Source: Desulfovibrio sp. (GTDB lineage Bacteria; Desulfobacterota; Desulfovibrionia; Desulfovibrionales; Desulfovibrionaceae). Taken from it: a DNA stretch of 64,000 bases. The position numbers and the translations under genes are program-made. Positions 1 through 64,000 of the stretch are shown in pieces (the stretch's first letter is position 1; each line of letters opens with the position of its first letter). The notes beneath the pieces are model-generated. The model saw only the letters and a list, made by a program, of their open reading frames with translations. It did not search any database and was not told where the DNA came from. The DNA is taken from contig JAQYWK010000001.1 in assembly GCA_030145055.1 (NCBI GenBank), positions 124,001 to 188,000 of the forward strand, given 5' to 3'.

Positions 1-127
1 GAGCATTGTATACATAATAGAGCATAGATTCACCCAAAAGCGTCTTAAGTACTTTAGGCTTCTCAGAATGCATCCGTGTTCCTTTTCCTCCTGCAAGGAC
101 AAGAGCACAAGCAAATGAATCGGGCAT
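1..127 (-). CDS. glmU: GlmU, N-terminal fragment (runs off left edge)
   Basis: Only the first 42 codons lie in the window. The visible peptide carries the sugar-nucleotidyltransferase signature LAGGKGTRM followed by the conserved PKVL of the N-acetylglucosamine-1-phosphate uridyltransferase domain. Full-length GlmU makes UDP-GlcNAc in the cytoplasm for peptidoglycan and LPS. The ATG is preceded by CGGAG about 9 nt upstream, which supports this start. It follows the ATP synthase operon on the same strand, a common arrangement, but a strong terminator separates them, so it probably has its own promoter. Other nucleotidyltransferases share the motif. The MHSEKPKVL context favours GlmU. Confidence 0.8.
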
Positions 128-227
128 TATATTTTCTCCGTATTTGTTACTTGCAACGTGATATCAGTTTGCATTGAGAGAGTAAATGAACAAAGATTCA
201 AAATTCAAAATAATTAACTAAAATTTT

Positions 228-256
228 ATACTAATAACTGATTAAGACTTTCACAA
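228..256 (-). promoter_or_regulatory. Possible sigma-70 promoter for glmU
   Basis: On the minus strand TTGTGA (251-256) and TAGTAT (228-233) are separated by exactly 17 bp, in the AT-rich gap between the atp terminator and glmU. The hexamers are imperfect (4/6 each), so this is a reasonable but unproven promoter. Confidence 0.35.
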
Positions 257-316
257 ATCAATATTTATAACTATGCGTGTTTACAATGAAAGAAGTATCG
301 AAAAGGAATCACTAAC

Positions 317-352
317 AAAAAAAAGGAGCAGACTGTTGAACAGTCTGCTCCT
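317..352 (-). terminator. Intrinsic terminator of the ATP synthase operon
   Basis: A near-perfect palindrome with 14-bp arms (324-337 and 339-352), read on the minus strand, is followed at once by a run of eight T residues (317-324). It lies about 60 bp after the atpC stop codon and should end the atp transcript before glmU. Confidence 0.93.
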
Positions 353-413
353 GAGTAGCCATGGGGCTTTTGAGGCTGAAACCAAACTCTTGCGAGTTTA
401 TGTTTCGTGCATA

Positions 414-818
414 CTAGGCTGCATCTTTACAGCTAAGGCGAGAGATTGCTCTGTGAAGAGCAGCCTGCGCGCGAGCAGCTTCGATACGATCCTTTGCTTT
501 TTCCATACGGGCTTTCGCTTTATCCTGAGCTTTCTGAGCTCGAGCGATATCGATCTCAACGGCCTTTTCAGCAACTTCGGCTAAAATAGTCACTTTGTTG
601 TTTCCGACTTCAGCAAAGCCGCCGGATACGAATACATAGTGAGTACGGTTACCATCATTATAATGAAGGTTACCAATTCCGAGAGCTGAAAGGAAGGGTA
701 TATGATTGGCCATTATACCAAACTCACCCTCAATCCCAGGTGCGCCGACGTAGTCGACTTCCTGAGAAAGGACCTTGCGATCAGGAGTAACGATTTCCAA
801 GAGGAGCTTACTAGCCAT
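414..818 (-). CDS. atpC: ATP synthase F1 subunit epsilon
   Basis: A 134-residue protein with the usual epsilon architecture: an N-terminal beta-sandwich ([18 protein letters not shown], then [13 protein letters not shown] at about 27-39) and a C-terminal two-helix domain rich in Ala, Lys and Glu (about 85-134). Epsilon belongs to the central rotor stalk and modulates ATP hydrolysis by F1. It is the last gene of the atp operon, starts 14 bp after the atpD stop codon and is followed by the intrinsic terminator. Length and order are typical and nothing is unusual. Confidence 0.97.
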
Positions 819-832
819 AATCGCGTCCTATG

Positions 833-2248
<1,416 letters not shown>

Positions 2249-2257
2249 CTAATATTA

Positions 2258-3136
2258 TCATTTCAACGCTTCCGCGCCGCCGACAATGTCCATAAGATCC
2301 GCAGTAATAGCGGCCTGCCTTGTTTTATTGTAAAGCAAAGTTAACGCATCAGACATATCATCGCATGCCCTTGTTGCATTATCCATTGCGGCCATACGTG
2401 CAGCGTGTTCGCTGGTAGACGTATCAAGAAGGCCACGATAGACTTGTACTTTCACAAAGCGAGGTAGAAGTTCCGCAAGAAGCCCTTCAACAGAAGGTTC
2501 GTAGATGTATTCGCCTTTAGCTTCGGTATCAACATCAACTTCAGCAGCAACGTCCGCGGACATTGGCATAAGCTTCAGAGTTGTCGGAGGCTGGGAGCCA
2601 ACACTTACAAACTTTCCGAAAACGAGGTAAACTTCATCAAGATCTTCTGCGAGGTAGGCATCAATAACCTTGTTGCCTACAGTGACCGCTAAGTTGAAGT
2701 CAAATGAGCCCATTTCGTCAGCGTATGCTTCAACGAGTTCGTACTCACTCTTCTTAACAGCTTCGCGGCCTTTCTTACCTACGCAGTAGAACTTTACAGT
2801 TAAACCTGCAGCCTTCTTTTCTGCGGCCAATTTCAAGGCCGAGTTTATCATATTGGTATTAAAACTACCGCAAAGTCCGCGATCGGAAGTTGCAAGCAAG
2901 ATGCCTACAGACTTGATCTCTTCATGGACTTCGAGCAGAGGGTGAACATTAGAGTCTACCCCGGCTGCTAGATCAGCAAGCATTTCATAGAACTTGTCTG
3001 CGTAAGGGCGGAAGCGATCAATTCTAGATTGAGCTCCACGCAACTTAGCGGACGCGACCATGTTCATAGCTTTGGTGATCTGCTTAGTCTTTTTAATACT
3101 GACTATTTGATTCTGGACATCCTTAAGAGAAGCCAT
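2258..3136 (-). CDS. atpG: ATP synthase F1 subunit gamma
   Basis: A 292-residue gamma subunit, the rotor shaft of F1. The N-terminal helix begins MASLKDVQNQIVSIKKTKQITKAMNMVAS, and the C-terminal helix holds the conserved ARMAAMDNAT..A and YNKTRQAAIT segments. The central Rossmann-like part contains the DRGLCGSFN motif (about 85-93). It lies between atpA (15 bp upstream) and atpD in the standard order. No truncation or insertion is seen. Confidence 0.98.
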   Translation of the reverse strand: MASLKDVQNQIVSIKKTKQITKAMNMVASAKLRGAQSRIDRFRPYADKFYEMLADLAAGVDSNVHPLLEVHEEIKSVGILLATSDRGLCGSFNTNMINSALKLAAEKKAAGLTVKFYCVGKKGREAVKKSEYELVEAYADEMGSFDFNLAVTVGNKVIDAYLAEDLDEVYLVFGKFVSVGSQPPTTLKLMPMSADVAAEVDVDTEAKGEYIYEPSVEGLLAELLPRFVKVQVYRGLLDTSTSEHAARMAAMDNATRACDDMSDALTLLYNKTRQAAITADLMDIVGGAEALK

Positions 3137-3151
3137 CAGTACCTCCCAGGA

Positions 3152-4660
3152 TTAAGCTGTGAAACCTTTTTTAAACTCTTCAAGAGCGGCCTTCAGCTTG
3201 CCTTCGAGCTCATCATCAAGAGCCTTTTTAGTCTTAATGCCTTCCATGATTTCTGGCTTGGCACTAGCTACGAACTCGAGGAGCTCTTCTTCGAACTTAC
3301 GAACGGCTGTTACAGGAATTTCGTCCATGTGGCCGCGAGTACCGGCGTACAAGGAGACAACCTGCTGAGCATCATTCATAGGCTGGAACTGAGGCTGCTT
3401 GAGAAGCTCAACCATGCGAGCACCACGATTCAGTTTCTGCTGAGTCGCTTTATCAAGGTCGGAACCGAAAGCAGCAAACGCTGCGAGTTCACGGTACTGA
3501 GCAAGGTCAAGACGGAGTGTACCGGCAACCTGCTTCATAGCCTTGGTCTGAGCTGCACCACCAACACGGGAAACGGACAGACCTACGTTAATAGCTGGAC
3601 GAATACCGGAGTTGAACAAGTTAGGCTCAAGGTAAACCTGACCATCAGTAATGGAAATTACGTTAGTCGGGATATATGCGGAGACGTCACCAGCCTGAGT
3701 TTCAATGATAGGCAATGCTGTCAAAGAACCTGCACCAAGGCTGTCGTTTACTTTACAAGAACGCTCGAGAAGACGCGAATGTAAGTAGAAAACATCACCA
3801 GGGAACGCTTCACGACCTGGAGGACGACGAAGCAAGAGAGACATCTGTCTGTATGCAACAGCCTGCTTAGATAGATCATCATAACAGATAAGAGCGTGAT
3901 TACCACCGTCACGGTAGTATTCAGCCATTGTAGCACCTGTGTATGCAGAAATGAACTGCAAAGGAGCTGGCTCTGATGCTGTAGCAGAAATGATTGTGGT
4001 ATATTCCATTGCGCCGTGCTTACGGAGAATGTCAGCAACAAGTGCAACCGCTGCTTTCTTCTGTCCGATAGCTACGTAGAAACAATGAATTCCAGACTCT
4101 TTCTGAGCGAGGATAGCATCAAGACAAACCGCGGTCTTACCAACCTGACGGTCACCAATGATGAGTTCGCGCTGTCCACGTCCAACTGGAGTCATTGCGT
4201 CGATAGCCTTGAGGCCTGTGTACATTGGTTCATGTACGGACTTACGAGCGATGATACCAGGAGCTTTAAGCTCAACTGGGCGAGTTTCAGTAGAATCGAT
4301 TGGTCCGAGTCCATCAATTGGCTGACCGAGTGGGTTGACTACGCGTCCCATAACAGCCGGTCCAACAGGAACGGAGAAAAGTTTACCAGTACGTTTTACT
4401 GGGTCACCTTCTTTAATTTCAGTATCGTCTCCGAGGAGAGCAACACCAACGTTATCTTCTTCAAGGTTGAGAACCATGCCCATGAGGCCGCCAGGAAACT
4501 CGAGGAGTTCCATAGCCATTGCGTTCTCAACACCGTGTACACGAGCGATACCATCACCAACTGAGAGGACGGTACCTGTTTCGCTCATTTCGACCTTAGA
4601 CTCATAATTCTGAATCTGATCTTCAATGATTTTGCTGATTTCTTCCGCTTTAATCTGCAT
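3152..4660 (-). CDS. atpA: ATP synthase F1 subunit alpha
   Basis: A 502-residue non-catalytic nucleotide-binding subunit. The Walker A motif GDRQVGKT is at about 169-176, and the [13 protein letters not shown] signature is present. The start is placed at the ATG of [12 protein letters not shown], with an AAGGGG ribosome-binding site about 11 nt upstream. A GTG four codons earlier would overlap the atpH stop codon and gives no better spacing. The gene follows atpH by 4 bp, which suggests translational coupling. Length and sequence are those of standard bacterial AtpA. Confidence 0.98.
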
Positions 4661-4664
4661 GGCC

Positions 4665-5216
4665 CTACACACCCCTTTTAATCTGTTCTTTCATCATTTG
4701 CAGCTGAGCGCGAATACTTGCATCAAGAACTTTGTCTCCAACCTGAAGAACGACTCCGCCAAGGATGTCATTGTTCATAGTAAACTCAAGTTCGAGTTTA
4801 CATTTAAGTTGATCTTCGAGACGTTCTCTGATTTCAATCTGACGCTTATCAGTCAGCTTGATCGCAGTCACGAGTTTACCTCGGACGACACCTTGGATAG
4901 TATCTAGCATTCCTGAATAGTCACTTGCTATTTCAGGAAGGCAGTCAAGCCTACCCTTGTCGGCCAAAAGGTTGCAAAAGTTTTTAACCACAGGTCCTGC
5001 CGAAATCTTTTCCAGCAGTTTACCAAGTACGGCTTTCTTTTCTGCCGCACTGAAAACTGGATTCTGAAAGAGCCTCAGGGCCTCCGGGGAATCTTCCAGG
5101 ATCTGGGATAAATCGGCTAGTGCCTTACCGTACGCCGCGAGATCTGCTTCTCCCTGCTTCTGGCCAACAGAGAACAGTGCCTTAGCATATCTGCGTGAGA
5201 CTATGTTCCCGGTCAA
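4665..5216 (-). CDS. atpH: ATP synthase F1 subunit delta (OSCP)
   Basis: A 183-residue delta subunit of the peripheral stalk. The N-terminal [13 protein letters not shown] helix and the C-terminal [21 protein letters not shown] block are hallmarks of the family. It is read from a TTG that overlaps the TGA stop of atpF (TTGA), so it is probably translated by termination-reinitiation. It connects F1 to the b/b' stalk. Confidence 0.96.
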
Positions 5217-5785
5217 TTTAGCACCACCTTTGTTAAGTATTCATCCACAAGAGTCTCATGCTGAGCTTTGGTTAATTTGCTTTTAACAATCTTCTCAGCG
5301 GCTTCAATGACTTTATCAGCCATTTCTTCGCGCATTTCGTCGAGTGCTACAACAAATTCCTGCTCAGCGGAGACTTTCGCTTGAGCTTTTAACTGCTCAG
5401 CGCTTTGTTCTGCCTTCTGGATAATTGCAACTTTAATAGATTCGCCCTGGCTTCTGGCTTCAGAAAGGATAGCATCCTTTTCCTGTTCCAGATTTGCAAT
5501 ACTCTTTTCCACGTCCTGCAACTTCTTTTCTGCTGCGACCTTACGGTCTTTCAGATCCTGAAGTTCCTGCTTAATTCCAGCCTGGCGACCTTTAAAGAGT
5601 CCGGCAATTTTCTCGCCGGCAAACTTGTAAAGTATTCCAAGAACTAAAATCAAGTTAAGGACGCGCCAAGTAAAGTTCATCCAGGGAATCTCATGTTCCC
5701 CCGCTCCACCACTGGCAAAGGCTGCGCCTGCTGCCAATAATGCAGTAAGAGTGGCAATTGCCATGATCATGTGTTTCCGCTTCAA
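5213..5785 (-). CDS. atpF: ATP synthase Fo subunit b
   Basis: A 190-residue peripheral-stalk subunit. The reading frame is open further upstream, but the TTG at 5785 has GAAGGGGG six bases before it and gives a sensible N-terminus: a signal-like hydrophobic stretch (about 6-24, ending AFASGG), then the membrane helix (about 37-52) and a long charged coiled coil. A second N-terminal hydrophobic segment is seen in deltaproteobacterial b subunits and may be cleaved. The stop codon overlaps the atpH start. Together with b' it forms a heterodimeric stator. Confidence 0.94.
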   Translation of the reverse strand: MKRKHMIMAIATLTALLAAGAAFASGGAGEHEIPWMNFTWRVLNLILVLGILYKFAGEKIAGLFKGRQAGIKQELQDLKDRKVAAEKKLQDVEKSIANLEQEKDAILSEARSQGESIKVAIIQKAEQSAEQLKAQAKVSAEQEFVVALDEMREEMADKVIEAAEKIVKSKLTKAQHETLVDEYLTKVVLN

Positions 5786-5813
5786 GGCTAACCCCCTTCG
5801 ATATTGATTAGGC

Positions 5814-6230
5814 CTAGCCAAGAACCTTGGCTGTAACCTTCTGAGCAAAAGCTTCGATCTCACCATCAAGAACTTTCAAGGCTGCACCTTTTTCGGATGC
5901 AACTTCTGCACGGGCATCTTTCATGGTCGTCGCTGCGACCTTACCTGCGCTAGAAAGTAAAACCTGCTCTTCTTTGGCACCCTGTTCTTTAAAGTCGTTC
6001 CGGATTTCCATACCCTCTCTGCGAGTACCATCCAGAGCGGCTTCATAGTCTTTGACCTTCAAATCAGCCGATGTTGTAAAATTTTCAACATCAGAAAGCT
6101 GAGCACTCATAAGCTCAGAACGCTTTCTAATAATTTCACGAATCGGACGAAACATAAGAAGGTTGAGAACAAGAAGGGTGATGATGAAGTTTGCTAACTG
6201 GATAAAAAAGCTAATATCTAAATCAATCAT
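5814..6230 (-). CDS. atpF': ATP synthase Fo subunit b'
   Basis: A 138-residue second stator subunit. The single membrane helix (about 8-27) contains IQLANFIITLLVLNLLMFRPI, close to the b/b' consensus, and a coiled coil follows to the C-terminus. It is the first gene of the operon, preceded by a good promoter. Separate b and b' genes are typical of photosynthetic bacteria and of many deltaproteobacteria. No atpB (a) or atpE (c) gene is adjacent, so these must be encoded elsewhere. Confidence 0.92.
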   Translation of the reverse strand: MIDLDISFFIQLANFIITLLVLNLLMFRPIREIIRKRSELMSAQLSDVENFTTSADLKVKDYEAALDGTRREGMEIRNDFKEQGAKEEQVLLSSAGKVAATTMKDARAEVASEKGAALKVLDGEIEAFAQKVTAKVLG

Positions 6231-6275
6231 GCCTGCTCCCGAAAAGGTTGTGAATTTTTGTCCAAAGTCAGTCGC

Positions 6276-6304
6276 CCTCTAGCTTTTATTCAAAGTCATG
6301 TCAA
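6276..6304 (-). promoter_or_regulatory. Probable sigma-70 promoter of the atp operon
   Basis: On the minus strand a perfect TTGACA (6299-6304) is followed after 17 bp by TAGAGG (6276-6281). The site lies about 45 bp upstream of the first operon gene. The -10 element is weak but position and spacing are good. Confidence 0.55.
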
Positions 6305-6372
6305 CGGGTTTTTCATTTTGAACTGCTTACTCAAACCTATCCAAGCCCCGTAAATACTGGCTTGTTAAAAAA

Positions 6373-6786
6373 TTAACTTATTTCTTCAGTTTCAGATGGA
6401 GTCGTCTCAGACCCGTTAGAACTCATAATAACACGCCCTTCCAAAACCGCTCCTTCTTCCACAACTAGAACCGGAGTAACCAGATTCCCTTGAAGGTTTG
6501 CAGTCTTGTGAAGAACAGCTTTATCACTCGCGTAAACTTCACCTGTAACTTTCCCGCTCAAAACGAGCTGACCAATCCTCAAAACACCTTCAACTTGAGC
6601 GTCCTTACCAACAACAAGAGTCCCTTCGGACTCAACTTCACCGCTGAAGTTACCGTCAATACGCACTGCGCCCTGAAAATTAAGCTTCCCTTGATAATCA
6701 GTTCCACTACCTAGAAAAGCATTTATTTCATCTCTTGCCATTTGTGCTCCTTTCCCCTCAGCGCCGGATTTTGAAAAACCAAACAT
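6373..6786 (-). CDS. Bactofilin (polymer-forming cytoskeletal protein)
   Basis: A 137-residue bactofilin-family (CcmA/DUF583) protein. A short polar N-terminus is followed by a right-handed beta-helix core from about residue 28 (YQGKLNFQGAVRIDGNFSGEVES) to 118. The repeating hydrophobic/glycine pattern and the GKVTGEVYA segment are diagnostic. Bactofilins self-assemble without nucleotide and commonly organise local cell-wall synthesis. It starts 5 bp after rodA, so it is the last gene of the elongasome operon, which suggests a role in cell shape. It could be called ccmA, but that symbol is shared with cytochrome c maturation. Confidence 0.9.
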   Translation of the reverse strand: MFGFSKSGAEGKGAQMARDEINAFLGSGTDYQGKLNFQGAVRIDGNFSGEVESEGTLVVGKDAQVEGVLRIGQLVLSGKVTGEVYASDKAVLHKTANLQGNLVTPVLVVEEGAVLEGRVIMSSNGSETTPSETEEIS

Positions 6787-6791
6787 TCGGC

Positions 6792-7907
6792 TTACCCCTG
6801 TTTAAATACGTAACGTCTCATGGAAACATTTAATACGAGTCCTACGAGACAAAAATTCACCACAGTGGCGCTGCCACCGTAGCTTATGAATGGTAGAGGG
6901 ATGCCTACTACCGGCATTAATCCGAGCACCATACCCATATTGATAAGGATTTGCCAGAAGAAATAGAAGAACACGCCAGCCGCGAGATAACTTCCAAATA
7001 AATCCTTGGCATCCCTAGCAGTTACAACCATTTGATACAAAAAAACACAAAAGAGGCTTAAAAGAGACATTGCTCCGACAAACCCCCATTCTTCACCGAA
7101 AACAGCAATCGCAAAATCTGTGTGTTTTTCCGGCAAAAATCTTAATTGACTCTGAGTTCCGCCAAGAAAACCTTTACCCCAAACACGACCTGAACCAATT
7201 GCAATTTCAGATTGAATAATATGATAACCAGCCCCCAAAGGATCGCTGGCAGGGTCCATAAATGATACTACTCGGCGCTTCTGATAATCGTGCATAAAAA
7301 GCCATCCAATAGGGATAATACATGGAATTGCAACAGCCATAGTTTTAAAAACTGTGGATGTTAAACCTCTGTATAAAATCATCCCCCCCAGAATGAGCAA
7401 TATATTCAACCCTGAACCAAGGTCAGGCTGTAAAATAACCATCCCGGCAGGCACAAGACCTACACCGACAACATATGCCAGTTTACTGAATCTTAAGGGC
7501 TCTGAATCTTGTGATAATATCCTTGCGCCAATAATTAATATGGTAATTTTAGCAAGTTCACTTGGCTGAAAATTAAAAAAACCTAAATCAAGCCAGCGAC
7601 GAGCTCCATAAATTGTTTTCCCGGCAAACGGAACGGCCATCAGCAGAAGTACTGTCACAATAAACAGGGGCCAAGCAATTGTTTTCAAGTGCCTATAATC
7701 AAAGAGCATAAAAGTAATCATTCCACCAAAGCCCATTAATCCCCAAATAAGCTGCTTCTGATAAAATGAATTAACACTCATGCCGTCTTCCATACGGAAT
7801 CCGCTTGCAGAATAAAGGTTCATTACCCCTACAAAAAACAACAAACCCGCAAGTCCGAGCAAAAACCAATTCATATGGATGAGTAATCGTCTGTCAATTG
7901 GCGACAT
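6792..7907 (-). CDS. rodA: Rod-shape determining protein RodA (SEDS glycosyltransferase)
   Basis: A 371-residue polytopic membrane protein of the SEDS family, which polymerises lipid II in the elongasome. About ten hydrophobic segments are visible, and conserved SEDS stretches include FQPSELAK (about 115-122), LPEKHTDFAIAVFGEE and GIPLPFISYGGSA near the C-terminus. The start codon overlaps the mrdA stop (TAATG), so the RodA-PBP2 pair is translationally coupled. The conserved Asp of the active cavity lies within EKHTDF. Confidence 0.97.
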   Translation of the reverse strand: MSPIDRRLLIHMNWFLLGLAGLLFFVGVMNLYSASGFRMEDGMSVNSFYQKQLIWGLMGFGGMITFMLFDYRHLKTIAWPLFIVTVLLLMAVPFAGKTIYGARRWLDLGFFNFQPSELAKITILIIGARILSQDSEPLRFSKLAYVVGVGLVPAGMVILQPDLGSGLNILLILGGMILYRGLTSTVFKTMAVAIPCIIPIGWLFMHDYQKRRVVSFMDPASDPLGAGYHIIQSEIAIGSGRVWGKGFLGGTQSQLRFLPEKHTDFAIAVFGEEWGFVGAMSLLSLFCVFLYQMVVTARDAKDLFGSYLAAGVFFYFFWQILINMGMVLGLMPVVGIPLPFISYGGSATVVNFCLVGLVLNVSMRRYVFKQG

Positions 7908-9718
7908 TAGTCTCTCACCGCCTCGCCTTTCGGCTTTTTAACATAAAGCTGCTCATACAGAGCCTTTACAATCGGGCCTGCACCAGATCCGCCGTGAAGA
8001 CCGTGTTCGACCATGCAGATAATCACATACCGTTCAGTTCCCTTTTCTGCGAAACTGGCCATCCACGCATGATCCCTATATTTATAGGGAATATCCTCGT
8101 CTTTCATTTTTTTCAGCTCATCTGTGAGCTTAACAACCTGAGCTGTCCCTGTTTTACCACCTACAACGATTCCTTTCATGCGCAGCCTTCGTGCAGTTCC
8201 GTGCGGCCCATCAACAGTTTCAATCATAGCTTTTCTAATTAACTGTAACTGTGCCTCACTCAAAGGCAAACGGCCTTGCTCTTCCGCAGGCTCTCCCGCC
8301 AAAAGTTGGGGCCTGAGCAATCTTCCCCCATTTATGATGGAAGAAACGAACCTAGCCACCTGTAAAGGAGATGTAAGGGCATAACCCTGCCCGATAGCAA
8401 GATTTAAATTCTCACCAGGATGCCAAATCTCACCGAAACGTTTCCGTTTCCATGCGCGAGTCGGAATAAGGCCGGAGTTTTCATGTGGTAGAGAAATCCC
8501 TGTCTTCTTTCCAAAACCAGCTTTAAAGGCAAATTCACTTATGCGATCAACTCCGAGCTTCATGCCGAGCTTATAGAAATAGACATCACAGGACTGAACC
8601 AGAGCCTGCTCCATATTTACATCGCCATGCCCATATTTTTTCCAGCAGCGAAAAACATATTTTCCGAGCTTAACAAAACCAGGGCAATAAACCGTTTCTT
8701 TAAGGTTAATTGCATTGTAATGGAGCCCTGCAGCAGCTACCGCCAGTTTAAAAACTGACCCCGGAGGGTAGACACTTTGAATAACTCTGTTCTGTAGAGG
8801 ATGCATTGGATTATTCTGTAAAGCCGCCCAGTCTTTGCGACTGAAACCGGTCGTAAATAAATTATTGTCGTATGACGGAGCACTGACAAAAGCCAATATT
8901 TGGCCATTATCAGGGTTCATGACTACGACAGCGCCAGCCTTACCTTCCAGAAGCTTTCCACCAAGGGTTTGAAGCTCTATATCTATAGAAAGATCAATAT
9001 CTTCACCTGCAACAGGCGGATTTAAAATTCTCTCTTTCAAACGTCTGCCCGTGGCATCAACCTCACCCTGCCTGCGTCCCTTTACGCCACGAAATCTCTT
9101 TTCGAGCATATATTCCAGGCCCTGCTTGCCAGTAAAATCACCAACAGCTAACCCATCGTCAGCTTCAAGCTCTTCTTCTGTGGACTCCGCAACGTAGCCC
9201 AGTACATGGGACAACAACGGACCCTGAAGATATTTGCGCCTAGACCGGACAACAACCTCAAGACCAGGCCAATGCAAAGCATTAGCCTCAATTATGGCAA
9301 CCTGTTTAAAGGTCAAATTAGGTATGAGTATTAATGGCTCAAATGGCTTAACGCGTTTGCGGGACTTCTTGAAAACGTCTTTAAGTTTAGCAAGCTCCAC
9401 GCCAGTCCACTCAGATACTGTGAGCATAGTAGCATCAAGATCTTTACAATCCTCGCGTACTAAACCGAGTGCGTAAGCGGGTTCGTTAAGAGCAAGCAGT
9501 TTGCCATCACGATCCCGGATCAATCCGCGAGGAGCATACAGCCGATCCTGTCTGAGCTGGTTATTTTTAGCCTGTTGTTCGAAATAATCGCCTTTATGGA
9601 TTTGCAAAAACCAGAAGCGTAGCGCAAAAATAAAAAAAAGCAGGAGTATAAGCCCCTGTAATAACAGCAAGCCCGTTTTGGGGGGCTGCTGTGATTTTGA
9701 ATCATGCAGAGAACTCAT
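7907..9718 (-). CDS. mrdA: Penicillin-binding protein 2 (PBP2)
   Basis: A 603-residue class B transpeptidase that crosslinks peptidoglycan in the elongasome. One N-terminal membrane helix (about 17-38) precedes the pedestal domain and the transpeptidase domain. The three catalytic motifs are present: SxxK at 321-324 (SVFK), SxN as SCD at 376-378, and KTG at 522-524. The SCD variant of SxN is found in PBP2 proteins. The 5' end overlaps mreD by 17 bp and the 3' end overlaps rodA. Confidence 0.97.
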   Translation of the reverse strand: MSSLHDSKSQQPPKTGLLLLQGLILLLFFIFALRFWFLQIHKGDYFEQQAKNNQLRQDRLYAPRGLIRDRDGKLLALNEPAYALGLVREDCKDLDATMLTVSEWTGVELAKLKDVFKKSRKRVKPFEPLILIPNLTFKQVAIIEANALHWPGLEVVVRSRRKYLQGPLLSHVLGYVAESTEEELEADDGLAVGDFTGKQGLEYMLEKRFRGVKGRRQGEVDATGRRLKERILNPPVAGEDIDLSIDIELQTLGGKLLEGKAGAVVVMNPDNGQILAFVSAPSYDNNLFTTGFSRKDWAALQNNPMHPLQNRVIQSVYPPGSVFKLAVAAAGLHYNAINLKETVYCPGFVKLGKYVFRCWKKYGHGDVNMEQALVQSCDVYFYKLGMKLGVDRISEFAFKAGFGKKTGISLPHENSGLIPTRAWKRKRFGEIWHPGENLNLAIGQGYALTSPLQVARFVSSIINGGRLLRPQLLAGEPAEEQGRLPLSEAQLQLIRKAMIETVDGPHGTARRLRMKGIVVGGKTGTAQVVKLTDELKKMKDEDIPYKYRDHAWMASFAEKGTERYVIICMVEHGLHGGSGAGPIVKALYEQLYVKKPKGEAVRD

Positions 9719-10166
9719 GCTTCAACCGTTCCGGATAGATATATTTGAGGAAAGCCCACTCAAGCGGGAATATAAGAAATTGCAGAACCCCTTCCAAAAA
9801 ATAACGGTCAGCCGTCCACTGCATATCAGCAAGAACAGCCATCATACCTATAAGAAGAGGGTGTAATATACCAAGCCCGGCTCCGCAAAGAATTGCAAAC
9901 ATCAGGCTCTGTACATCAAAGAACATTGCTCCGCAGCGGTATAAAGCAACAATGGAAGAGTACCACAATATTGAATAGCCAAACGGAAGACCGCCAAGCC
10001 CTTCTTGTATAAGTGACCACACAATCAGCAGCCAAAAAAATAAAGTTTTCCTCTCAAGTTGAATACACAGCAAAAGGCCCGGAGCCAAAAAATCCACCCC
10101 GGGAACGAACCGTTGCGCCCATATTCCGGCAATGGTGAAAACTGTCCACCATGCGACAGACAACAT
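9702..10166 (-). CDS. mreD: Rod-shape determining protein MreD
   Basis: A 154-residue integral membrane protein with about five hydrophobic segments. Sequence conservation is weak, as usual for MreD. The call rests on size, hydropathy, the LIQEGLGGLPFGYSILWY stretch (resembling the conserved QD...PFG...L block) and its position between mreC and mrdA. It starts 1 bp after the mreC stop codon. It is a membrane component of the elongation machinery and interacts with MreC and PBP2. Confidence 0.88.
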   Translation of the reverse strand: MLSVAWWTVFTIAGIWAQRFVPGVDFLAPGLLLCIQLERKTLFFWLLIVWSLIQEGLGGLPFGYSILWYSSIVALYRCGAMFFDVQSLMFAILCGAGLGILHPLLIGMMAVLADMQWTADRYFLEGVLQFLIFPLEWAFLKYIYPERLKHEFSA

Positions 10167-10167
10167 A

Positions 10168-11013
10168 TTAGTTTACTCCCGCAGATGTTGAGTTCGAAGT
10201 AGCGTTTCTATGGAGCAAAAGAATCTCTTCTGTATTTTCCATATCCACCAGCGGCACAGCTTCCACTTTTAAAAATAATGATATATCCGAGCGCTCTACA
10301 GATGTAACCTTCGCAACAGGAAGACCGGGAGGATAAAGCCCAGCAAGTCCCGATGTCACGAGAATTTCACCTTCTGAAACAGGCGCATTGAGCTTCATAT
10401 ATTTAACATTAAGAATTTCACCTTCGCCGGTTCCAGATAATAATCCAGTTGACCTGTGAAGCTGTCCTCGAACGGAAATTCTACTATTGAGGTCTGTGAT
10501 CAGCATCGCCTTTGAAGCACTTAAGCCTGGTTGTACGACTCTGCCGACAATGCCGAGAGGTGTCAGGACAGGAGTATCAGGTAAAACACCCGAAACAGAT
10601 CCTTTGCTAATAATAATTGAATCTAAAGCGGCAGAAGGACCCATTCTGTGAGCAATAACTCTAGCTCCATCGACATACCACCCTTCAACAGGTGAAAAAT
10701 GGAGCAGCGCTTGAAGCCTGCCAGCTTCTTCGGCTTTCTCTCTAAGCGTCATAATTTCCAGACGCATCAGATCATTTTGCGAACTTAGCCGGTCGTTAGT
10801 CTGCTTTAGACCAACAAGATAAACATATCGGTCCAGGAAATCTACAGAGCGGTCATGTACCCACTCTCCGGGCCACAACGACCACTTAACAATTTCAAGT
10901 CCTGTATAATCAGCTAAACGGTCGAGCTGACCTGACCGCAGATTCCACGAGTAAAAGCTGAGGTAGATGAATAAGCCTAAAATGAGGGCTATAGCGGTAT
11001 GCTTGAGCTTCAA
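10168..11013 (-). CDS. mreC: Rod-shape determining protein MreC
   Basis: A 281-residue protein with one N-terminal membrane helix (about 7-24), a periplasmic coiled coil (about 68-102) and a C-terminal beta domain with the family blocks PVLTPLGIVGRVV and LITDLNSRISV. It links MreB inside the cell to PBP2 outside. The start is a TTG with GAGG about 6 nt upstream. A 171-bp spacer containing an inverted repeat separates it from mreB. Confidence 0.95.
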   Translation of the reverse strand: MKLKHTAIALILGLFIYLSFYSWNLRSGQLDRLADYTGLEIVKWSLWPGEWVHDRSVDFLDRYVYLVGLKQTNDRLSSQNDLMRLEIMTLREKAEEAGRLQALLHFSPVEGWYVDGARVIAHRMGPSAALDSIIISKGSVSGVLPDTPVLTPLGIVGRVVQPGLSASKAMLITDLNSRISVRGQLHRSTGLLSGTGEGEILNVKYMKLNAPVSEGEILVTSGLAGLYPPGLPVAKVTSVERSDISLFLKVEAVPLVDMENTEEILLLHRNATSNSTSAGVN

Positions 11014-11096
11014 ACTAAATCCTCTAGCTTATTTAAATGGAGATTGTGCAAAACAAAAAAAAATGCGCCGACTGACACAACAAAGCATCTTTCTAA

Positions 11097-11134
11097 AAGC
11101 ATAGTTTTACGAACAAATCTGTAAAACTATGCTT
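11097..11134 (-). other. Inverted repeat between mreB and mreC
   Basis: Perfect 14-bp arms (11097-11110 and 11121-11134) flank a 10-nt loop. On the minus strand the hairpin is not followed directly by a T-run, but a run of nine T lies about 30 nt further on (near 11055-11063). It may act as a partial terminator or an mRNA-stabilising hairpin that sets mreB above mreCD expression. Confidence 0.6.
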
Positions 11135-11184
11135 CTAGCAAAGAAAAATGCATTCTATGCAAATCCACCGCAAGGCAATAGAAG

Positions 11185-12228
<1,044 letters not shown>

Positions 12229-12458
12229 CTACTGGAAACTCCAAAAAAAATGTGATTCAAATAACGTCGCAACAGACGCATACTATTCCTGTATCGAAAT
12301 ATATTCCTTGGTATTAACTAGCAGAAGATATTACTACAGGCAACATATTAGACCAATTACGACAACCACTCGTCAAAAGGCATAACACACTGTATACACT
12401 AGCATAATCAGTAATTATTTTTAAAAGCAAACAGACTTCCTCATAAAAAGGAGCTTCG

Positions 12459-13433
12459 ATGTATCGTTTTTACGGACTTGCCGCACGACTCAGGCAAAAT
12501 TTCGGTCAGCGGGTTCAGAAAGTGCCTCTTGATTTTGGATTCTCATGTCCTAACCGCGATGGAAAAATATCCACCAAAGGGTGCATATTCTGCAACCCTC
12601 TAGGATCAGGGTCCGGCATGCATTCTCAATCAATGCCAGTTGATCAGCAATGGGATTTCTGGACTAAAAAATTTACACGACTATACAAGGCAAAACTTTT
12701 CCTAGCCTATTTACAATCATACTCCAACACCTATGGAACATTGGAGGAAATTAAGTGTGCGGTCGATAAAATCCGTAATCTTCAGGGATTAGCAGGAATA
12801 TGCATTGGAACCCGTCCTGATTGCATTGATAGTGATAAACTTCAGCTCATTAAAGATTTGAACCTCAAAGAAACATGGATTGAACTTGGTTTGCAAAGCT
12901 CTAATGATGCAACCCTTGTCCGTATCAATAGAGGGCATGATGCAAAATGCTTTGCGGACGCAGTAAAACTGGCGGACTCTTTCGGAATAGAGGTTTGCGT
13001 CCACGTAATAGCGGGCCTCCCCGGTGAAACGAAAGAAGATTTCCTTGCTTCAATCGAATTCATTAATGCGTTACCAATTTCAGGCATTAAATTCCACAAT
13101 CTTTATGTCAGTCACGGCACGCCGCTACAGGAAATGTATGACGCAGGTGAATTCATACCTTTTTCTATGGCGGAGTATCTCGATATGCTCGGAGCAGCAG
13201 TATCTATATTAAGACCCGACATTGTAATTCACAGGCTAAATGCAGACCCTGCACCGGGTGAACTAGTCGCACCAGACTGGATTGAACACAAAAGAAACGT
13301 TCAAAATGGTATTGATATGATGTTCGAAAACAATGACCTATGGCAGGGTTGCGCCAGAGAAGACGCTTCTGATGCGCCACCAAAATGGTATGCACCAAAT
13401 CACATGCCGCCCGGTAGAGAAAGGAAAATATAA
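12459..13433 (+). CDS. TIGR01212-family radical SAM protein (YhcC-like)
   Basis: A 324-residue radical SAM protein. The [4Fe-4S] ligands are C30, C42 and C45 in the atypical spacing C-x11-C-x2-C that marks the YhcC/TIGR01212 subgroup, close to the Elp3 family. Further conserved parts are YLQSYSNTYG (about 89-98), CIGTRPDCI and ELGLQSSNDATL. The substrate is unknown for most members. An AAGGAG ribosome-binding site precedes the ATG. ogt follows after 1 bp, so the two are cotranscribed. Confidence 0.9.
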   Translation: MYRFYGLAARLRQNFGQRVQKVPLDFGFSCPNRDGKISTKGCIFCNPLGSGSGMHSQSMPVDQQWDFWTKKFTRLYKAKLFLAYLQSYSNTYGTLEEIKCAVDKIRNLQGLAGICIGTRPDCIDSDKLQLIKDLNLKETWIELGLQSSNDATLVRINRGHDAKCFADAVKLADSFGIEVCVHVIAGLPGETKEDFLASIEFINALPISGIKFHNLYVSHGTPLQEMYDAGEFIPFSMAEYLDMLGAAVSILRPDIVIHRLNADPAPGELVAPDWIEHKRNVQNGIDMMFENNDLWQGCAREDASDAPPKWYAPNHMPPGRERKI

Positions 13434-13434
13434 C

Positions 13435-13920
13435 ATGTTTCATACAGAGTTTATTGCCGCAGAAGAAATATGCATCCGGCTATTCTGGCAGGATGACAAG
13501 ATCCGCAAAATTAAACTAAACTGGTCAGAAGGCCGTGAATCAGACTCTAAGCTCAGTCCTTATGGGCTTCAGATCCAGAGCGAACTTGTTAAATATGTAC
13601 GCGGTGAAAAAGTTGAATGGCCGGTTCTACCGCTTGATTTTGCACAGCTAACCCCTTTTCGCCAGCAAGTTTTACAAGCCTTAACGAAAGAAATAGCCTG
13701 GGGAGTTGCTACCTCGTATAAAGAACTCAGCACACTTGCAGGGTCGCCTCGCGCTGCCAGAGCAGTAGGAACCACAATGTCTAACAATCCGTTTCCACTA
13801 ATTATCCCATGCCACAGAGTACTTGCGGCTGGAGAAAAGATCGGAGGATTCAGCGGCTCAGGTATTCCAATGAAAGAATATCTTTTAAATCTTGAGAATA
13901 TTTCATTTAAAAACAGTTAG
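13435..13920 (+). CDS. ogt: Methylated-DNA--[protein]-cysteine S-methyltransferase
   Basis: A 161-residue suicide repair protein that removes O6-alkyl groups from guanine. The acceptor motif PCHR has Cys126, followed by VLAAGEKIGGFSGSG. The helix-turn-helix and arginine finger lie in SYKELSTLAGSPRAARAVGTTMSNNP (about 94-119). The ATG at 13435 is preferred over upstream in-frame starts because AAGGA lies upstream and it sits directly after the radical SAM stop codon. It is cotranscribed with that gene. Confidence 0.95.
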   Translation: MFHTEFIAAEEICIRLFWQDDKIRKIKLNWSEGRESDSKLSPYGLQIQSELVKYVRGEKVEWPVLPLDFAQLTPFRQQVLQALTKEIAWGVATSYKELSTLAGSPRAARAVGTTMSNNPFPLIIPCHRVLAAGEKIGGFSGSGIPMKEYLLNLENISFKNS

Positions 13921-13942
13921 ATTTGCCCTTCACAAAGAACAT

Positions 13943-13980
13943 TGAAAGCCCGCTGCAAAGACAATTACAGCGGGCTTTCA
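13943..13980. terminator. Bidirectional terminator between ogt and pstA
   Basis: GC-rich stem of 13 bp (13943-13955 with 13968-13980) ending in A/T-rich flanks, between convergent genes. It can serve both strands. It also shows that the pst transcript ends here with no pstB after pstA. Confidence 0.8.
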
Positions 13981-14007
13981 TGCGAATATGAGAGGAGATG
14001 ATAAAAT

Positions 14008-14958
14008 TTATTTTACCATTTTCTTTTGCATTTTAGCCCTGATATAAATGGCAACCATATTCATACCTAAAACTAAAGAAATAAGTACAAGTGATGTTCC
14101 GTACTGGATGTGCCTTGTCTTTTCAATTTCTGTCCCGGCGGTCGCTAATACATATATATGATAGGGAAGAGCCATAACATCATCAAAAAGTGATGCGGGC
14201 ATTTCAGGCGTAAAGAAAACAGCGGCGGTGAACATAATTGCTGCAGTTTCGCCCGCGGCTCTTGAGAGAGTCAATATAGCACCTGTCATCATACCCGGAA
14301 GAGCTGCGGGAAGAACCACCCTGTAGATGGTCTGCCATTTGGTTGCACCCAGCCCAAGCGATGCTTCGCGGTATGTCTGCGGAACTGAGCGAAGAGCTTC
14401 TTCTGACGCTCCGATAACAAGCGGAAGAGCTAGTGCTCCAAGAGTACAAACCCCCGCGAGAATACTCACGCCCATACCCATGACCGTAACAAAAAGTGAC
14501 AGTCCAAAAAGACCAAACACAACCGAAGGTACTCCGGCAAGATTGTTAATGCCAAGCCTTAGAATTCTTACCAGCTTCGGAGATGTAGCGTATTCATTGA
14601 GATAAATCGCAGTTGCGATGCCCCAAGGCAGAGCAACCATAAGCGCGCCGTAACTAAGAACAATGGTCCCGACAATACAAGGTAAAATTCCGCCTTCAGT
14701 CATCGAATTTCTAGGATTCTCAGTGAGAAATTCCCAGCTCATAGCCGGAAGGCCGTAATAAAGAACAAATCCGCAAATAATCAGCAGAGCCAAACCGTTT
14801 ATTGCAACAGCTCCCTTAAACAGCAAAAAAACTATCTTCTGAATTCTCTCGCGCATTGCGTAGTTACCGGAACCGCTGTGGCCCAAATGTTTACTAGCAT
14901 TACCTTCAACCATAAGCATCGAATCTACCTGTTTTATAGTATCTGCAGAATTACTCAT
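14008..14958 (-). CDS. pstA: Phosphate ABC transporter permease PstA
   Basis: A 316-residue inner-membrane permease with six predicted helices after a short polar N-terminus. The EAA-type cytoplasmic loop that contacts the ATPase reads EALRSVPQTYREASLGLGATKWQTI (about 190-215). The ATG at 14958 has GGAG eight bases upstream. An earlier in-frame GTG overlapping the pstC stop codon has no ribosome-binding site. It pairs with PstC to import phosphate delivered by PstS. The ATPase gene pstB and phoU do not follow. Confidence 0.94.
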   Translation of the reverse strand: MSNSADTIKQVDSMLMVEGNASKHLGHSGSGNYAMRERIQKIVFLLFKGAVAINGLALLIICGFVLYYGLPAMSWEFLTENPRNSMTEGGILPCIVGTIVLSYGALMVALPWGIATAIYLNEYATSPKLVRILRLGINNLAGVPSVVFGLFGLSLFVTVMGMGVSILAGVCTLGALALPLVIGASEEALRSVPQTYREASLGLGATKWQTIYRVVLPAALPGMMTGAILTLSRAAGETAAIMFTAAVFFTPEMPASLFDDVMALPYHIYVLATAGTEIEKTRHIQYGTSLVLISLVLGMNMVAIYIRAKMQKKMVK

Positions 14959-14996
14959 TATTCGCTCCGTTCCCTTTATTTTATTAACGTCTCTCA

Positions 14997-16361
14997 CTAC
15001 AGAGTTGCCGAACCGACTTGCTTATACTTATGAGAGACATGGTCAGCGATCAAGTTGAACACCATGGTGAATAAAAACAGCACCATACCAATGGCAAACA
15101 GTGCGTGGTAATGTTCACTATGAAACGGAGCTTCACCCATTTCCGCTGCAATCGAAGCTGGCATAGGTCTTACAGGATCGAAAATAGAACCCGGCAGCAT
15201 TCCCGCGCCACCCGCTACCATCAAAACGACCATCGTTTCACCAATGGAACGAGCCATTCCGAGAATAATTCCTGTTGATATGCCAGACAATGAGGCCGGA
15301 ACCATAACTTTATAAATGGACTGCCAGTGTGTTGCACCGAGGGCGAGTGACGCTTCTTTAAGCTCAGTTGGAACCGAATAAAGAGCGTCCTCTGAAATAC
15401 TTGTAATTGTTGGAACAGCCATGAAAGCCAGCATTACAGAAGCGTTAAAAAGATTTAAGCCCACCGCGATATCAAATGTGTCCTGTAGAAAAGGAGCTAC
15501 AACGACCATTCCGAAAAAACCGATAACAACAGAAGGTAAAGCGGCCAGCATTTCAACTGCGGGCTTCACAATGTCGCGAACTTTAGTAGGTGCAATTTCA
15601 GCAAGATAAATCGCGGTCATTACGCCGAGCGGAATGGCGATGAGGGATGATAATAATGTGACCGCGCCAGACCCTACAATCAAAGGCCAGATACCTAGAG
15701 CAGGCGGCTCATCAGTTGGGTACCATTCAAACCCGAAAATGAAATCTTTCACGGATACGAACTTAAACACTGGCATTCCTTCAACAAATAAGAACAGCAT
15801 GATGGAAAATAAAACCAATATGGAAGTGAATGCTGTTACAAGGAAAAATGAATGGATCAACCGTTCAGTCGAGCGCCGACCTAGATTTAATGCTTTCAGA
15901 ATTAAGATTATGGCCCCGCCAAGTCCAAGTATAACACTAAAAATATACCAACCGCTGGATCTTGATCCAATCATATTATGAACACTTTCGCTCACTGCCG
16001 CTAAAAGTGGACTGCTATCCTTAGCTTTGCTTTTGCTCATCACGTCTCTATCCGTGCGAACGTATGCATAAATGTCGTTCAGGTTATCAGTAAGCCCCTT
16101 AACCTTGGACTCTTTCTCAGCCTGTGAAAGTTTAGATTCACTGACGTCTTCAGCTATTTCATGAGCTGAAAGCATCATAACTTTCTTTAGCGCTCCGACC
16201 ACACTCATGGAGTAATCGCCCCTTTGCGCGACTTTATCAGTGGCAGAAATAAAGATCTGTTCAGCTTCGGTTAACCCTGAAAGTTTGTAACCGTAACCCC
16301 CGCTGGCAATCGCAAGGATTATTAATAAAACACAGATGTTTCGAGACGTAATCACGAGCAT
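14997..16361 (-). CDS. pstC: Phosphate ABC transporter permease PstC, N-terminally extended
   Basis: A 454-residue permease, about 130 residues longer than the usual 300-320. The C-terminal ~290 residues are ordinary PstC, with the EAA loop EDALYSVPTELKEASLALGATHWQSI and the GMARSIGETM segment. The extension has a membrane helix (about 7-24), a charged region (about 25-135) that should be periplasmic, and a second helix (about 137-158). It may add a sensing or docking surface. It lies between pstS and pstA. Confidence 0.93.
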   Translation of the reverse strand: MLVITSRNICVLLIILAIASGGYGYKLSGLTEAEQIFISATDKVAQRGDYSMSVVGALKKVMMLSAHEIAEDVSESKLSQAEKESKVKGLTDNLNDIYAYVRTDRDVMSKSKAKDSSPLLAAVSESVHNMIGSRSSGWYIFSVILGLGGAIILILKALNLGRRSTERLIHSFFLVTAFTSILVLFSIMLFLFVEGMPVFKFVSVKDFIFGFEWYPTDEPPALGIWPLIVGSGAVTLLSSLIAIPLGVMTAIYLAEIAPTKVRDIVKPAVEMLAALPSVVIGFFGMVVVAPFLQDTFDIAVGLNLFNASVMLAFMAVPTITSISEDALYSVPTELKEASLALGATHWQSIYKVMVPASLSGISTGIILGMARSIGETMVVLMVAGGAGMLPGSIFDPVRPMPASIAAEMGEAPFHSEHYHALFAIGMVLFLFTMVFNLIADHVSHKYKQVGSATL

Positions 16362-16422
16362 TCCCCTGATATAAAGAAAATTAGTAACGCAATTTCAATT
16401 CACTATTAACATTTAGGCGGAG

Positions 16423-16456
16423 AAATCTTCGGGAGGAATGAACCTCCCGAAGATTT
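16423..16456 (-). other. Intergenic hairpin between pstS and pstC
   Basis: A perfect 14-bp stem (16423-16436 and 16443-16456) with a 6-nt loop, placed about 30 bp after the pstS stop codon. No T-run follows on the minus strand. Such hairpins commonly protect the upstream mRNA so that the binding protein is made in excess over the permeases. Confidence 0.75.
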
Positions 16457-16487
16457 GTAATTAGGACTTATCGAGTATCAATTTGTA

Positions 16488-17309
16488 CTATTTTACTGGA
16501 ATGAAACCAGTGTCAGCGGCAAGCTGCTGACCTGCGGGGCTCATCATGTAGTCGATAAGAGCTTTAGCTTCGCCAGTAGGTTCGCCCGGTGTGTAGATAT
16601 TAAGACCACGGGATATTGGGTAAGATTTGTCTTTTGCGGTCGCGATGGTTGCGGAAACACCCTGAACTTCGAGACCTTTCAGCTCTTTATTGAGGTATGC
16701 AAGACCGACATAACCGATTGCTTTTTTGTTTTTAGAAACAGCCTGTGCAACAGCACCGTTGGAAGCCTGTAAAAGTGCCCCCGGAAATACACGGTGTTTT
16801 TTGCCGTCTTTCTTCATGACTTTGCTCTTCCAGCAATCGTAGGTTCCAGAAGAAGTGTCGCGAGATATTACAACGATCTGAGAGTCTTCGCCGCCAACTT
16901 CTTTCCAGTTTTTAATTTTGCCAGTGTAAATCCCGAAGAGCTGATCTTTACTGAGACCTGAAACAGGATTGTTCGGGTTAACAACAGGGACGATACAATC
17001 GAGAGCAACAATGAACTGGGCCGGTACGCGTCCATTTTCTGTCGCTTTCTGAATTTCAGCTGATTTCATGTCGCGTGACATCATTGCGATATCAGTAGTG
17101 CCATCGATTAGAGCTTTTGCACCGTTACTTGATCCGCCACCTGAAATAGAAATTGAAGTTGATGGATTGGCTGCCATGAATGTTTCTGCGGCTTTCTGCA
17201 TCAATGGAAGAACAGTTGTTGAACCTTTAACTTGTACTGACCCAGCGAACGCTGATCCTGTAACCGCCATGACCATAATAGTAACTAAAGCGATAATTCT
17301 AGATTTCAT
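16488..17309 (-). CDS. pstS: Phosphate-binding protein PstS
   Basis: A 273-residue periplasmic solute-binding protein. A Sec signal peptide (about 1-22, AFAG cleavage region) is followed by the PstS-like core. The phosphate-binding segments are GSTTVLPLMQKAAE (about 30-43), GGGSSNGAKALIDGTTDIAMMSR and SRDTSSGTYDCW. It is the first gene of the pst operon, behind a candidate Pho box, and is probably induced by phosphate starvation. Confidence 0.96.
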   Translation of the reverse strand: MKSRIIALVTIMVMAVTGSAFAGSVQVKGSTTVLPLMQKAAETFMAANPSTSISISGGGSSNGAKALIDGTTDIAMMSRDMKSAEIQKATENGRVPAQFIVALDCIVPVVNPNNPVSGLSKDQLFGIYTGKIKNWKEVGGEDSQIVVISRDTSSGTYDCWKSKVMKKDGKKHRVFPGALLQASNGAVAQAVSKNKKAIGYVGLAYLNKELKGLEVQGVSATIATAKDKSYPISRGLNIYTPGEPTGEAKALIDYMMSPAGQQLAADTGFIPVK

Positions 17310-17397
17310 TTTCTTTTCTCCAAATTTAATTTTTATTCAGACACCAATTCACCAAGTCGTTTTCTTTTGTCGTTGAAGAAGGGTCTATACGAGCTTG

Positions 17398-17441
17398 GTT
17401 ACAAACCTGTTACGGCCAAGAAAAAGCTGCGTTACATAACA
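17398..17441 (-). promoter_or_regulatory. Candidate Pho box upstream of pstS
   Basis: GTTAC occurs at 17398, 17409 and 17431 on the plus strand, so its complement GTAAC is spaced 11 and 22 bp apart on the minus strand. Spacing in 11-bp units is the layout of PhoB boxes. The position about 90-130 bp upstream of pstS and the pst context support this. The hexamer differs somewhat from the enterobacterial CTGTCAT consensus. Confidence 0.55.
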
Positions 17442-17500
17442 CTGGCATATTCATTGCTTCACACTATCCAATAATATTAAATTTAGACGGAGATATTTCT

Positions 17501-18853
17501 GTGAAGCGAAAGTATGCTATAATCGGCGCGGGTCCAACGGGACTTGGAGCTGCTAGACGACTGATGGAACTAGGCGAAAAAGACTTTATTGTGCTGGAAA
17601 AAAATTCCTATGCAGGTGGACTTGCGTCAAGTTTTACCGACGAAAAAGGGTTCACATGGGACATTGGCGGGCATGTTGTCTTTTCCCATTACGATTATTA
17701 TGACGATCTTCTCACTGAAATTCTTTTGGACGAATATCTGGAACACCTTCGTGAATCGTGGGTGCGGTCCGTAAAATCATGGGTCCCATACCCTTTCCAG
17801 AATAATATAAGACACTTGCCCAACCAAGTTAAATGGGAATGTGTGCGCGGACTTCTCCCCGGCGTTCGCTCTGAAAACAGTCCTGCGAACTTTTACGAAT
17901 GGATAAACAATACCTTCGGCGCGGGAATCGCAAAATATTTCATGCTCCCATATAACTATAAAGTATGGGCTACTTACCCTGAAATGATGTCATTTTCGTG
18001 GATTGGTGAACGTGTAAGCGTCATCGACCTTAAGACAGTGATCAAAAATATCATTCTCGAGCAAGATCAACTATCTTGGGGGCCTAACAATAAGTTTAGA
18101 TTCCCTCTTAAAGGCGGAACGGGTTCTATATATAAGAAGCTGGCCGAAACGATCAGCAGTAATATTTTATACAACACTTCCGTTTCATCCATCGACCATA
18201 AGAATAAAATTCTCACTGATACCGACGGTAACACTTATGAATATGAATATTTGCTATCTACTGCACCTGTAGATATTTTAGTCAAAAAATGGCTAGATAA
18301 ACCGTCTGAGGATCTCGTCAACGCTGCCAATATACTCAAACATAACAGCGTAATAGTGGCAGGTATTGGCTTATCAACATCAAAAGAAGATTCCCGTTGC
18401 TGGATGTACTTTCCTGATGATGATAGCCCATTTTACCGTGTGACAAACTTTCACAACTACTCGCCTAACAATACGCCTGTTCCGGGCGAAGGTCGCGCGC
18501 TTATGTGTGAAGTTTCATATTCTAATCATAAAAAGATTGATCATGATCAGGTGCTTAATGATGTTGAAGATGGCCTTGTAAACACTACCATGATCACTGA
18601 AAAAGATAGAAAAGATATAATTTCCCGATGGTCAATAAATGTTGATTACGGTTACCCTATCCCTTGCCTGCAACGCGATGAAGCGTTACAAATTCTACAA
18701 CCTGCTCTTGAATCCATGAATATATTCTCCAGAGGCCGTTTCGGAGGCTGGAAATATGAAGTTTCAAACATGGACCATTCGGTAATGCAGGGCGTAGAAT
18801 GGGCTGAAAGAATGATAAACGGTAAGCCCGAAACCACATACAGGATTAGTTAA
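17501..18853 (+). CDS. UDP-galactopyranose mutase-like FAD-dependent protein
   Basis: A 450-residue flavoprotein. The N-terminal dinucleotide-binding motif is AIIGAGPTGLGAARRL (about 6-21), followed by LEKNSYAGGLASSF and DIGGHVVFSHYDYY, typical of UDP-galactopyranose mutase and related protoporphyrinogen/amine oxidase-fold enzymes. The C-terminal FAD block contains RGRFGGWKYE..NMDHSVMQG. It may interconvert a sugar nucleotide for surface glycans, but substrate cannot be assigned. Start is GTG with ACGGAG about 8 nt upstream. An M24 peptidase follows after 4 bp. Confidence 0.75.
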   Translation: MKRKYAIIGAGPTGLGAARRLMELGEKDFIVLEKNSYAGGLASSFTDEKGFTWDIGGHVVFSHYDYYDDLLTEILLDEYLEHLRESWVRSVKSWVPYPFQNNIRHLPNQVKWECVRGLLPGVRSENSPANFYEWINNTFGAGIAKYFMLPYNYKVWATYPEMMSFSWIGERVSVIDLKTVIKNIILEQDQLSWGPNNKFRFPLKGGTGSIYKKLAETISSNILYNTSVSSIDHKNKILTDTDGNTYEYEYLLSTAPVDILVKKWLDKPSEDLVNAANILKHNSVIVAGIGLSTSKEDSRCWMYFPDDDSPFYRVTNFHNYSPNNTPVPGEGRALMCEVSYSNHKKIDHDQVLNDVEDGLVNTTMITEKDRKDIISRWSINVDYGYPIPCLQRDEALQILQPALESMNIFSRGRFGGWKYEVSNMDHSVMQGVEWAERMINGKPETTYRIS

Positions 18854-18857
18854 TCAC

Positions 18858-19934
18858 ATGACCATATCTGCCGCCACTTTCGAACAAAGGCGGGAAAGAG
18901 TCCGTAAATGTCTTAATGACCGTGGACTCCCTCCTCTATTGGTAAATTTTGCTGCCAACCGCTATTATCTCAGTGGGTTTGAGCTTCACGATCCGCAATG
19001 CAATGAAACAGCTGGCTGGGTTATCATTTGCCCTGATGGAAAAGATTTCCTTCTTACAGATCCCAGATACTTAGATGCTGCACGCAGATTATGGAACGAA
19101 GAAGATATATTTATCTATTCAGGCCGTAAGTTTGATGCACTCAAAGACTTTTTCAAGTCCAATTCTATTTCTGCGCTGGCCTACGACCCGAAGTCTGTAA
19201 ATATTTTCGAGCACGAAAAACTAACTGAACTTTGCGAACTTAAGCCCGTATCCGGTTTGGTCGAAGATCTTAGGCTCATTAAAGATGCTGATGAAATTGC
19301 GTTGATGGAAACATCCTGCGCTCTTAATCATAAAGTATATGAGCTGATAGAGCCCAAACTTCAAGAAGGCCGCACCGAAGCTGAAATTTCATGGGAACTT
19401 GAACAGCTTTTCCGCAACAACGGCGCAACAGAACTATCATTTCCTTCCATAGTTGGGGTCGGCCCTAATGCAGCACTACCCCATGCAATTCCTGGCGAAA
19501 CAAAACTTCGCGAAGGTGAGCTTGTTCTCATCGACATGGGTTGCAGGCTTGGCGACTACTGCTCAGACCAAACCAGAACGTTTTATATTGGCGACAATCC
19601 TTCGGATCGCTTTTTGACTGTACGCGATCAAGTTCAGGAAGCACAAATGGCTGCAATCAAAGTATTGCGCCCCGGACTTCCAATTAAGCACGCATACCAC
19701 ACTGCAAAAGCGGTCTTCGAAAAGTATGGTGTTGAAAAGTATTTCACCCACTCTCTAGGACATGGGATCGGGCTTGAAACACACGAACAGCCAAGTGTCA
19801 GTCCCATTGCAAAGGGAGAACTGAAACCGGGTATGGTTATAACTATTGAGCCTGGACTATACTACCCTGAATGGGGTGGGATTCGCTGGGAACACATGGT
19901 TCTTATCACCGAAGATGGCTATAAAATAATGTAA
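18858..19934 (+). CDS. M24-family Xaa-Pro peptidase
   Basis: A 358-residue creatinase-like metallopeptidase. The N-terminal creatinase domain (about 1-130) precedes the pita-bread domain. Metal ligands are seen in DMGCRLGDYCSDQTRTFYIG (two Asp), HSLGHGIGLETHEQP (His), TIEPGLYYPEWGGIRWEHM (Glu) and the final Glu near residue 350. It probably cleaves X-Pro dipeptides or N-terminal X-Pro bonds in the cytoplasm. Cotranscribed with the flavoprotein upstream and followed by a terminator. PepP and PepQ types cannot be told apart with certainty. Confidence 0.9.
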   Translation: MTISAATFEQRRERVRKCLNDRGLPPLLVNFAANRYYLSGFELHDPQCNETAGWVIICPDGKDFLLTDPRYLDAARRLWNEEDIFIYSGRKFDALKDFFKSNSISALAYDPKSVNIFEHEKLTELCELKPVSGLVEDLRLIKDADEIALMETSCALNHKVYELIEPKLQEGRTEAEISWELEQLFRNNGATELSFPSIVGVGPNAALPHAIPGETKLREGELVLIDMGCRLGDYCSDQTRTFYIGDNPSDRFLTVRDQVQEAQMAAIKVLRPGLPIKHAYHTAKAVFEKYGVEKYFTHSLGHGIGLETHEQPSVSPIAKGELKPGMVITIEPGLYYPEWGGIRWEHMVLITEDGYKIM

Positions 19935-19938
19935 TTTC

Positions 19939-19965
19939 AGCAGGGTTCTCCGGAACCCTGCTTTT
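19939..19965 (+). terminator. Intrinsic terminator after the M24 peptidase
   Basis: Stem of 10 bp (19939-19948 and 19953-19962) with a TCCG tetraloop, followed by TTT, starting five bases after the stop codon. Confidence 0.85.
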
Positions 19966-20007
19966 GATACAAGCCCTAAACCTTATAATACTCCTTACGA
20001 TTAAAAT

Positions 20008-20289
20008 ATGGCCCGTAAAAAAAGAAAACCACGCCCGCGCCCACTACCAGCACCACCTAGATTTTCTAGCCGCATTTATGTCCAAATTGCGCCGGCGGAC
20101 ATTGCTATTTTCAGATTCCTGCTTGAAGCAATGGACAACCTTTCCATGTTTACCGTCGCGGACAGATTCAAGGGAGTGCTGATGCTACGCTACAGCCCTC
20201 ATCAGGAACGTGAATTCAACGAATTCATGGACTCCATTAAGGATGAAATAGATATCACATTCATCCCAAATCCTTCCACGACAGCTTGA
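20008..20289 (+). CDS. Small conserved protein, DUF4911-like
   Basis: A 93-residue protein with a basic, proline-rich N-terminus (ARKKRKPRPRPLPAPPR) and a compact alpha/beta core (about 20-90) with RIYVQIAPADIAIFRFLLEA and FKGVLMLRYSPHQEREF. It resembles the DUF4911 family of small proteins. That is from memory of the pattern, not from a search. Function unknown. It stands alone after a terminator, before the TetR gene, and has no clear ribosome-binding site. Confidence 0.6.
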   Translation: MARKKRKPRPRPLPAPPRFSSRIYVQIAPADIAIFRFLLEAMDNLSMFTVADRFKGVLMLRYSPHQEREFNEFMDSIKDEIDITFIPNPSTTA

Positions 20290-20341
20290 TTTAAACTCAC
20301 TTATTTAAGCCTATCAACACCTGAAACTCTTCTTTAGTCAA

Positions 20342-20388
20342 AATATGAATTATATTTCATATTAGTTGACTATATGAATATGAATTAT
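20342..20388 (+). promoter_or_regulatory. Probable operator of the TetR regulator (palindrome plus repeat)
   Basis: A 22-bp palindrome with perfect 8-bp arms AATATGAA/TTCATATT (20342-20363) is followed 35 bp downstream by a second copy of its left part, AATATGAATTAT (20377-20388). TTGACT (20366-20371), a possible -35 box, lies between them. Placement within 120 bp of the tetR start suggests autoregulation. Confidence 0.55.
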
Positions 20389-20455
20389 TATTCGTTTAAA
20401 TAATAGATTTTCAGATCATGTTCATAAAAGTTGCACGACTAACGGAGAATCCCCA

Positions 20456-21070
20456 ATGGCTAGAGATCCAATTCAAAGACGAAGTAAAGAAAAGAAACGT
20501 AAAATCATTGTTGCCGGCATGAAACTATTCTCAGAAAAAGGATTTCATAAAACGGGTATAGTTGAAATTGCAGAAGAGGCAGGAGTCTCGGTTGGATCTT
20601 TCTATGGGTACTTTCTAGATAAGAAAGATTTACTAATCCAAGTATCGCAAGCATACGGCAGTAACATTATAAGGGGGATTTATGGAAGAATCACAGAAGA
20701 AGCTCCGTTATCAGGTTCAAGTCATGAAATTGTAAAATATATAGTGGATTCAGCAAGACAAGCGCATACGCTTTCTACAGAATTACATAGAGAAATGCTG
20801 GCTCTCAAAAACAGAGAGCCGGAAATGGCAAAACTAGATAAAAGCATCACATGCTCGTTTCAGACAGGAGTTGAATCAATTCTTGAGAACTGTCGAGACA
20901 GAATAAAAATACAAGATATAAGGATTGCATCAAAGCTAGTAACAGGGGCCATTGAAGAGACAATGCACAGCTGTTTTTTAGAACATTCGGAAGAACCTAA
21001 GGACAGGATATTTGAAGAATTAATTGAGATGTGTACGGGATATCTATTTAAGCCCACTGAACTTAATTAG
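20456..21070 (+). CDS. TetR/AcrR-family transcriptional regulator
   Basis: A 204-residue regulator. The N-terminal helix-turn-helix is typical of TetR: GMKLFSEKGFHKTGIVEIAEEAGVSVGSFYGYF (about 21-53). The rest is a helical ligand-binding domain. Start ATG with CGGAG about 8 nt before it. The 3' end overlaps the convergent solute-binding protein gene by 8 bp. No efflux pump or enzyme is adjacent, so the ligand is unknown. Likely autoregulated through the palindromes upstream. Confidence 0.9.
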   Translation: MARDPIQRRSKEKKRKIIVAGMKLFSEKGFHKTGIVEIAEEAGVSVGSFYGYFLDKKDLLIQVSQAYGSNIIRGIYGRITEEAPLSGSSHEIVKYIVDSARQAHTLSTELHREMLALKNREPEMAKLDKSITCSFQTGVESILENCRDRIKIQDIRIASKLVTGAIEETMHSCFLEHSEEPKDRIFEELIEMCTGYLFKPTELN

Positions 21071-21929
21071 TAGAATTGGCCGAACAGCAGGAATGATCAG
21101 AGCGAGCTGTCTTGTTGAGAAGTTTGCCCGTCTCAACAAAATGGGAAACAAGGCAATCTTTAGTACAAATACTTATTTTGCAATCTGGAATACCACAATA
21201 TGAGTGCAGCGCGTCATTAATTATTTTCTGAAATGATCCATCTTTTTTCATTTCAATCAATGTTAATGCCACCTTCTTTGCTAACGCCGCATGCTTCTTA
21301 TGCATATAAGCATAAATTTTTTTTTCTTTTAATTTACCGACTTCTTTAATCCCTCTAAATCCCGGATGTTTTATTACAAGCCGCTGCCCATCAAGGCTCT
21401 CGAAAATTGCGTAGTCAATATATCCTTTGGCAAGCATTTTAAATAGACCAAGATCAGTATTTTGAGAAATAATATTCTCGGGCATTAAAACTTCACCCAA
21501 AAAGTTATTTGCATATTTCTTACCACGTATAAAACCCACTTTAGTTCCGACAAGCTGATTCCAGTCAGAAATTTCAACATCGGAATTATTGGAAAAAGCA
21601 GCGATATAAATGGATAAAAGGTTGCATTCTATACGTACAAGATTTGGATATTGTCCTTCGCTAACTTCGTGAAAATCAGAAACGCGGTGCAACTCTCCAT
21701 CAAGTGAGCCGGAATTTGACATACGCAAAGCTCTGGGGCTTGGGTAACTTTTCGCATCAAATCCTACCCCATTTCTCTTAAAGGCCTCCTTAAGAAGAGG
21801 ATAAATCATACACGATGAATAAGAGGACAGGGGGGAGCCCGCAGCAAAAAGCACTTCGCCCTGCGCGATTGCAGAACTGCTTACCGTGAAGAGAAAAATT
21901 ATTATAAAGAGAGAAACAAGGCGGTACAT
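21063..21929 (-). CDS. Periplasmic solute-binding protein-like (SBP family 3), Cys-rich tail
   Basis: A 288-residue exported protein: signal peptide about 1-22 (ending SAIAQG), then a two-lobed family 3 binding fold with SLDGELHRVSDF, LSIYIAAFSN and LVGTKVGFIRGKKYANNFLG. No permease or ATPase genes lie nearby, so it is an orphan and may act as a sensor or in signalling instead of uptake. The last 45 residues hold seven cysteines (CGIPDCKISICTKDC and HSCC), an unusual tail that could bind metal or form disulfides. It overlaps tetR tail to tail. Confidence 0.75.
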   Translation of the reverse strand: MYRLVSLFIIIFLFTVSSSAIAQGEVLFAAGSPLSSYSSCMIYPLLKEAFKRNGVGFDAKSYPSPRALRMSNSGSLDGELHRVSDFHEVSEGQYPNLVRIECNLLSIYIAAFSNNSDVEISDWNQLVGTKVGFIRGKKYANNFLGEVLMPENIISQNTDLGLFKMLAKGYIDYAIFESLDGQRLVIKHPGFRGIKEVGKLKEKKIYAYMHKKHAALAKKVALTLIEMKKDGSFQKIINDALHSYCGIPDCKISICTKDCLVSHFVETGKLLNKTARSDHSCCSANSTN

Positions 21930-22000
21930 AATATTATCCTATAAGAATACAAAAGACTTACTTAAAATCACACCATAAGTCGTATTTTTTAGAAGATATA

Positions 22001-22831
22001 TTATAAATCGATTACTCGAACATCTGAAGTATCAATTTTTTCGCCAAGAAAAGGTCCCCCGACGGCAGCAAATCTTTGTGCAGAATCTGTAGCTAAAAAA
22101 GATATTTTCCCTTTAACATCACCTACGTTGCAAATTTGTGCCTCATTCAAAATATTTTTTACAGTCTTTGCGGTCGTCTCAGCAGAATCAACAAGTTTAA
22201 TCGAGGATCCTGCAACATTTGCAATAGCCTCCCTAAGTACAGGAAAATGAGTGCAGCCTAAAACAAGAGTATCAGGTTTCACATCACCGAAGGCCGCAAA
22301 TAAGGGCTTCAAATAGCGAGCAACAATAGCTTCAACCAATTCACCATCGACCCAACCTTCTTCCGCAAGGCCCACAAATAAGGGACAAGGATGAGCAATG
22401 ATTTCAGCATCAGGGTGCATGCTGCATATTGTTCTCTGATAAACGCCGCCTTTTACAGTGCCTTCAGTAGCAATAACGGCTATTTTTCCGTTAATAGTTG
22501 TTGCACAAGCCGCCTCTGCACCGGGCTTAACAACACCAACAACAGGAAGTGGGCTATACTCAGAGGCTAAGGCGTCTAGTGAAACTGCAGATGCTGTATT
22601 ACAGGCAACAACAAGCATCTTAATGCCTTCCTGAACTAGCGCACCGCCAGCTTGCAAAGCATACTTAATCACAGATTCTGGGCTTTTAGCCCCATATGGA
22701 ACCCTTGCTGTATCGCCAAGATACAGGAAATTTTCATCGGGCAACAATTCACGCAGAGCACGAAGCACAGTTAACCCACCGACTCCGGAATCGAACACTC
22801 CTATAGGCAAATTACTCGTACGACTTAACAA
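22001..22831 (-). CDS. murI: Glutamate racemase
   Basis: A 276-residue cytoplasmic enzyme making D-glutamate for peptidoglycan. Active-site parts are VFDSGVGGLTVL (D14), VVACNTASA (Cys77) and LGCTHFPVL (Cys193), the two-cysteine catalytic pair. The start is TTG with GGAG about 8 nt upstream. It is monocistronic as far as can be seen, with a 314-bp divergent gap upstream. Confidence 0.96.
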   Translation of the reverse strand: MLSRTSNLPIGVFDSGVGGLTVLRALRELLPDENFLYLGDTARVPYGAKSPESVIKYALQAGGALVQEGIKMLVVACNTASAVSLDALASEYSPLPVVGVVKPGAEAACATTINGKIAVIATEGTVKGGVYQRTICSMHPDAEIIAHPCPLFVGLAEEGWVDGELVEAIVARYLKPLFAAFGDVKPDTLVLGCTHFPVLREAIANVAGSSIKLVDSAETTAKTVKNILNEAQICNVGDVKGKISFLATDSAQRFAAVGGPFLGEKIDTSDVRVIDL

Positions 22832-23145
22832 CCTTAAAACTCCAATAAATATAATTAGGATAGTAAAAACAAAATCAACAGCTGATCATCTAATCTGTAA
22901 AGATATACTTAGTAAAGAAGACATATGATATTTTCTTTTTTTATAGAGCAATAATCGAATTACAATGAGTTAGTTCGGTCTCAGGATTGCCTGAACACAA
23001 ACCTACGTTTACTACCCTAAACTTCAATCTTGTTATTGTTGACAAAATCAAAAGGGTATTCAAATATATCAAATACATCAAAATAGTACTTAAATTTGCG
23101 GCTAATTATCCAGTAAGTCGATCAATCCTTAGGAATAGATATTTC
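22832..23145. other. Divergent intergenic region murI / ICMT-like gene
   Basis: This 314-bp AT-rich stretch has no convincing gene. The plus strand carries TTGACA at 23039-23044 with only weak -10 candidates about 17-19 bp on, and tandem ATATCAAATAC/ATCAAAATA-like repeats (about 23060-23085). Nothing else was found. Confidence 0.4.
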
Positions 23146-23628
23146 ATGAACACACAAAAAGAAAATTTTTATGGGGTTGGCCCCAAAATCATGAGACCCG
23201 CAGCGGCGTACGGCATAGTCGCTATATTAATAACACTTTTTAACCCAGAATTGTTTCTGATGAAGTTTCTACCGGGGGCTGTCTTCCATATTATAGGAGG
23301 CATCCTTCTTGGATTAGGGATCGCGTTTCTTTACATATCAAGCAGAGCTATGATGAAAGCAGTTACGCTTGGGCAACTCGAGATATCTGGAACTTTTGCT
23401 CTAGTCAGAAATCCGCTTTATTTTTCGTGGATATTTTTTGTTATTCCAGGAATTGCATTTGCATCTCAAGCGTGGTTGATTTTGGGAATGTCCGCATTAG
23501 CATATTTCAGGTTTAATAAATTTATATCACTGGAAGAAAAACCACTGGAAGAAGCTTTCGGTGATGAATTCATCACCTACAAAAAATCTGTCCCTTTAAT
23601 TATACCACGCTTTAAAGATATTTTTTAG
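23146..23628 (+). CDS. Isoprenylcysteine carboxyl methyltransferase-like membrane protein
   Basis: A 160-residue protein with four or five membrane segments. The C-terminal half shows the ICMT/phospholipid-methyltransferase pattern: LVRNPLYFSW (the usual RHPxYxG region) and a terminal EEKPLEEAFGDEFITYKKSVPLIIPR (E..L...FG..Y..Y...VP). Such bacterial proteins may methylate a lipid or small lipophilic substrate using SAM. The open frame extends further upstream, but the ATG at 23146 with AGGA about 12 nt before it removes an improbable Lys/Ile-rich leader. Single gene. Confidence 0.72.
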   Translation: MNTQKENFYGVGPKIMRPAAAYGIVAILITLFNPELFLMKFLPGAVFHIIGGILLGLGIAFLYISSRAMMKAVTLGQLEISGTFALVRNPLYFSWIFFVIPGIAFASQAWLILGMSALAYFRFNKFISLEEKPLEEAFGDEFITYKKSVPLIIPRFKDIF

Positions 23629-23663
23629 TGAATCCGCTTAAGCGTTCTCAACAAAAGTTATCC

Positions 23664-24545
23664 CTACTTCACAGCCCCGACAGGGCAAACATTTGAACAC
23701 TGACCGCATGATATACATTCCGTAGACGTTACAGCCTTACCAAAACTAATTGCGCCCATAACATCAACATCCATCGGGCACATTTCATTGCATTTATTGC
23801 AACTGATACATTTATTGTGAGTAGGTCTCTTCCGGATGCGAGCTAAAGACGATGCAGGTTTCATTACAAGTGAGACCGGGCACAAAATTTTACAGAAAGC
23901 TCTCTTTTTCCTAAAAACAAACGCCAAAATTACAGCTGCCAGATAATAAATACCATTACCTACTAAAAACCATATCAGCTGACCTTCTTTACCATGAGCC
24001 GGATCAATTTGATGACGGACATAGTCATACCCTGTCCAAATGAAGATTAGTGGAACGAGAATAGATAAAAGTAAGACTGGGTATCGTAGCATAGTATATT
24101 TTTGCGGAATTGAGACATTTTCATTTATCGGGAGCCATTCTAAAAAAGCTGCTGTCCAACAAGCCCACCCGCAAAAACCTCGGCCCCAAATTAAAGGGCC
24201 ACAAACTTTAGCAACTGCGTAATGAATGAGTACCCGAGTAAATATTCCCGAACTCAGAAAGAATGCACCGTAAAAAATAGTTTCTTCGAGTTGTAAATTT
24301 TCTCTTTGCAACAATCCGAGAAAGACTAAAAATATCGGAGAAATTGCAAGAATAGCGATTCTTCGCCCTATATCTTTTTTAGCTCCTTGAAATCTACTGC
24401 TAACTAATATTCCTACGGTGATACACCCACCAATATATGGAAATATCAGCAAAAAGCCCCACCATCCCACCGACGCATATAGGATTAAACCGACAAGTGT
24501 ACCAATGAGCGCAGGAAGAAAAGAAGATAAGGACTGGTTCCTCAA
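23664..24545 (-). CDS. NapH/NosR-type membrane polyferredoxin
   Basis: A 293-residue membrane protein with about six helices and two C-terminal [4Fe-4S] clusters (C246-C249-C252-C256 and C277-C280-C283-C287). Before them are the CGWAC (C125, C129) and CKILCP (C218, C222) motifs that define the NapH/YccM/NosR electron-transfer family. It likely passes electrons from quinol or ferredoxin across the membrane. The partner is not encoded nearby. It begins 7 bp after yifB, from a probable TTG start with only a moderate ribosome-binding site. Confidence 0.82.
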   Translation of the reverse strand: MRNQSLSSFLPALIGTLVGLILYASVGWWGFLLIFPYIGGCITVGILVSSRFQGAKKDIGRRIAILAISPIFLVFLGLLQRENLQLEETIFYGAFFLSSGIFTRVLIHYAVAKVCGPLIWGRGFCGWACWTAAFLEWLPINENVSIPQKYTMLRYPVLLLSILVPLIFIWTGYDYVRHQIDPAHGKEGQLIWFLVGNGIYYLAAVILAFVFRKKRAFCKILCPVSLVMKPASSLARIRKRPTHNKCISCNKCNEMCPMDVDVMGAISFGKAVTSTECISCGQCSNVCPVGAVK

Positions 24546-24552
24546 AATAGAG

Positions 24553-26079
24553 CTATCCCTGCCTATCCATACTACGATAATTTATTGCTTCAGCAAGATG
24601 CGCAACTTTCAAAGTTTCATCCCCGCCAAGATCTGCAATAGTGCGTGCTATGCGAAGTATGCGAGTGTATGCTCTGGCTGAAAGCCCGAGGCTGCGCACT
24701 GCCTGCTCAAGGAATGCGTGTTCGGTCTCAGTGAGCTTGCAAAATTTCTCAAGTGAAGACCCTGAAAGTTCACTATTGGTCAGTATCTCAAGATCCTTAT
24801 ACCGCTCAGTTTGAACAGCTCTAACCCGCTCAATATTCCCGCGCATAGTTGCGGAATCAAGCCCCTTATTCCCGCGCAAATCTTTGTAATCGACTGCGGG
24901 AACCTCAATCTGTAAATCAATACGATCCAAAAGCGGCCCCGATAAACGGGAAGTATATCTTCGCACAGCCACTGGGGTGCAAGTACAGGCATGACGCTCA
25001 TCTGTATAATATCCACACGGACAAGGATTCATAGCCGCAACGAGCATGAAATCCGCAGGGTAGGACAACGACATAGCGGCGCGCGAAATAGTAACCTCAC
25101 CACCCTCAAGCGGCTGGCGAAGTACTTCAAGCACGTTCTTTTTAAATTCGGGTAGTTCATCCAAAAACAACACACCGCGATGTGCGAGTGAAACTTCACC
25201 GGGCTTAGGGTAAGCTCCGCCGCCGATCATTCCGGCATCTGATATAGTATGATGTGGTGAACGGAAAGGTCTAATAACCATCAAAGCTTTATCACGATCA
25301 AGCTGCCCTGAAACACTATATATTTTGGTGACTTCAAGAGCTTCCTCAAAAACAAGAGGAGGCAAAACAGTAGGAATCCTCTGAGCCAGCATAGTTTTAC
25401 CGCTTCCGGGAGGTCCTATGAAAAGAATATTATGATTACCGGCCGCGCCTATTTCTATAGCACGCTTAGCGTACTCCTGTCCTTTTACTTCGGCAAAATC
25501 TAACCCGAAATTTTGGCGACCAGCCCACAATGTTTCTGTATCCACGGCTGTCGGCTCAAGGACTTCATCGCCAATCAAAAATTTCACTAGCTGAGAAAGA
25601 GAAGATACCCCGTAAACATCAAGCCCTTCAACAACAGCAGCCTCATGAGCATTGGCAGAACAGACAATAAGCCCCTTCGCCCCTTTCTTTCGAGCTTCAA
25701 GTGCTAAAGATAATATTCCATGAACAGGCTTCACTTCGCCGCTAAGTGATAGTTCTCCCGCAAGAAACCACCCTTCGAGTACACTCTGCTCCACAACGCC
25801 TGCTGCGCCAAGCAGTGAAACAGCAAGTGGTAGATCATATGCAGAGCCAGCTTTGCGAATATCAGCGGGGGCAAGGTTTACGGTGATTCGCGAAGGAGGT
25901 AACCGATAGCCGCTGTTTTTCAGGGCAGAGAAGACTCTTTCCTTACTCTCTTTAACCGCACCTTCGGCAAGGCCTACCATCGTAAAAGCGGGCATGCCCT
26001 GTCTGGCAAGATCAACTTCGAGATCGACTTTAAAGGCATCAATACCCATCAGGGCTGCACAGAAAACTTTAGCTATCAA
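24553..26079 (-). CDS. YifB/ComM-family Mg-chelatase-like AAA+ ATPase
   Basis: A 508-residue protein. The N-terminal ChlI-like domain (LIAKVFCAALMGIDAF, VGLAEGAVKESKERV) is followed by the AAA+ core with Walker A GPPGSGKTMLAQR (about 220), LFLDELPEF (Walker B) and a C-terminal Mg-chelatase helical domain. ComM/YifB proteins drive branch migration during natural transformation and recombination. The start is a TTG at 26079 with AAGGAG seven bases upstream, matching the usual family N-terminus better than the earlier ATG. The polyferredoxin gene follows. Confidence 0.92.
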   Translation of the reverse strand: MIAKVFCAALMGIDAFKVDLEVDLARQGMPAFTMVGLAEGAVKESKERVFSALKNSGYRLPPSRITVNLAPADIRKAGSAYDLPLAVSLLGAAGVVEQSVLEGWFLAGELSLSGEVKPVHGILSLALEARKKGAKGLIVCSANAHEAAVVEGLDVYGVSSLSQLVKFLIGDEVLEPTAVDTETLWAGRQNFGLDFAEVKGQEYAKRAIEIGAAGNHNILFIGPPGSGKTMLAQRIPTVLPPLVFEEALEVTKIYSVSGQLDRDKALMVIRPFRSPHHTISDAGMIGGGAYPKPGEVSLAHRGVLFLDELPEFKKNVLEVLRQPLEGGEVTISRAAMSLSYPADFMLVAAMNPCPCGYYTDERHACTCTPVAVRRYTSRLSGPLLDRIDLQIEVPAVDYKDLRGNKGLDSATMRGNIERVRAVQTERYKDLEILTNSELSGSSLEKFCKLTETEHAFLEQAVRSLGLSARAYTRILRIARTIADLGGDETLKVAHLAEAINYRSMDRQG

Positions 26080-26209
26080 CGGTAGGCTCCTTAGAAATGA
26101 AGGTTTCACCTTGTTTATATAGCCATTACGATTTTGTAAAGATAAGGCTCTAAGTAATGCGGTTGTGCAGGTTTAAAATTAGCCAACACCGCTGGAAATT
26201 CGTGAGGAC

Positions 26210-26707
26210 CTAGTCTTCAGTAGAGGGTTTATCGGCATCCTGCGCTTTACCACCCTCAGACTTCGCCCAATTATCTTTAACTTTATCTCTAAAATCTGAT
26301 GGTTTATTTTTCTGCTCACTCAAAAATTTAGCAACCTTAAAATCAAAATCTAAAATGTGATCAAGCAGCCATACCGAAAGAAGTTTTTTATAATCATCAG
26401 ATGTCAGATTTTCATGATGAAAGCGCGAATACTGGAGAGCTTTGACCTTTCTTTTGAGCTCTGTGTGACGCTGAATATGTTTAAGGCGCAGCGGGTAATG
26501 AATCTTTTCCATAAAAGCCTCTTCCGCATTGAAATGATAAATTGAATATTCTCGAAGTTTAGTAAGCAATATCGTAATAGTGTCCTCATTCTCACTCTTA
26601 TTCAGGGCATCTAAAAGCATACTCATTATGCGTAAAAGTTCTTTATGATGCCCATCCAATTCCTCAATACCGAGGCTTAAAGACTCGTTCCATTCAATTT
26701 TTGCCAC
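26210..26707 (-). CDS. Bacteriohemerythrin
   Basis: A 165-residue non-heme di-iron O2-binding protein. The expected ligands are present: H21 (GHHKEL), H58 and E62 (YHFNAEE), H77 and H81 (HIQRH), H117 and D122 (HILDFD). The C-terminal ~35 residues are a charged tail beyond the four-helix bundle. In sulfate reducers these proteins are thought to scavenge or deliver O2. The start is GTG with AGGAG about 8 nt upstream. It is a single gene. Confidence 0.93.
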   Translation of the reverse strand: MAKIEWNESLSLGIEELDGHHKELLRIMSMLLDALNKSENEDTITILLTKLREYSIYHFNAEEAFMEKIHYPLRLKHIQRHTELKRKVKALQYSRFHHENLTSDDYKKLLSVWLLDHILDFDFKVAKFLSEQKNKPSDFRDKVKDNWAKSEGGKAQDADKPSTED

Positions 26708-26897
26708 TTAAAAAACTCCTGATCATTTTTTAGAAACTACTACTTTATACCAATCAATTAAAATGCTCTTTGTTATTCAATAAACAGACAACACACTTAT
26801 TACACGGCACAAAAATAAAACTCTCCAATCTCTCCTATTAACCACCTTACACTTAGAATATGCATGATTCATAAATGGGTGACAAGAAAACTATATT

Positions 26898-26931
26898 AAA
26901 AAAGAAAAGCCCGCCATAAATGGCGGGCTTT
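26898..26931 (-). terminator. Terminator of the lepA-lepB operon
   Basis: On the minus strand an 11-bp GC-rich stem (26921-26931 with 26906-26916) is followed by TTCTTTTTT. It lies about 40 bp past the lepB stop codon. Confidence 0.88.
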
Positions 26932-26970
26932 CAAATAATAAACAGAACTGTTCAGATCACTTAAATAATT

Positions 26971-27573
26971 TTAGTGAAGCAGCATTCCTAAGCGATCCCA
27001 GCGAACAGAATCAGGGCCGCCCCATGACCAATAAATGATCCAGGCCTTACCAAGGATATTATCACGCGGTACATTCCCCCAGAATCTTGAATCGTTTGAA
27101 CCATCCCTATTATCTCCCATCACAAAAAACTCACCTTCGGGAATATGTCGCGGCGGCATATTATCACGCAAGGTAGAAACATGGGTATTATCAATAAATT
27201 GAGTATAAGGCTCTACAAGCAGATTACCGTTCACAAAAACTTTTTTGTTTTTAATCTCTACAGTATCACCGGGAACTCCAATTACTCTTTTGATGTAATC
27301 TTTACTCGGATCACCGGGGTATTTGAAAACAATAATATCTTTATACTCAGGCTTGCCCATTTCAACAATTACTTTGGTGGTAAATGGAATTTTCACACCA
27401 TAAGTAAACTTATTAACCAACAGATGATCTCCGATCTGAAGAGTCTGCAACATGGAACCGGAAGGAATCTTAAACGCCTGAACAATAAAAGTCCTAATAA
27501 ATAGGGCTAATAGAAGGGCTATCAACAACGCTTCAATATACTCTTTTACAGTGCTCTGCCATTTGGGATTCAT
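26971..27573 (-). CDS. lepB: Signal peptidase I
   Basis: A 200-residue membrane-anchored serine protease that removes Sec signal peptides. The N-terminal helix is about 13-34. The catalytic Ser40 is in IPSGSM and the general base Lys95 in DYIKRVIGVPGD. The box E sequence GDNRDGSNDSR is at 153-163. It follows lepA by 62 bp in the classic lepA-lepB order and is closed by a terminator. Confidence 0.97.
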   Translation of the reverse strand: MNPKWQSTVKEYIEALLIALLLALFIRTFIVQAFKIPSGSMLQTLQIGDHLLVNKFTYGVKIPFTTKVIVEMGKPEYKDIIVFKYPGDPSKDYIKRVIGVPGDTVEIKNKKVFVNGNLLVEPYTQFIDNTHVSTLRDNMPPRHIPEGEFFVMGDNRDGSNDSRFWGNVPRDNILGKAWIIYWSWGGPDSVRWDRLGMLLH

Positions 27574-27635
27574 ACTAGTCGTCCTTATAAAGTTTCACAG
27601 GGATGACCCTGCGAAATAATCGTTTAAAATAAAAA

Positions 27636-29441
27636 CTAATCGTCGCCAGCCTTAAGTACAACAAGGAAGGCTTCCTGCGGAATTTCAATATTACCCATCT
27701 TCTTCATACGCTTCTTACCTTCCTTCTGTTTTTCAAGAAGTTTGCGCTTACGGGAAATATCTCCACCGTAACACTTGGCAATAACGTTTTTCCTGAACGG
27801 GGCAACGCGTTCTTTAGCAATAATCTTTCTTGCAATTGCAGCCTGGATTACAACCTCAAACATCTGACGAGGAATAGCCCTTTTGAGCTTCAAGGCAAGG
27901 CTTCTACCATGAGTATAAGCTGAATCCTTATGAACAATTATGGAAAAGGCATCCACAGGTTCGGTATTAATCAAAATATCCAGCTTAACAAGGTTAGATA
28001 CACGGTAATCAATAATTTCGTAATCAAGTGAAGCATAACCTTTTGTATGCGATTTCAATTTATCAAAGAAGTCGTACATAATTTCAGCAAAAGGAACCTC
28101 ATACGTAATAATAACGCGTGAGGATGAGAGGTAACGCATGTCCTGCTGGATGCCGCGTTTCTCTTCGCAAAGTTTCAATACCGAGCCGACATAAGCATCA
28201 GGAACATGAATTTCCAAACGACAATATGGCTCAGAAAGAGATTCAAGCTCAGTTGCTTCCGGCATTTTACTAGGGTTATCAACTTCAATGACTTCGCCGC
28301 TGTTCAGCTTAGCCTGATAAATAACCGAAGGAGCCGTTGCAATCAGCTTAGCCTGAAATTCACGTTCAAGACGCTCCTGAATAATCTCCATGTGCAAAAG
28401 ACCAAGGAAACCACAACGGAAACCAAATCCGAGCGCTGTCGAAGTCTCCGGCTCATATGAAAAGGCTGTATCATTAAGCTGAAGCTTTTCAAGGGAACCT
28501 TTAAGTAGCTCATATTCAGCGGGTTCCACAGGATACAGTCCACAGAAAACCATCGCCTTAACTTCCTGAAAACCCGGAAAAGGCTCTTCAACTGGATCTT
28601 CCGCAAGAGTGATTGTGTCACCGACAGGGGCATCAGTCAGCTCTTTCATGCTGGCACATAAAAACCCAACGTCTCCGGCACTGAGACTTTTCATATTCAC
28701 AGCTTCAGGAGAATAAACACCTAAAGTCGTGACATCAAAAACCAGCTTTGAAGAGAAAATTTGGATCTTATCGCCCTTTTTAATTGTCCCATCCAAAACA
28801 CGGAAAAGAACAACCACGCCCTGATATGAGTCATACCATGAGTCAAAAATAAGAGCTTTAAGCGGCTTATTCGGATCGCCTTCAGGCGGTGGAAGCTGGT
28901 TAACAACAGCCTCAAGCACAGTATCTACGTTAAGACCGGTCTTAGCACTGATCATCAAAGGATCAGAACAATCGAGGCCAATAATCTCTTCTATTTCACC
29001 GGCAACCCTATCACAATCAGCACTAGCCAAGTCTATCTTGTTAAGCACTGGAACGATTTCAAGGTCATGATCAAGAGCTAAAAATACGTTAGCAAGAGTC
29101 TGCGCTTCAACACCCTGAGTTGCGTCAACAACGAGTAAAGCTCCATCTGAAGCCGCGAGACTTCGTGAAACTTCGTAGCTAAAATCAACATGTCCGGGAG
29201 TATCAATCAGGTTGAGAATATAATCTTCACCGTTCTTTGATTTATAAGGAATGCGAACACTCTGAGCTTTAATGGTAATCCCGCGCTCACGCTCAAGATC
29301 CATCTTGTCTAGATATTGTGCTTTTTTATCACGATCCCCAACAAGACCAGTAATCTCAAGAATTCGATCAGCGAGTGTAGACTTACCATGGTCAATATGA
29401 GCTATGATACTGAAATTTCGTATGTTTTCTAATTTTGCCAT
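27636..29441 (-). CDS. lepA: Elongation factor 4 (LepA)
   Basis: A 601-residue translational GTPase. G motifs are AHIDHGKST (14-22), [13 protein letters not shown] and SAKTG. Domains II, III and V are followed by the LepA-specific C-terminal domain ([24 protein letters not shown] near 555-580). It back-translocates or remodels stalled ribosomes. It is the first gene of lepA-lepB, and a candidate promoter lies about 200 bp upstream. Confidence 0.98.
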
Positions 29442-29751
29442 ATAATAAATGGTCGACGTTCATATCAATAGAACTGCCGGCTCCTTAAATTTAACGTTAT
29501 GATTCGCCACAAAAATGTGGACCGAGGGAGATCTTATTACGGTATTTGTTGAATCCTGTCTAATGCGTAATGGGTCCAGATCAAACAAACCGCTATTATC
29601 ATTGAGGTTAAATAATAAAAAAATATTCACCCTTCAGAACTATATATATATTTGTAAGATACTTTTTACAAAAAGAGTTGATTGACCCATCAAACTATAA
29701 TACACAAAAAGATAGTATTTCCATAAAAGCCGTTACTCAGCGCTCTGTTTC
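29442..29751. other. Intergenic region upstream of lepA
   Basis: 310 bp, AT-rich, without a supportable gene. It holds the candidate lepA promoter at 29643-29671 and a TA-dinucleotide tract (29640-29651). No terminator was recognised for the unknown gene upstream, so readthrough into lepA is possible. Confidence 0.5.
29643..29671 (-). promoter_or_regulatory. Possible sigma-70 promoter of lepA-lepB
   Basis: Minus-strand TTGTAA (29666-29671), a 17-bp spacer and TATATA (29643-29648). The -10 lies in a TA repeat, so the exact hexamer is uncertain. Confidence 0.4.
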
Positions 29752-30171
29752 TTAAACTTTGCCAAGCACACTTCCGGGAAGTGAGTGATTAAGCGCACCG
29801 GACTGCTGACTGTAAGCTGAAAGAGCTCTGCTAAGCATGCGGCTGGAATTACCGGGAACATATGTGGTGGAATCATCAGAGCGGGCCATTTGAGTTTGCG
29901 AAAGATATTTAGCAACATCTTGAACATGCTGTTCTTCGCTCTGAGCACGAGGATATGAATTTGAACGAAACGTTTGCGAGCTACTTTCGGCTTCACTTGG
30001 CTCAAACTCGAGGTCCTTTGCAATGAAGTTTACCCCAAGCTTACCTAAACTGAACCCGAAACTGCGCGTCTTTACGCGCGCCTGTACGCTTTCGGACGGA
30101 TTTTCCGCATTTACAAGCTCATTTCGCCCGTTTTCAGCATATATATTTAAGCCTTGCGATGCTATACGCAT
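29752..30171 (-). CDS. Unrecognised 139-residue protein behind structured leader
   Basis: The start at 30171 is chosen because TGGAG lies 7-8 nt before the ATG. The frame stays open upstream, but no better ribosome-binding site is seen there. The product is hydrophilic and Ser/Gln/Glu-rich, with no signal peptide or membrane segment. A basic middle part (VKTRSFGFSLGKLGVNFIAKDLEF) is followed by a likely disordered, Ser-rich C-terminal half. I do not recognise a family. The leader contains hairpins with GGA loops and an intrinsic terminator, so expression may be controlled by attenuation or by CsrA. Confidence 0.6.
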   Translation of the reverse strand: MRIASQGLNIYAENGRNELVNAENPSESVQARVKTRSFGFSLGKLGVNFIAKDLEFEPSEAESSSQTFRSNSYPRAQSEEQHVQDVAKYLSQTQMARSDDSTTYVPGNSSRMLSRALSAYSQQSGALNHSLPGSVLGKV

Positions 30172-30206
30172 ACCGTACTCCACATTTGAAACCGATCCAC
30201 GTTCAC

Positions 30207-30240
30207 AAAAAAGCCCGACAGCCATCACTGGCAATCCGGC
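30207..30240 (-). terminator. Intrinsic terminator / attenuator
   Basis: On the minus strand an imperfect stem GCC.GGAU..GCCA/UGGC..GUC.GGGC (30240 to 30213) with a GUGA loop is followed directly by six T (30207-30212). It lies 36 bp before the downstream start codon. Confidence 0.65.
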
Positions 30241-30333
30241 GTTCCTGCGGCTCTGCCGCATTCATCCATGAAGGATACGTGGGATTTTCGGCTTCCATCC
30301 GTGGAAGCATCTAAATTTTCTATCTGATCAACT
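30207..30333 (-). ncRNA. Candidate CsrA/RsmA-binding small RNA or leader RNA
   Basis: A compact minus-strand unit with a promoter, about 127 transcribed bases and an intrinsic terminator. It can form GCUUCCA-CGGA-UGGAAGC (30291-30308), UUCA-UGGA-UGAA (about 30261-30272) and UGCGGC-AGA-GCCGCA (30246-30260). The first two loops present CACGGAUG and CAUGGAUG, both matching the CANGGAUG core known for CsrA/RsmA sites. Three further GGA triplets are present (UGGAAGC, AGGAAC, CCGGAU). It could be a stand-alone sponge RNA or the 5' leader of the gene at 29752-30171. A 31-codon frame overlaps it and may explain some of the sequence. Confidence 0.45.
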
Positions 30334-30339
30334 GTTTTA

Positions 30340-30368
30340 AACATAATACGTTGAATCAGGTTTGGCAA
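30340..30368 (-). promoter_or_regulatory. Probable sigma-70 promoter of the candidate RNA
   Basis: Minus-strand TTGCCA (30363-30368, 5/6 matches) and TATGTT (30340-30345, 4/6) are separated by exactly 17 bp. Start of transcription is expected near 30333. Confidence 0.55.
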
Positions 30369-30390
30369 GAGCAGCAAAAGACTTAGAACC

Positions 30391-30419
30391 TTGCTTTCCG
30401 GGGTCCAAAGATTTATCTT
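30391..30419 (+). promoter_or_regulatory. Possible promoter of nfnAB
   Basis: TTGCTT (30391-30396), 17 bp, TATCTT (30414-30419), about 30 bp before the nfnA start. The -35 match is weak. It diverges from the small-RNA promoter 20 bp away. Confidence 0.35.
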
Positions 30420-30447
30420 CCCAAAAACTTAAGCGATGTAGGAGACT

Positions 30448-31287
30448 ATGAGCAACAAAATTCTTCAGAAAAAAGCTTTGATTCCAGGCCAGACAAGCCT
30501 GCTAGTTATCGACGCTCCACAAATTGCCAAAAAGGCAAAACCGGGAAATTTCGTAATTCTTCGTATCCATGACAAAGGGGAACGCGTTCCACTTACTATC
30601 GCTGATACGGACCCGGAGGCCGGAACTATCACTATTGTGTACCTCGTTGTAGGTAAAAGTTCGGCTCTTCTTGAAACATTAAAAGAAGGTGAGATCATCC
30701 TTGATGTCTGCGGACCTCTCGGAAAACCGACTCACATTGAAAAATGCGGCACAGTTATCTGTGTTGGCGGCGGAACCGGAATCGCAGCCATGCACCATAT
30801 TGCTAAAGGCCACCATAAAGCGGGCAACCACGTCGTCGCCATTGTCGGCGCACGTAGTAAAGACCTGCTTCTTTTTTGTGACGAACTCGGCGGATTTTGT
30901 CCTGAACTCCTTATCGCAACTGATGATGGAAGTTCCGGCCATAAAGGATTCGTAACGGATGTTCTTCGTGACCGTCTTGAAAAAGACAAAGACGTTACGG
31001 AGGTTGTCGCCATCGGCCCTGTCCCCATGATGGAAGCTGTTGCGAAAGTAACCAAACCTTTTGGAGTCAGAACAGTTGTAAGTTTGAACTCTATCATGGT
31101 TGACGGCGTAGGTATGTGCGGAGCTTGCCGTTGTAATGTTGGTGGAGAAACCCGCTTTGCATGCGTAGACGGGCCAGAATTCGACGGACACAAAGTTGAT
31201 TTCAACGAACTCAGAATGCGCCTCGCTCAGTATAAAAACCAAGAGAACGAATCAATGGATTTATTCAGGAGGGAGCATGGCAATTAA
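30448..31287 (+). CDS. nfnA: NADH-dependent ferredoxin:NADP+ oxidoreductase, small subunit (NfnA)
   Basis: A 279-residue ferredoxin-NADP reductase-like protein with FAD-binding RVPLTIAD (about 49-56), nucleotide-binding CVGGGTGIAAMHH (about 105-117) and a C-terminal [2Fe-2S] motif MCGACRCNVGG..RFAC (about 221-237). With NfnB it makes the electron-bifurcating transhydrogenase linking NADPH, NADH and ferredoxin in anaerobes. Older names include sulfide dehydrogenase beta subunit. GGAG precedes the ATG. It overlaps nfnB by 11 bp. Confidence 0.9.
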   Translation: MSNKILQKKALIPGQTSLLVIDAPQIAKKAKPGNFVILRIHDKGERVPLTIADTDPEAGTITIVYLVVGKSSALLETLKEGEIILDVCGPLGKPTHIEKCGTVICVGGGTGIAAMHHIAKGHHKAGNHVVAIVGARSKDLLLFCDELGGFCPELLIATDDGSSGHKGFVTDVLRDRLEKDKDVTEVVAIGPVPMMEAVAKVTKPFGVRTVVSLNSIMVDGVGMCGACRCNVGGETRFACVDGPEFDGHKVDFNELRMRLAQYKNQENESMDLFRREHGN

Positions 31288-32698
31288 AAAGAAATTTAAT
31301 CCAATCCGTACCCCAATGCCAGAACAGCCCGCTGATGTGCGCAACAAAAACTTCAAAGAAGTCGCGCTGGGTTACAGCCGCGAGCAGGCTATCGAAGAAG
31401 CAAACCGTTGCATTCAGTGTAAGGTTCCGCTCTGTCAGAAAGGTTGTCCTGTTGAAATCGACATCAAAAGCTTTGTAGGACATCTAGCAGCAGGAGATGT
31501 TCCTTCTGCATATAGAGTTCTGAAAGAAACCAATGCCTTGCCTGCTGTTTGTGGACGTGTCTGCCCGCAGGAAACACAGTGTGAAGGTTCCTGTATTCTA
31601 GGCAAAAAGCATGAGCCAGTCGCAATCGGACGTCTTGAAAGATTCGTAGCCGACACTTTTGACAGTGATTCCGCCTGTGAAATGATTACTGGTCATACAG
31701 CATGTAGCCTTCCGAATGATCAAGTAAAAGTGGCCTGCATCGGTTCCGGCCCATCCAGTCTAACTGTTGCCGGATATCTGGCGGCTAGAGGCGTACCGGT
31801 AACAATATATGAAGCTCTGCACGAAATCGGCGGAGTTCTTGTTTACGGTATTCCAGAATTCAGACTCCCTAAGGCCGTTGTTGCCCGCGAAGTAGGAGCA
31901 CTATGGGCCAAAGGCGTTACCTTCATGCCCAACTGGGTCGGAGGTAAAACTATTACCATTCAAGATCTTATTGATGACGGATTCGACGCAGTATTCATCG
32001 GTGTTGGAGCGGGCCTTCCATGGTTCCTCAACATACCGGGAGAAAACCTCGTCGGTGTGTACTCCTCAAACGAGTACTTAACCCGCATCAACTTAGGCCG
32101 CGCATATGACTTCCCGAACTACGACACACCTGCCCCGAGACCGCGCAATGTTGCCGTCATCGGCGGCGGAAATGTTGCAATGGACGCAGCCCGCACAGCT
32201 CTTAGGCTTGGCGCGGAAAATGTGTACATCACTTACCGTCGTACTCAGGATGAAATGCCTGCCAGACTCGAAGAATTGCATCACGCAATCGAAGAAGGAG
32301 TTCAGCTTGAGCTTCTCACTTCCCCAATAGCCATTAACGGTGATGAAAACTCACATGTTAAATCTATGACTCTTCAGGTGATGGAACTTGGCGAGCCGGA
32401 CGCGTCCGGTCGTCGTAGACCAGTTGCGGTTAAAGGCAAAACCAAAGAGCTTGAAGTCGATATGGTCATCTTAGCTGTAGGAACAGGGGCCAACCCGGTG
32501 CTTCTCGAAGCAACACCGGGCCTCAACCTAAGCAAGTCGGGCTACATTGACGCTAATCCTGAAACTGGTGAGACTTCAATCCCTAATGTCTTTGCCGGAG
32601 GCGACATCGTCGGCGGTTCAGCAACCGTTATTTCCGCAATGGGCGCAGGAAGAAAAGCTGCCAAGACTATTGCTGAGCGCTTGAAAGTAGAGCTCTAG
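31277..32698 (+). CDS. nfnB: NADH-dependent ferredoxin:NADP+ oxidoreductase, large subunit (NfnB)
   Basis: A 473-residue GltD-like flavoprotein. N-terminal [4Fe-4S] cysteine motifs CIQCKVPLCQKGCPVEI and CGRVCPQETQCEGSC are followed by FAD-binding GSGPSSLTVAGYLAARG and NAD(P)-binding GGGNVAMDAARTALRLGA. It is homologous to the small subunit of glutamate synthase, but pairing with NfnA points to electron bifurcation. The ATG at 31277 has AGGAGGGAG directly upstream, and the overlap with nfnA gives coupling. A strong terminator follows. Confidence 0.91.
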   Translation: MAIKKKFNPIRTPMPEQPADVRNKNFKEVALGYSREQAIEEANRCIQCKVPLCQKGCPVEIDIKSFVGHLAAGDVPSAYRVLKETNALPAVCGRVCPQETQCEGSCILGKKHEPVAIGRLERFVADTFDSDSACEMITGHTACSLPNDQVKVACIGSGPSSLTVAGYLAARGVPVTIYEALHEIGGVLVYGIPEFRLPKAVVAREVGALWAKGVTFMPNWVGGKTITIQDLIDDGFDAVFIGVGAGLPWFLNIPGENLVGVYSSNEYLTRINLGRAYDFPNYDTPAPRPRNVAVIGGGNVAMDAARTALRLGAENVYITYRRTQDEMPARLEELHHAIEEGVQLELLTSPIAINGDENSHVKSMTLQVMELGEPDASGRRRPVAVKGKTKELEVDMVILAVGTGANPVLLEATPGLNLSKSGYIDANPETGETSIPNVFAGGDIVGGSATVISAMGAGRKAAKTIAERLKVEL

Positions 32699-32718
32699 CT
32701 ATAATCGCAAAGTAATTC

Positions 32719-32763
32719 AAAAGCCCCCATCAGTTTTTATATAAATCTGATGGGGGCTTTTTT
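32719..32763 (+). terminator. Intrinsic terminator of nfnAB
   Basis: Stem of 15 bp (32719-32733 and 32747-32761) with a 13-nt AT-rich loop, ending in a T-run to 32763. Confidence 0.92.
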
Positions 32764-32885
32764 GCCTGCATAATAAAGTTGCCGTATTGCAAATCTTCAA
32801 TTATTGAAGTCATAACTAACAGCACTAAACTCTGAAAATATAACTAACGACTTTTAGCAAGGTCAAATCATAGAAGATTCCCACC

Positions 32886-33893
32886 ATGACTATGGACAAA
32901 TTTGATTTCGATGCAACGCTCCTGACTGTAAATTTTGCTACCAGACTTCTTGCAATGGAGCTGGATAAAGACACCCTTCTAGACCGCACATTAGAAGCAT
33001 TCTGTGATCTAGGGTCATGCAAAGACGCCGCCATAATGACCTATGATCGAAAAGGGGATTTGATTGTGGTAGCTGCATCTCTTGATCATGAAAGATCATT
33101 TCCAAATGAAACCGTTCCAATGACTAAGGCAATGGACGAGGCAGCCAAAAGCCGCGCCCCTGTGACCAGGCCGAAGCACGAGGGGTCCCTGTACCCACTT
33201 CCCGGAGACAGCTGTGAAGAATGCCCCGAAACCTGTCTATGCATTCCGTTGGTTGGATCGCGTGACCTCGTTAAAGGATTCGTTACGCTTTACCGTAAAA
33301 ACGACAAGCCATGGTCCAATGCCGAACTGTTCCAACTAGGAATTGTTTCAACAGTTGCTGCAATATCATATGAAAACTCAGAATTATTCCGACAGACAAT
33401 AGAAGACAGCCTCACCGGCTTATATATGCGTCGCTATCTCTTCATAAGACTAGAAGAGGAAACACAAAGAATTAAGCGTAGGGGCGGCGACCTTTCTGTC
33501 ATAATGATTGATATCGATCATTTCAAACTGATCAACGACTCCTACGGACATGCCACAGGCGATGAAGCTCTCAAACAAGTAGCAGAAATTCTGCTCCAAA
33601 ATTCCAGACGTGGCGCAGATATCGTTTGCAGGTACGGCGGAGAAGAGTTCGCAGTACTCATGCCAGGCTCGAAAAAAGAGGACGCCATGATAGTGGCTGA
33701 GCGCATGCGAATAGGTTGTGCTGAATCTAAGATTTTAACAACCGGTGGCGAAATTAAAGTTACCATAAGTGCCGGAGTCGCAAACTTGGATGAATGTGAT
33801 TTGCTGGCAGGTGACGCAATGCTTAGAATCGCGGACAAACGGCTATATTATGCGAAAAAATCCGGACGTAACCAAGTTGTTTGCGACGGGTAA
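32886..33893 (+). CDS. GAF-GGDEF diguanylate cyclase with cysteine cluster
   Basis: A 335-residue cytoplasmic protein. A GAF domain (about 20-165) is joined to a GGDEF domain (about 172-332). The active-site signature is GGEEF (251-255), and the inhibitory I-site RxxD (RGAD, 242-245) stands five residues before it, so it should make c-di-GMP with product inhibition. The GAF domain contains C110, C113, C117 and C119 in a CxxCxxxCxC cluster, which may bind a metal or Fe-S centre, or sense redox. It is a single gene with a weak ribosome-binding site. Confidence 0.88.
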   Translation: MTMDKFDFDATLLTVNFATRLLAMELDKDTLLDRTLEAFCDLGSCKDAAIMTYDRKGDLIVVAASLDHERSFPNETVPMTKAMDEAAKSRAPVTRPKHEGSLYPLPGDSCEECPETCLCIPLVGSRDLVKGFVTLYRKNDKPWSNAELFQLGIVSTVAAISYENSELFRQTIEDSLTGLYMRRYLFIRLEEETQRIKRRGGDLSVIMIDIDHFKLINDSYGHATGDEALKQVAEILLQNSRRGADIVCRYGGEEFAVLMPGSKKEDAMIVAERMRIGCAESKILTTGGEIKVTISAGVANLDECDLLAGDAMLRIADKRLYYAKKSGRNQVVCDG

Positions 33894-34054
33894 ATTAAAT
33901 ACCAATAGGACACAATTAAAAGTCACCCATCGACAACCCTCCATACCACACCGCACGTCCCCAACCATATTTTATTCAAACGAATTATTTGAATCCAACG
34001 CAGAATAGAGTTATAGATCTCGATATCATGACCATTCACTCCATGGAGGGAGCG

Positions 34055-36661
34055 ATGCACGACAATAAATACGCTCATGGCGGAAATATCAAAAAACTGG
34101 CAGAGAAAGCAGGATGCCCGTCAGACGAACTCCTTGATTTTTCGGCAAATATCAATCCACTCGGGCCGCCACCTTGGCTCCAGCAAGTTATCGTTAACGC
34201 TCTTGACGAAATTGACCGCTACCCCGATCCTGAAAGCGCAGAGCTGACCCTTGCCGCCTGCCAGAAATATAAAGTGTGGCCCAATGAATGTATCGCTGGA
34301 AACGGTGCGTCCGAGTTAATTAATACCATCACGCGCATTGGCGGATTCAAACGGGCTGTTATCCCTGTGCCCTGCTATGTTGACTATGAGCGCTCATGCG
34401 TTGTTGCCGGACTTAAAACCGAACAAATACCGCTCGATCCGCAAAATGGTTTCGCGCCGGATTTCGATACTTTATCATCATTTCTATCAGCCGCCCCAGC
34501 GCTGGTATTTCTCGCACAACCAAACAATCCCACTGGCACGGCCTTTGACCCCGAATCCTTAAAAAAAATTGCCCGCGAACACCCAGAATCACGTTTCATT
34601 GTAGATGAATCATTCGCCGACTTCGTTCCAGATCTAGACAGACTTGTGGGGCAACGCCCTCCAAACGTAATCACAATTCTTTCGCTCACAAAATTTTACG
34701 CCATACCGGGGTTAAGACTCGGGTTGGCATTTGCCACACCAGATATAATACTGGAGCTTAAAAATATTCTGCCCTGTTGGTCGGTAAATCTGCTGGCACA
34801 AAAGGTCGGGCTGAAATGTATTAATGATGATGAATACGCACGCAAAACAATAGAAACGACTACCCGTTTGCGAGAAGAATTGGTTCGGGAAATAGCAAAA
34901 ATACCGGGCATCCGAACCCTGCCTGCGGAAGCAAATTTCATGCTCTGCCAGATTCAACGAGTTGGAATGAATGCCGACGCGCTCATCGACCATCTCATAA
35001 GTAACAATATTGCTGTGCGTCACTGCGACAATTTCGATGGTCTCGATTCCACATATTTCCGCATAGCCGTCCGCACCGAAGAAGAAAACCGTAAATTCAT
35101 AGACGGCCTTCGCTCCTTCACAGGTATGGAAACCACTCCGCCCGAACCGAGGAAAACGCCAGCCCTGATGATTCAGGGTACTTGCTCCAATGCCGGAAAA
35201 TCCATCCTAGCCGCAGCATTCTGTCGTATATTCCTACAAGATGGCTACAAAGTTGCACCCTTCAAAGCACAAAATATGTCCCTCAATTCCTTCGTCACAG
35301 AAGACGGCTTAGAAATGGGCCGCGCACAAGTGACCCAAGCCGCCGCCAGCAAGCAAGCGCCCAATGTCCGCATGAATCCAGTTCTATTAAAACCGAACAG
35401 CGACATAGGTTCACAGGTTATCGTCATGGGTAAACCTGTCGGCAACATGAAAGTTAAGGAATACGTTGAATACAAACCCACAGCCTTTGATGCCGTAAAA
35501 TCGTCCTACGATTCTCTAAGCAATGAAAATGATATTATGGTGATTGAAGGGGCCGGATCGCCAGCTGAAATCAACCTGAAACAGCATGACATCGTCAACA
35601 TGGCAATGGCGGAATACGCCGAGGCCAAGGTCATCATCACAGGCGATATTGATCGCGGCGGAGTATTCGCGGCACTTTCAGGAACCATGGATCTAATCGA
35701 TGCCAGCGAGCGCAAAATGGTCTGCGGCTTCTTGCTGAACAAATTTAGAGGGGACGCTTCACTGCTCACCCCCGCCTTCGATTTTATGATGGACCACACG
35801 GGCAAACCTGTACTTGGAGTAATCCCACACATAAATAATTTGGGGTTGCCTGACGAAGATTCCGTTTCATTTAAAGATGACTTAAACAAATCCGGCAGCA
35901 AGGAAACGAGGAAAGATTCGGTAGATATCGTCTGCATAGATCTGCCACGCATCTCAAATTTCACGGACCTCGACGCGCTTAAAGGCGAACCGGACGTAAA
36001 CTTAAGGATTGTAGATAATCCGAAAGATTTAGGAAATCCTGACGCGATAATTATACCCGGAAGTAAATCAACCCTCTCTGACCTAGCGCATCTGCGCGAA
36101 AACGGATTGGCTGAAGCGATTCTGAAGCACAAAGATAAAGCCGCAATTATAGGAATCTGCGGAGGATTCCAAATGCTAGGCCAATATATCAGCGACCCGA
36201 AAGGAATAGAATCCACAGAAGGGACCGCAAACGGACTAGGGTTACTACCGCTACAGACAACACTTGCGCCAGAAAAGACCTTGAGCCGTACAACGGGAAT
36301 TCACGGGGTGAGCAAGATGGAAGTCAGCGGGTACGAAATTCATCACGGCAAAACCGAACCGCTACTGCCAACAGTGCGCGCCATCATAGTTCCACAAGGC
36401 GTAGAAGGGTCAGTGCCTATTTCAAAAGTGTTAGGATTCGGAATAAAATCTGGAATGATATGGGGAACGTATCTGCATGGTATCTTCGACGCAGACGGAT
36501 TCAGAAGATGGTTCATTGATTCACTGCGCGAGAAAAGGGGATTGCCCAAGCTAGAAACGATCCAGACCACCTTCGGGATGGAAGATGCGCTGGACAGGTT
36601 AGCTAAAATCGTGCGGGAGAATGTTGATATGAAGGCTGTTTATGGGGCTTTGGGGTTGTAA
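34055..36661 (+). CDS. cobQ: Fused threonine-phosphate decarboxylase-like / cobyric acid synthase
   Basis: An 868-residue two-domain enzyme of cobalamin synthesis. Residues about 1-365 are a class I PLP aminotransferase fold of the CobD/CobC type ([17 protein letters not shown], Schiff-base Lys213 in SLTKFY). Residues about 370-868 are CobQ: P-loop-like [19 protein letters not shown], and a glutamine amidotransferase domain with catalytic Cys702 in GICGGFQ and YLHGIFD. The first half would make aminopropanol phosphate and the second would amidate the corrin ring. GGAGGGAG lies just before the ATG at 34055. cobS is found at 56635. Confidence 0.9.
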
Positions 36662-36666
36662 AATCC

Positions 36667-37410
36667 TCACCCCAAAATCTTAAACTTCAACAATTTCAAA
36701 GCAAACAACGTATTCGTAACTAAATACCGCTTCCACATTCTGCGCGGTTCCTGAATCAAGCGATAGAACCATTCCAGTCCGTGCTTTTGCATGAACAATG
36801 GAGCACGCTTGGATTTTCCGGCAGCGATATCGAATGTGCCGCCCACGCCCATTACGAATTTTACCCCTAACTTTTCACGCCAGCGATTGATGAAATTTTC
36901 TTTTTTCGGTGAAGTTATCGCAACAAAAAGCATATTCGCACCAGACTTTGCAATATCATCCACCACAGCTTCTTCGTCATCCCAGAAATAGCCATGATGA
37001 TAGCCTGCTATATCCAAGGCTGGAAATTTTACTCTAAGATTTGCAACGGCCTTTTCGACCACATCCGGCTTAGCGCCGAGAAAATAAACAGGCTCATGTT
37101 CCAGTTCCGCACGAGTCAGCAAAGCGTAAAAAAGATCAACTCCCGCCACACGTTCAGGCACATCATGTCCCAAAAACCGCGCTCCCCACACAATTCCCAT
37201 ACCATCAATACTAATGATATCGGAGTCTTCAACGGATTCACGAAGCGATTCATCGCGCTCCATATTAATAAGCTTAGCGGCGTTCACAACCACATGCTGA
37301 GTAAACAGTCCGAAATTTAAACGGCTGAAAATTTCATCCACGGTTTCGCTCATGGTCCATGCATGCATTCGCACAGACATAAACCATATTATATTTCCAC
37401 CTTCGATCAT
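36667..37410 (-). CDS. WecG/TagA/CpsF-family glycosyltransferase
   Basis: A 247-residue GT26 protein. Family motifs are VVNAAKLINMERD (about 40-52), SIDGMGIVWGARFLG (about 67-81), VAITSPKKENFINRW and GVGGTFDIAAGKSKRAP. These enzymes transfer N-acetylmannosamine-type sugars to lipid-linked intermediates for surface polymers. The usual PDGMG reads IDGMG here. It follows tatD by 21 bp in a minus-strand operon, and its stop codon is 5 bp from the convergent cobQ stop. No separate terminator is seen. Confidence 0.85.
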   Translation of the reverse strand: MIEGGNIIWFMSVRMHAWTMSETVDEIFSRLNFGLFTQHVVVNAAKLINMERDESLRESVEDSDIISIDGMGIVWGARFLGHDVPERVAGVDLFYALLTRAELEHEPVYFLGAKPDVVEKAVANLRVKFPALDIAGYHHGYFWDDEEAVVDDIAKSGANMLFVAITSPKKENFINRWREKLGVKFVMGVGGTFDIAAGKSKRAPLFMQKHGLEWFYRLIQEPRRMWKRYLVTNTLFALKLLKFKILG

Positions 37411-37431
37411 GAGTTCCGCCAGTTTTGAACA

Positions 37432-38256
37432 CTACAGCCCAAAGAAATCATACGCATTCTTCGCGCAGATAGCCCACAACTCATTAACATCCATACCTTT
37501 AAGCTCCGCAACTTTAGCAGCAGTAAATACTACATATGCAGGCTCGTTGCGTTTCCCGCGCCACGGTTCAGGAGTCAGGAACGGGCAATCAGTCTCAAAC
37601 ATCATCCGCTCAACCGGAATATATTTAGCCGCTTCCTGCGCCTCCACATTCTTTTTATATGTAACAGGACCGGGAATAGAAATATGCCAACCGTTATCCA
37701 AAATGCGCTTAGCAGTCGCAACACCCGACCCGAAACAATGCCATAGCAGAGGTTTATCGCGCCAGCCGAAATCTTCCAGCACATCCAAAGTTTTCTCATG
37801 CGCATCACGACTATGAATCACCACAGGAACATCAAGCTCCTCTGCAAGTCCAAGCTGAGTACGGAAAACATTCTCCTGCACATCATAAGGCACACGGTCC
37901 CAATAAAAATCCAACCCAATTTCACCAAGCGCTTTCAAACGGCTATCGGCTTTAAACGCCGTCCGCATCGCCTCGGTGTCAGAGTCAGTATATTTATCAG
38001 AATTATTAGGATGAACTCCAAGCACAAAAAAGACTTCAGGATGATCATCAAAAAGAGCGCGATTTTTCTCATAAGCCTGCGGCCCCAAAAAAACATTACC
38101 AATCTTAGCTATGCCACATTCTTTTGCCCGAGCTAAAACCTCCGGCAAATCATTAACTAAATCGTCTAAATCTAAATGGGCGTGAGTCTCAACGCCCGGA
38201 ACATTAATTCCTATCGTCTGCGGTAATGGACGAATCTTTTTCTTTTTTTTGGTCAT
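37432..38256 (-). CDS. TatD-family metal-dependent hydrolase
   Basis: A 274-residue TIM-barrel hydrolase. Metal ligands are ETHAHLDL (H25, H27), GEIGLDFYW (Glu), VIHSRDA (His), WHCFGSG (His) and the final Asp in ETDCPFLTPEP. TatD proteins act as 3'-5' exonucleases or DNases in DNA repair and degradation. The ATG at 38256 gives the family N-terminus, preceded by GGAGG about 12 nt away. It lies between two glycosyltransferase genes. That grouping probably does not imply a role in glycan synthesis. Confidence 0.9.
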   Translation of the reverse strand: MTKKKKKIRPLPQTIGINVPGVETHAHLDLDDLVNDLPEVLARAKECGIAKIGNVFLGPQAYEKNRALFDDHPEVFFVLGVHPNNSDKYTDSDTEAMRTAFKADSRLKALGEIGLDFYWDRVPYDVQENVFRTQLGLAEELDVPVVIHSRDAHEKTLDVLEDFGWRDKPLLWHCFGSGVATAKRILDNGWHISIPGPVTYKKNVEAQEAAKYIPVERMMFETDCPFLTPEPWRGKRNEPAYVVFTAAKVAELKGMDVNELWAICAKNAYDFFGL

Positions 38257-38288
38257 TATATAGGGATGCCTCCGGCAGCGGTATAGTT

Positions 38289-39272
38289 TTAAAATTTTTC
38301 CCAGATTTTGCTTACTGCTTGGGCTTGAACGTCTAGGGTGTAGGACTGAATGGTTTGCTGTCCAGCCGATAGTGCATTTTGTAGATTCGGCCCGCCTTCG
38401 CGCCATAAAGTGATTGCTTTTTCCAGATTAAGTGCTGCATCTAATACGTCTGCATCGGCGGACCAGAAACCGTTTCCGGACCATTCTACTTCGCGCAAGG
38501 GCCACCATGGTTTGAATATGGCTCCGTCTAATTGGCGCATGTAATCCCATCCTCCAAAACCTGAAAATCCCACGGGAATACATCCAGAGGCTAATGCTTC
38601 AAGAGGAGGCAACGGACATCCTTCTGGGAAGCCGGACACGAGAAATATGTGGCTTGTTCTTAGGGTCTGGGCAACACCTTCGGCATTCATCCCTGCTATT
38701 TCAACCCACCGTATATCGCAATTGGGATTGCGAGCTTCGAATATGGATTTAATTTGGGTGACTAACGCTTTGTTCTTGCGCGGCATATAAGCAATTCTGA
38801 GCGGCCCGTCATCCATGCATTTTGGCGGATAGAAGAGTTTTGTGTCAATTCCGGGCCTTAGTATGGGCGAGGTTTTGCCTAACGTCTGTTGCATAAACCA
38901 TTCTACGGGGTCTGATACGGCTAAGAATGATACGGGCAAATTCTGCCATGACACGCCTGCCGGTAGAGAAGAAAAAAGGTAGGCCCAGTTTTGACAATAG
39001 ACTACGCATTTGGCTCCGGCATTTAGACCGGGAGCGAGACTGTTTACCCACCCTTCCGGCACCAACCAGAGATCGTCCTTACTAAGACTTAGCTCATCCC
39101 AAAGAATGGGGTCTGGATCGTCAGCCTCTAGGGGAGGCATCCAACTTCCGGCCTCACGTAAGACTAGACGCACATTCTTTCCCTGACGCGCAAGGATAGA
39201 TGCGATCTGGCAAAAAACGGTGATGCCACCAGTGGGCTTCCTGACAGGTGGTATAAAAATGTATGTATTCAT
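38289..39272 (-). CDS. GT4-like glycosyltransferase
   Basis: A 327-residue GT-B fold protein. The N-terminal segment has PVRKPTGGITVFCQIASIL (about 9-27). The C-terminal donor-binding domain has SGFPEGCPLPPLEALASGCIPVGFSGFGG (about 216-244), the family 1/4 EX7E-type region. The acceptor is unknown. It is the first gene of the short minus-strand operon with tatD and the WecG-like gene, which points to surface polysaccharide work. Confidence 0.82.
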   Translation of the reverse strand: MNTYIFIPPVRKPTGGITVFCQIASILARQGKNVRLVLREAGSWMPPLEADDPDPILWDELSLSKDDLWLVPEGWVNSLAPGLNAGAKCVVYCQNWAYLFSSLPAGVSWQNLPVSFLAVSDPVEWFMQQTLGKTSPILRPGIDTKLFYPPKCMDDGPLRIAYMPRKNKALVTQIKSIFEARNPNCDIRWVEIAGMNAEGVAQTLRTSHIFLVSGFPEGCPLPPLEALASGCIPVGFSGFGGWDYMRQLDGAIFKPWWPLREVEWSGNGFWSADADVLDAALNLEKAITLWREGGPNLQNALSAGQQTIQSYTLDVQAQAVSKIWEKF

Positions 39273-39282
39273 AGTTTTTCCG

Positions 39283-39376
39283 TGCGCAAATGTAACTGCA
39301 AAAAACCGCTTTGGAAAGTCCGAACATTACTGTCGCAAGAATGATTATATATAAATTGTATCCATTTTTGCGCAAA
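39283..39376. repeat. Paired TGCGCAAA sites before the sigma-54 activator gene
   Basis: TGCGCAAA (39283-39290) and the perfect 10-bp palindrome TTTGCGCAAA (39367-39376) flank the 111-bp divergent gap. They may be binding sites for a regulator of one or both genes. The second lies only 7 bp before the GTG start. Confidence 0.35.
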
Positions 39377-39383
39377 CTGAAAG

Positions 39384-40820
39384 GTGACTTCCAGATACAA
39401 GACATGTTACCTAGTTGGTGTGAAAAACGATAACACTTACCTTGTCAGCGGACTGCTCAATCAGCAATTCCTTTTACCGGACCTTCTAAATGAAGTCCCT
39501 GTAGGAATTGCCGTGCTTGATATTAATGGAAACATTGAGGTAGTCAATCGCACATGGCAAACAATAACGGGCGCAGAGCCAGATTCTATGGTCGGCCTGA
39601 AATGTATGCTCGCCCTTAGATGTGATTACTGCTTCAAGGGCTGCCCCGTTATGGCTAGCAAAGCTGACTTCAACCCCATCTCGGTCGATGCAGATATTAT
39701 AGATCGCTCTCGCATCAAAATACCCATCAGACTGACAGTAGCCCCAATATTTTCAAAGGATAACAAACTTTCAGGTTTTGTGGAAACTATTCAGGATATC
39801 AGACAAGTTGCGGAACTGAGCAGCACAGCAAGCAAGGCTTATTCACTGGGAGGATTAATTGGCACCAGCTCCCAAATGGTCAAAGTTTTCAGCATGATCC
39901 CGAGTATTGCCGCAACAGATTCATCCGTTCTTATTACTGGCGAAACAGGTACAGGAAAGGACGTGTTAGCAGAAGCAGTGCACAACGCATCTGACCGCGC
40001 AGGATCTCCGTTCATTAAGGTTAACTGCGGCGCGCTACCGGAAACTTTGCTGGAATCTGAACTGTTCGGTCATGTTAAAGGGGCTTTTACCGGAGCACAT
40101 GAAAATCGCCCGGGACGCATCAAATTAGCTCATAACGGTTCGTTCTTCCTGACAGAAATAGGCGACCTTCCGCTAAGCCTTCAAGTTAAGCTGCTATCCT
40201 TCTTAGATGATAAAGAGATACATCCGCTAGGTAGCTCAGTCGGTTTTAAAGCGGACGTGCGCGTCATTGTTGCCACTCATCGCAACTTGAAACAGATGGT
40301 TATAGACAAATCTTTCCGAGCTGATCTACTTTTCAGGCTTAACGTGGTTCACCTTCACTTACCGCCCCTCAGGGAACGAGGAGAAGATATCCTTCTGCTG
40401 AAAAACCACTTTCTAAAAGATTACTGCACAAAATTTAATAAAAAGATAAAGGGATTTACCAGGAAGACTGCTAAAATTATTTCTGCATATCATTTCCCCG
40501 GAAACGTTAGAGAACTTCGAAATATCGTTGAATATGCGGTAAACTTTTGCGACCGCGAATATATTGGAACAGAACACCTTCCTGCATATCTTACTGAGCA
40601 GGATATTTTACGTCCGGTTATGGAATCCGCAAAGACTTTGCCCGATCATGCACCCCAAAAAGAATACTCACCGGCTGAAAATTGGGACCACGCGGAAAAG
40701 AGGATGATCATGGATGCTCTTGTTAATAGTGGCGGCAGAAAAGGTGAGGCAGCGAAAAGACTGGGCTGGAGCAGGTCTACCTTCTGGCGCAAAATGAACA
40801 AACACTCCATCAATAGATAA
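39384..40820 (+). CDS. Sigma-54-dependent activator, PAS-AAA+-Fis
   Basis: A 478-residue enhancer-binding protein. The PAS domain (about 34-145) contains C74, C80, C83 and C87 (RCDYCFKGCP), a possible redox or metal site. The AAA+ core has Walker A GETGTGKD (186-193), the sigma-54 contact loop GAFTGA (233-238), arginine-finger region FRADLLFRLN and sensor II FPGNVREL. Walker B reads FFLTE (254-258): Thr257 replaces the usual Asp. The C-terminal helix-turn-helix is GEAAKRLGWSRSTFWRK. The start (GTG) is uncertain. A NifX-like gene follows after 17 bp. Confidence 0.9.
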   Translation: MTSRYKTCYLVGVKNDNTYLVSGLLNQQFLLPDLLNEVPVGIAVLDINGNIEVVNRTWQTITGAEPDSMVGLKCMLALRCDYCFKGCPVMASKADFNPISVDADIIDRSRIKIPIRLTVAPIFSKDNKLSGFVETIQDIRQVAELSSTASKAYSLGGLIGTSSQMVKVFSMIPSIAATDSSVLITGETGTGKDVLAEAVHNASDRAGSPFIKVNCGALPETLLESELFGHVKGAFTGAHENRPGRIKLAHNGSFFLTEIGDLPLSLQVKLLSFLDDKEIHPLGSSVGFKADVRVIVATHRNLKQMVIDKSFRADLLFRLNVVHLHLPPLRERGEDILLLKNHFLKDYCTKFNKKIKGFTRKTAKIISAYHFPGNVRELRNIVEYAVNFCDREYIGTEHLPAYLTEQDILRPVMESAKTLPDHAPQKEYSPAENWDHAEKRMIMDALVNSGGRKGEAAKRLGWSRSTFWRKMNKHSINR

Positions 40821-40837
40821 TCTCATGGAGAACCCCA

Positions 40838-41173
40838 ATGGATAAAAAAATACTTATCCCACTATTTAACGATGACGTAGCACCCCGCTTTGACTTGGCT
40901 ACGGATGTTCTTCTAGTCGAAATTAAATCCAACTCTGACTACTACGAACGGGTAATAGTTCTACCGCAAGCTTCTGCAGACGACCTATGCGCCCTTGCGA
41001 CATCGGCCAATGCAGACGCTGTAATTTGCGGAGGAATCGGAGATGAGCATTATCAATACCTTACATGGAAAGAAATCACCGTCTTCGACGATGTTATCGG
41101 ACCCGTAAAAAAGATTTTAGAAGCTCACAAAAATGCCGCATTGTCGGCTGGAATGAACTTTTACAACGCCTAA
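40838..41173 (+). CDS. NifX/NifB-associated (dinitrogenase iron-molybdenum cofactor) domain protein
   Basis: A 111-residue single-domain protein of the NifX/NafY-like RNase H fold: KILIPLFNDDVAPRFDLATDVLLVEI at the N-terminus, and ANADAVICGGIGDEHYQYL in the middle. The family binds metal clusters. Many members in sulfate reducers are unrelated to nitrogenase, for example in orange-protein-type clusters. Cotranscribed with the sigma-54 activator, so it may transfer a cluster to, or signal to, its PAS cysteines. That is inference. GGAG lies before the ATG. Confidence 0.78.
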   Translation: MDKKILIPLFNDDVAPRFDLATDVLLVEIKSNSDYYERVIVLPQASADDLCALATSANADAVICGGIGDEHYQYLTWKEITVFDDVIGPVKKILEAHKNAALSAGMNFYNA

Positions 41174-41229
41174 TCCCCCTTCATAACCACCTATACATCC
41201 AATATTATTTTCGCACTAAGTTAGTTTTC

Positions 41230-41276
41230 GTTTCATTTTGTCTTATTTTGTCTCTGACTCTCTGTTTCAATTTGTC
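41230..41276 (+). promoter_or_regulatory. Candidate upstream activator repeats
   Basis: GTTTCATTTTGTC (41230-41242) and GTTTCAATTTGTC (41264-41276) differ at one base and are 34 bp apart. A third TATTTTGTC (41244-41252) lies between. They sit about 105-150 bp before the expected start of the sigma-54 promoter, the usual place for enhancer sites. Confidence 0.45.
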
Positions 41277-41353
41277 GCATATCGTATCACCAAAAAGAAA
41301 GTAAAACTCTTCCTCAACACCTAAGAAGCTGTTATGAATTGTTTTATTTCTTG

Positions 41354-41369
41354 TGGCACACTGAATGCT
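41354..41369 (+). promoter_or_regulatory. Candidate sigma-54 promoter
   Basis: TGGCAC (41354-41359) and ATGCT (41365-41369) place GG and GC exactly 10 bp apart, the invariant -24/-12 spacing. The -24 element is perfect and the -12 has three of four TTGC bases. Transcription would start near 41380, 55 bp before the first gene of the downstream operon. Confidence 0.6.
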
Positions 41370-41434
41370 TATACAGAGCCAATGTTGCAAAGAACCGAAT
41401 CTCCGGAGAAGCAACAAAACCAACAGTCGGCCAA

Positions 41435-41797
41435 ATGAATATAATGATTGTTGAAAGCGACACAGAATTTCGCGAGCACCTCATTCAACGACTGAAAAGC
41501 GAAGGGCTTAAAGTCATTGGCTCAGGATCTCTCAGTGAAGCGGAAAATCTTGCAAAGAAATGTAAGGTAAACGCAATTGTACTGGGGCTATCCGGGTTTG
41601 GAAGAAGTTCTCTTGAGTTTATGAAAAAGATTTCGACAATTGTTCCTGGTTTAAAAGTTATTTTAATTAATCGGCACAACAAGATTCAGCTATCGATAGA
41701 AGCAATGAATCTGGGGGCATGTGCCGAAATTCAAGTACCGGTTGATATTGCAGTACTCACAAGAACATTGCGGAAAGCCTTCTGCGAAAAGACATAA
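41435..41797 (+). CDS. Degenerate receiver-domain protein
   Basis: A 120-residue single-domain protein with the CheY-like fold: NIMIVESDTEFREHLIQRLKSEG at the N-terminus and the alternating strand/helix pattern throughout. The acidic pair (E7, D9) is partly kept, but the phospho-acceptor Asp is replaced by Gly51 (IVLGLSG), the Thr/Ser by Asn79 and the Lys by Val101. It should therefore not be phosphorylated in the usual way and may act by binding. The start is uncertain because no good ribosome-binding site is seen. It is the first gene after the sigma-54 promoter. Confidence 0.75.
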   Translation: MNIMIVESDTEFREHLIQRLKSEGLKVIGSGSLSEAENLAKKCKVNAIVLGLSGFGRSSLEFMKKISTIVPGLKVILINRHNKIQLSIEAMNLGACAEIQVPVDIAVLTRTLRKAFCEKT

Positions 41798-41838
41798 CTG
41801 TAAGAATTACTACCGAACAACTAATACAGGAGAGTTAC

Positions 41839-42408
41839 GTGAATAATTTAAAAGTTAGTGATCTTATGATCCCGGTGGTTGAATACAGCCGGGTGAAAGA
41901 AGACACATCAGTACACTCAGCTATGCTGGAGCTGGTGAAAGAAAGTGAAGTCAAGAATCTTTCACATCCGCATCGCGATCTTCTGGTCGAAGATGCTAAT
42001 GGTCAGGTTGTCGGGATGGTTACAATGCTTGATATTTTTAAGCACATGGAACCTTCCTACTTCAAACTTTTATCAAAAAACCCAAGTGGATTTCTGGATA
42101 AAAGTTACGTTCAAAAAGTTTTCAAAGATTTCAATCTCTGGTCTGAGCCACTAAAATCACTTTGTCATCGTATCGGCGGAATCAAAGTTAAAGACATAAT
42201 GCACTCTCCAGAACAAGCTGAAATAGTTGCTGAAGACGACAACTTAGATAAGCCGCTGCACGCATACATCCTCGGTGTTCAGCAGCCCATATTAGTTAGA
42301 AAAGAAGGCAGAATCACAGGAGTTCTTCGCTTAGGAGATGTCTTTGAGAAAGTGCGTGATTCCATTCTCGCCTGTGAAATCGCAAATACGGAAAATATCA
42401 AGGAGTAA
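41839..42408 (+). CDS. CBS-domain protein
   Basis: A 189-residue soluble protein with a CBS pair. The first half runs VSDLMIPVVEYSRVKEDTSV...RDLLVEDANGQVVGMVTMLDIF (about 4-74), and the second VKDIMHSPEQAEIVAEDDNLDKPLHAYI...LVRKEGRITGVLRLGDVF (about 116-175). CBS pairs bind adenine nucleotides and often control transporters. Being 7 bp before an SLC13 permease gene, it may sense energy state for that permease. GTG start with AGGAGAG seven bases before it. Confidence 0.85.
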   Translation: MNNLKVSDLMIPVVEYSRVKEDTSVHSAMLELVKESEVKNLSHPHRDLLVEDANGQVVGMVTMLDIFKHMEPSYFKLLSKNPSGFLDKSYVQKVFKDFNLWSEPLKSLCHRIGGIKVKDIMHSPEQAEIVAEDDNLDKPLHAYILGVQQPILVRKEGRITGVLRLGDVFEKVRDSILACEIANTENIKE

Positions 42409-42415
42409 TTAAGAT

Positions 42416-43888
42416 ATGAGCACTGCAACTCTATCACAACCAAATTCTTTTGATTTCAAAAGACTATTCTTCATGCTGCTCGGTGTAGCCTTATTTGCTA
42501 TTGTCTACTATTGTCCGGCATGGCCCGATGCAATTGATCCGATGGGCGAGCATTTCGTTCTTTCCAAAGAAGCCAAAGGCGCTATCGGCGTTTTCCTCCT
42601 AGCTGGTACATGGTGGGTCTTCGAGGTTGTTCCAATCGGTGTAACTTCGCTTGCCATTGGCGTACTTCAGGCCATGTTCTTTATTCGCCCTGCTAAGGTC
42701 GCTTTTAAAGATTTCATGGACCCGTCAGTTCTATTTATCTTCGCTTCTATAATGATTGGACTTGTTTTCACCAAGACCGGACTTACCAAACGCCTTGCAT
42801 ATAAGATGTTAATGGTTGTCGGTGAAAAGACAAAAAACATTTATCTCGGAGTTTTCGTCGTTACCGCCCTGCTGACCCATATTATGGCTCACACTGCAGT
42901 AGCCGCGACCATATATCCTCTTCTCCTAGCTATTTACGGACTTTATGGAGAAGGAGATAAGCCGACTAAGTTTGGGAAAGGCCTCTTTATAGGCATGGCC
43001 TATGTCGCGGGTGCTGGTTCTATTGTCACCTTGCTTGGTGCTGCTCGCGGAGCTGTAGCCATCGGTTTCTTCCAGGAAATTCTTGGAAAGGATATCACCT
43101 TCTTCGAGCTTACCTACTATATGGCCCCCATCGGTTGGGCTATGGTATTCCTGCTTTGGGGATTCTTCATGATCGTCCTCAAGCCTGAAAAAGCAACCAT
43201 TCCGGGCCTTCGTGAAAAAGCTAGAGAGCTTAATAAGCAAATGGGACCACTTAGCCGTGACGAAATTATGGCGGCTGTTCTTGTCGGTTCCATCATTGTA
43301 ATAATGAGCCTTAGATCCTTCATTCCTGAGCTAAAGGCGATTGATAAAACTGCTTTGATTCTGGTCTCTTCCATATCGTTCTTTATCTTTAAAATTCTGG
43401 ATATCGACGACCTTGAAGATATTCCTTGGAATATCATTCTCCTCTTCGCTGGAGCTATGTCTATCGGCTTCTGTCTATGGGAAACAGGCGCGGCTAAATG
43501 GATGGCTGTTAACTGGCTAACAATCTTTCAGAACTCTCACTGGTTCGTGTTTGTTATGTCCATTGCGTTCTTCGTCCTCATGATGACCAACTTCATTATG
43601 AACGTGGCCGCGATAGCCATCTCGTTACCTGTTGCTTTAGTTATCGCTCCGTACCTCGGAGTTGCCCCTGAAGTCATCCTTTTCGTAGCACTCGTTGTTG
43701 CAGGTATGCCATTCCTCCTTCTCGTCGGCGCAGCACCCAACGCCATTGCTTATGATTCAGGCCAATTCACAACTGGAGAATTCTTCTTATACGGAATTCC
43801 AGCTAGTATAATGCTGTTAGTAGTAACAGGGTTTGCAGTTCTGGTTGTCTGGCCAATAATGGGCATGCCTGTAACCTTGCCCGGTTAG
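42416..43888 (+). CDS. SLC13/DASS-family anion permease
   Basis: A 490-residue polytopic membrane protein with about 11-12 helices. It has the divalent-anion:Na+ symporter layout: TWWVFEVVPIGVTSLAIGVLQ (about 62-82), HIMAHTAVAATIYPLL (first half) and NFIMNVAAIAISLPVALVIAPYLG (second half), the two repeated substrate/Na+ sites. The substrate may be sulfate or a dicarboxylate. It cannot be decided from the sequence, though sulfate would suit a sulfate reducer. AAGGAG precedes the ATG. It belongs to the sigma-54 operon. Confidence 0.87.
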   Translation: MSTATLSQPNSFDFKRLFFMLLGVALFAIVYYCPAWPDAIDPMGEHFVLSKEAKGAIGVFLLAGTWWVFEVVPIGVTSLAIGVLQAMFFIRPAKVAFKDFMDPSVLFIFASIMIGLVFTKTGLTKRLAYKMLMVVGEKTKNIYLGVFVVTALLTHIMAHTAVAATIYPLLLAIYGLYGEGDKPTKFGKGLFIGMAYVAGAGSIVTLLGAARGAVAIGFFQEILGKDITFFELTYYMAPIGWAMVFLLWGFFMIVLKPEKATIPGLREKARELNKQMGPLSRDEIMAAVLVGSIIVIMSLRSFIPELKAIDKTALILVSSISFFIFKILDIDDLEDIPWNIILLFAGAMSIGFCLWETGAAKWMAVNWLTIFQNSHWFVFVMSIAFFVLMMTNFIMNVAAIAISLPVALVIAPYLGVAPEVILFVALVVAGMPFLLLVGAAPNAIAYDSGQFTTGEFFLYGIPASIMLLVVTGFAVLVVWPIMGMPVTLPG

Positions 43889-43916
43889 TGATATCAAGGT
43901 ATAGGGAGCAATCAAG

Positions 43917-45461
43917 ATGAAGCCAAGGCGGCTTCGGCACACGCCGAGGCCGCCCGACTTATATCAACCTGTTCCGGTTTCCACCTACGACTTCCGGTAC
44001 CCAAAAAGCGAGAAGGAAAAAATGAAACAGTTAAATAAGCTTATCGATCACATTGCACACCGCGTTAATATAAACCTGCGCGAACCCCTTGTAGATGTTA
44101 GACCTTACATTAAGGATCTAATCCCTAAAGATAGTTTTGCACTCTATTATGCATTCTACTCACTAACCGCCACGCACCCCCTGAAGTTTCACTTCAGACA
44201 TTCAAGCATCGGAGGAACGTACTTTCTAGGTAAGTGTGTTGTCGACCATTCCATACTCTACAAAAGTGACATTCGCGGAGATGAACTCAAGCGAAAAGGC
44301 CATGTCGTCGAATGTAATGGGCACGTTATAAAACTACGAGACGATGAAGTCATTTATATCAGAGACAGCTTTCTTCTAAAAACGCTTGTACATAATAACT
44401 CTCACGACCCTGAAAATCTTGAAGTATTCAAGATCTCAAACACCGTATCTTTGCATTACGCAAACATTCACGGAACATCTGTCGAGGGCTGTTTCCTTGA
44501 GCCTTTCTCAACAGTAGATCTTTCTATCTGTCATGACTGTGCCATAGGAGCTTACTCTTATGTTCAGGCAGGAGAATTGTCGCACAAGCGCATCTTGCCG
44601 GGTCGTATATGGGTTAAATCTAGCGGAGCATTTGAGTTTAATTACCAATATCCTACAGAAATTCTTGAAAAGTACATCCGCTTAGAAGGCAGTAGACCTG
44701 CAGGCATATTTATTGATTTCTTTAACGAAAGAAAAGAAGATTTCATTCCTATATACTCCGCGGTTAACCCAGACAGCATGGTTGATGTTCCAGAAGGGGC
44801 CTCAGTTAGTCCTTATGCCGTTATCAAGGGAGAATGCAAAGTAGCCAAGAATGTTCTTGTCGCTCAGCGCGCTTACCTTGAAGATTCAGACCTCGGACCA
44901 GGCTCAAATGCACAGGAAAACTGTTACATTATTAACTCAATCTACGATGGTAATGATGTAACCGCCCACGGTGGTAAAGTTATTTACACCCACCTGCATA
45001 AGAATTGTTTTGTCGGATTCAACTCATTCTTAAACGGAAAGAAAGATCATAAGATAGAAATTGGCGAAGGATCTATCATTATGCCGCACACAATCATTGA
45101 TGCGGAGGAGCCAATCAAAATACCTGACAATTGTTTAGTTTGGGGATATATCAGCGAGCAAGCCGACCTTGAGATGCACTCACTCCCTCTTTCTGACTTT
45201 GCTGCGCTCAAAGGACAGTTCCGCTTGGGAGAGCTGACATTTGAAGGTATCGGCGCAAAATTTGTCGAAGGCTTCAGGCACCGCATAGAGCATATTTTAG
45301 AATGCAATGGTGCTCTCTGGGATGGAACGAAAGAAACTGCGGGCCACGCCCAGCAGTCACAGGATATTTCTTTCAATATTCTCCAGCCATACCCTGAAGG
45401 AGATTTGAAAGGACTCTACCCAGAACTATCAATTGACCCGCTGGAACCTAGCGAACTTTAG
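43917..45461 (+). CDS. Unassigned left-handed beta-helix protein
   Basis: A 514-residue soluble protein without signal peptide. An alpha/beta N-terminal part (about 1-180) leads into hexapeptide-like repeats in two stretches: about 181-232 (HYANIHGTSVEGCFLEP) and about 290-405 (VSPYAVIKGECKVAKNVLVAQRAYLEDSDLG; KNCFVGFNSFLNG). The shape is that of acyltransferase or sugar-nucleotide-modifying trimers, but no catalytic family is recognised. It lies between two ion transporter genes in the same operon, an odd partner. GGGAG lies before the ATG. Confidence 0.65.
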   Translation: MKPRRLRHTPRPPDLYQPVPVSTYDFRYPKSEKEKMKQLNKLIDHIAHRVNINLREPLVDVRPYIKDLIPKDSFALYYAFYSLTATHPLKFHFRHSSIGGTYFLGKCVVDHSILYKSDIRGDELKRKGHVVECNGHVIKLRDDEVIYIRDSFLLKTLVHNNSHDPENLEVFKISNTVSLHYANIHGTSVEGCFLEPFSTVDLSICHDCAIGAYSYVQAGELSHKRILPGRIWVKSSGAFEFNYQYPTEILEKYIRLEGSRPAGIFIDFFNERKEDFIPIYSAVNPDSMVDVPEGASVSPYAVIKGECKVAKNVLVAQRAYLEDSDLGPGSNAQENCYIINSIYDGNDVTAHGGKVIYTHLHKNCFVGFNSFLNGKKDHKIEIGEGSIIMPHTIIDAEEPIKIPDNCLVWGYISEQADLEMHSLPLSDFAALKGQFRLGELTFEGIGAKFVEGFRHRIEHILECNGALWDGTKETAGHAQQSQDISFNILQPYPEGDLKGLYPELSIDPLEPSEL

Positions 45462-45513
45462 GTCCACGCCAGTCTAAAGAACTATTAAATAATCAATGTA
45501 AAAGGAGCAACTC

Positions 45514-47004
45514 GTGCCCAAAACAATTTCGCAGGCAATGCAAAAAAACTTCCTGGGTAATTCGCCTGATTGGTATAAGTTAAGCATCATCGGCTTTCTT
45601 GTTCTTAACCCAATCCTTCTAGCCATTGCCGGCCCCTTCATAACAGGTTGGGTCTTAATTGCTGAATTCATTTTCACACTTGCAATGGCTCTAAAGTGTT
45701 ATCCACTGCCAGCGAGTGGTTTGCTTGCCATCGAGGCCATTGCCTTGGGCATGGCTTCCCCGCAAACTGTTTACAACGAAACAGCGCATAACTTCCCGGT
45801 TATTCTCCTTTTGATGTTCATGGTTGCAGGCATTTACTTTATGCAGGACATGCTTCGGTATGCCTTCACAAAAATCCTCCTCCGCATCAAATCGAAAATT
45901 GTAATCTCATTGCTGTTCTGTTTCTCGGGAGCATTCCTGTCTGCGTTCCTTGACGCATTGACTGTTACAGCGGTTCTCATTGCAGTTGCATACGGATTTT
46001 ACGCAGTTTACCATAAATTCGCATCAACAGGTTCCTGTTCTGTGACAGATGACAATCTCCTTAAAGGTGAATGTGTAAGTCATCTAGGCGAATTCAGAGG
46101 TTTCTTAAGAAACCTTATGATGCACGGTGCAGTCGGTACAGCACTTGGCGGAGTTTGTACCATCGTTGGTGAGCCTCAGAACCTGCTTATCGGTCATGTC
46201 ATGAACTGGCAGTTTGTTGAGTTCTTCATGAGAACAGCTCCTGTCTCCATGCCAGTACTTGCTGTCGGGCTACTCACCTGTTTGATGCTTGAAGTCACAG
46301 GTATCTTTGGATACGGCTACAAACTTCCAGACAACGTTCGTGCCATTCTCGAAGAAGAAGACCGCAAGAACGATGCTAAAATGTCCCTAAAGAAGAAAGC
46401 TGCATTAATTATTCAGGCATGTGCAGCAATATTCTTGATCTTTGGTCTTGCTTTCCATGTTGCAGAAGTTGGTTTGATTGGTCTGGCTATCATCGTTGTT
46501 CTCACAGCTCTTAACGGAGTAACTGAAGAACATCGTATCGGTCATGCTTTTGAAGAAGCTCTCCCGTTCACCGCGCTGTTGGTTGTCTTTTTCGCCATTG
46601 TAGCGGTTATTCACGAGCAGCACCTCTTCACTCCAGTCATTCAGTACGTACTTGCTCTCGAAGGTAAAGTTCAGCTCGCAGCTTACTACATAGCAAACGG
46701 CGTGCTCTCCATGATTTCGGATAACGTATTTGTTGCGACAGTATACATTTCCGAAACCAAGGCCGCTTTCCTTAGCGGAGCAATCGACAAAGAACAGTTT
46801 GAACTGCTTGCAGTGGCAATCAACACAGGAACAAACATTCCTAGTGTCGCTACTCCGAACGGACAGGCCGCATTCTTGTTCCTACTTACTTCCGCAGTTG
46901 CGCCTCTCATCAGGCTCTCTTACGGAGAAATGGTTAAGCTTGCTTTCCCATACACCATAACAATGTCCCTGACGGGTCTTGCTGCAATTTGGTGGCTCTT
47001 GTAA
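45514..47004 (+). CDS. nhaB: Na+/H+ antiporter NhaB
   Basis: A 496-residue antiporter with about 12 membrane helices. Highly conserved NhaB segments are [12 protein letters not shown] (about 10-21), [46 protein letters not shown] and [23 protein letters not shown]. It exchanges Na+ for H+ across the cytoplasmic membrane and would return the Na+ brought in by the SLC13 permease. The start is GTG with AAAGGAG nearby. It is the last gene of the sigma-54 operon and is closed by a terminator. Confidence 0.95.
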
Positions 47005-47035
47005 ATCGACTACGATTTGCAATGCTTTAAAAAAT

Positions 47036-47074
47036 AAAGCCCCTGTCGAATTTTAATTCGACAGGGGCTTTTTT
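47036..47074. terminator. Terminator between nhaB and pat
   Basis: A 17-bp perfect stem (47036-47052 and 47055-47071) followed by T residues on the plus strand. It lies between convergent genes and can work in both directions. Confidence 0.92.
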
Positions 47075-47104
47075 ACGGTTCGGCTACTGCTACTAACTCT
47101 CTGT

Positions 47105-49795
47105 TTATTTGGAACAATCCAATCTCATTTCCACCAGATCTTCCTCATAGTTCTCACTAATTTCAAATCCAAATTTACGCGACAACCCTTGCATAGCCTT
47201 ATTCTCAAATAAAGTCTGTCCGACAAGCCAGTGGGTACCACGTTCACGGGTATACCTGATAATTTTATGGAAAAGCATACTACCTAGTCCCGATCCCTTC
47301 AAATCAGATCTAATAACAATGGCAAATTCAGCTTCGGAGTTATCAGGCTTAGTTGAAGTCCTCACGACACCAAGTGTTTCCGGTTTCCCAGATTCACCTA
47401 TTGCTGTGGCAATGAATGCCATTTCACGGTCATAATTAATCTGTGTGAACCGGGACATATCTTTATGATCAAAGTCTCTGCGCACAACTCCGAAGAAACG
47501 CATGCGCATATCTTCATCAGACACCCGTGCGAGGAAGGCATAATGTGCAGGCTCATCCTCAGGCCTGATTGGCCGCAGCGTAACCTGCCTGCTATCCTTA
47601 AGCACCACACACTCTTCAAGTTCTCGCGGATACGGCCTAATTGCCAATTCGGGGCAATTCTCACCGCATTCGGCAACTCTTATCTTTGCGCCCAAAGCAA
47701 GAACCCCTGTATCATCGGCATAGAGCGGATTAATATCAAGATTCACAATCTGCGGAATATCAATGAATAGCTGTGAAACCTGAATCAGAGTCAAACATAA
47801 ATCTTCTATATCTACTGGTGGCTGCGTGGGCGTCCCAGAAAGAAGCCTGAAAATTCGCGTACGACTTATAAGCTCCCGCGCAAGGCTCATATTCAGAGGA
47901 ACCATTGCTATAGCCTGATCTCGCACAACTTCACGGGTCATGCCACCGTGGCCGAAATGTATAATCGGTCCGAAAGTTGGATCAACCGATGCAGAAATAA
48001 ACAATTCATGAGCTCTAGACCTTCTGCCCATTTTCTGCACAGTGAAACCTTCAATATAAGCATCAGGCCTCTGCCTGTTGACTCTGGTCAGCATAGTAGC
48101 TGCTGCTTCCCACACTTTTTCAGGGCTTTCCAGATCAAGCACAACTCCACCGACATCATAAGGCTGACTAATTTGCGGCGAACGTATTTTAAGAGCTACA
48201 GGACACCCTAGCTCATCTGCGGCGATAACCGCTTCACGAGCAGAAATAGCTATTTTAGTCTCGACAACAGGCAACCCATATGCAGCTAAAACTCTGTGAG
48301 ATTCAGGGTCATTTAAATCCTCACGACCTTCGGAAAGAGCATTTCTAACAATATCACGAGCAGTTGTGGTGTCCGGGAAAAAATCGGAAGGCAAAGAATC
48401 GGGAGTCTCGGTTAGAAGCTCCTGATTTCGTTGATATTCAGCCATATACATAAATGCGCGTACAGCTTGGTCTGCACTATCGTATGTGGGAATGCCCGAC
48501 TGAGAAAATACTCGTCTGGCCTTGCGGGATATCCCTGCCCCAAGCCATGAAGTAAGCACCATCCGCCTTATCTTTTTAAGACCAGCTGCAAGGGTTTCTG
48601 CGATTGCAACGCCTGAAAATCCAGCAAACGGCACATTCACGACAAGTACCGCGTCCACACCCTTATCTTTAACAAGTATTTTTACAGCATCTAGATATTT
48701 CTGACCCGGAGTATCAAAACCGATAATAACCGGATTACAGTTACCCCACACCCCGTCAAAAACATCATCTAACTTAGTTATAGTATCATCTGAAAGTTTT
48801 GCTAATTTACCGCCACGCCTGATGAGACCATCCGCAGCGGTAAGCCCTGCACTTGTACCATTTGCAATAATAGCAAGGCGATTACCCCGCACAGGCTGGC
48901 GAAGACTGGCAAGAGTCTGCGCCGCATCGAAAAGACCATCAATGGTCTGCACCCGAAGCATTCCAGCTCTGCGAAAAGCCACATCGAATACTTCGTCAGA
49001 TCTAGCACTCATGGTTCCGCCGAGTTGCGAAAGTTCGTGTGTCACATGCTGAAGAGCCTGCCCGGGTCTGATAACCAAAACAGGCTTATTACGCGAGGCT
49101 GCGCGAGCGGCAGACATAAAGTCTCTAGCATCATTAATAGATTCAATATAAAGTAAAATAGAACGAGTCTGTGAATCAGAACCAAGATAATCTAAAATAT
49201 CACCAAAGGTTAAATCAATCCGGCTTCCCATTGAAATAACATGCGAAAAGCCAATATCATTGGTGTGAGCCCAATCTAAAACGGTAGGGATAAAACTATC
49301 AGATTGAGAAACAAAAGCTATTTTTCCAGCCTTTGCAGGAAGCGGAGCGATACTGGCATTCAAATTTAATGAAGGTATGATAAAACCTAAACTTTTAGGA
49401 CCCAGTATCCTCATCTGCGGAGAATTTGCAGCTGTCATCAGCTCACGGCTCAGCTTTATTTTATCATCTTTAGACATTTTGCTGAATCCGGGGCCAATCA
49501 AAGTGGAAGCTTTAACACCCCGAGCACTAAGTTTCGCCAAGAGTTCAGGACACTCTTCAAGCGGACGGCAGATAATTGCAAGATCGGGGACTTTCGGAAG
49601 TGCATCTACATCCTTATAGGTAAGAACTCCCGAAATAGCTTCAGCGTTGACACTTACGGGCATGACAGGACCAAGAAATCCTCCCCCCATAAGGTTTCGC
49701 ATGAGAATATTGCCGGGATTATCAGGCTCGTTAGTCGCACCGATAACGGCTATGGATCTAGGCTGAAACAAGAACTCCAGATTAACAACACTCAT
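47105..49795 (-). CDS. Pat-type acetyl-CoA synthetase-like/GNAT protein acetyltransferase
   Basis: An 896-residue protein. CoA-binding domain (about 1-130: FLFQPRSIAVIGATNEPDNPG), succinyl-CoA-ligase flavodoxin domains (about 150-470), ATP-grasp domain (about 485-700: VLAAYGLPVVETKIA, CPVALKIRSPQI) and C-terminal GNAT domain (about 735-895: LKGSGLGSMLFHKII is the acetyl-CoA loop). Pat/PatZ proteins acetylate and inactivate AMP-forming acetyl-CoA synthetase. Lying divergently next to acs fits that role exactly. The ligase part is often catalytically dead in Pat. This was not tested here. Confidence 0.88.
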   Translation of the reverse strand: MSVVNLEFLFQPRSIAVIGATNEPDNPGNILMRNLMGGGFLGPVMPVSVNAEAISGVLTYKDVDALPKVPDLAIICRPLEECPELLAKLSARGVKASTLIGPGFSKMSKDDKIKLSRELMTAANSPQMRILGPKSLGFIIPSLNLNASIAPLPAKAGKIAFVSQSDSFIPTVLDWAHTNDIGFSHVISMGSRIDLTFGDILDYLGSDSQTRSILLYIESINDARDFMSAARAASRNKPVLVIRPGQALQHVTHELSQLGGTMSARSDEVFDVAFRRAGMLRVQTIDGLFDAAQTLASLRQPVRGNRLAIIANGTSAGLTAADGLIRRGGKLAKLSDDTITKLDDVFDGVWGNCNPVIIGFDTPGQKYLDAVKILVKDKGVDAVLVVNVPFAGFSGVAIAETLAAGLKKIRRMVLTSWLGAGISRKARRVFSQSGIPTYDSADQAVRAFMYMAEYQRNQELLTETPDSLPSDFFPDTTTARDIVRNALSEGREDLNDPESHRVLAAYGLPVVETKIAISAREAVIAADELGCPVALKIRSPQISQPYDVGGVVLDLESPEKVWEAAATMLTRVNRQRPDAYIEGFTVQKMGRRSRAHELFISASVDPTFGPIIHFGHGGMTREVVRDQAIAMVPLNMSLARELISRTRIFRLLSGTPTQPPVDIEDLCLTLIQVSQLFIDIPQIVNLDINPLYADDTGVLALGAKIRVAECGENCPELAIRPYPRELEECVVLKDSRQVTLRPIRPEDEPAHYAFLARVSDEDMRMRFFGVVRRDFDHKDMSRFTQINYDREMAFIATAIGESGKPETLGVVRTSTKPDNSEAEFAIVIRSDLKGSGLGSMLFHKIIRYTRERGTHWLVGQTLFENKAMQGLSRKFGFEISENYEEDLVEMRLDCSK

Positions 49796-49870
49796 GAAAG
49801 CCTCTTTTTAAAATTCAGGTAATGAAAACAATCTCTATCTCGTTATACCTGTGTATTGAAACCATTATCA

Positions 49871-49910
49871 AGCAGAAAACTACCTTAAGCAATAATTAGT
49901 AGCAGAAAAC
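49871..49910. repeat. Direct repeats in the pat-acs intergenic region
   Basis: AGCAGAAAAC occurs at 49871-49880 and again at 49901-49910, 30 bp apart (near three helical turns), midway between the divergent genes. It may be a paired binding site for a shared regulator. TTGACA at 49925-49930 is a possible acs -35 box. Confidence 0.4.
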
Positions 49911-50018
49911 AATCAGGATTGAAATTGACAGTACAGCACTATCCAACTGAGTAGAAACAGTATATATTTAATCGAAGTGTACAAACAAGAACAAGACAGG
50001 AAGTTCCAGAGTGAAAAT

Positions 50019-51998
50019 ATGAGTGAAAAATCCATCGAACACCTGATGACTGAAGATAGAACTTTTGACCCTCCACTGAGTATGCAAGATCAGGCGTTTA
50101 TCAGCGGCATAAAAGAATATGACGAAGCATACCTGAAAGCTGCGAAGGATCCTGAAAAATTCTGGGCAGAAAGAGCGCGGGAACTGCTTCACTGGAACCG
50201 TGACTTTCGCACACCCCTTATTGCCGACCCGGAAAAGCATGAATATAAATGGTTCGAAGGCGGACGACTTAATGCCTCATACAACTGCCTCGACCGCCAC
50301 CTGACCGAAGGACGCAGAAACAAAGCCGCTCTCATATGGCAGGGTGAAGCTGAAGAAGATGTTACAGTCTTCACCTATCAAATGCTGCACCGTGAAGTTT
50401 GCAGATTTGCGAATGTCCTGAAAAAAATGGGCATCAGTAAAGGTGACCGCATAGCAATATACCTCCCCATGATTCCAGAGCTCGTAATAGCAATGCTCGC
50501 ATGCGCTAGAATCGGAGCGGTAAATTCTGTTGTTTTTGCTGGTTTTTCAGCAATAAGCCTGCAAAATCGTATTTTAGATTGTGACGCCAAAGTTCTCATC
50601 ACTGCAGATGGAGTCTTCAGAGGTGGAAAAACTATTCCCCTGAAAAAAAATGTGGATGAGGCTTTATTCTCCTGCCCGTCCATTGAACAAGTCATTGTTG
50701 TTAAAAGAACTGAATCTGAAATAGATTTTATCGAAGGACGAGACACCTGGTGGCACGAAGAAATGGCTGCCAAAGATATCCCCGACTTTTGCGATCCTGT
50801 CTCGCTGAAATCCGGCGAACCTCTTTTCATACTTTATACATCAGGAAGCACTGGAAAACCTAAAGGGATTGTCCACTCGGTAGGTGGATATATGACCAGC
50901 GTGGCGCACACCTCCCAATGGGTCTTCGACATTAAAGATGATGATGTCCACTGGTGTACCGCTGATCTCGGCTGGGTGACAGGACACAGCTATACTGTAT
51001 ACGGTCCTCTGGCTCTTGGCGCAACAACCCTTATGTTTGAGGGTGTTCCAACATACCCAAGACCTGACAGATTTTGGAAAATTGTGAACAAATTCGGCGT
51101 AAATATTTTCTATACGACTCCTACAGCCATCAGAGCGCTTATGCGCGAAGGCGAACAGTGGACTGACAAATATGACCTGTCTTCACTGCGGATACTCGGA
51201 ACGGTCGGAGAAACCATCAATCCTGAAGTATGGATGTGGTATCACCAGCACGTAGGCAAGGGTAAAATACCTCTGCTCGATACATGGTGGCAGACTGAAA
51301 CAAGTGGTATTTTGATATCTCCACTACCATACGCTACCAAACTAAAACCCGGATCAGCCGCAAAACCTTTGCCCGGAATAAACGTGGCGGTAGTTCGCAG
51401 TGACGGGACTCCCGCAGATGTTAACGAAGGCGGCCACCTCGTCATAACAAACCCATGGCCGGGAATGCTTAAAACCATCCACGGCGATGCCGAAAGATGT
51501 CACAAAACCTACTTCGAACGATTCCCCGGCATGTACGAAACTGGCGACGGTGCCCGAATAGACGAGGACGGATACGTATGGATAATGGGCAGACTTGATG
51601 ATGTCATCAACGTATCCGGTCACAGGCTGAGCACCTCAGAAATCGAGTCAGCCCTCGTAGCGCACCCAGATGTAACGGAAGCGGCAGTAGTCGGAGTACC
51701 CCATGAGGCTAAAGGGCAGTCAATTTACGCATACGTGACTTTACGCTCCGGCCTGAATGAAGACGATGAAATGGGCGATTTATTGCGAGAATGGATTCGT
51801 AAAGAGATTGGGCCGATTGCTATTCCAGAAGCAATTCAATTCTCAGAAGGACTGCCCAAGACCCGTTCAGGGAAAATAATGCGTAGGATACTGCGTCAAA
51901 TAGCCTCTGGAAAAAATGAGTTTGGAGACACCTCAACACTCTCAAATTCTTCGGTAATCACAGACCTAATCGAAGGTCAAAAAATTCTTTTTGAATAA
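50019..51998 (+). CDS. acs: AMP-forming acetyl-CoA synthetase
   Basis: A 659-residue ANL-superfamily enzyme activating acetate through acetyl-AMP. Motifs are YTSGSTGKPKGIVHS (A3), WWQTETSG (A5), GRLDDVINVSGHRLST (A8 hinge) and TRSGKIMRRILR (A10) with catalytic Lys619, the residue acetylated by Pat in known systems. The ATG of MSEKSIEHLM is chosen because it matches the normal family length. An in-frame GTG at 49977 is the alternative and neither has a strong ribosome-binding site. A small FMN-binding protein gene follows 17 bp later. Confidence 0.96.
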   Translation: MSEKSIEHLMTEDRTFDPPLSMQDQAFISGIKEYDEAYLKAAKDPEKFWAERARELLHWNRDFRTPLIADPEKHEYKWFEGGRLNASYNCLDRHLTEGRRNKAALIWQGEAEEDVTVFTYQMLHREVCRFANVLKKMGISKGDRIAIYLPMIPELVIAMLACARIGAVNSVVFAGFSAISLQNRILDCDAKVLITADGVFRGGKTIPLKKNVDEALFSCPSIEQVIVVKRTESEIDFIEGRDTWWHEEMAAKDIPDFCDPVSLKSGEPLFILYTSGSTGKPKGIVHSVGGYMTSVAHTSQWVFDIKDDDVHWCTADLGWVTGHSYTVYGPLALGATTLMFEGVPTYPRPDRFWKIVNKFGVNIFYTTPTAIRALMREGEQWTDKYDLSSLRILGTVGETINPEVWMWYHQHVGKGKIPLLDTWWQTETSGILISPLPYATKLKPGSAAKPLPGINVAVVRSDGTPADVNEGGHLVITNPWPGMLKTIHGDAERCHKTYFERFPGMYETGDGARIDEDGYVWIMGRLDDVINVSGHRLSTSEIESALVAHPDVTEAAVVGVPHEAKGQSIYAYVTLRSGLNEDDEMGDLLREWIRKEIGPIAIPEAIQFSEGLPKTRSGKIMRRILRQIASGKNEFGDTSTLSNSSVITDLIEGQKILFE

Positions 51999-52015
51999 AA
52001 CAACGATAAATTAAT

Positions 52016-52468
52016 ATGACAAATGAACAACACAAAATAAATTCATGCCTTGAGCTTATCAAGAACAACAATATCCTGGTTCTCGCCACTCAAGGGGAAC
52101 CAGGTCCTCACACCTCACTTATGGTATATGCCAGTTCTAAAGACCGAACTGAAATTTTTATGGTCACTAGTAAGCGCAGTCATAAGTGGTTAAATATTAA
52201 AAATAATCCTACCGTGAGCCTGCTTATTGATGACCGGGACGACAAGCTTAAAACTCGTCGTGGTGAAATAAAAGCCCTGACGATTACGGGGAGCTTTATT
52301 CCTGTTTCCGGAGCAACTCAGCGAGAGCAAATTTTAGATTCAATCGCTAAAGTAAACCCAGCCATAACTGATTTCTTTTCCGGACCTGAGTGCGAAATAA
52401 TAAGAATAAAAGCAACTTCGTTTCTATTACTTGATGGACCGGAAAAAGCCTTCAACTTTAAACTTTAG
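52016..52468 (+). CDS. Pyridoxamine 5'-phosphate oxidase-family FMN-binding protein
   Basis: A 150-residue split-barrel flavin-binding protein. The core pattern is present: NNNILVLATQGEPGPHTSLMVYAS (about 17-40), IFMVTSKRSHKWLNIKNNPTVSLLID (about 48-73) and a late IRIKATSFLLL strand. Such proteins reduce or bind small cofactors, and the substrate is unknown. No ribosome-binding site is obvious. Translation may follow from acs 17 bp upstream. Confidence 0.82.
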   Translation: MTNEQHKINSCLELIKNNNILVLATQGEPGPHTSLMVYASSKDRTEIFMVTSKRSHKWLNIKNNPTVSLLIDDRDDKLKTRRGEIKALTITGSFIPVSGATQREQILDSIAKVNPAITDFFSGPECEIIRIKATSFLLLDGPEKAFNFKL

Positions 52469-52551
52469 AAAGATACAACTCATAAAAATTTCGAACACAA
52501 TAAGAAGCTGTCCTAGCCGTATTTATTTGCTACACTGAATAAAGGATTCTT

Positions 52552-52571
52552 TAAAATAAAATATTATTTTA
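52552..52571 (+). other. AT-rich palindrome upstream of histidine kinase
   Basis: Perfect 8-bp arms TAAAATAA/TTATTTTA around AATA, 39 bp before the kinase start codon. Low complexity makes chance possible. It could be an operator. Confidence 0.3.
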
Positions 52572-52609
52572 GGGGTCTCATAATATTCTTGAGAATTAGG
52601 AACGCACCT

Positions 52610-55102
52610 ATGTTTAAATCAATGAGAGTAATCATACTCCTTTTTGTAGCCGGGCTGGTAATTACCACGACAGCTGGTATTACTTACTTTGCGCAGCGGG
52701 AATTAACCAATTCCGCTTATCAGTCTGAATATGATACTGCGCAGGCTCTCATTGATTCAACTCTGCTTAATGTCTCAAACGAATACCAAAGTTTACTTTT
52801 TTTTGAAAAAGCCTCCATAGAAAGACGGAAAAAAGAACTTCAGGATATAGTAGATATTGCATATGGCTCCATCCTACTGAACTATAAAAGATATAAAGAA
52901 GGCCACATTTCTGAGCGAGAGGCTAAAGATCTAAGTTTAGAACTTCTCAAAAATATCCGCTACGACAATGGAGTCGGATATATCTGGGTCAATGACACGA
53001 GGAAACCTGTACCCAAAATGATTATGCACCCAACTAGGCCAGAGTTGGATGGCAAAATCATGGACAGCCCGAGCTTTAACTTACTGAAAAAAGGTGAAAA
53101 GAACCTGCTTGTTGCCATTCGCGAGCTGGCTGAAAAAGATGGATCGGGATATATAGAATACTTATGGCCCAAGCCGACAGCAGATGGCCTTACGGAGAAC
53201 CAGCATAAACTATCGTACGTACAACTTTTTAAAGAATGGGGCTGGATATTAGGATCCGGCGTTTATATGGACGATCTGGAAGAAGATATTCGCAAAAGAT
53301 TTGATGCAATACTGCATGAACTACAAACTTCTTTTGCTCAAATCAGAATTGGTGAAAGCGGCTACATATTCATCTTTACAGGCAAGCAAGAATTGATAGT
53401 TCATCCTACATATGTAGGCAATACAACTTCAACACTACGAAACCCGCAAACGGGAAGATTGATCGGCGACGAGCTTATTGAATCTGTGAACACTACTGGA
53501 GTGCATGAATATCTGTGGGACAAACCACCAAATCACACTGGTGATTTTAGATTTAAAAAACGCACCTACGTCAAACATTTTGCCCCCTTGGATTGGTACA
53601 TATGTTCTTCAATTTATGTAGATGAACTTGAACAACCCGGAAAAGCTCTAAGAAACAAAACTATTCTCTTTTCTCTAGGAGTTCTTGCCATTGCGCTTGC
53701 CTTTGCAGCAATTCTTTCAAGAATAATTGCGTACCCTCTTCTAAAATTAACTGAAGCAAGCCAAGCTATTGGAAAAGACGGATTGCCTGCTACACAGATT
53801 CCAGTGAGTGGCCCTACAGAGACCAGACGCCTTGGCTACGTTATAAAACAAATGCTCGAATCCATCCGAAACGGTATGGAAGAACTCTCAGCCTCCAACA
53901 CACAGCTTGAAAAAGAAGTCAATGACCACGCCATCGCAAAAGTGGAACTTCTTAAGCTTCGCAATCATCTAAATAGTATTATTGATTCCATGCCGTCTAT
54001 TCTTGTCGGAATTGACAATGTTGGAAGAATAAATCTTTGGAACGCCAGCGCAACCAAAGCAACAGGACTCGCCGCAGATCAAGCGCGTGGTCAAATGCTT
54101 AAATTTCTTTTCCCTGAATTAACAAATGAAATAGACAGTGCAACAAAGGTCATTAAGACAGGAAAAACTGATGTGATAGCTCGTGTTCCGCGAAAAATAA
54201 ACGGACAAACACATTATGAGAACATCACGGTTTATCCCTTAACAAGCGAGGGACAAGAAGGAGCAGTTATCAGAATTGATGACATTACTGATAGCGTTCG
54301 TATCGAAGAAATGATGATTCAAACTGAAAAAATGATGTCCATCGGCGGACTAGCAGCCGGGATGGCTCACGAAATAAACAACCCCCTTGGCGGGATTCTG
54401 CAGGGCGCACAAAACATTGAAAGGCGTCTTTCTCCTAAACTTAAAAAGAACGTTGAAATTGCTGACAAATATAACCTTTCTCTAGAAAGCATCAATGCCT
54501 ACATGCAAGAACGAAAGATTTTTACGATGCTAAGAGGAATACGCGATGCAGCAGAGAGATCTGCTAAAATTATTGCGAATATGCTGAATTTCAGCCGGAA
54601 AACGGATGCTCACCGGACGTCTTGCAAACTAGATAAACTGGTAGAGGGTGCTATCTCTTTAGCAAAACAAGATTATGACCTGAAAAAAACATATGACTTC
54701 AAACAAATTGATATAAAAACTAATTATACTCCAAATCTGCCGCATGTAATCTGCGTACAGACTGAGGTGGAACAGGTTCTACTCAATCTTTTAGGAAATG
54801 CAGCTCAGGCAATGAGTAGCATCGAAAATCCCGAAAATCCGCCCCAAATAACAATTAATGTTAAACAAGAAAATGAATTCATAGTAACTGAAGTATGTGA
54901 TAATGGCCCTGGGATAGACAAAGAAACGCGCAAAAGAGTTTTTGAGCCATTCTTTACAACAAAACCTGAAGGAGTCGGAACAGGCTTAGGTTTATCAGTC
55001 TCATATTTCATTATTACACAGAACCATGGCGGTAATTTTACGGTAGAGTCTACACCCGGAAAAGGTGCCAAATTTATATTTAAACTGCCAATCAACATTT
55101 AA
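52610..55102 (+). CDS. Membrane sensor histidine kinase, dual Cache-HAMP-PAS
   Basis: An 830-residue kinase. Membrane helix about 4-24, a periplasmic part with two single Cache modules (YIWVNDTRKPVPKMIMHP and YIFIFTGKQELIVHP), second helix about 345-367, HAMP, PAS (about 455-560), HisKA with phospho-acceptor His587 (MAHEINNPLGG) and HATPase_c with N box LLNLLGNAAQAM and G boxes DNGPGID and GTGLGLS. Cache modules usually bind small organic acids or amines. The ATG at 52610 has AGGA eight bases upstream. No response regulator is adjacent. Confidence 0.93.
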   Translation: MFKSMRVIILLFVAGLVITTTAGITYFAQRELTNSAYQSEYDTAQALIDSTLLNVSNEYQSLLFFEKASIERRKKELQDIVDIAYGSILLNYKRYKEGHISEREAKDLSLELLKNIRYDNGVGYIWVNDTRKPVPKMIMHPTRPELDGKIMDSPSFNLLKKGEKNLLVAIRELAEKDGSGYIEYLWPKPTADGLTENQHKLSYVQLFKEWGWILGSGVYMDDLEEDIRKRFDAILHELQTSFAQIRIGESGYIFIFTGKQELIVHPTYVGNTTSTLRNPQTGRLIGDELIESVNTTGVHEYLWDKPPNHTGDFRFKKRTYVKHFAPLDWYICSSIYVDELEQPGKALRNKTILFSLGVLAIALAFAAILSRIIAYPLLKLTEASQAIGKDGLPATQIPVSGPTETRRLGYVIKQMLESIRNGMEELSASNTQLEKEVNDHAIAKVELLKLRNHLNSIIDSMPSILVGIDNVGRINLWNASATKATGLAADQARGQMLKFLFPELTNEIDSATKVIKTGKTDVIARVPRKINGQTHYENITVYPLTSEGQEGAVIRIDDITDSVRIEEMMIQTEKMMSIGGLAAGMAHEINNPLGGILQGAQNIERRLSPKLKKNVEIADKYNLSLESINAYMQERKIFTMLRGIRDAAERSAKIIANMLNFSRKTDAHRTSCKLDKLVEGAISLAKQDYDLKKTYDFKQIDIKTNYTPNLPHVICVQTEVEQVLLNLLGNAAQAMSSIENPENPPQITINVKQENEFIVTEVCDNGPGIDKETRKRVFEPFFTTKPEGVGTGLGLSVSYFIITQNHGGNFTVESTPGKGAKFIFKLPINI

Positions 55103-55124
55103 GACTCCCACGCAAAAACAACAA

Positions 55125-55155
55125 AAAAGCCGAGTAAAATAATTACTCGGCTTTT
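55125..55155. terminator. Bidirectional terminator between the two kinases
   Basis: A 13-bp stem (55125-55137 and 55143-55155) with a 5-nt loop and A/T tracts on both sides, between convergent genes. Confidence 0.9.
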
Positions 55156-55181
55156 GAAATTTATATCTACTGACAACTAAT

Positions 55182-56594
55182 CTATATCATCACAGTAACA
55201 ACTGTCCCTTCATCTTCAGTACAAAACATCTTAATCTCTCCGTTATGAATCCCAGCGATAAGACTAGCTGAATATGTGCCAAGGCCAGTCCCACCTTTCT
55301 TGCCGGATGTTGCATATTTTTCAAAGAAGTTTTTACGCATTGGTTCAGGAACTGTTCCGTAATTGTGAATTATAATGGAGTTCTTATCCCCGCCCTCAAG
55401 GCCGATCGATACAGGCTTTCCTTCCGGTGTGGCCTCAAACGCATTCTTAATAAGATTTGCTAACATGGAGAACAAAAGTAGTTCCTCACCTCTGACAACA
55501 AAAGACTCAGCACCTGTGAATTTCTCTTTATTCACGAAAATTTGCAAAATAGAATGCTTTGCCTTGATTATGTTCATGAGATCTAAGTCAATACGCTGTA
55601 AGAGAGGAATAATATTAACTTCAGTCGGATCAAGAGTGTAAGTACCTGATTCCATTTTGTATAAATCATAAGACCTGTTAATAAGCCCAAGCATGCGATA
55701 GCCGGAATCTTGAATAGCTTTAACCATTTCAATTTTTTCGGGATCATCCTCTTCAACCAAGAGCAGGTGAGGCAAATTAATCACGGCATTCAGAGGAGTC
55801 TTAAGATCATGATGGGTAATTCTGTCTATATCTTCTCTCAAAACCATCGCCTTCTGATGGTTCACAACATCTATTAGTGTAGATGCTATAGAGCTGCAAA
55901 AATGCTCAAGAAAATCAGTGCCCATTTCTGGGTGAAAGCGACTTACAGAAGGATCATAAATTGACAAAAGGCCGATCATTTCATCTGGATTATATTTATC
56001 CATAAGCCCGAAAGCAAAACACGACCCTCCTTTCTCTGGCCCCATATCAGGATCACCGAAAAAGACATCAGGCCGCATCATTCTGGAGATTGGGCCTATA
56101 AATATTCTGTTGCCGTCGCTTTTAAGAGTAGCATCAATGAACCTCGTACACCCTTTCAAGAAAAATGTAGGTAAACCAGAGTCAGGCAATCCCGCAAAAA
56201 GCTTACGATCTAAAACTACAGAAACCTTTGTCACCCCTAGTTCATCAGCAATATCATCAAGCATGTCAGGCAACTCTGCAAGATTCTTAAGAGTATTGAC
56301 ATGATCCAATGCTCGGCAGAACTTACGGAACAATTCAAAATCTGAATTATAGGAACTAAGCGCCTGCGTTAACCGAACCTCGAGCTTTTCAGCTTTATAT
56401 TCACTTTCTGAACGTTCGTCTTCGGCGGCAAGAAGTCTGTCTTCCTGGCGAAGAAACATATCCCTTACGAAGACATAGTTTTCAAAAATAGACTGCGCCA
56501 AAGTTCCGGCTTTTTTAACTTCACCCTGTTCTGATAACTGCTTAAGAACATCCAGCTGCTCTCCGAACTTTCTAAGTGTAGGCAAATCATTCAT
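55182..56594 (-). CDS. Soluble GAF histidine kinase with degenerate G1 box
   Basis: A 470-residue protein without membrane segments. An N-terminal coiled coil (about 10-85), a GAF-like domain (about 95-245), HisKA with His262 (HHDLKTPLN) and a HATPase domain with N box MLANLIKNAFEAT and G2 KKGGTGLGTYSA. The usual DNGxG (G1) reads HNYGTVP, so ATP binding may be altered. It may serve as a phosphotransfer or binding partner, or have weak activity. It stands 40 bp upstream of cobS on the same strand order only by chance: cobS is transcribed towards it. Confidence 0.85.
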   Translation of the reverse strand: MNDLPTLRKFGEQLDVLKQLSEQGEVKKAGTLAQSIFENYVFVRDMFLRQEDRLLAAEDERSESEYKAEKLEVRLTQALSSYNSDFELFRKFCRALDHVNTLKNLAELPDMLDDIADELGVTKVSVVLDRKLFAGLPDSGLPTFFLKGCTRFIDATLKSDGNRIFIGPISRMMRPDVFFGDPDMGPEKGGSCFAFGLMDKYNPDEMIGLLSIYDPSVSRFHPEMGTDFLEHFCSSIASTLIDVVNHQKAMVLREDIDRITHHDLKTPLNAVINLPHLLLVEEDDPEKIEMVKAIQDSGYRMLGLINRSYDLYKMESGTYTLDPTEVNIIPLLQRIDLDLMNIIKAKHSILQIFVNKEKFTGAESFVVRGEELLLFSMLANLIKNAFEATPEGKPVSIGLEGGDKNSIIIHNYGTVPEPMRKNFFEKYATSGKKGGTGLGTYSASLIAGIHNGEIKMFCTEDEGTVVTVMI

Positions 56595-56634
56595 ACGTTT
56601 TCCTCAAACTATTGAAAAATAAAGAACTCAAACC

Positions 56635-57357
56635 TTAAGCTGTATATGCAAGCAGAGCCGCCATTTCCGTCAAGACGACTGCTCCGCCCAAAAAATCTCC
56701 GTTAGCACCAGCTACGCTTCTAGCAAGCCTATATAAAAACAATATGAAAATACCCGCAAAGATATAACTTAACAACTGCATATTAATATCAACTAGAATA
56801 AAACCTGTAACGATCGTGGCAAGAAAAGCACAAATCAGAGATAAATTATCTGCGCCATTCATAAAAAGAATACCTTGTCCGGCTCTCGCAAAGGGCTTGC
56901 CCACCCTACACATGGTAGCACACCCCAGTCTACCTAATACAAAAACCCAAACAGCAGAACCATACGCACCTGCTTCATAAATATAATAAAAGCAGACGAC
57001 CTGCCCCATCAGTAAAAGAGCTACAGCGAGAATACCAAAAACACCGGAGCAGCTATCCTTGATGATGCGCCAAAATTTCTCGGGATCAGGATAAGGTCCA
57101 GCCCCATCTGTAATATCGGCTATGCCATCAAAATGAAGCCCGCGTGTAAGATACACCGACGCAGCAACGGTTAGCCAGGCTTGTACCCAGAATTTACCGG
57201 CAAACAAGCCAAGGTAAAAAGGGAGCACAATCAAACAGCCAAGCACAAGCCCGCAAAGAGGCATCCACTTAACAGTGCGTCCCAAATCATCAGCTTCAAT
57301 ATCAAGCACAGGCCCGATTCGAGTCATAAAACCAAGCGTAATAAAAAAATCTCTCAT
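56635..57357 (-). CDS. cobS: Adenosylcobinamide-GDP ribazoletransferase
   Basis: A 240-residue membrane enzyme with five or six helices that joins adenosylcobinamide-GDP and alpha-ribazole at the end of cobalamin synthesis. Diagnostic pieces are FMTRIGP (about 10-16) and LTRGLHFDGIADITDGAGPYPDPEKFWRIIKD (about 70-101), the conserved Asp-rich metal-binding loop. It is followed by the soluble kinase gene on the same strand and preceded by the SAM hydrolase gene 53 bp away. No cobalamin riboswitch was seen upstream. Confidence 0.94.
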   Translation of the reverse strand: MRDFFITLGFMTRIGPVLDIEADDLGRTVKWMPLCGLVLGCLIVLPFYLGLFAGKFWVQAWLTVAASVYLTRGLHFDGIADITDGAGPYPDPEKFWRIIKDSCSGVFGILAVALLLMGQVVCFYYIYEAGAYGSAVWVFVLGRLGCATMCRVGKPFARAGQGILFMNGADNLSLICAFLATIVTGFILVDINMQLLSYIFAGIFILFLYRLARSVAGANGDFLGGAVVLTEMAALLAYTA

Positions 57358-57410
57358 ATTAAATAATAACCCTTAAAAAAATCGTAAACAGAAACCAAAC
57401 ATCACACAAA

Positions 57411-58244
57411 CTAAACACTCCACTTCAAACGAAGTGAATCTCCAGCTTTAAATCTAAGTTTTTCTGCCGCAGATCCCTGATACAAAGCAAGCTCGTAAAA
57501 ACCTTGGCTCCCAGCTATCAGGCCGACGGCACCAGACTGCAACTCCGCGTAACAGGATACACGCCTAACGCAACCGGGGTCTGTTTCAATCCCTCTAGGC
57601 GACAAGCAATCTACCTCCGAAGAAACTGTCCGTCCTGGCATAGACATTCTTTCGGGCATGATCTGACTGTCCGGAATATTCAATACCAGATTTCCAAACC
57701 TGTCACAGTGCAAGACAACAGCGTCAACGCCACTCTCCATCCATAACGGTTTTTTAAGCCCAGTTCTGACAACGTCACGCAGTGTCAATTTCGGGCCAAG
57801 CAAACTTAGTGATGTTCCACAAGCAATTTCAGCAGCGAGAGGCGCAAAAACATCGCGCCCGTGAAAGGTAGAAGAACACATAACACTATATGGAGTCTCA
57901 CTTAAATCGGTCACTATCATAGAACCGCAAGAGTGAGCTTCAGCAAGTTCTATAATACCGTTATCGGGAGCAATAACTATATGGCTACCAAGTTCAACCC
58001 CGATTATTCTGCGCCCACTCCCAACTCCCGGATCAACAACAGCAACAAATACGGTGTTTGCTGGAAAATATTTAAGAGCAGCACCAAGGAAAAAAGAGCC
58101 TTGCGAAATACAAAAAGGATCAATCCCATGGCTAACATCTATAATCTTAGAATTCGGAGCTTTCGCTGCAAGAATTCCCTTCATTTGCCCTACGTAAGGG
58201 TCATCAAGTCCGAAATCAGTTAAAAGTGCAATAGTTCTACTCAT
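57411..58244 (-). CDS. SAM hydroxide adenosyltransferase (DUF62)
   Basis: A 277-residue protein of the DUF62/duf-62 family that hydrolyses S-adenosylmethionine to adenosine and methionine. Motifs are LLTDFGLDDPYVGQMKGIL (about 6-24), DVSHGIDPF, VVDPGVGSGRRIIGV, DNGIIELA and FHGRDVFAP. The ATG at 58244 has AAGGTGAG seven bases before it and starts 4 bp after the YitT gene, so the two are coupled. An earlier in-frame start would overlap that gene by about 50 bp. Physiological role in such bacteria is unclear. Confidence 0.88.
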   Translation of the reverse strand: MSRTIALLTDFGLDDPYVGQMKGILAAKAPNSKIIDVSHGIDPFCISQGSFFLGAALKYFPANTVFVAVVDPGVGSGRRIIGVELGSHIVIAPDNGIIELAEAHSCGSMIVTDLSETPYSVMCSSTFHGRDVFAPLAAEIACGTSLSLLGPKLTLRDVVRTGLKKPLWMESGVDAVVLHCDRFGNLVLNIPDSQIMPERMSMPGRTVSSEVDCLSPRGIETDPGCVRRVSCYAELQSGAVGLIAGSQGFYELALYQGSAAEKLRFKAGDSLRLKWSV

Positions 58245-58248
58245 AAAC

Positions 58249-59133
58249 TCACCTTGGTACGGAAAAACCTTTTCCCATAACGCTGAAGGTTGATTCAATT
58301 ATTACAAACGCTGCCGGATCAATATTAAAAATAGTTGCTTCAAGCCTTTTAAGTCTGAAAGAATCAACAACAGTCATAACTACGGTCCGCTCTTGCCCGG
58401 TGTAACCACCGCGAGCATTTAATAAAGTAGTTCCGCGTCCATGTCTGGCCATAATCGCACCCGAAACATCTTCAGGAAAGGATGTAATAATTAAGACCAT
58501 TTTACGCTGATTAAACAAGGCCTGCACTGCATCAGTGCCTGCGGAAGCAATATAAATCATGGCGAGTGAATAGAGCACTTCATTTATATTGAGCCAGAGC
58601 AACCCTACTCCAAGAACAAGTACATTAAAGCCCAAAGAAAACTGCCCGACCTTTATACCGAGTTTATCTTTAGCCAGTATCTGGAGAATCCCGATACCGC
58701 CAGTTGACCCTAGAGAGCGAAGCGAAATGCCCGAACCAAGACCGAGAACAACACCTCCAGCGAGCACTGCCAGCCATTTATCGTTAAACCCCACTGTCCA
58801 CGGTAAAATTTCTATAAATACACTAAGTGTTATCATCCCGTATAAACTGTATAAAAAAAATGATCGACTTATAAAAAACCAACCGATGACAAACACAGGG
58901 ATATTCAGCACGAAAATCCACACACCTGGAGACAGAGCAGGATAAACATAATATGCTAACAACCCTAGTCCTGAGATTCCACTAGGCAAAAACGCATTGG
59001 CAATGATTACCCCCTTGATGGCAAGGGCTGTAATAAATGAACCAACCGTGAGCATTCCGATGTTCCATGGAATGGAATAACTCCATCTTTGAAAACGATT
59101 TACGACTGGGTCCAAAGAAGCTTCTCCCTTCAT
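58249..59133 (-). CDS. YitT-family membrane protein
   Basis: A 294-residue protein with five or six membrane helices (about 28-200; GVIIANAFLPSGISGLGLLAYY and GLGSGISLRSLGSTGGIGILQILAKDK are typical of the family) and a C-terminal cytoplasmic DUF2179 domain (about 215-290; GRGTTLLNARGGYTGQERTVVMTVV). Function is unknown. Proposed roles are transport. It is the first gene of a pair with the SAM hydrolase. Confidence 0.88.
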   Translation of the reverse strand: MKGEASLDPVVNRFQRWSYSIPWNIGMLTVGSFITALAIKGVIIANAFLPSGISGLGLLAYYVYPALSPGVWIFVLNIPVFVIGWFFISRSFFLYSLYGMITLSVFIEILPWTVGFNDKWLAVLAGGVVLGLGSGISLRSLGSTGGIGILQILAKDKLGIKVGQFSLGFNVLVLGVGLLWLNINEVLYSLAMIYIASAGTDAVQALFNQRKMVLIITSFPEDVSGAIMARHGRGTTLLNARGGYTGQERTVVMTVVDSFRLKRLEATIFNIDPAAFVIIESTFSVMGKGFSVPR

Positions 59134-59311
59134 TATGTAAAATATTTAATGTAACAAAACAATCTGCACATGAGATTTACATTTTTCACGCAAATATGAA
59201 AGCGACTTAAGTGCCAATCTACCGCCCACAGCCCCTTTTATGCACTTGGAAGGTACGCCGAAAGATGATAAGCCGTTCTTCATATCTAGATAAGGAGATT
59301 TTTAATCCAAA

Positions 59312-60955
59312 ATGAAAGCTAAACTTCATCTTCAAAACGTCCTCGGTTCTATTCTTGAAAGCAAAGGTTGGGAATGGCCTGAAAAAGCTACCCTTGAGCC
59401 TCCACGAGATAAAAAATTCGGTGACATGTCCGCGAATATTGCCATGATGCTCTCAAAGCAGGCAAAAATGAACCCGCGTGCTATCGCTGAAGAAATAAAG
59501 GGCCAGTTGGACAGTGACCCATATATTGAAAAAGTTGACATTGCTGGCCCCGGCTTCCTGAACTTCACCTTTTCCAATTCCTTCTGGCAGAACATGATTC
59601 CTGAAGTTATCGCAAAAGGTGATGATTATGGACGTTCCGAAATGGGCAAAGGCAAAAAAGTTCAGGTTGAATACGTTTCAGCCAACCCGACAGGACCTCT
59701 GCATATCGGACATGGACGCGGAGCCGCGCTCGGCGACTGTCTTGTTCGTATCCTTGAGTTCACAGGGCACGAAGTTGAAGCGGAATACTACGTCAACGAC
59801 GCAGGCCGCCAGATGCTTATCCTTGGTAATTCCATATGGGTAAGACTCCAGCAGAACGAAGGGCGCGACATTGTCGATCCTGAAGATTTCTATAAAGGTG
59901 ATTACATCACCGACATCGCAAAAGAAGTGCTAGAGCTGAATCCGGGTATCCTTGAAATGAAAGAAGCAGATTCAGTAGCCATTTGCCGCGAATACGGGAT
60001 GAACCAGATTCTTGAAGGCATCAAGAAAGACCTTGCGGCTTTCGATGTTCGTCACGATGTATGGTTTTCCGAAAAGAGCCTTGTTGAGACGGGCAAAGTT
60101 GATGAAACTTTTGCTGATCTTAAAGCTCGCGGTATGGCTTACGAAAAAGATGGAGCACTTTGGTTCAAGTCTACCGACCTCGGTGATGACAAAGACCGTG
60201 TACTACGCAAATCTAACGGAGATCTGACCTACTTTGCATCAGATATCTCCTACCATGACAATAAATACAAACGCGGATTCGACACAGTAGTAGACATCTG
60301 GGGTGCAGACCATCACGGCTACATTCCACGCATGCAGGCTGCTGTAGAAGCTCTCGGCAAAAAGGGACAGCTTGACGTTATCCTCGTACAGCTTGTTAAC
60401 TTGCTACGCGGCGGCGAACAGATAGCAATGTCTACCCGCGCCGGGAAATTTGAGACTCTTGAAGACGTCGTCAACGAAGTTGGCCGCGATGCTTCACGTT
60501 TCATGTTTCTGTCTCGCAAAAGCGACAGTCACCTCGACTTTGACCTCGATCTGGTCAAACAGAAAACCATGGAAAACCCAGTCTATTACGTTCAGTACGC
60601 ACACGCACGCATCTGTTCCGTAATCCAAAAGGCGGCTGAAGCGGGCATCGAAGTTGAAGCTTCAACGCCTGAACTTCTAAGCTTACTAGGCAACCCTGAA
60701 GAGCTAAATCTAATCAAGCTTATGGATCAGTTTAATGACGTGGTAGAAAGTGCCGGCGAATATATGACCCCGCACACCATCAGTTATTACTTAAGAGATC
60801 TTGCCAGTGCGTTACATAGATTTTATTCTATGCACCACATTCTTTCCGCAGAAAAAGAAATTATTGCAGCAAGATTAATCCTGCTTAAAGCGGTTGGTAA
60901 AACTCTTGAAAACGGCCTCGCACTGCTTGGTGTTTCCGCTCCCAAAAAAATGTAA
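59312..60955 (+). CDS. argS: Arginyl-tRNA synthetase
   Basis: A 547-residue class I synthetase. The N-terminal Add-1 domain is about 1-110, followed by [16 protein letters not shown] with the HIGH motif and [15 protein letters not shown]. The KMSK equivalent is degenerate (AMSTRAG), as is common in this enzyme, and a C-terminal DALR anticodon-binding domain (about 430-547) follows. Start ATG with AAGGAG about 9 nt upstream. It is followed by the SPOR gene 36 bp downstream, probably in the same transcript. Confidence 0.97.
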
Positions 60956-60991
60956 TAAGGCCCGTGCCTGATATAATAATGGAGTGAGCTA

Positions 60992-61723
60992 ATGGCTGTA
61001 CGCAAAAAAAAGTCTGGAACAGGTTCTGATCATGAAAAGACCTATACCTTCACATTTACTTTGCCAGAGGCGATTGGTCTTAGCGCTGGATGTGTAGCAG
61101 CCTTATGTGCGTTCTTTGTGCTCGGAATTTTGCTAGGGAGAGGATATCAGCCTGAAAAGGATGTACCCAAGCTGGCAATGATGATGCCACATCAAAGCTC
61201 CAATGCATCAGGAGAAGTTAAAGGCGGAATACTGAAACCTGAAGAATTACAGTATATGGATCAGCTTAAAATCAAACCTATATCCGGTGCAAGATCGGAC
61301 AAAAAGGTTGTTGAGAAAAAGCCTAAAGTCGAAATCAAAACTGCTGCCAACACAGCGCAAAAGACGGCTGCGGTCAAAACAGTTGTAACCGAATCCGTTA
61401 AACCGGAAGTTGCAACTAAAGACACCGAACCGGAAGCGCTGGTAGAAATAGACAATCCTGACGAAGTCAAGCCTCCTGTATACGACTACTTGTATCAGGC
61501 TGCTTCCTTCGGATCCGAAGACAAAGCGGAAGAATTCAAAGGCAAGCTACTTGCTGATGGGCTGAATGCTTCGGTTGAGCCGGGAAAAAGCGGTGCAAAA
61601 ACTTGGTACAGAGTTTTTGTAAGACACTTAGGGTCTGCTGAAAGTACACAGTCCATGAGAGCCGTTCTGACAAAATATGGAATCAAAAAGCCTCTGCTGA
61701 AAAGCAAAAAGGCTGTTGAATAA
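60992..61723 (+). CDS. SPOR-domain protein
   Basis: A 243-residue bitopic membrane protein: short basic cytoplasmic N-terminus, one helix (about 29-50, AIGLSAGCVAALCAFFVLGILLG), a Lys/Thr/Val-rich periplasmic linker and a C-terminal SPOR domain (about 164-235; YQAASFGSEDKAEEFKGKLLADGL and WYRVFVRHLGS). SPOR domains bind denuded glycan strands at the division septum, so a role in division or septal remodelling is likely. Confidence 0.88.
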   Translation: MAVRKKKSGTGSDHEKTYTFTFTLPEAIGLSAGCVAALCAFFVLGILLGRGYQPEKDVPKLAMMMPHQSSNASGEVKGGILKPEELQYMDQLKIKPISGARSDKKVVEKKPKVEIKTAANTAQKTAAVKTVVTESVKPEVATKDTEPEALVEIDNPDEVKPPVYDYLYQAASFGSEDKAEEFKGKLLADGLNASVEPGKSGAKTWYRVFVRHLGSAESTQSMRAVLTKYGIKKPLLKSKKAVE

Positions 61724-61755
61724 TTCCAGACTACGCAGTTGATGAAGAAGTATAA

Positions 61756-61796
61756 AACCCCGCTTGAAACTTAATTTCAAGCGGGGTTATTTTTTA
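61756..61796 (+). terminator. Terminator after the SPOR gene
   Basis: A 14-bp stem (61756-61769 and 61775-61788) followed by ATTTTTT. The stop codon and last codons of the convergent response regulator lie inside the stem end and T-tract. Confidence 0.93.
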
Positions 61797-62473
61797 AAAC
61801 GATACCCGACACCGCGCACGGTTTCGATGTAATCAGCGTAAGGGCCTAGCTTCTGACGCAGTCTGCGAATATGTGTGTCTACTGTTCTCGAATACCCCTC
61901 AAAATGAGTATCCCATACGGTATCTAGAAGATGATCACGGGTGCGGACCTTTCCTTCGTACTGTAATAAATCAGAAAACAATTTGAACTCTGTCGCAGTT
62001 AAAGGAACAAGTTCTCCATCACACTCCAAAGTATGCGCTTCGAAATCAACAGAAAGACCTTCTCGGCTCCACTTAAGCGTGCGCTTCGGTTCAACGTCTG
62101 AACTGCGCCTGAGCACTGCCTTGATCCGAAGTACCAATTCACGTGGGCTGAACGGCTTAACAATATAATCATCCACGCCAAGTTCAAGACCGACAACCCT
62201 GTCGACCTCTTCACCCTTAGCGGTAAGCATCACGACCGGAATATGCTGGGTTTGAGTTTCCTGCTTAAGTCTGCGGCAGACCTCAAGACCGTCGATTCCA
62301 GGAAGCATGATATCCAGCAAAATAAGATCAGGAACCTCACTTTTAGCCAGAGCAAGCCCCTTAAGACCATCCATTGCCGTAACAACTTCAAAGCCGGATG
62401 AAGTCAAATTATATTTCAGTAACTCTATAGTATCATGATGATCTTCAACCACCAATATTTTATCAATTGACAC
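61787..62473 (-). CDS. PhoB-like OmpR-family response regulator
   Basis: A 228-residue two-domain regulator. The receiver has E10/D11, phospho-acceptor Asp54 (LILLDIMLPG), Thr84 and Lys106 (VKPFSPREL). The winged helix is about 135-226 with LTATEFKLFSDLL, VDTHIRRLRQKLG and ETVRGVGYRFK. The overall pattern is close to PhoB, but no phoR kinase is adjacent, so the name is tentative. It could act on the repeats before pstS. AAGGAG lies ahead of the ATG. Its 3' end overlaps the terminator. Confidence 0.9.
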   Translation of the reverse strand: MSIDKILVVEDHHDTIELLKYNLTSSGFEVVTAMDGLKGLALAKSEVPDLILLDIMLPGIDGLEVCRRLKQETQTQHIPVVMLTAKGEEVDRVVGLELGVDDYIVKPFSPRELVLRIKAVLRRSSDVEPKRTLKWSREGLSVDFEAHTLECDGELVPLTATEFKLFSDLLQYEGKVRTRDHLLDTVWDTHFEGYSRTVDTHIRRLRQKLGPYADYIETVRGVGYRFKK

Positions 62474-62555
62474 AATGATCTCCTTTTGAAACGGACCATA
62501 CCTGTCACAACAGTCACAATTACGGCAGAATTGTTACAGCTATGTTAATTCTATA

Positions 62556-64000
62556 TTATTTCTTATCTGTCGGATCATTAGTTTCAGTATCAACAGTGTC
62601 GAAACTCTCGTTCGACTCTACAGCCTTGAACCCATCAACAGCTCCTGTCAGGCTCTGCACAGTATAGTTCAAGCTGGCTATAGTCTTTTTAAAATCTTCA
62701 ATAGAGCTTGAGGTGCCCACAGCTGATTCATTTAAGTCAGACATCGCTTCATTAATCTGTTCAGCACTGTCCGCCTGATCTCCCATTGCATGTGAAACTT
62801 CAGCAAACTTAGGCTTAAGAACCCTGACTCTATCAGTAATCAAAGCAAGATCTGAGCTCATTTTTTCGACCTCATCAACACTTGCTCTAACTTCATGGTT
62901 AAATTTTTCCATTTCAATAACGCCGGAACTTACCGCCGTTTGCATATCACGAACCATAAGCTCGATATCTTCTGCCGCAATGACAGTCTGGTCCGCCAGC
63001 CTTCTAATTTCACGGGCTACAACCGAAAAGCCCTGTCCGAACTGGCCAGCTTTTTCAGCTTCAATGGCGGCATTCAGCGATAGCAGATTCGTATGATCTG
63101 CAATACGGGCAATAGTCGTTACGATATTATTAATTTTATTAGCTTTTTCATTAATAGCACCAAGCCGCGATGAAACATTATCCGTAGAATGGACGAGCTT
63201 AATTAAAGACTGTTCACGTTCGGAGATATTACCTTGCAGCACTTCTGCGAGATTAGCTGATTCAGAAGCACTTTCTGCGACATCTTCCATTACATCGACC
63301 AAATCTCTTGAAGTTTTACGAATTAGCCTGCTTGTTGCGGTAACTTCATTTGTGGATGCGGCCTGACTGGATACTGCCAAATCAATATGCCCGACAGTTG
63401 CGCTAATTTTTCTACCCGCAACCGAAACATTATCACCTGAATCACGGACTTCAGTCACCAAACCAGATAGCCCACCAATCATTATTTCGAAAGATTCTAA
63501 AAGATTGCCTATCTCATTTCCAGACTTAAGGATCCTTTTAGCGAAGAATTTACCGCTTGAGTTATGCCTCATTTTACGGACAGCTTCATCCGCGCTTTCT
63601 AGATCACCCTCCGCAATATATTTCGCAATTCCGGTAATTCTGGAAATAGGGCTGAAAATCAGATTAAGCCCGAAAAGTAGAAAAGCTAAAGCAATCGCAA
63701 TGAAAATAACGCCCACAAAAACAACTGACCCTAGGGTCTGATTTGCAATCATATCCATGGCAGCCAACGGCACGGATGCTATCTGCGCGCACTCCACAGC
63801 TCCCGGAGTTCTAAAATATCCACTATCATTTGCAACTTTATACCTATCTTTCATAGACTGCGGGGCCTCCTCCGGCGTGCCATGACAAACCATGCAGGAA
63901 GGTTTATTCTTTTCACCTTCTGCAACAACGTAAAACTTTACTCCATTAACAGTTCTAACACCCTCAAGGAATGCCCTTTTACCTTGCGCGGAAAGACTTT
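62556..64000 (-). CDS. Methyl-accepting chemotaxis protein with c-type heme domain (5' end missing)
   Basis: At least 481 codons; the frame is open to the right edge, so the N-terminus is outside. The first visible part contains CMVCH (near 63880-63900), a CxxCH heme-attachment site followed by [10 protein letters not shown] and GECAQ-like residues typical of the Tll0287-like (DUF3365) periplasmic heme domain. A membrane helix, a HAMP domain ([17 protein letters not shown]) and a signalling domain with [35 protein letters not shown] follow. It resembles the heme chemoreceptors (DcrA type) of sulfate reducers and may sense O2 or redox. No C-terminal CheR-tether pentapeptide is seen. Confidence 0.9.

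Follow-up and report, generated by a model that had tools for sequence, protein, structure and literature searches.

A structured RNA leader precedes a small orphan gene on the minus strand of the window, the 64-kb (64,000-nucleotide) stretch of Desulfovibrio sp. DNA analysed here, and the question this locus raises is what the RNA responds to and where it came from. A sequence-only reading had suggested either a CsrB/RsmZ-like RNA that sequesters CsrA or an attenuated, CsrA-controlled leader of the gene at 29752. The architecture on which it built lies where that reading had placed it: a promoter (30340-30368, minus; -35 TTGCCA at 30368-30363, a 17-nt spacer and -10 TATGTT at 30345-30340) leads into a segment of about 127 nt, counted to the last U of the U-tract, that ends in a stem plus six T. 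The -35 TTGCCA is kept in 16/17 genomes of the window's genus, the -10 being less constant in the genus alignment, and transcription of the leader would start near 30333. The leader as a whole (30172-30333, minus) is conserved in all 17 genus genomes, with the same gene 3' of it each time. From the last U (30207) to the ATG (30171) of this 139-aa gene there are 35 nt, and the Shine-Dalgarno GGAG (30178-30181, minus) is invariant in the genus and complementary to the 5' arm of hairpin 1. With blastn only, the leader match was strong in 16 genus genomes and shrank to a 30-nt piece in G002; one related locus, in Desulfovibrio sp. UBA2564, came from a second contig scan, the first having returned none. 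A CTTGCC(A) -35 element also stands at similar spacing 5' of hairpin 1 in several genera (L032, L049, L052, L054, L108, L117 and others).

Coding conservation of the small frame that overlaps the leader, a possibility the same reading had raised, found no support. It appears not to be a gene: in 16/17 genomes the stretch that runs from the predicted transcript start to hairpin 1 contains no start codon, the other genome has one TTG there, and in two of the 17 genomes in-frame stops lie directly 5' of hairpin 1. No Rfam family reaches threshold in a scan of the 64-kb window, and at E 10 the four matches around the leader are at chance level, none of them from the c-di-GMP clan. RNAalifold, run on the genus alignment, returned hairpin 1, the stem of hairpin 2, hairpin 3, the terminator and a long-range helix, CC[A/G]CG...CG[U/C]GG.

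The gene downstream (29752-30171, minus; MRIASQGLNI...) encodes an orphan protein whose relatives occur in 110 of 272 genomes of the bacterial family and 92 of 199 of the order, with one match each. No significant Pfam or NCBIfam family and no PDB relative at E 1 was found for it. Its alignment (A4) combines a core resembling ARVxTRxFGFxLGKxG with a tail of the form AY...LG.V at the C-terminus; the predicted fold is unfit for structure search because of its low mean pLDDT (55.9) and pTM (0.19), and residues 31-56 may possibly form a beta hairpin. The divergent neighbour starts at 30448 and combines an NAD-binding domain with a DHODB-type FeS domain, which we read as NfnA-like; such a gene was seen at 54/90 loci, always divergent, many of the fetched stretches being too short to show it. 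Further along the window, lepA is situated downstream. On the plus strand, about 2.5 kb from the leader, a 335-aa protein (32886-33893) with an RYGGEEF motif looks by eye like a diguanylate cyclase, and an 890-aa ORF (33989-36661) looks, again by eye, like a fusion of an aminotransferase-like CobD part and a CobQ-like part.

The argument turns on hairpin 1 (30291-30308, minus; GCUUCC-ACGGAU-GGAAGC), the counterpart of riboswitch helix P2, whose ANGGAN hexaloop occupies 30302-30297. It had been drawn before as a 7-bp hairpin, GCTTCCA-CGGA-TGGAAGC (30308-30291), accompanied by three further GGA triplets; all are present, the triplets starting at 30296, 30245 and 30237. With loop ACGGA[U/C] the hairpin recurs in 17/17 genus genomes, and the only change in its 6-bp stem there is one C-to-U, giving a G-U pair, in G013. 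When the window's 370-nt region was shuffled 100 times with dinucleotides preserved, no strict ANGGAN hairpin arose, and both strands of the 64 kb hold two ANGGAN hexaloop hairpins with a stem of at least 6 bp, hairpin 1 being the GC-rich one. A DNA operator was also considered and rejected: the genome holds this one copy of the perfect hairpin 1 palindrome, plus two places that differ from it by a single mismatch, a count that does not suggest a regulon with operators of this kind.

Beyond the genus, upstream DNA was taken from 90 of about 127 listed homologs (the 17 of the genus, 13 more and 60 spread over genera, with g29 homologs left out) and searched with a relaxed pattern, CC-ANGGAN-GG with a stem of at least 4, in which the loop could also have 5 or 7 nt and one bulge was tolerated. 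This hairpin was found in 60/90 leaders against 1.08 expected from shuffles, a comparison that overstates independence since the pattern was widened after the leaders had been viewed and many rows are close relatives; the opposite strand gave 3/90. The strict hexaloop hairpin was present in 44/90 leaders (0.41 expected from shuffles), and the relaxed one in 16 of 25 genus labels. It was missing in 30/90 homologs, with 0/13 in those outside the family (f4 and f2), 0/13 over g38, g21, g10, g14, g31 and g41 together, and 4/15 missed in g5. Among 26 distinct hexaloop versions (alignment A6) all four bases turn up at the second loop position and U, C or A at the last, while the constancy of CC, A, GGA and GG is no argument because these rows were selected by that pattern. 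Their stems have 80.2% of cells paired against 70.0 in shuffles, and in 26 cells both sides have changed, where shuffles give 12.3 (0/500 reach it); the number of compensated pairs (5) and the pair types are no higher than in shuffles, and the two outermost stem pairs are mostly unpaired. The expectation of the sequence-only reading that stems and GGA loops would be conserved in relatives was borne out by hairpin 1, within the genus and among most of the homologs, with compensated stems.

Hairpin 2 (30261-30272, minus; UUC-AUGGAU-GAA, or UCANGGAUGA with a variable N in the genus) presents a second GGA, kept in 17/17 rows of alignment A3, where N is U, A or G and one row reads GGAAGA. The 4-bp hairpin TTCA-TGGA-TGAA (30272-30261) proposed earlier exists in the window, but its stem is not kept in the genus, where the conserved part is UC/GA around the hexaloop; other genera place the GGA one base earlier in the hexaloop. 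In the joining segment CGAAAAU (30284-30290, minus; register from alignments to model R1, described below), C30290, G30289 and A30287, which we take to be the counterparts of Vc2 C44, G45 and A47, are invariant in 20 rows of alignment A9 covering the window's genus (g1) and the genera g5, g28 and g20. Hairpin 3 (30246-30260, minus; UGCGGC-AGA-GCCGCA), found by RNAalifold in the genus, has one pair changed on both sides in 7/17 genomes (six G-C and one U-G against A-U) and four compensated pairs in other genera.

The intrinsic terminator (30207-30240, minus; GCC-GGAUUGCCA...UGGCUGUC-GGGC + U6, stem 30240-30213, U-tract 30212-30207) has a stem that covaries in the genus, columns 89-121 being GC in 10 rows, CG in 4, AU in 2 and other in 1, with 7 cells changed on both sides against 1.8 in shuffles (0/500). 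Past the U-tract lies the 3' strand of the long-range helix, ACGUGG (30197-30202, minus), which pairs with CCACGU (30282-30277). One of its pairs is A-U in 8 genus rows and G-C in 7, and the 7-pair helix has 86.6% of cells paired and 9 in which both sides have changed, compared with 3.4 for shuffles (0/500), two inner pairs being unpaired in 5 and 7 rows. Since this strand follows the U-tract, the read-through RNA appears to have a selected structure. In three g5 leaders (L099, L104 and L149) the U-tract can pair with an A-run immediately 3' of it, leaving a loop AUGGA or AUGGGA, possibly a third GGA site that would mask the U-tract too.

The origin of the leader is visible only from related genera, and the earlier reading missed its descent from the c-di-GMP-I clan, as sequence comparison indicates. 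The Rfam model RF03167 (c-di-GMP-I-GGC) matches leaders of g28, g20 and g5 across its full length, positions 1-80, those of g5 more weakly. Six of the first 12 loci searched were matched (L113, 1.5e-7; L058, 2e-7; L102, 4.9e-5; L099, 0.067; L150, 0.26; L149, 0.52), as were six of the next 13 (L116, 5.4e-7; L100, 1.9e-4; L106, 0.0016; L103, 0.003; L104, 0.061; L152, 0.98). No match was obtained in 6/12 and 7/13 loci, respectively, four of the latter seven coming from the window's genus, and all leader matches stay below the gathering score of 59 bits, at 44 bits at most. In a whole-genome search of 118 relatives RF03167 matched the leader locus in G035 (6e-9), G043 (1.8e-8) and G061 (0.008). 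The window leader itself has no RF03167 or RF01051 match in the Rfam searches, and no c-di-GMP-I or c-di-GMP-I-GGC riboswitch above cut-off was found in the 17 genus genomes.

A covariance model, R1, was made from 12 leaders of g5, g28 and g20 in the c-di-GMP-I fold and without the window's genus; these leaders are close (effective number 1.03) and R1 E-values are rough. In seven pairs of R1 both sides have changed (3.4 in shuffles), mainly in hairpin 3, and 8/9 pairs of P3 never vary, so that P3 draws its support from homology and not from covariation. R1 finds the window leader at 30318-30229 with a rough E of 1.3e-7, its sole match in the 64 kb, and 16/17 genus loci with E no higher than 2.7e-4, G002 being missed. 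When whole genomes of the genus were searched, the leader locus was the best match in 16/17 (E 1.6e-7 to 0.007), with two weak matches elsewhere in the 17 genomes (E 0.26 and 0.72). Of 30 canonical c-di-GMP-I-GGC loci R1 recovered 29 at E <= 1, 28 of them at E below 0.01. From the RF03167 matches in relatives, together with the R1 matches to the window, the genus and the canonical loci, we conclude that the window leader and c-di-GMP-I riboswitches share descent. Two genomes under one genus label also carry four tandem c-di-GMP-I-GGC aptamers each, at G076:C105:30423-30774 (352 bases) and G110:C2:42531-42910 (380 bases), loci L180 and L174; a triple tandem is already on record (PMC4759541).

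Like the riboswitches of clan CL00126 (c-di-GMP-I, RF01051; c-di-GMP-I-GGC, RF03167), the leaders have P2 and P3 in this order and a terminator after P3, and those of g5, g28 and g20 share the core GCCAA...GCGGAAA-CCACGGGUC...GAC-GG-CCGGG-UGC; canonical relatives run roughly AAAGCCAAACC-stem-GNRA-stem-GGGACGGAAAGCCACGGGUC...GAC..CCGGGUUGCC. They differ at the P2 loop, which by eye is GNRA in 29 of the 30 canonical loci printed and ANGGAN in none (the 30 being the best scorers against a model that already contains a GNRA-type loop), whereas in the leaders of alignment A10 it is ANGGAN or, in g20, a 7-nt variant in 12/12 rows, in place of the GNRA tetraloop used for docking on a receptor. They differ, too, in a P2 internal loop shortened to AA/GC from the canonical AAA/GAC, and paired altogether in the window's genus, and in a P3 tip enlarged by hairpins 2 and 3. 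At the places that presumably correspond to Vc2 G20, A47 and C92, the leaders of g5, g28 and g20 have G, A and C. The window's genus, unmatched by Rfam, keeps what we take to be the counterparts of C44, G45, A47 and C92, and its equivalent of position 20 is A in 15/17 genomes and T in 2/17 (in the ungapped register; the window's own R1 alignment is ambiguous here). The three contacts G20, A47 and C92 are those named for the Vc2 ligand in PMC4744006, where changing G20 brings a 30,000-fold loss of binding.

P3 tells a similar story in the genus, where 0/9 pairs covary and the 84.3% of cells paired equals the shuffled mean. It is perfect in G007-type leaders and has two mismatches in window-type ones; antitermination by P3 within the genus was rejected on these mismatches and the missing covariation. 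The aptamer of the window's genus thus looks eroded, and ligand sensing has probably been lost or changed, given the A at the position 20 equivalent, the closed P2 internal loop and a P3 without covariation.

Aptamer and hairpin do not always occur together. Counting as aptamer-like the 12 R1 training leaders and 23 with an R1 match at E below 0.01, the 90 leaders divide into 32 that are aptamer-like with hairpin 1, 3 aptamer-like only, 28 with hairpin 1 only (among them the genus member G002 and L055, a borderline case) and 27 with neither. A terminator-like element, defined as five T after a stable 40-nt fold, was found in 28/35 aptamer-like leaders vs 2/28 with hairpin 1 only, in a scan that called L103 negative after picking an earlier T-run and that covered too early a stretch in the three aptamer-like rows without hairpin 1. 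Aptamer and terminator thus appear to tend to travel together, and the ANGGAN hairpin is retained even in leaders where neither can be detected, which suggests a role independent of them.

The loop suggests what that use may be. According to a 2020 review (PMC7652899), high-affinity RsmE targets carry a hairpin whose hexaloop is ANGGAN, with variation at the N positions, and dimers bridge sites 10 to 63 nt apart; the two GGA loops of the window leader are 33 nt apart. By the same text most SELEX-derived CsrA hairpins have at most 4 contiguous pairs, against at least 6 in the stem of hairpin 1, and additional loop bases can reduce affinity. The window genome has one csrA, adjoining fliW, and the encoded protein carries the RNA-binding residues L4 and R44 as well as N55. 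According to PMC13407953, N55 of CsrA is linked to FliW binding, and Geobacter sulfurreducens has no characterised sRNA of the CsrB/C type. csrA was found in 223/269 family genomes and in 108 of the 110 genomes with the orphan protein (a raw count, kinship included), the two absentees, G241 and G293, being 73% and 82% complete.

With moderate confidence we therefore favour, of all the readings considered, a leader that is CsrA-responsive and was exapted from a c-di-GMP riboswitch. Its ancestor, judging from covariance-model homology, would have been a c-di-GMP-I clan riboswitch made of aptamer and terminator, in which the GNRA loop of the P2 hairpin was replaced by ANGGAN to give a high-affinity CsrA/RsmE-type hairpin; the motif match is seen, and from it we infer that CsrA binds hairpin 1 and with what sign it acts. 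The fold of the window leader would most likely be set by CsrA and, via CsrA, by FliW. CsrA would grip hairpin 1, and perhaps hairpin 2 too through the second site of the dimer; otherwise the 5' arm of hairpin 1 would pair with the Shine-Dalgarno GGAG, as in the predicted full-leader fold. In that fold the pairing has a mean probability of 0.34-0.87 across the 17 genus leaders and hairpin 1 is almost unformed at equilibrium (P <= 0.06 in 16/17), so it would need holding during transcription. Held by CsrA as the RNA emerges, hairpin 1 would free the ribosome site, and translation would be favoured, since forcing hairpin 1 raises the predicted access of the Shine-Dalgarno in 14/17 leaders (and lowers it in 3/17). 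With hairpin 1 and the Shine-Dalgarno (nearly) constant across the genus, the alignment offers no covariation that could bear on their predicted pairing.

The conserved terminator would then set the amount of read-through. Activation, the sign we prefer from these predicted folds, would resemble the routes proposed for moaA, phz2 and ymdA; with the alternative sign CsrA would repress by bridging hairpin 1 to the Shine-Dalgarno GGAG, as in glgC. The second suggestion of the sequence-only reading, an attenuated, CsrA-controlled leader of the 29752 gene, is thus preferable to its first: the ANGGAN loop, the stems compensated across genera, the conserved terminator and the constant gene 3' of it all agree with it, CsrA being the inferred partner.

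In g5, g28 and g20 the 3' strand of P3 overlaps the terminator 5' arm (alignments read by eye), so a ligand or CsrA that stabilises P3 should give read-through. A more far-reaching reading starts from the docking of the GNRA loop of P2 on P3, as found in ordinary c-di-GMP-I aptamers. The P2 loop and the P3 tip of this lineage both carry GGA hexaloops, and a protein might have taken over this tertiary contact of the riboswitch: a CsrA dimer would clamp P2 to P3 via the two hexaloops, the leaders of g5, g28 and g20 would read c-di-GMP plus free CsrA, and those of the window's genus CsrA alone. Free CsrA would here report FliW and the flagellar export state, and the window's genus would represent the next step, with its ligand site decayed. 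We regard this elaboration as speculative and rather unlikely.

Equally doubtful, in our judgement, is that the leader works as a cyclic-dinucleotide riboswitch with no role for CsrA, ANGGAN being a new docking loop in place of GNRA. Ligand would form P3 and block the terminator (an ON switch), and the A that the window's genus has at position 20 may have brought a change of ligand, for instance to cGAMP, which G20A variants of the c-di-GMP-I class sense. The co-occurrence of aptamer core and terminator (28/35 vs 2/28), the overlap of the P3 3' strand with the terminator 5' arm, the presumed counterparts of C44, G45, A47 and C92 and the A found in 15/17 genus genomes all agree with such a switch. 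It accounts less well for an ANGGAN that remains in 28 leaders without an R1-detectable aptamer, for a genus P3 in which 0/9 pairs covary beside a paired P2 internal loop, and for the absence of any c-di-GMP-I riboswitch above cut-off from the 17 genus genomes; the change of G20, moreover, is the one that costs Vc2 its 30,000-fold of binding in PMC4744006.

Improbable, in turn, is a translational switch built on the pyrimidine-rich 5' arm of hairpin 1 as an anti-Shine-Dalgarno, the GGA loop being bound by another protein or by none: the arm does complement GGAG, with the predicted pairing (0.34-0.87) given above, but an ACGGA loop in 17/17 genus genomes and the recurrence of the GGA loop (60/90 vs 1.08) would be left unexplained.

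Least of all do we expect the CsrB/RsmZ-like sponge, a terminated RNA of about 127 nt that would sequester CsrA in trans: with CsrB, CsrC and RsmX/Y/Z the leader shares GGA-loop hairpins (two), a sigma70-type promoter and a conserved intrinsic terminator, and once terminated it could titrate one CsrA dimer as a by-product, but sponge RNAs carry many GGA hairpins, about five or more, whereas only two conserved hairpin-displayed GGA occur here in the genus, R1 gives a single good match per genome in 16/17, in one fixed mRNA context with the same gene each time, the covarying helix requires RNA past the terminator, which does not fit an independent RNA gene complete at that point, no terminator was found in 26/28 leaders with hairpin 1 only, and FliW is encoded beside csrA.

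Returning to the exapted, CsrA-responsive leader, its closest known likeness is the moaA leader of Escherichia coli, another riboswitch-type aptamer carrying two GGA sites. According to the 2020 review (PMC7652899), CsrA binds two sites in the aptamer of the moaA Moco riboswitch and is proposed to alter its fold and expose the Shine-Dalgarno, and moaA is called the first case of dual control, by a cofactor and an RNA-binding protein, on one aptamer. The window leader differs in aptamer class, in gene and in having ANGGAN at the tertiary docking loop, its CsrA site being a candidate. With the leaders of glgC, flhDC, phz2 and ymdA it shares GGA sites, one of them displayed by a hairpin loop, as well as a GGA located at the Shine-Dalgarno; it differs from them in being riboswitch-derived with a conserved intrinsic terminator. 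Among the titles and abstract openings covered, with subscription journals mostly outside the scope, we found no report of CsrA acting on a c-di-GMP riboswitch.

If this reading is true, two signalling systems, c-di-GMP and CsrA, may meet in one RNA. To moaA the leader would add another riboswitch aptamer on which CsrA acts, this one of a different class and from a bacterium distant from Escherichia, and here the docking loop itself would have become the CsrA site. The series of leaders with a full aptamer, an eroded aptamer and the hairpin only offers a stepwise test of how sensing may change from ligand to protein. For the sulfate reducers, the gene behind the leader becomes a candidate CsrA/FliW target, and an uncharacterised protein family may be under two regulators of motility and biofilm.
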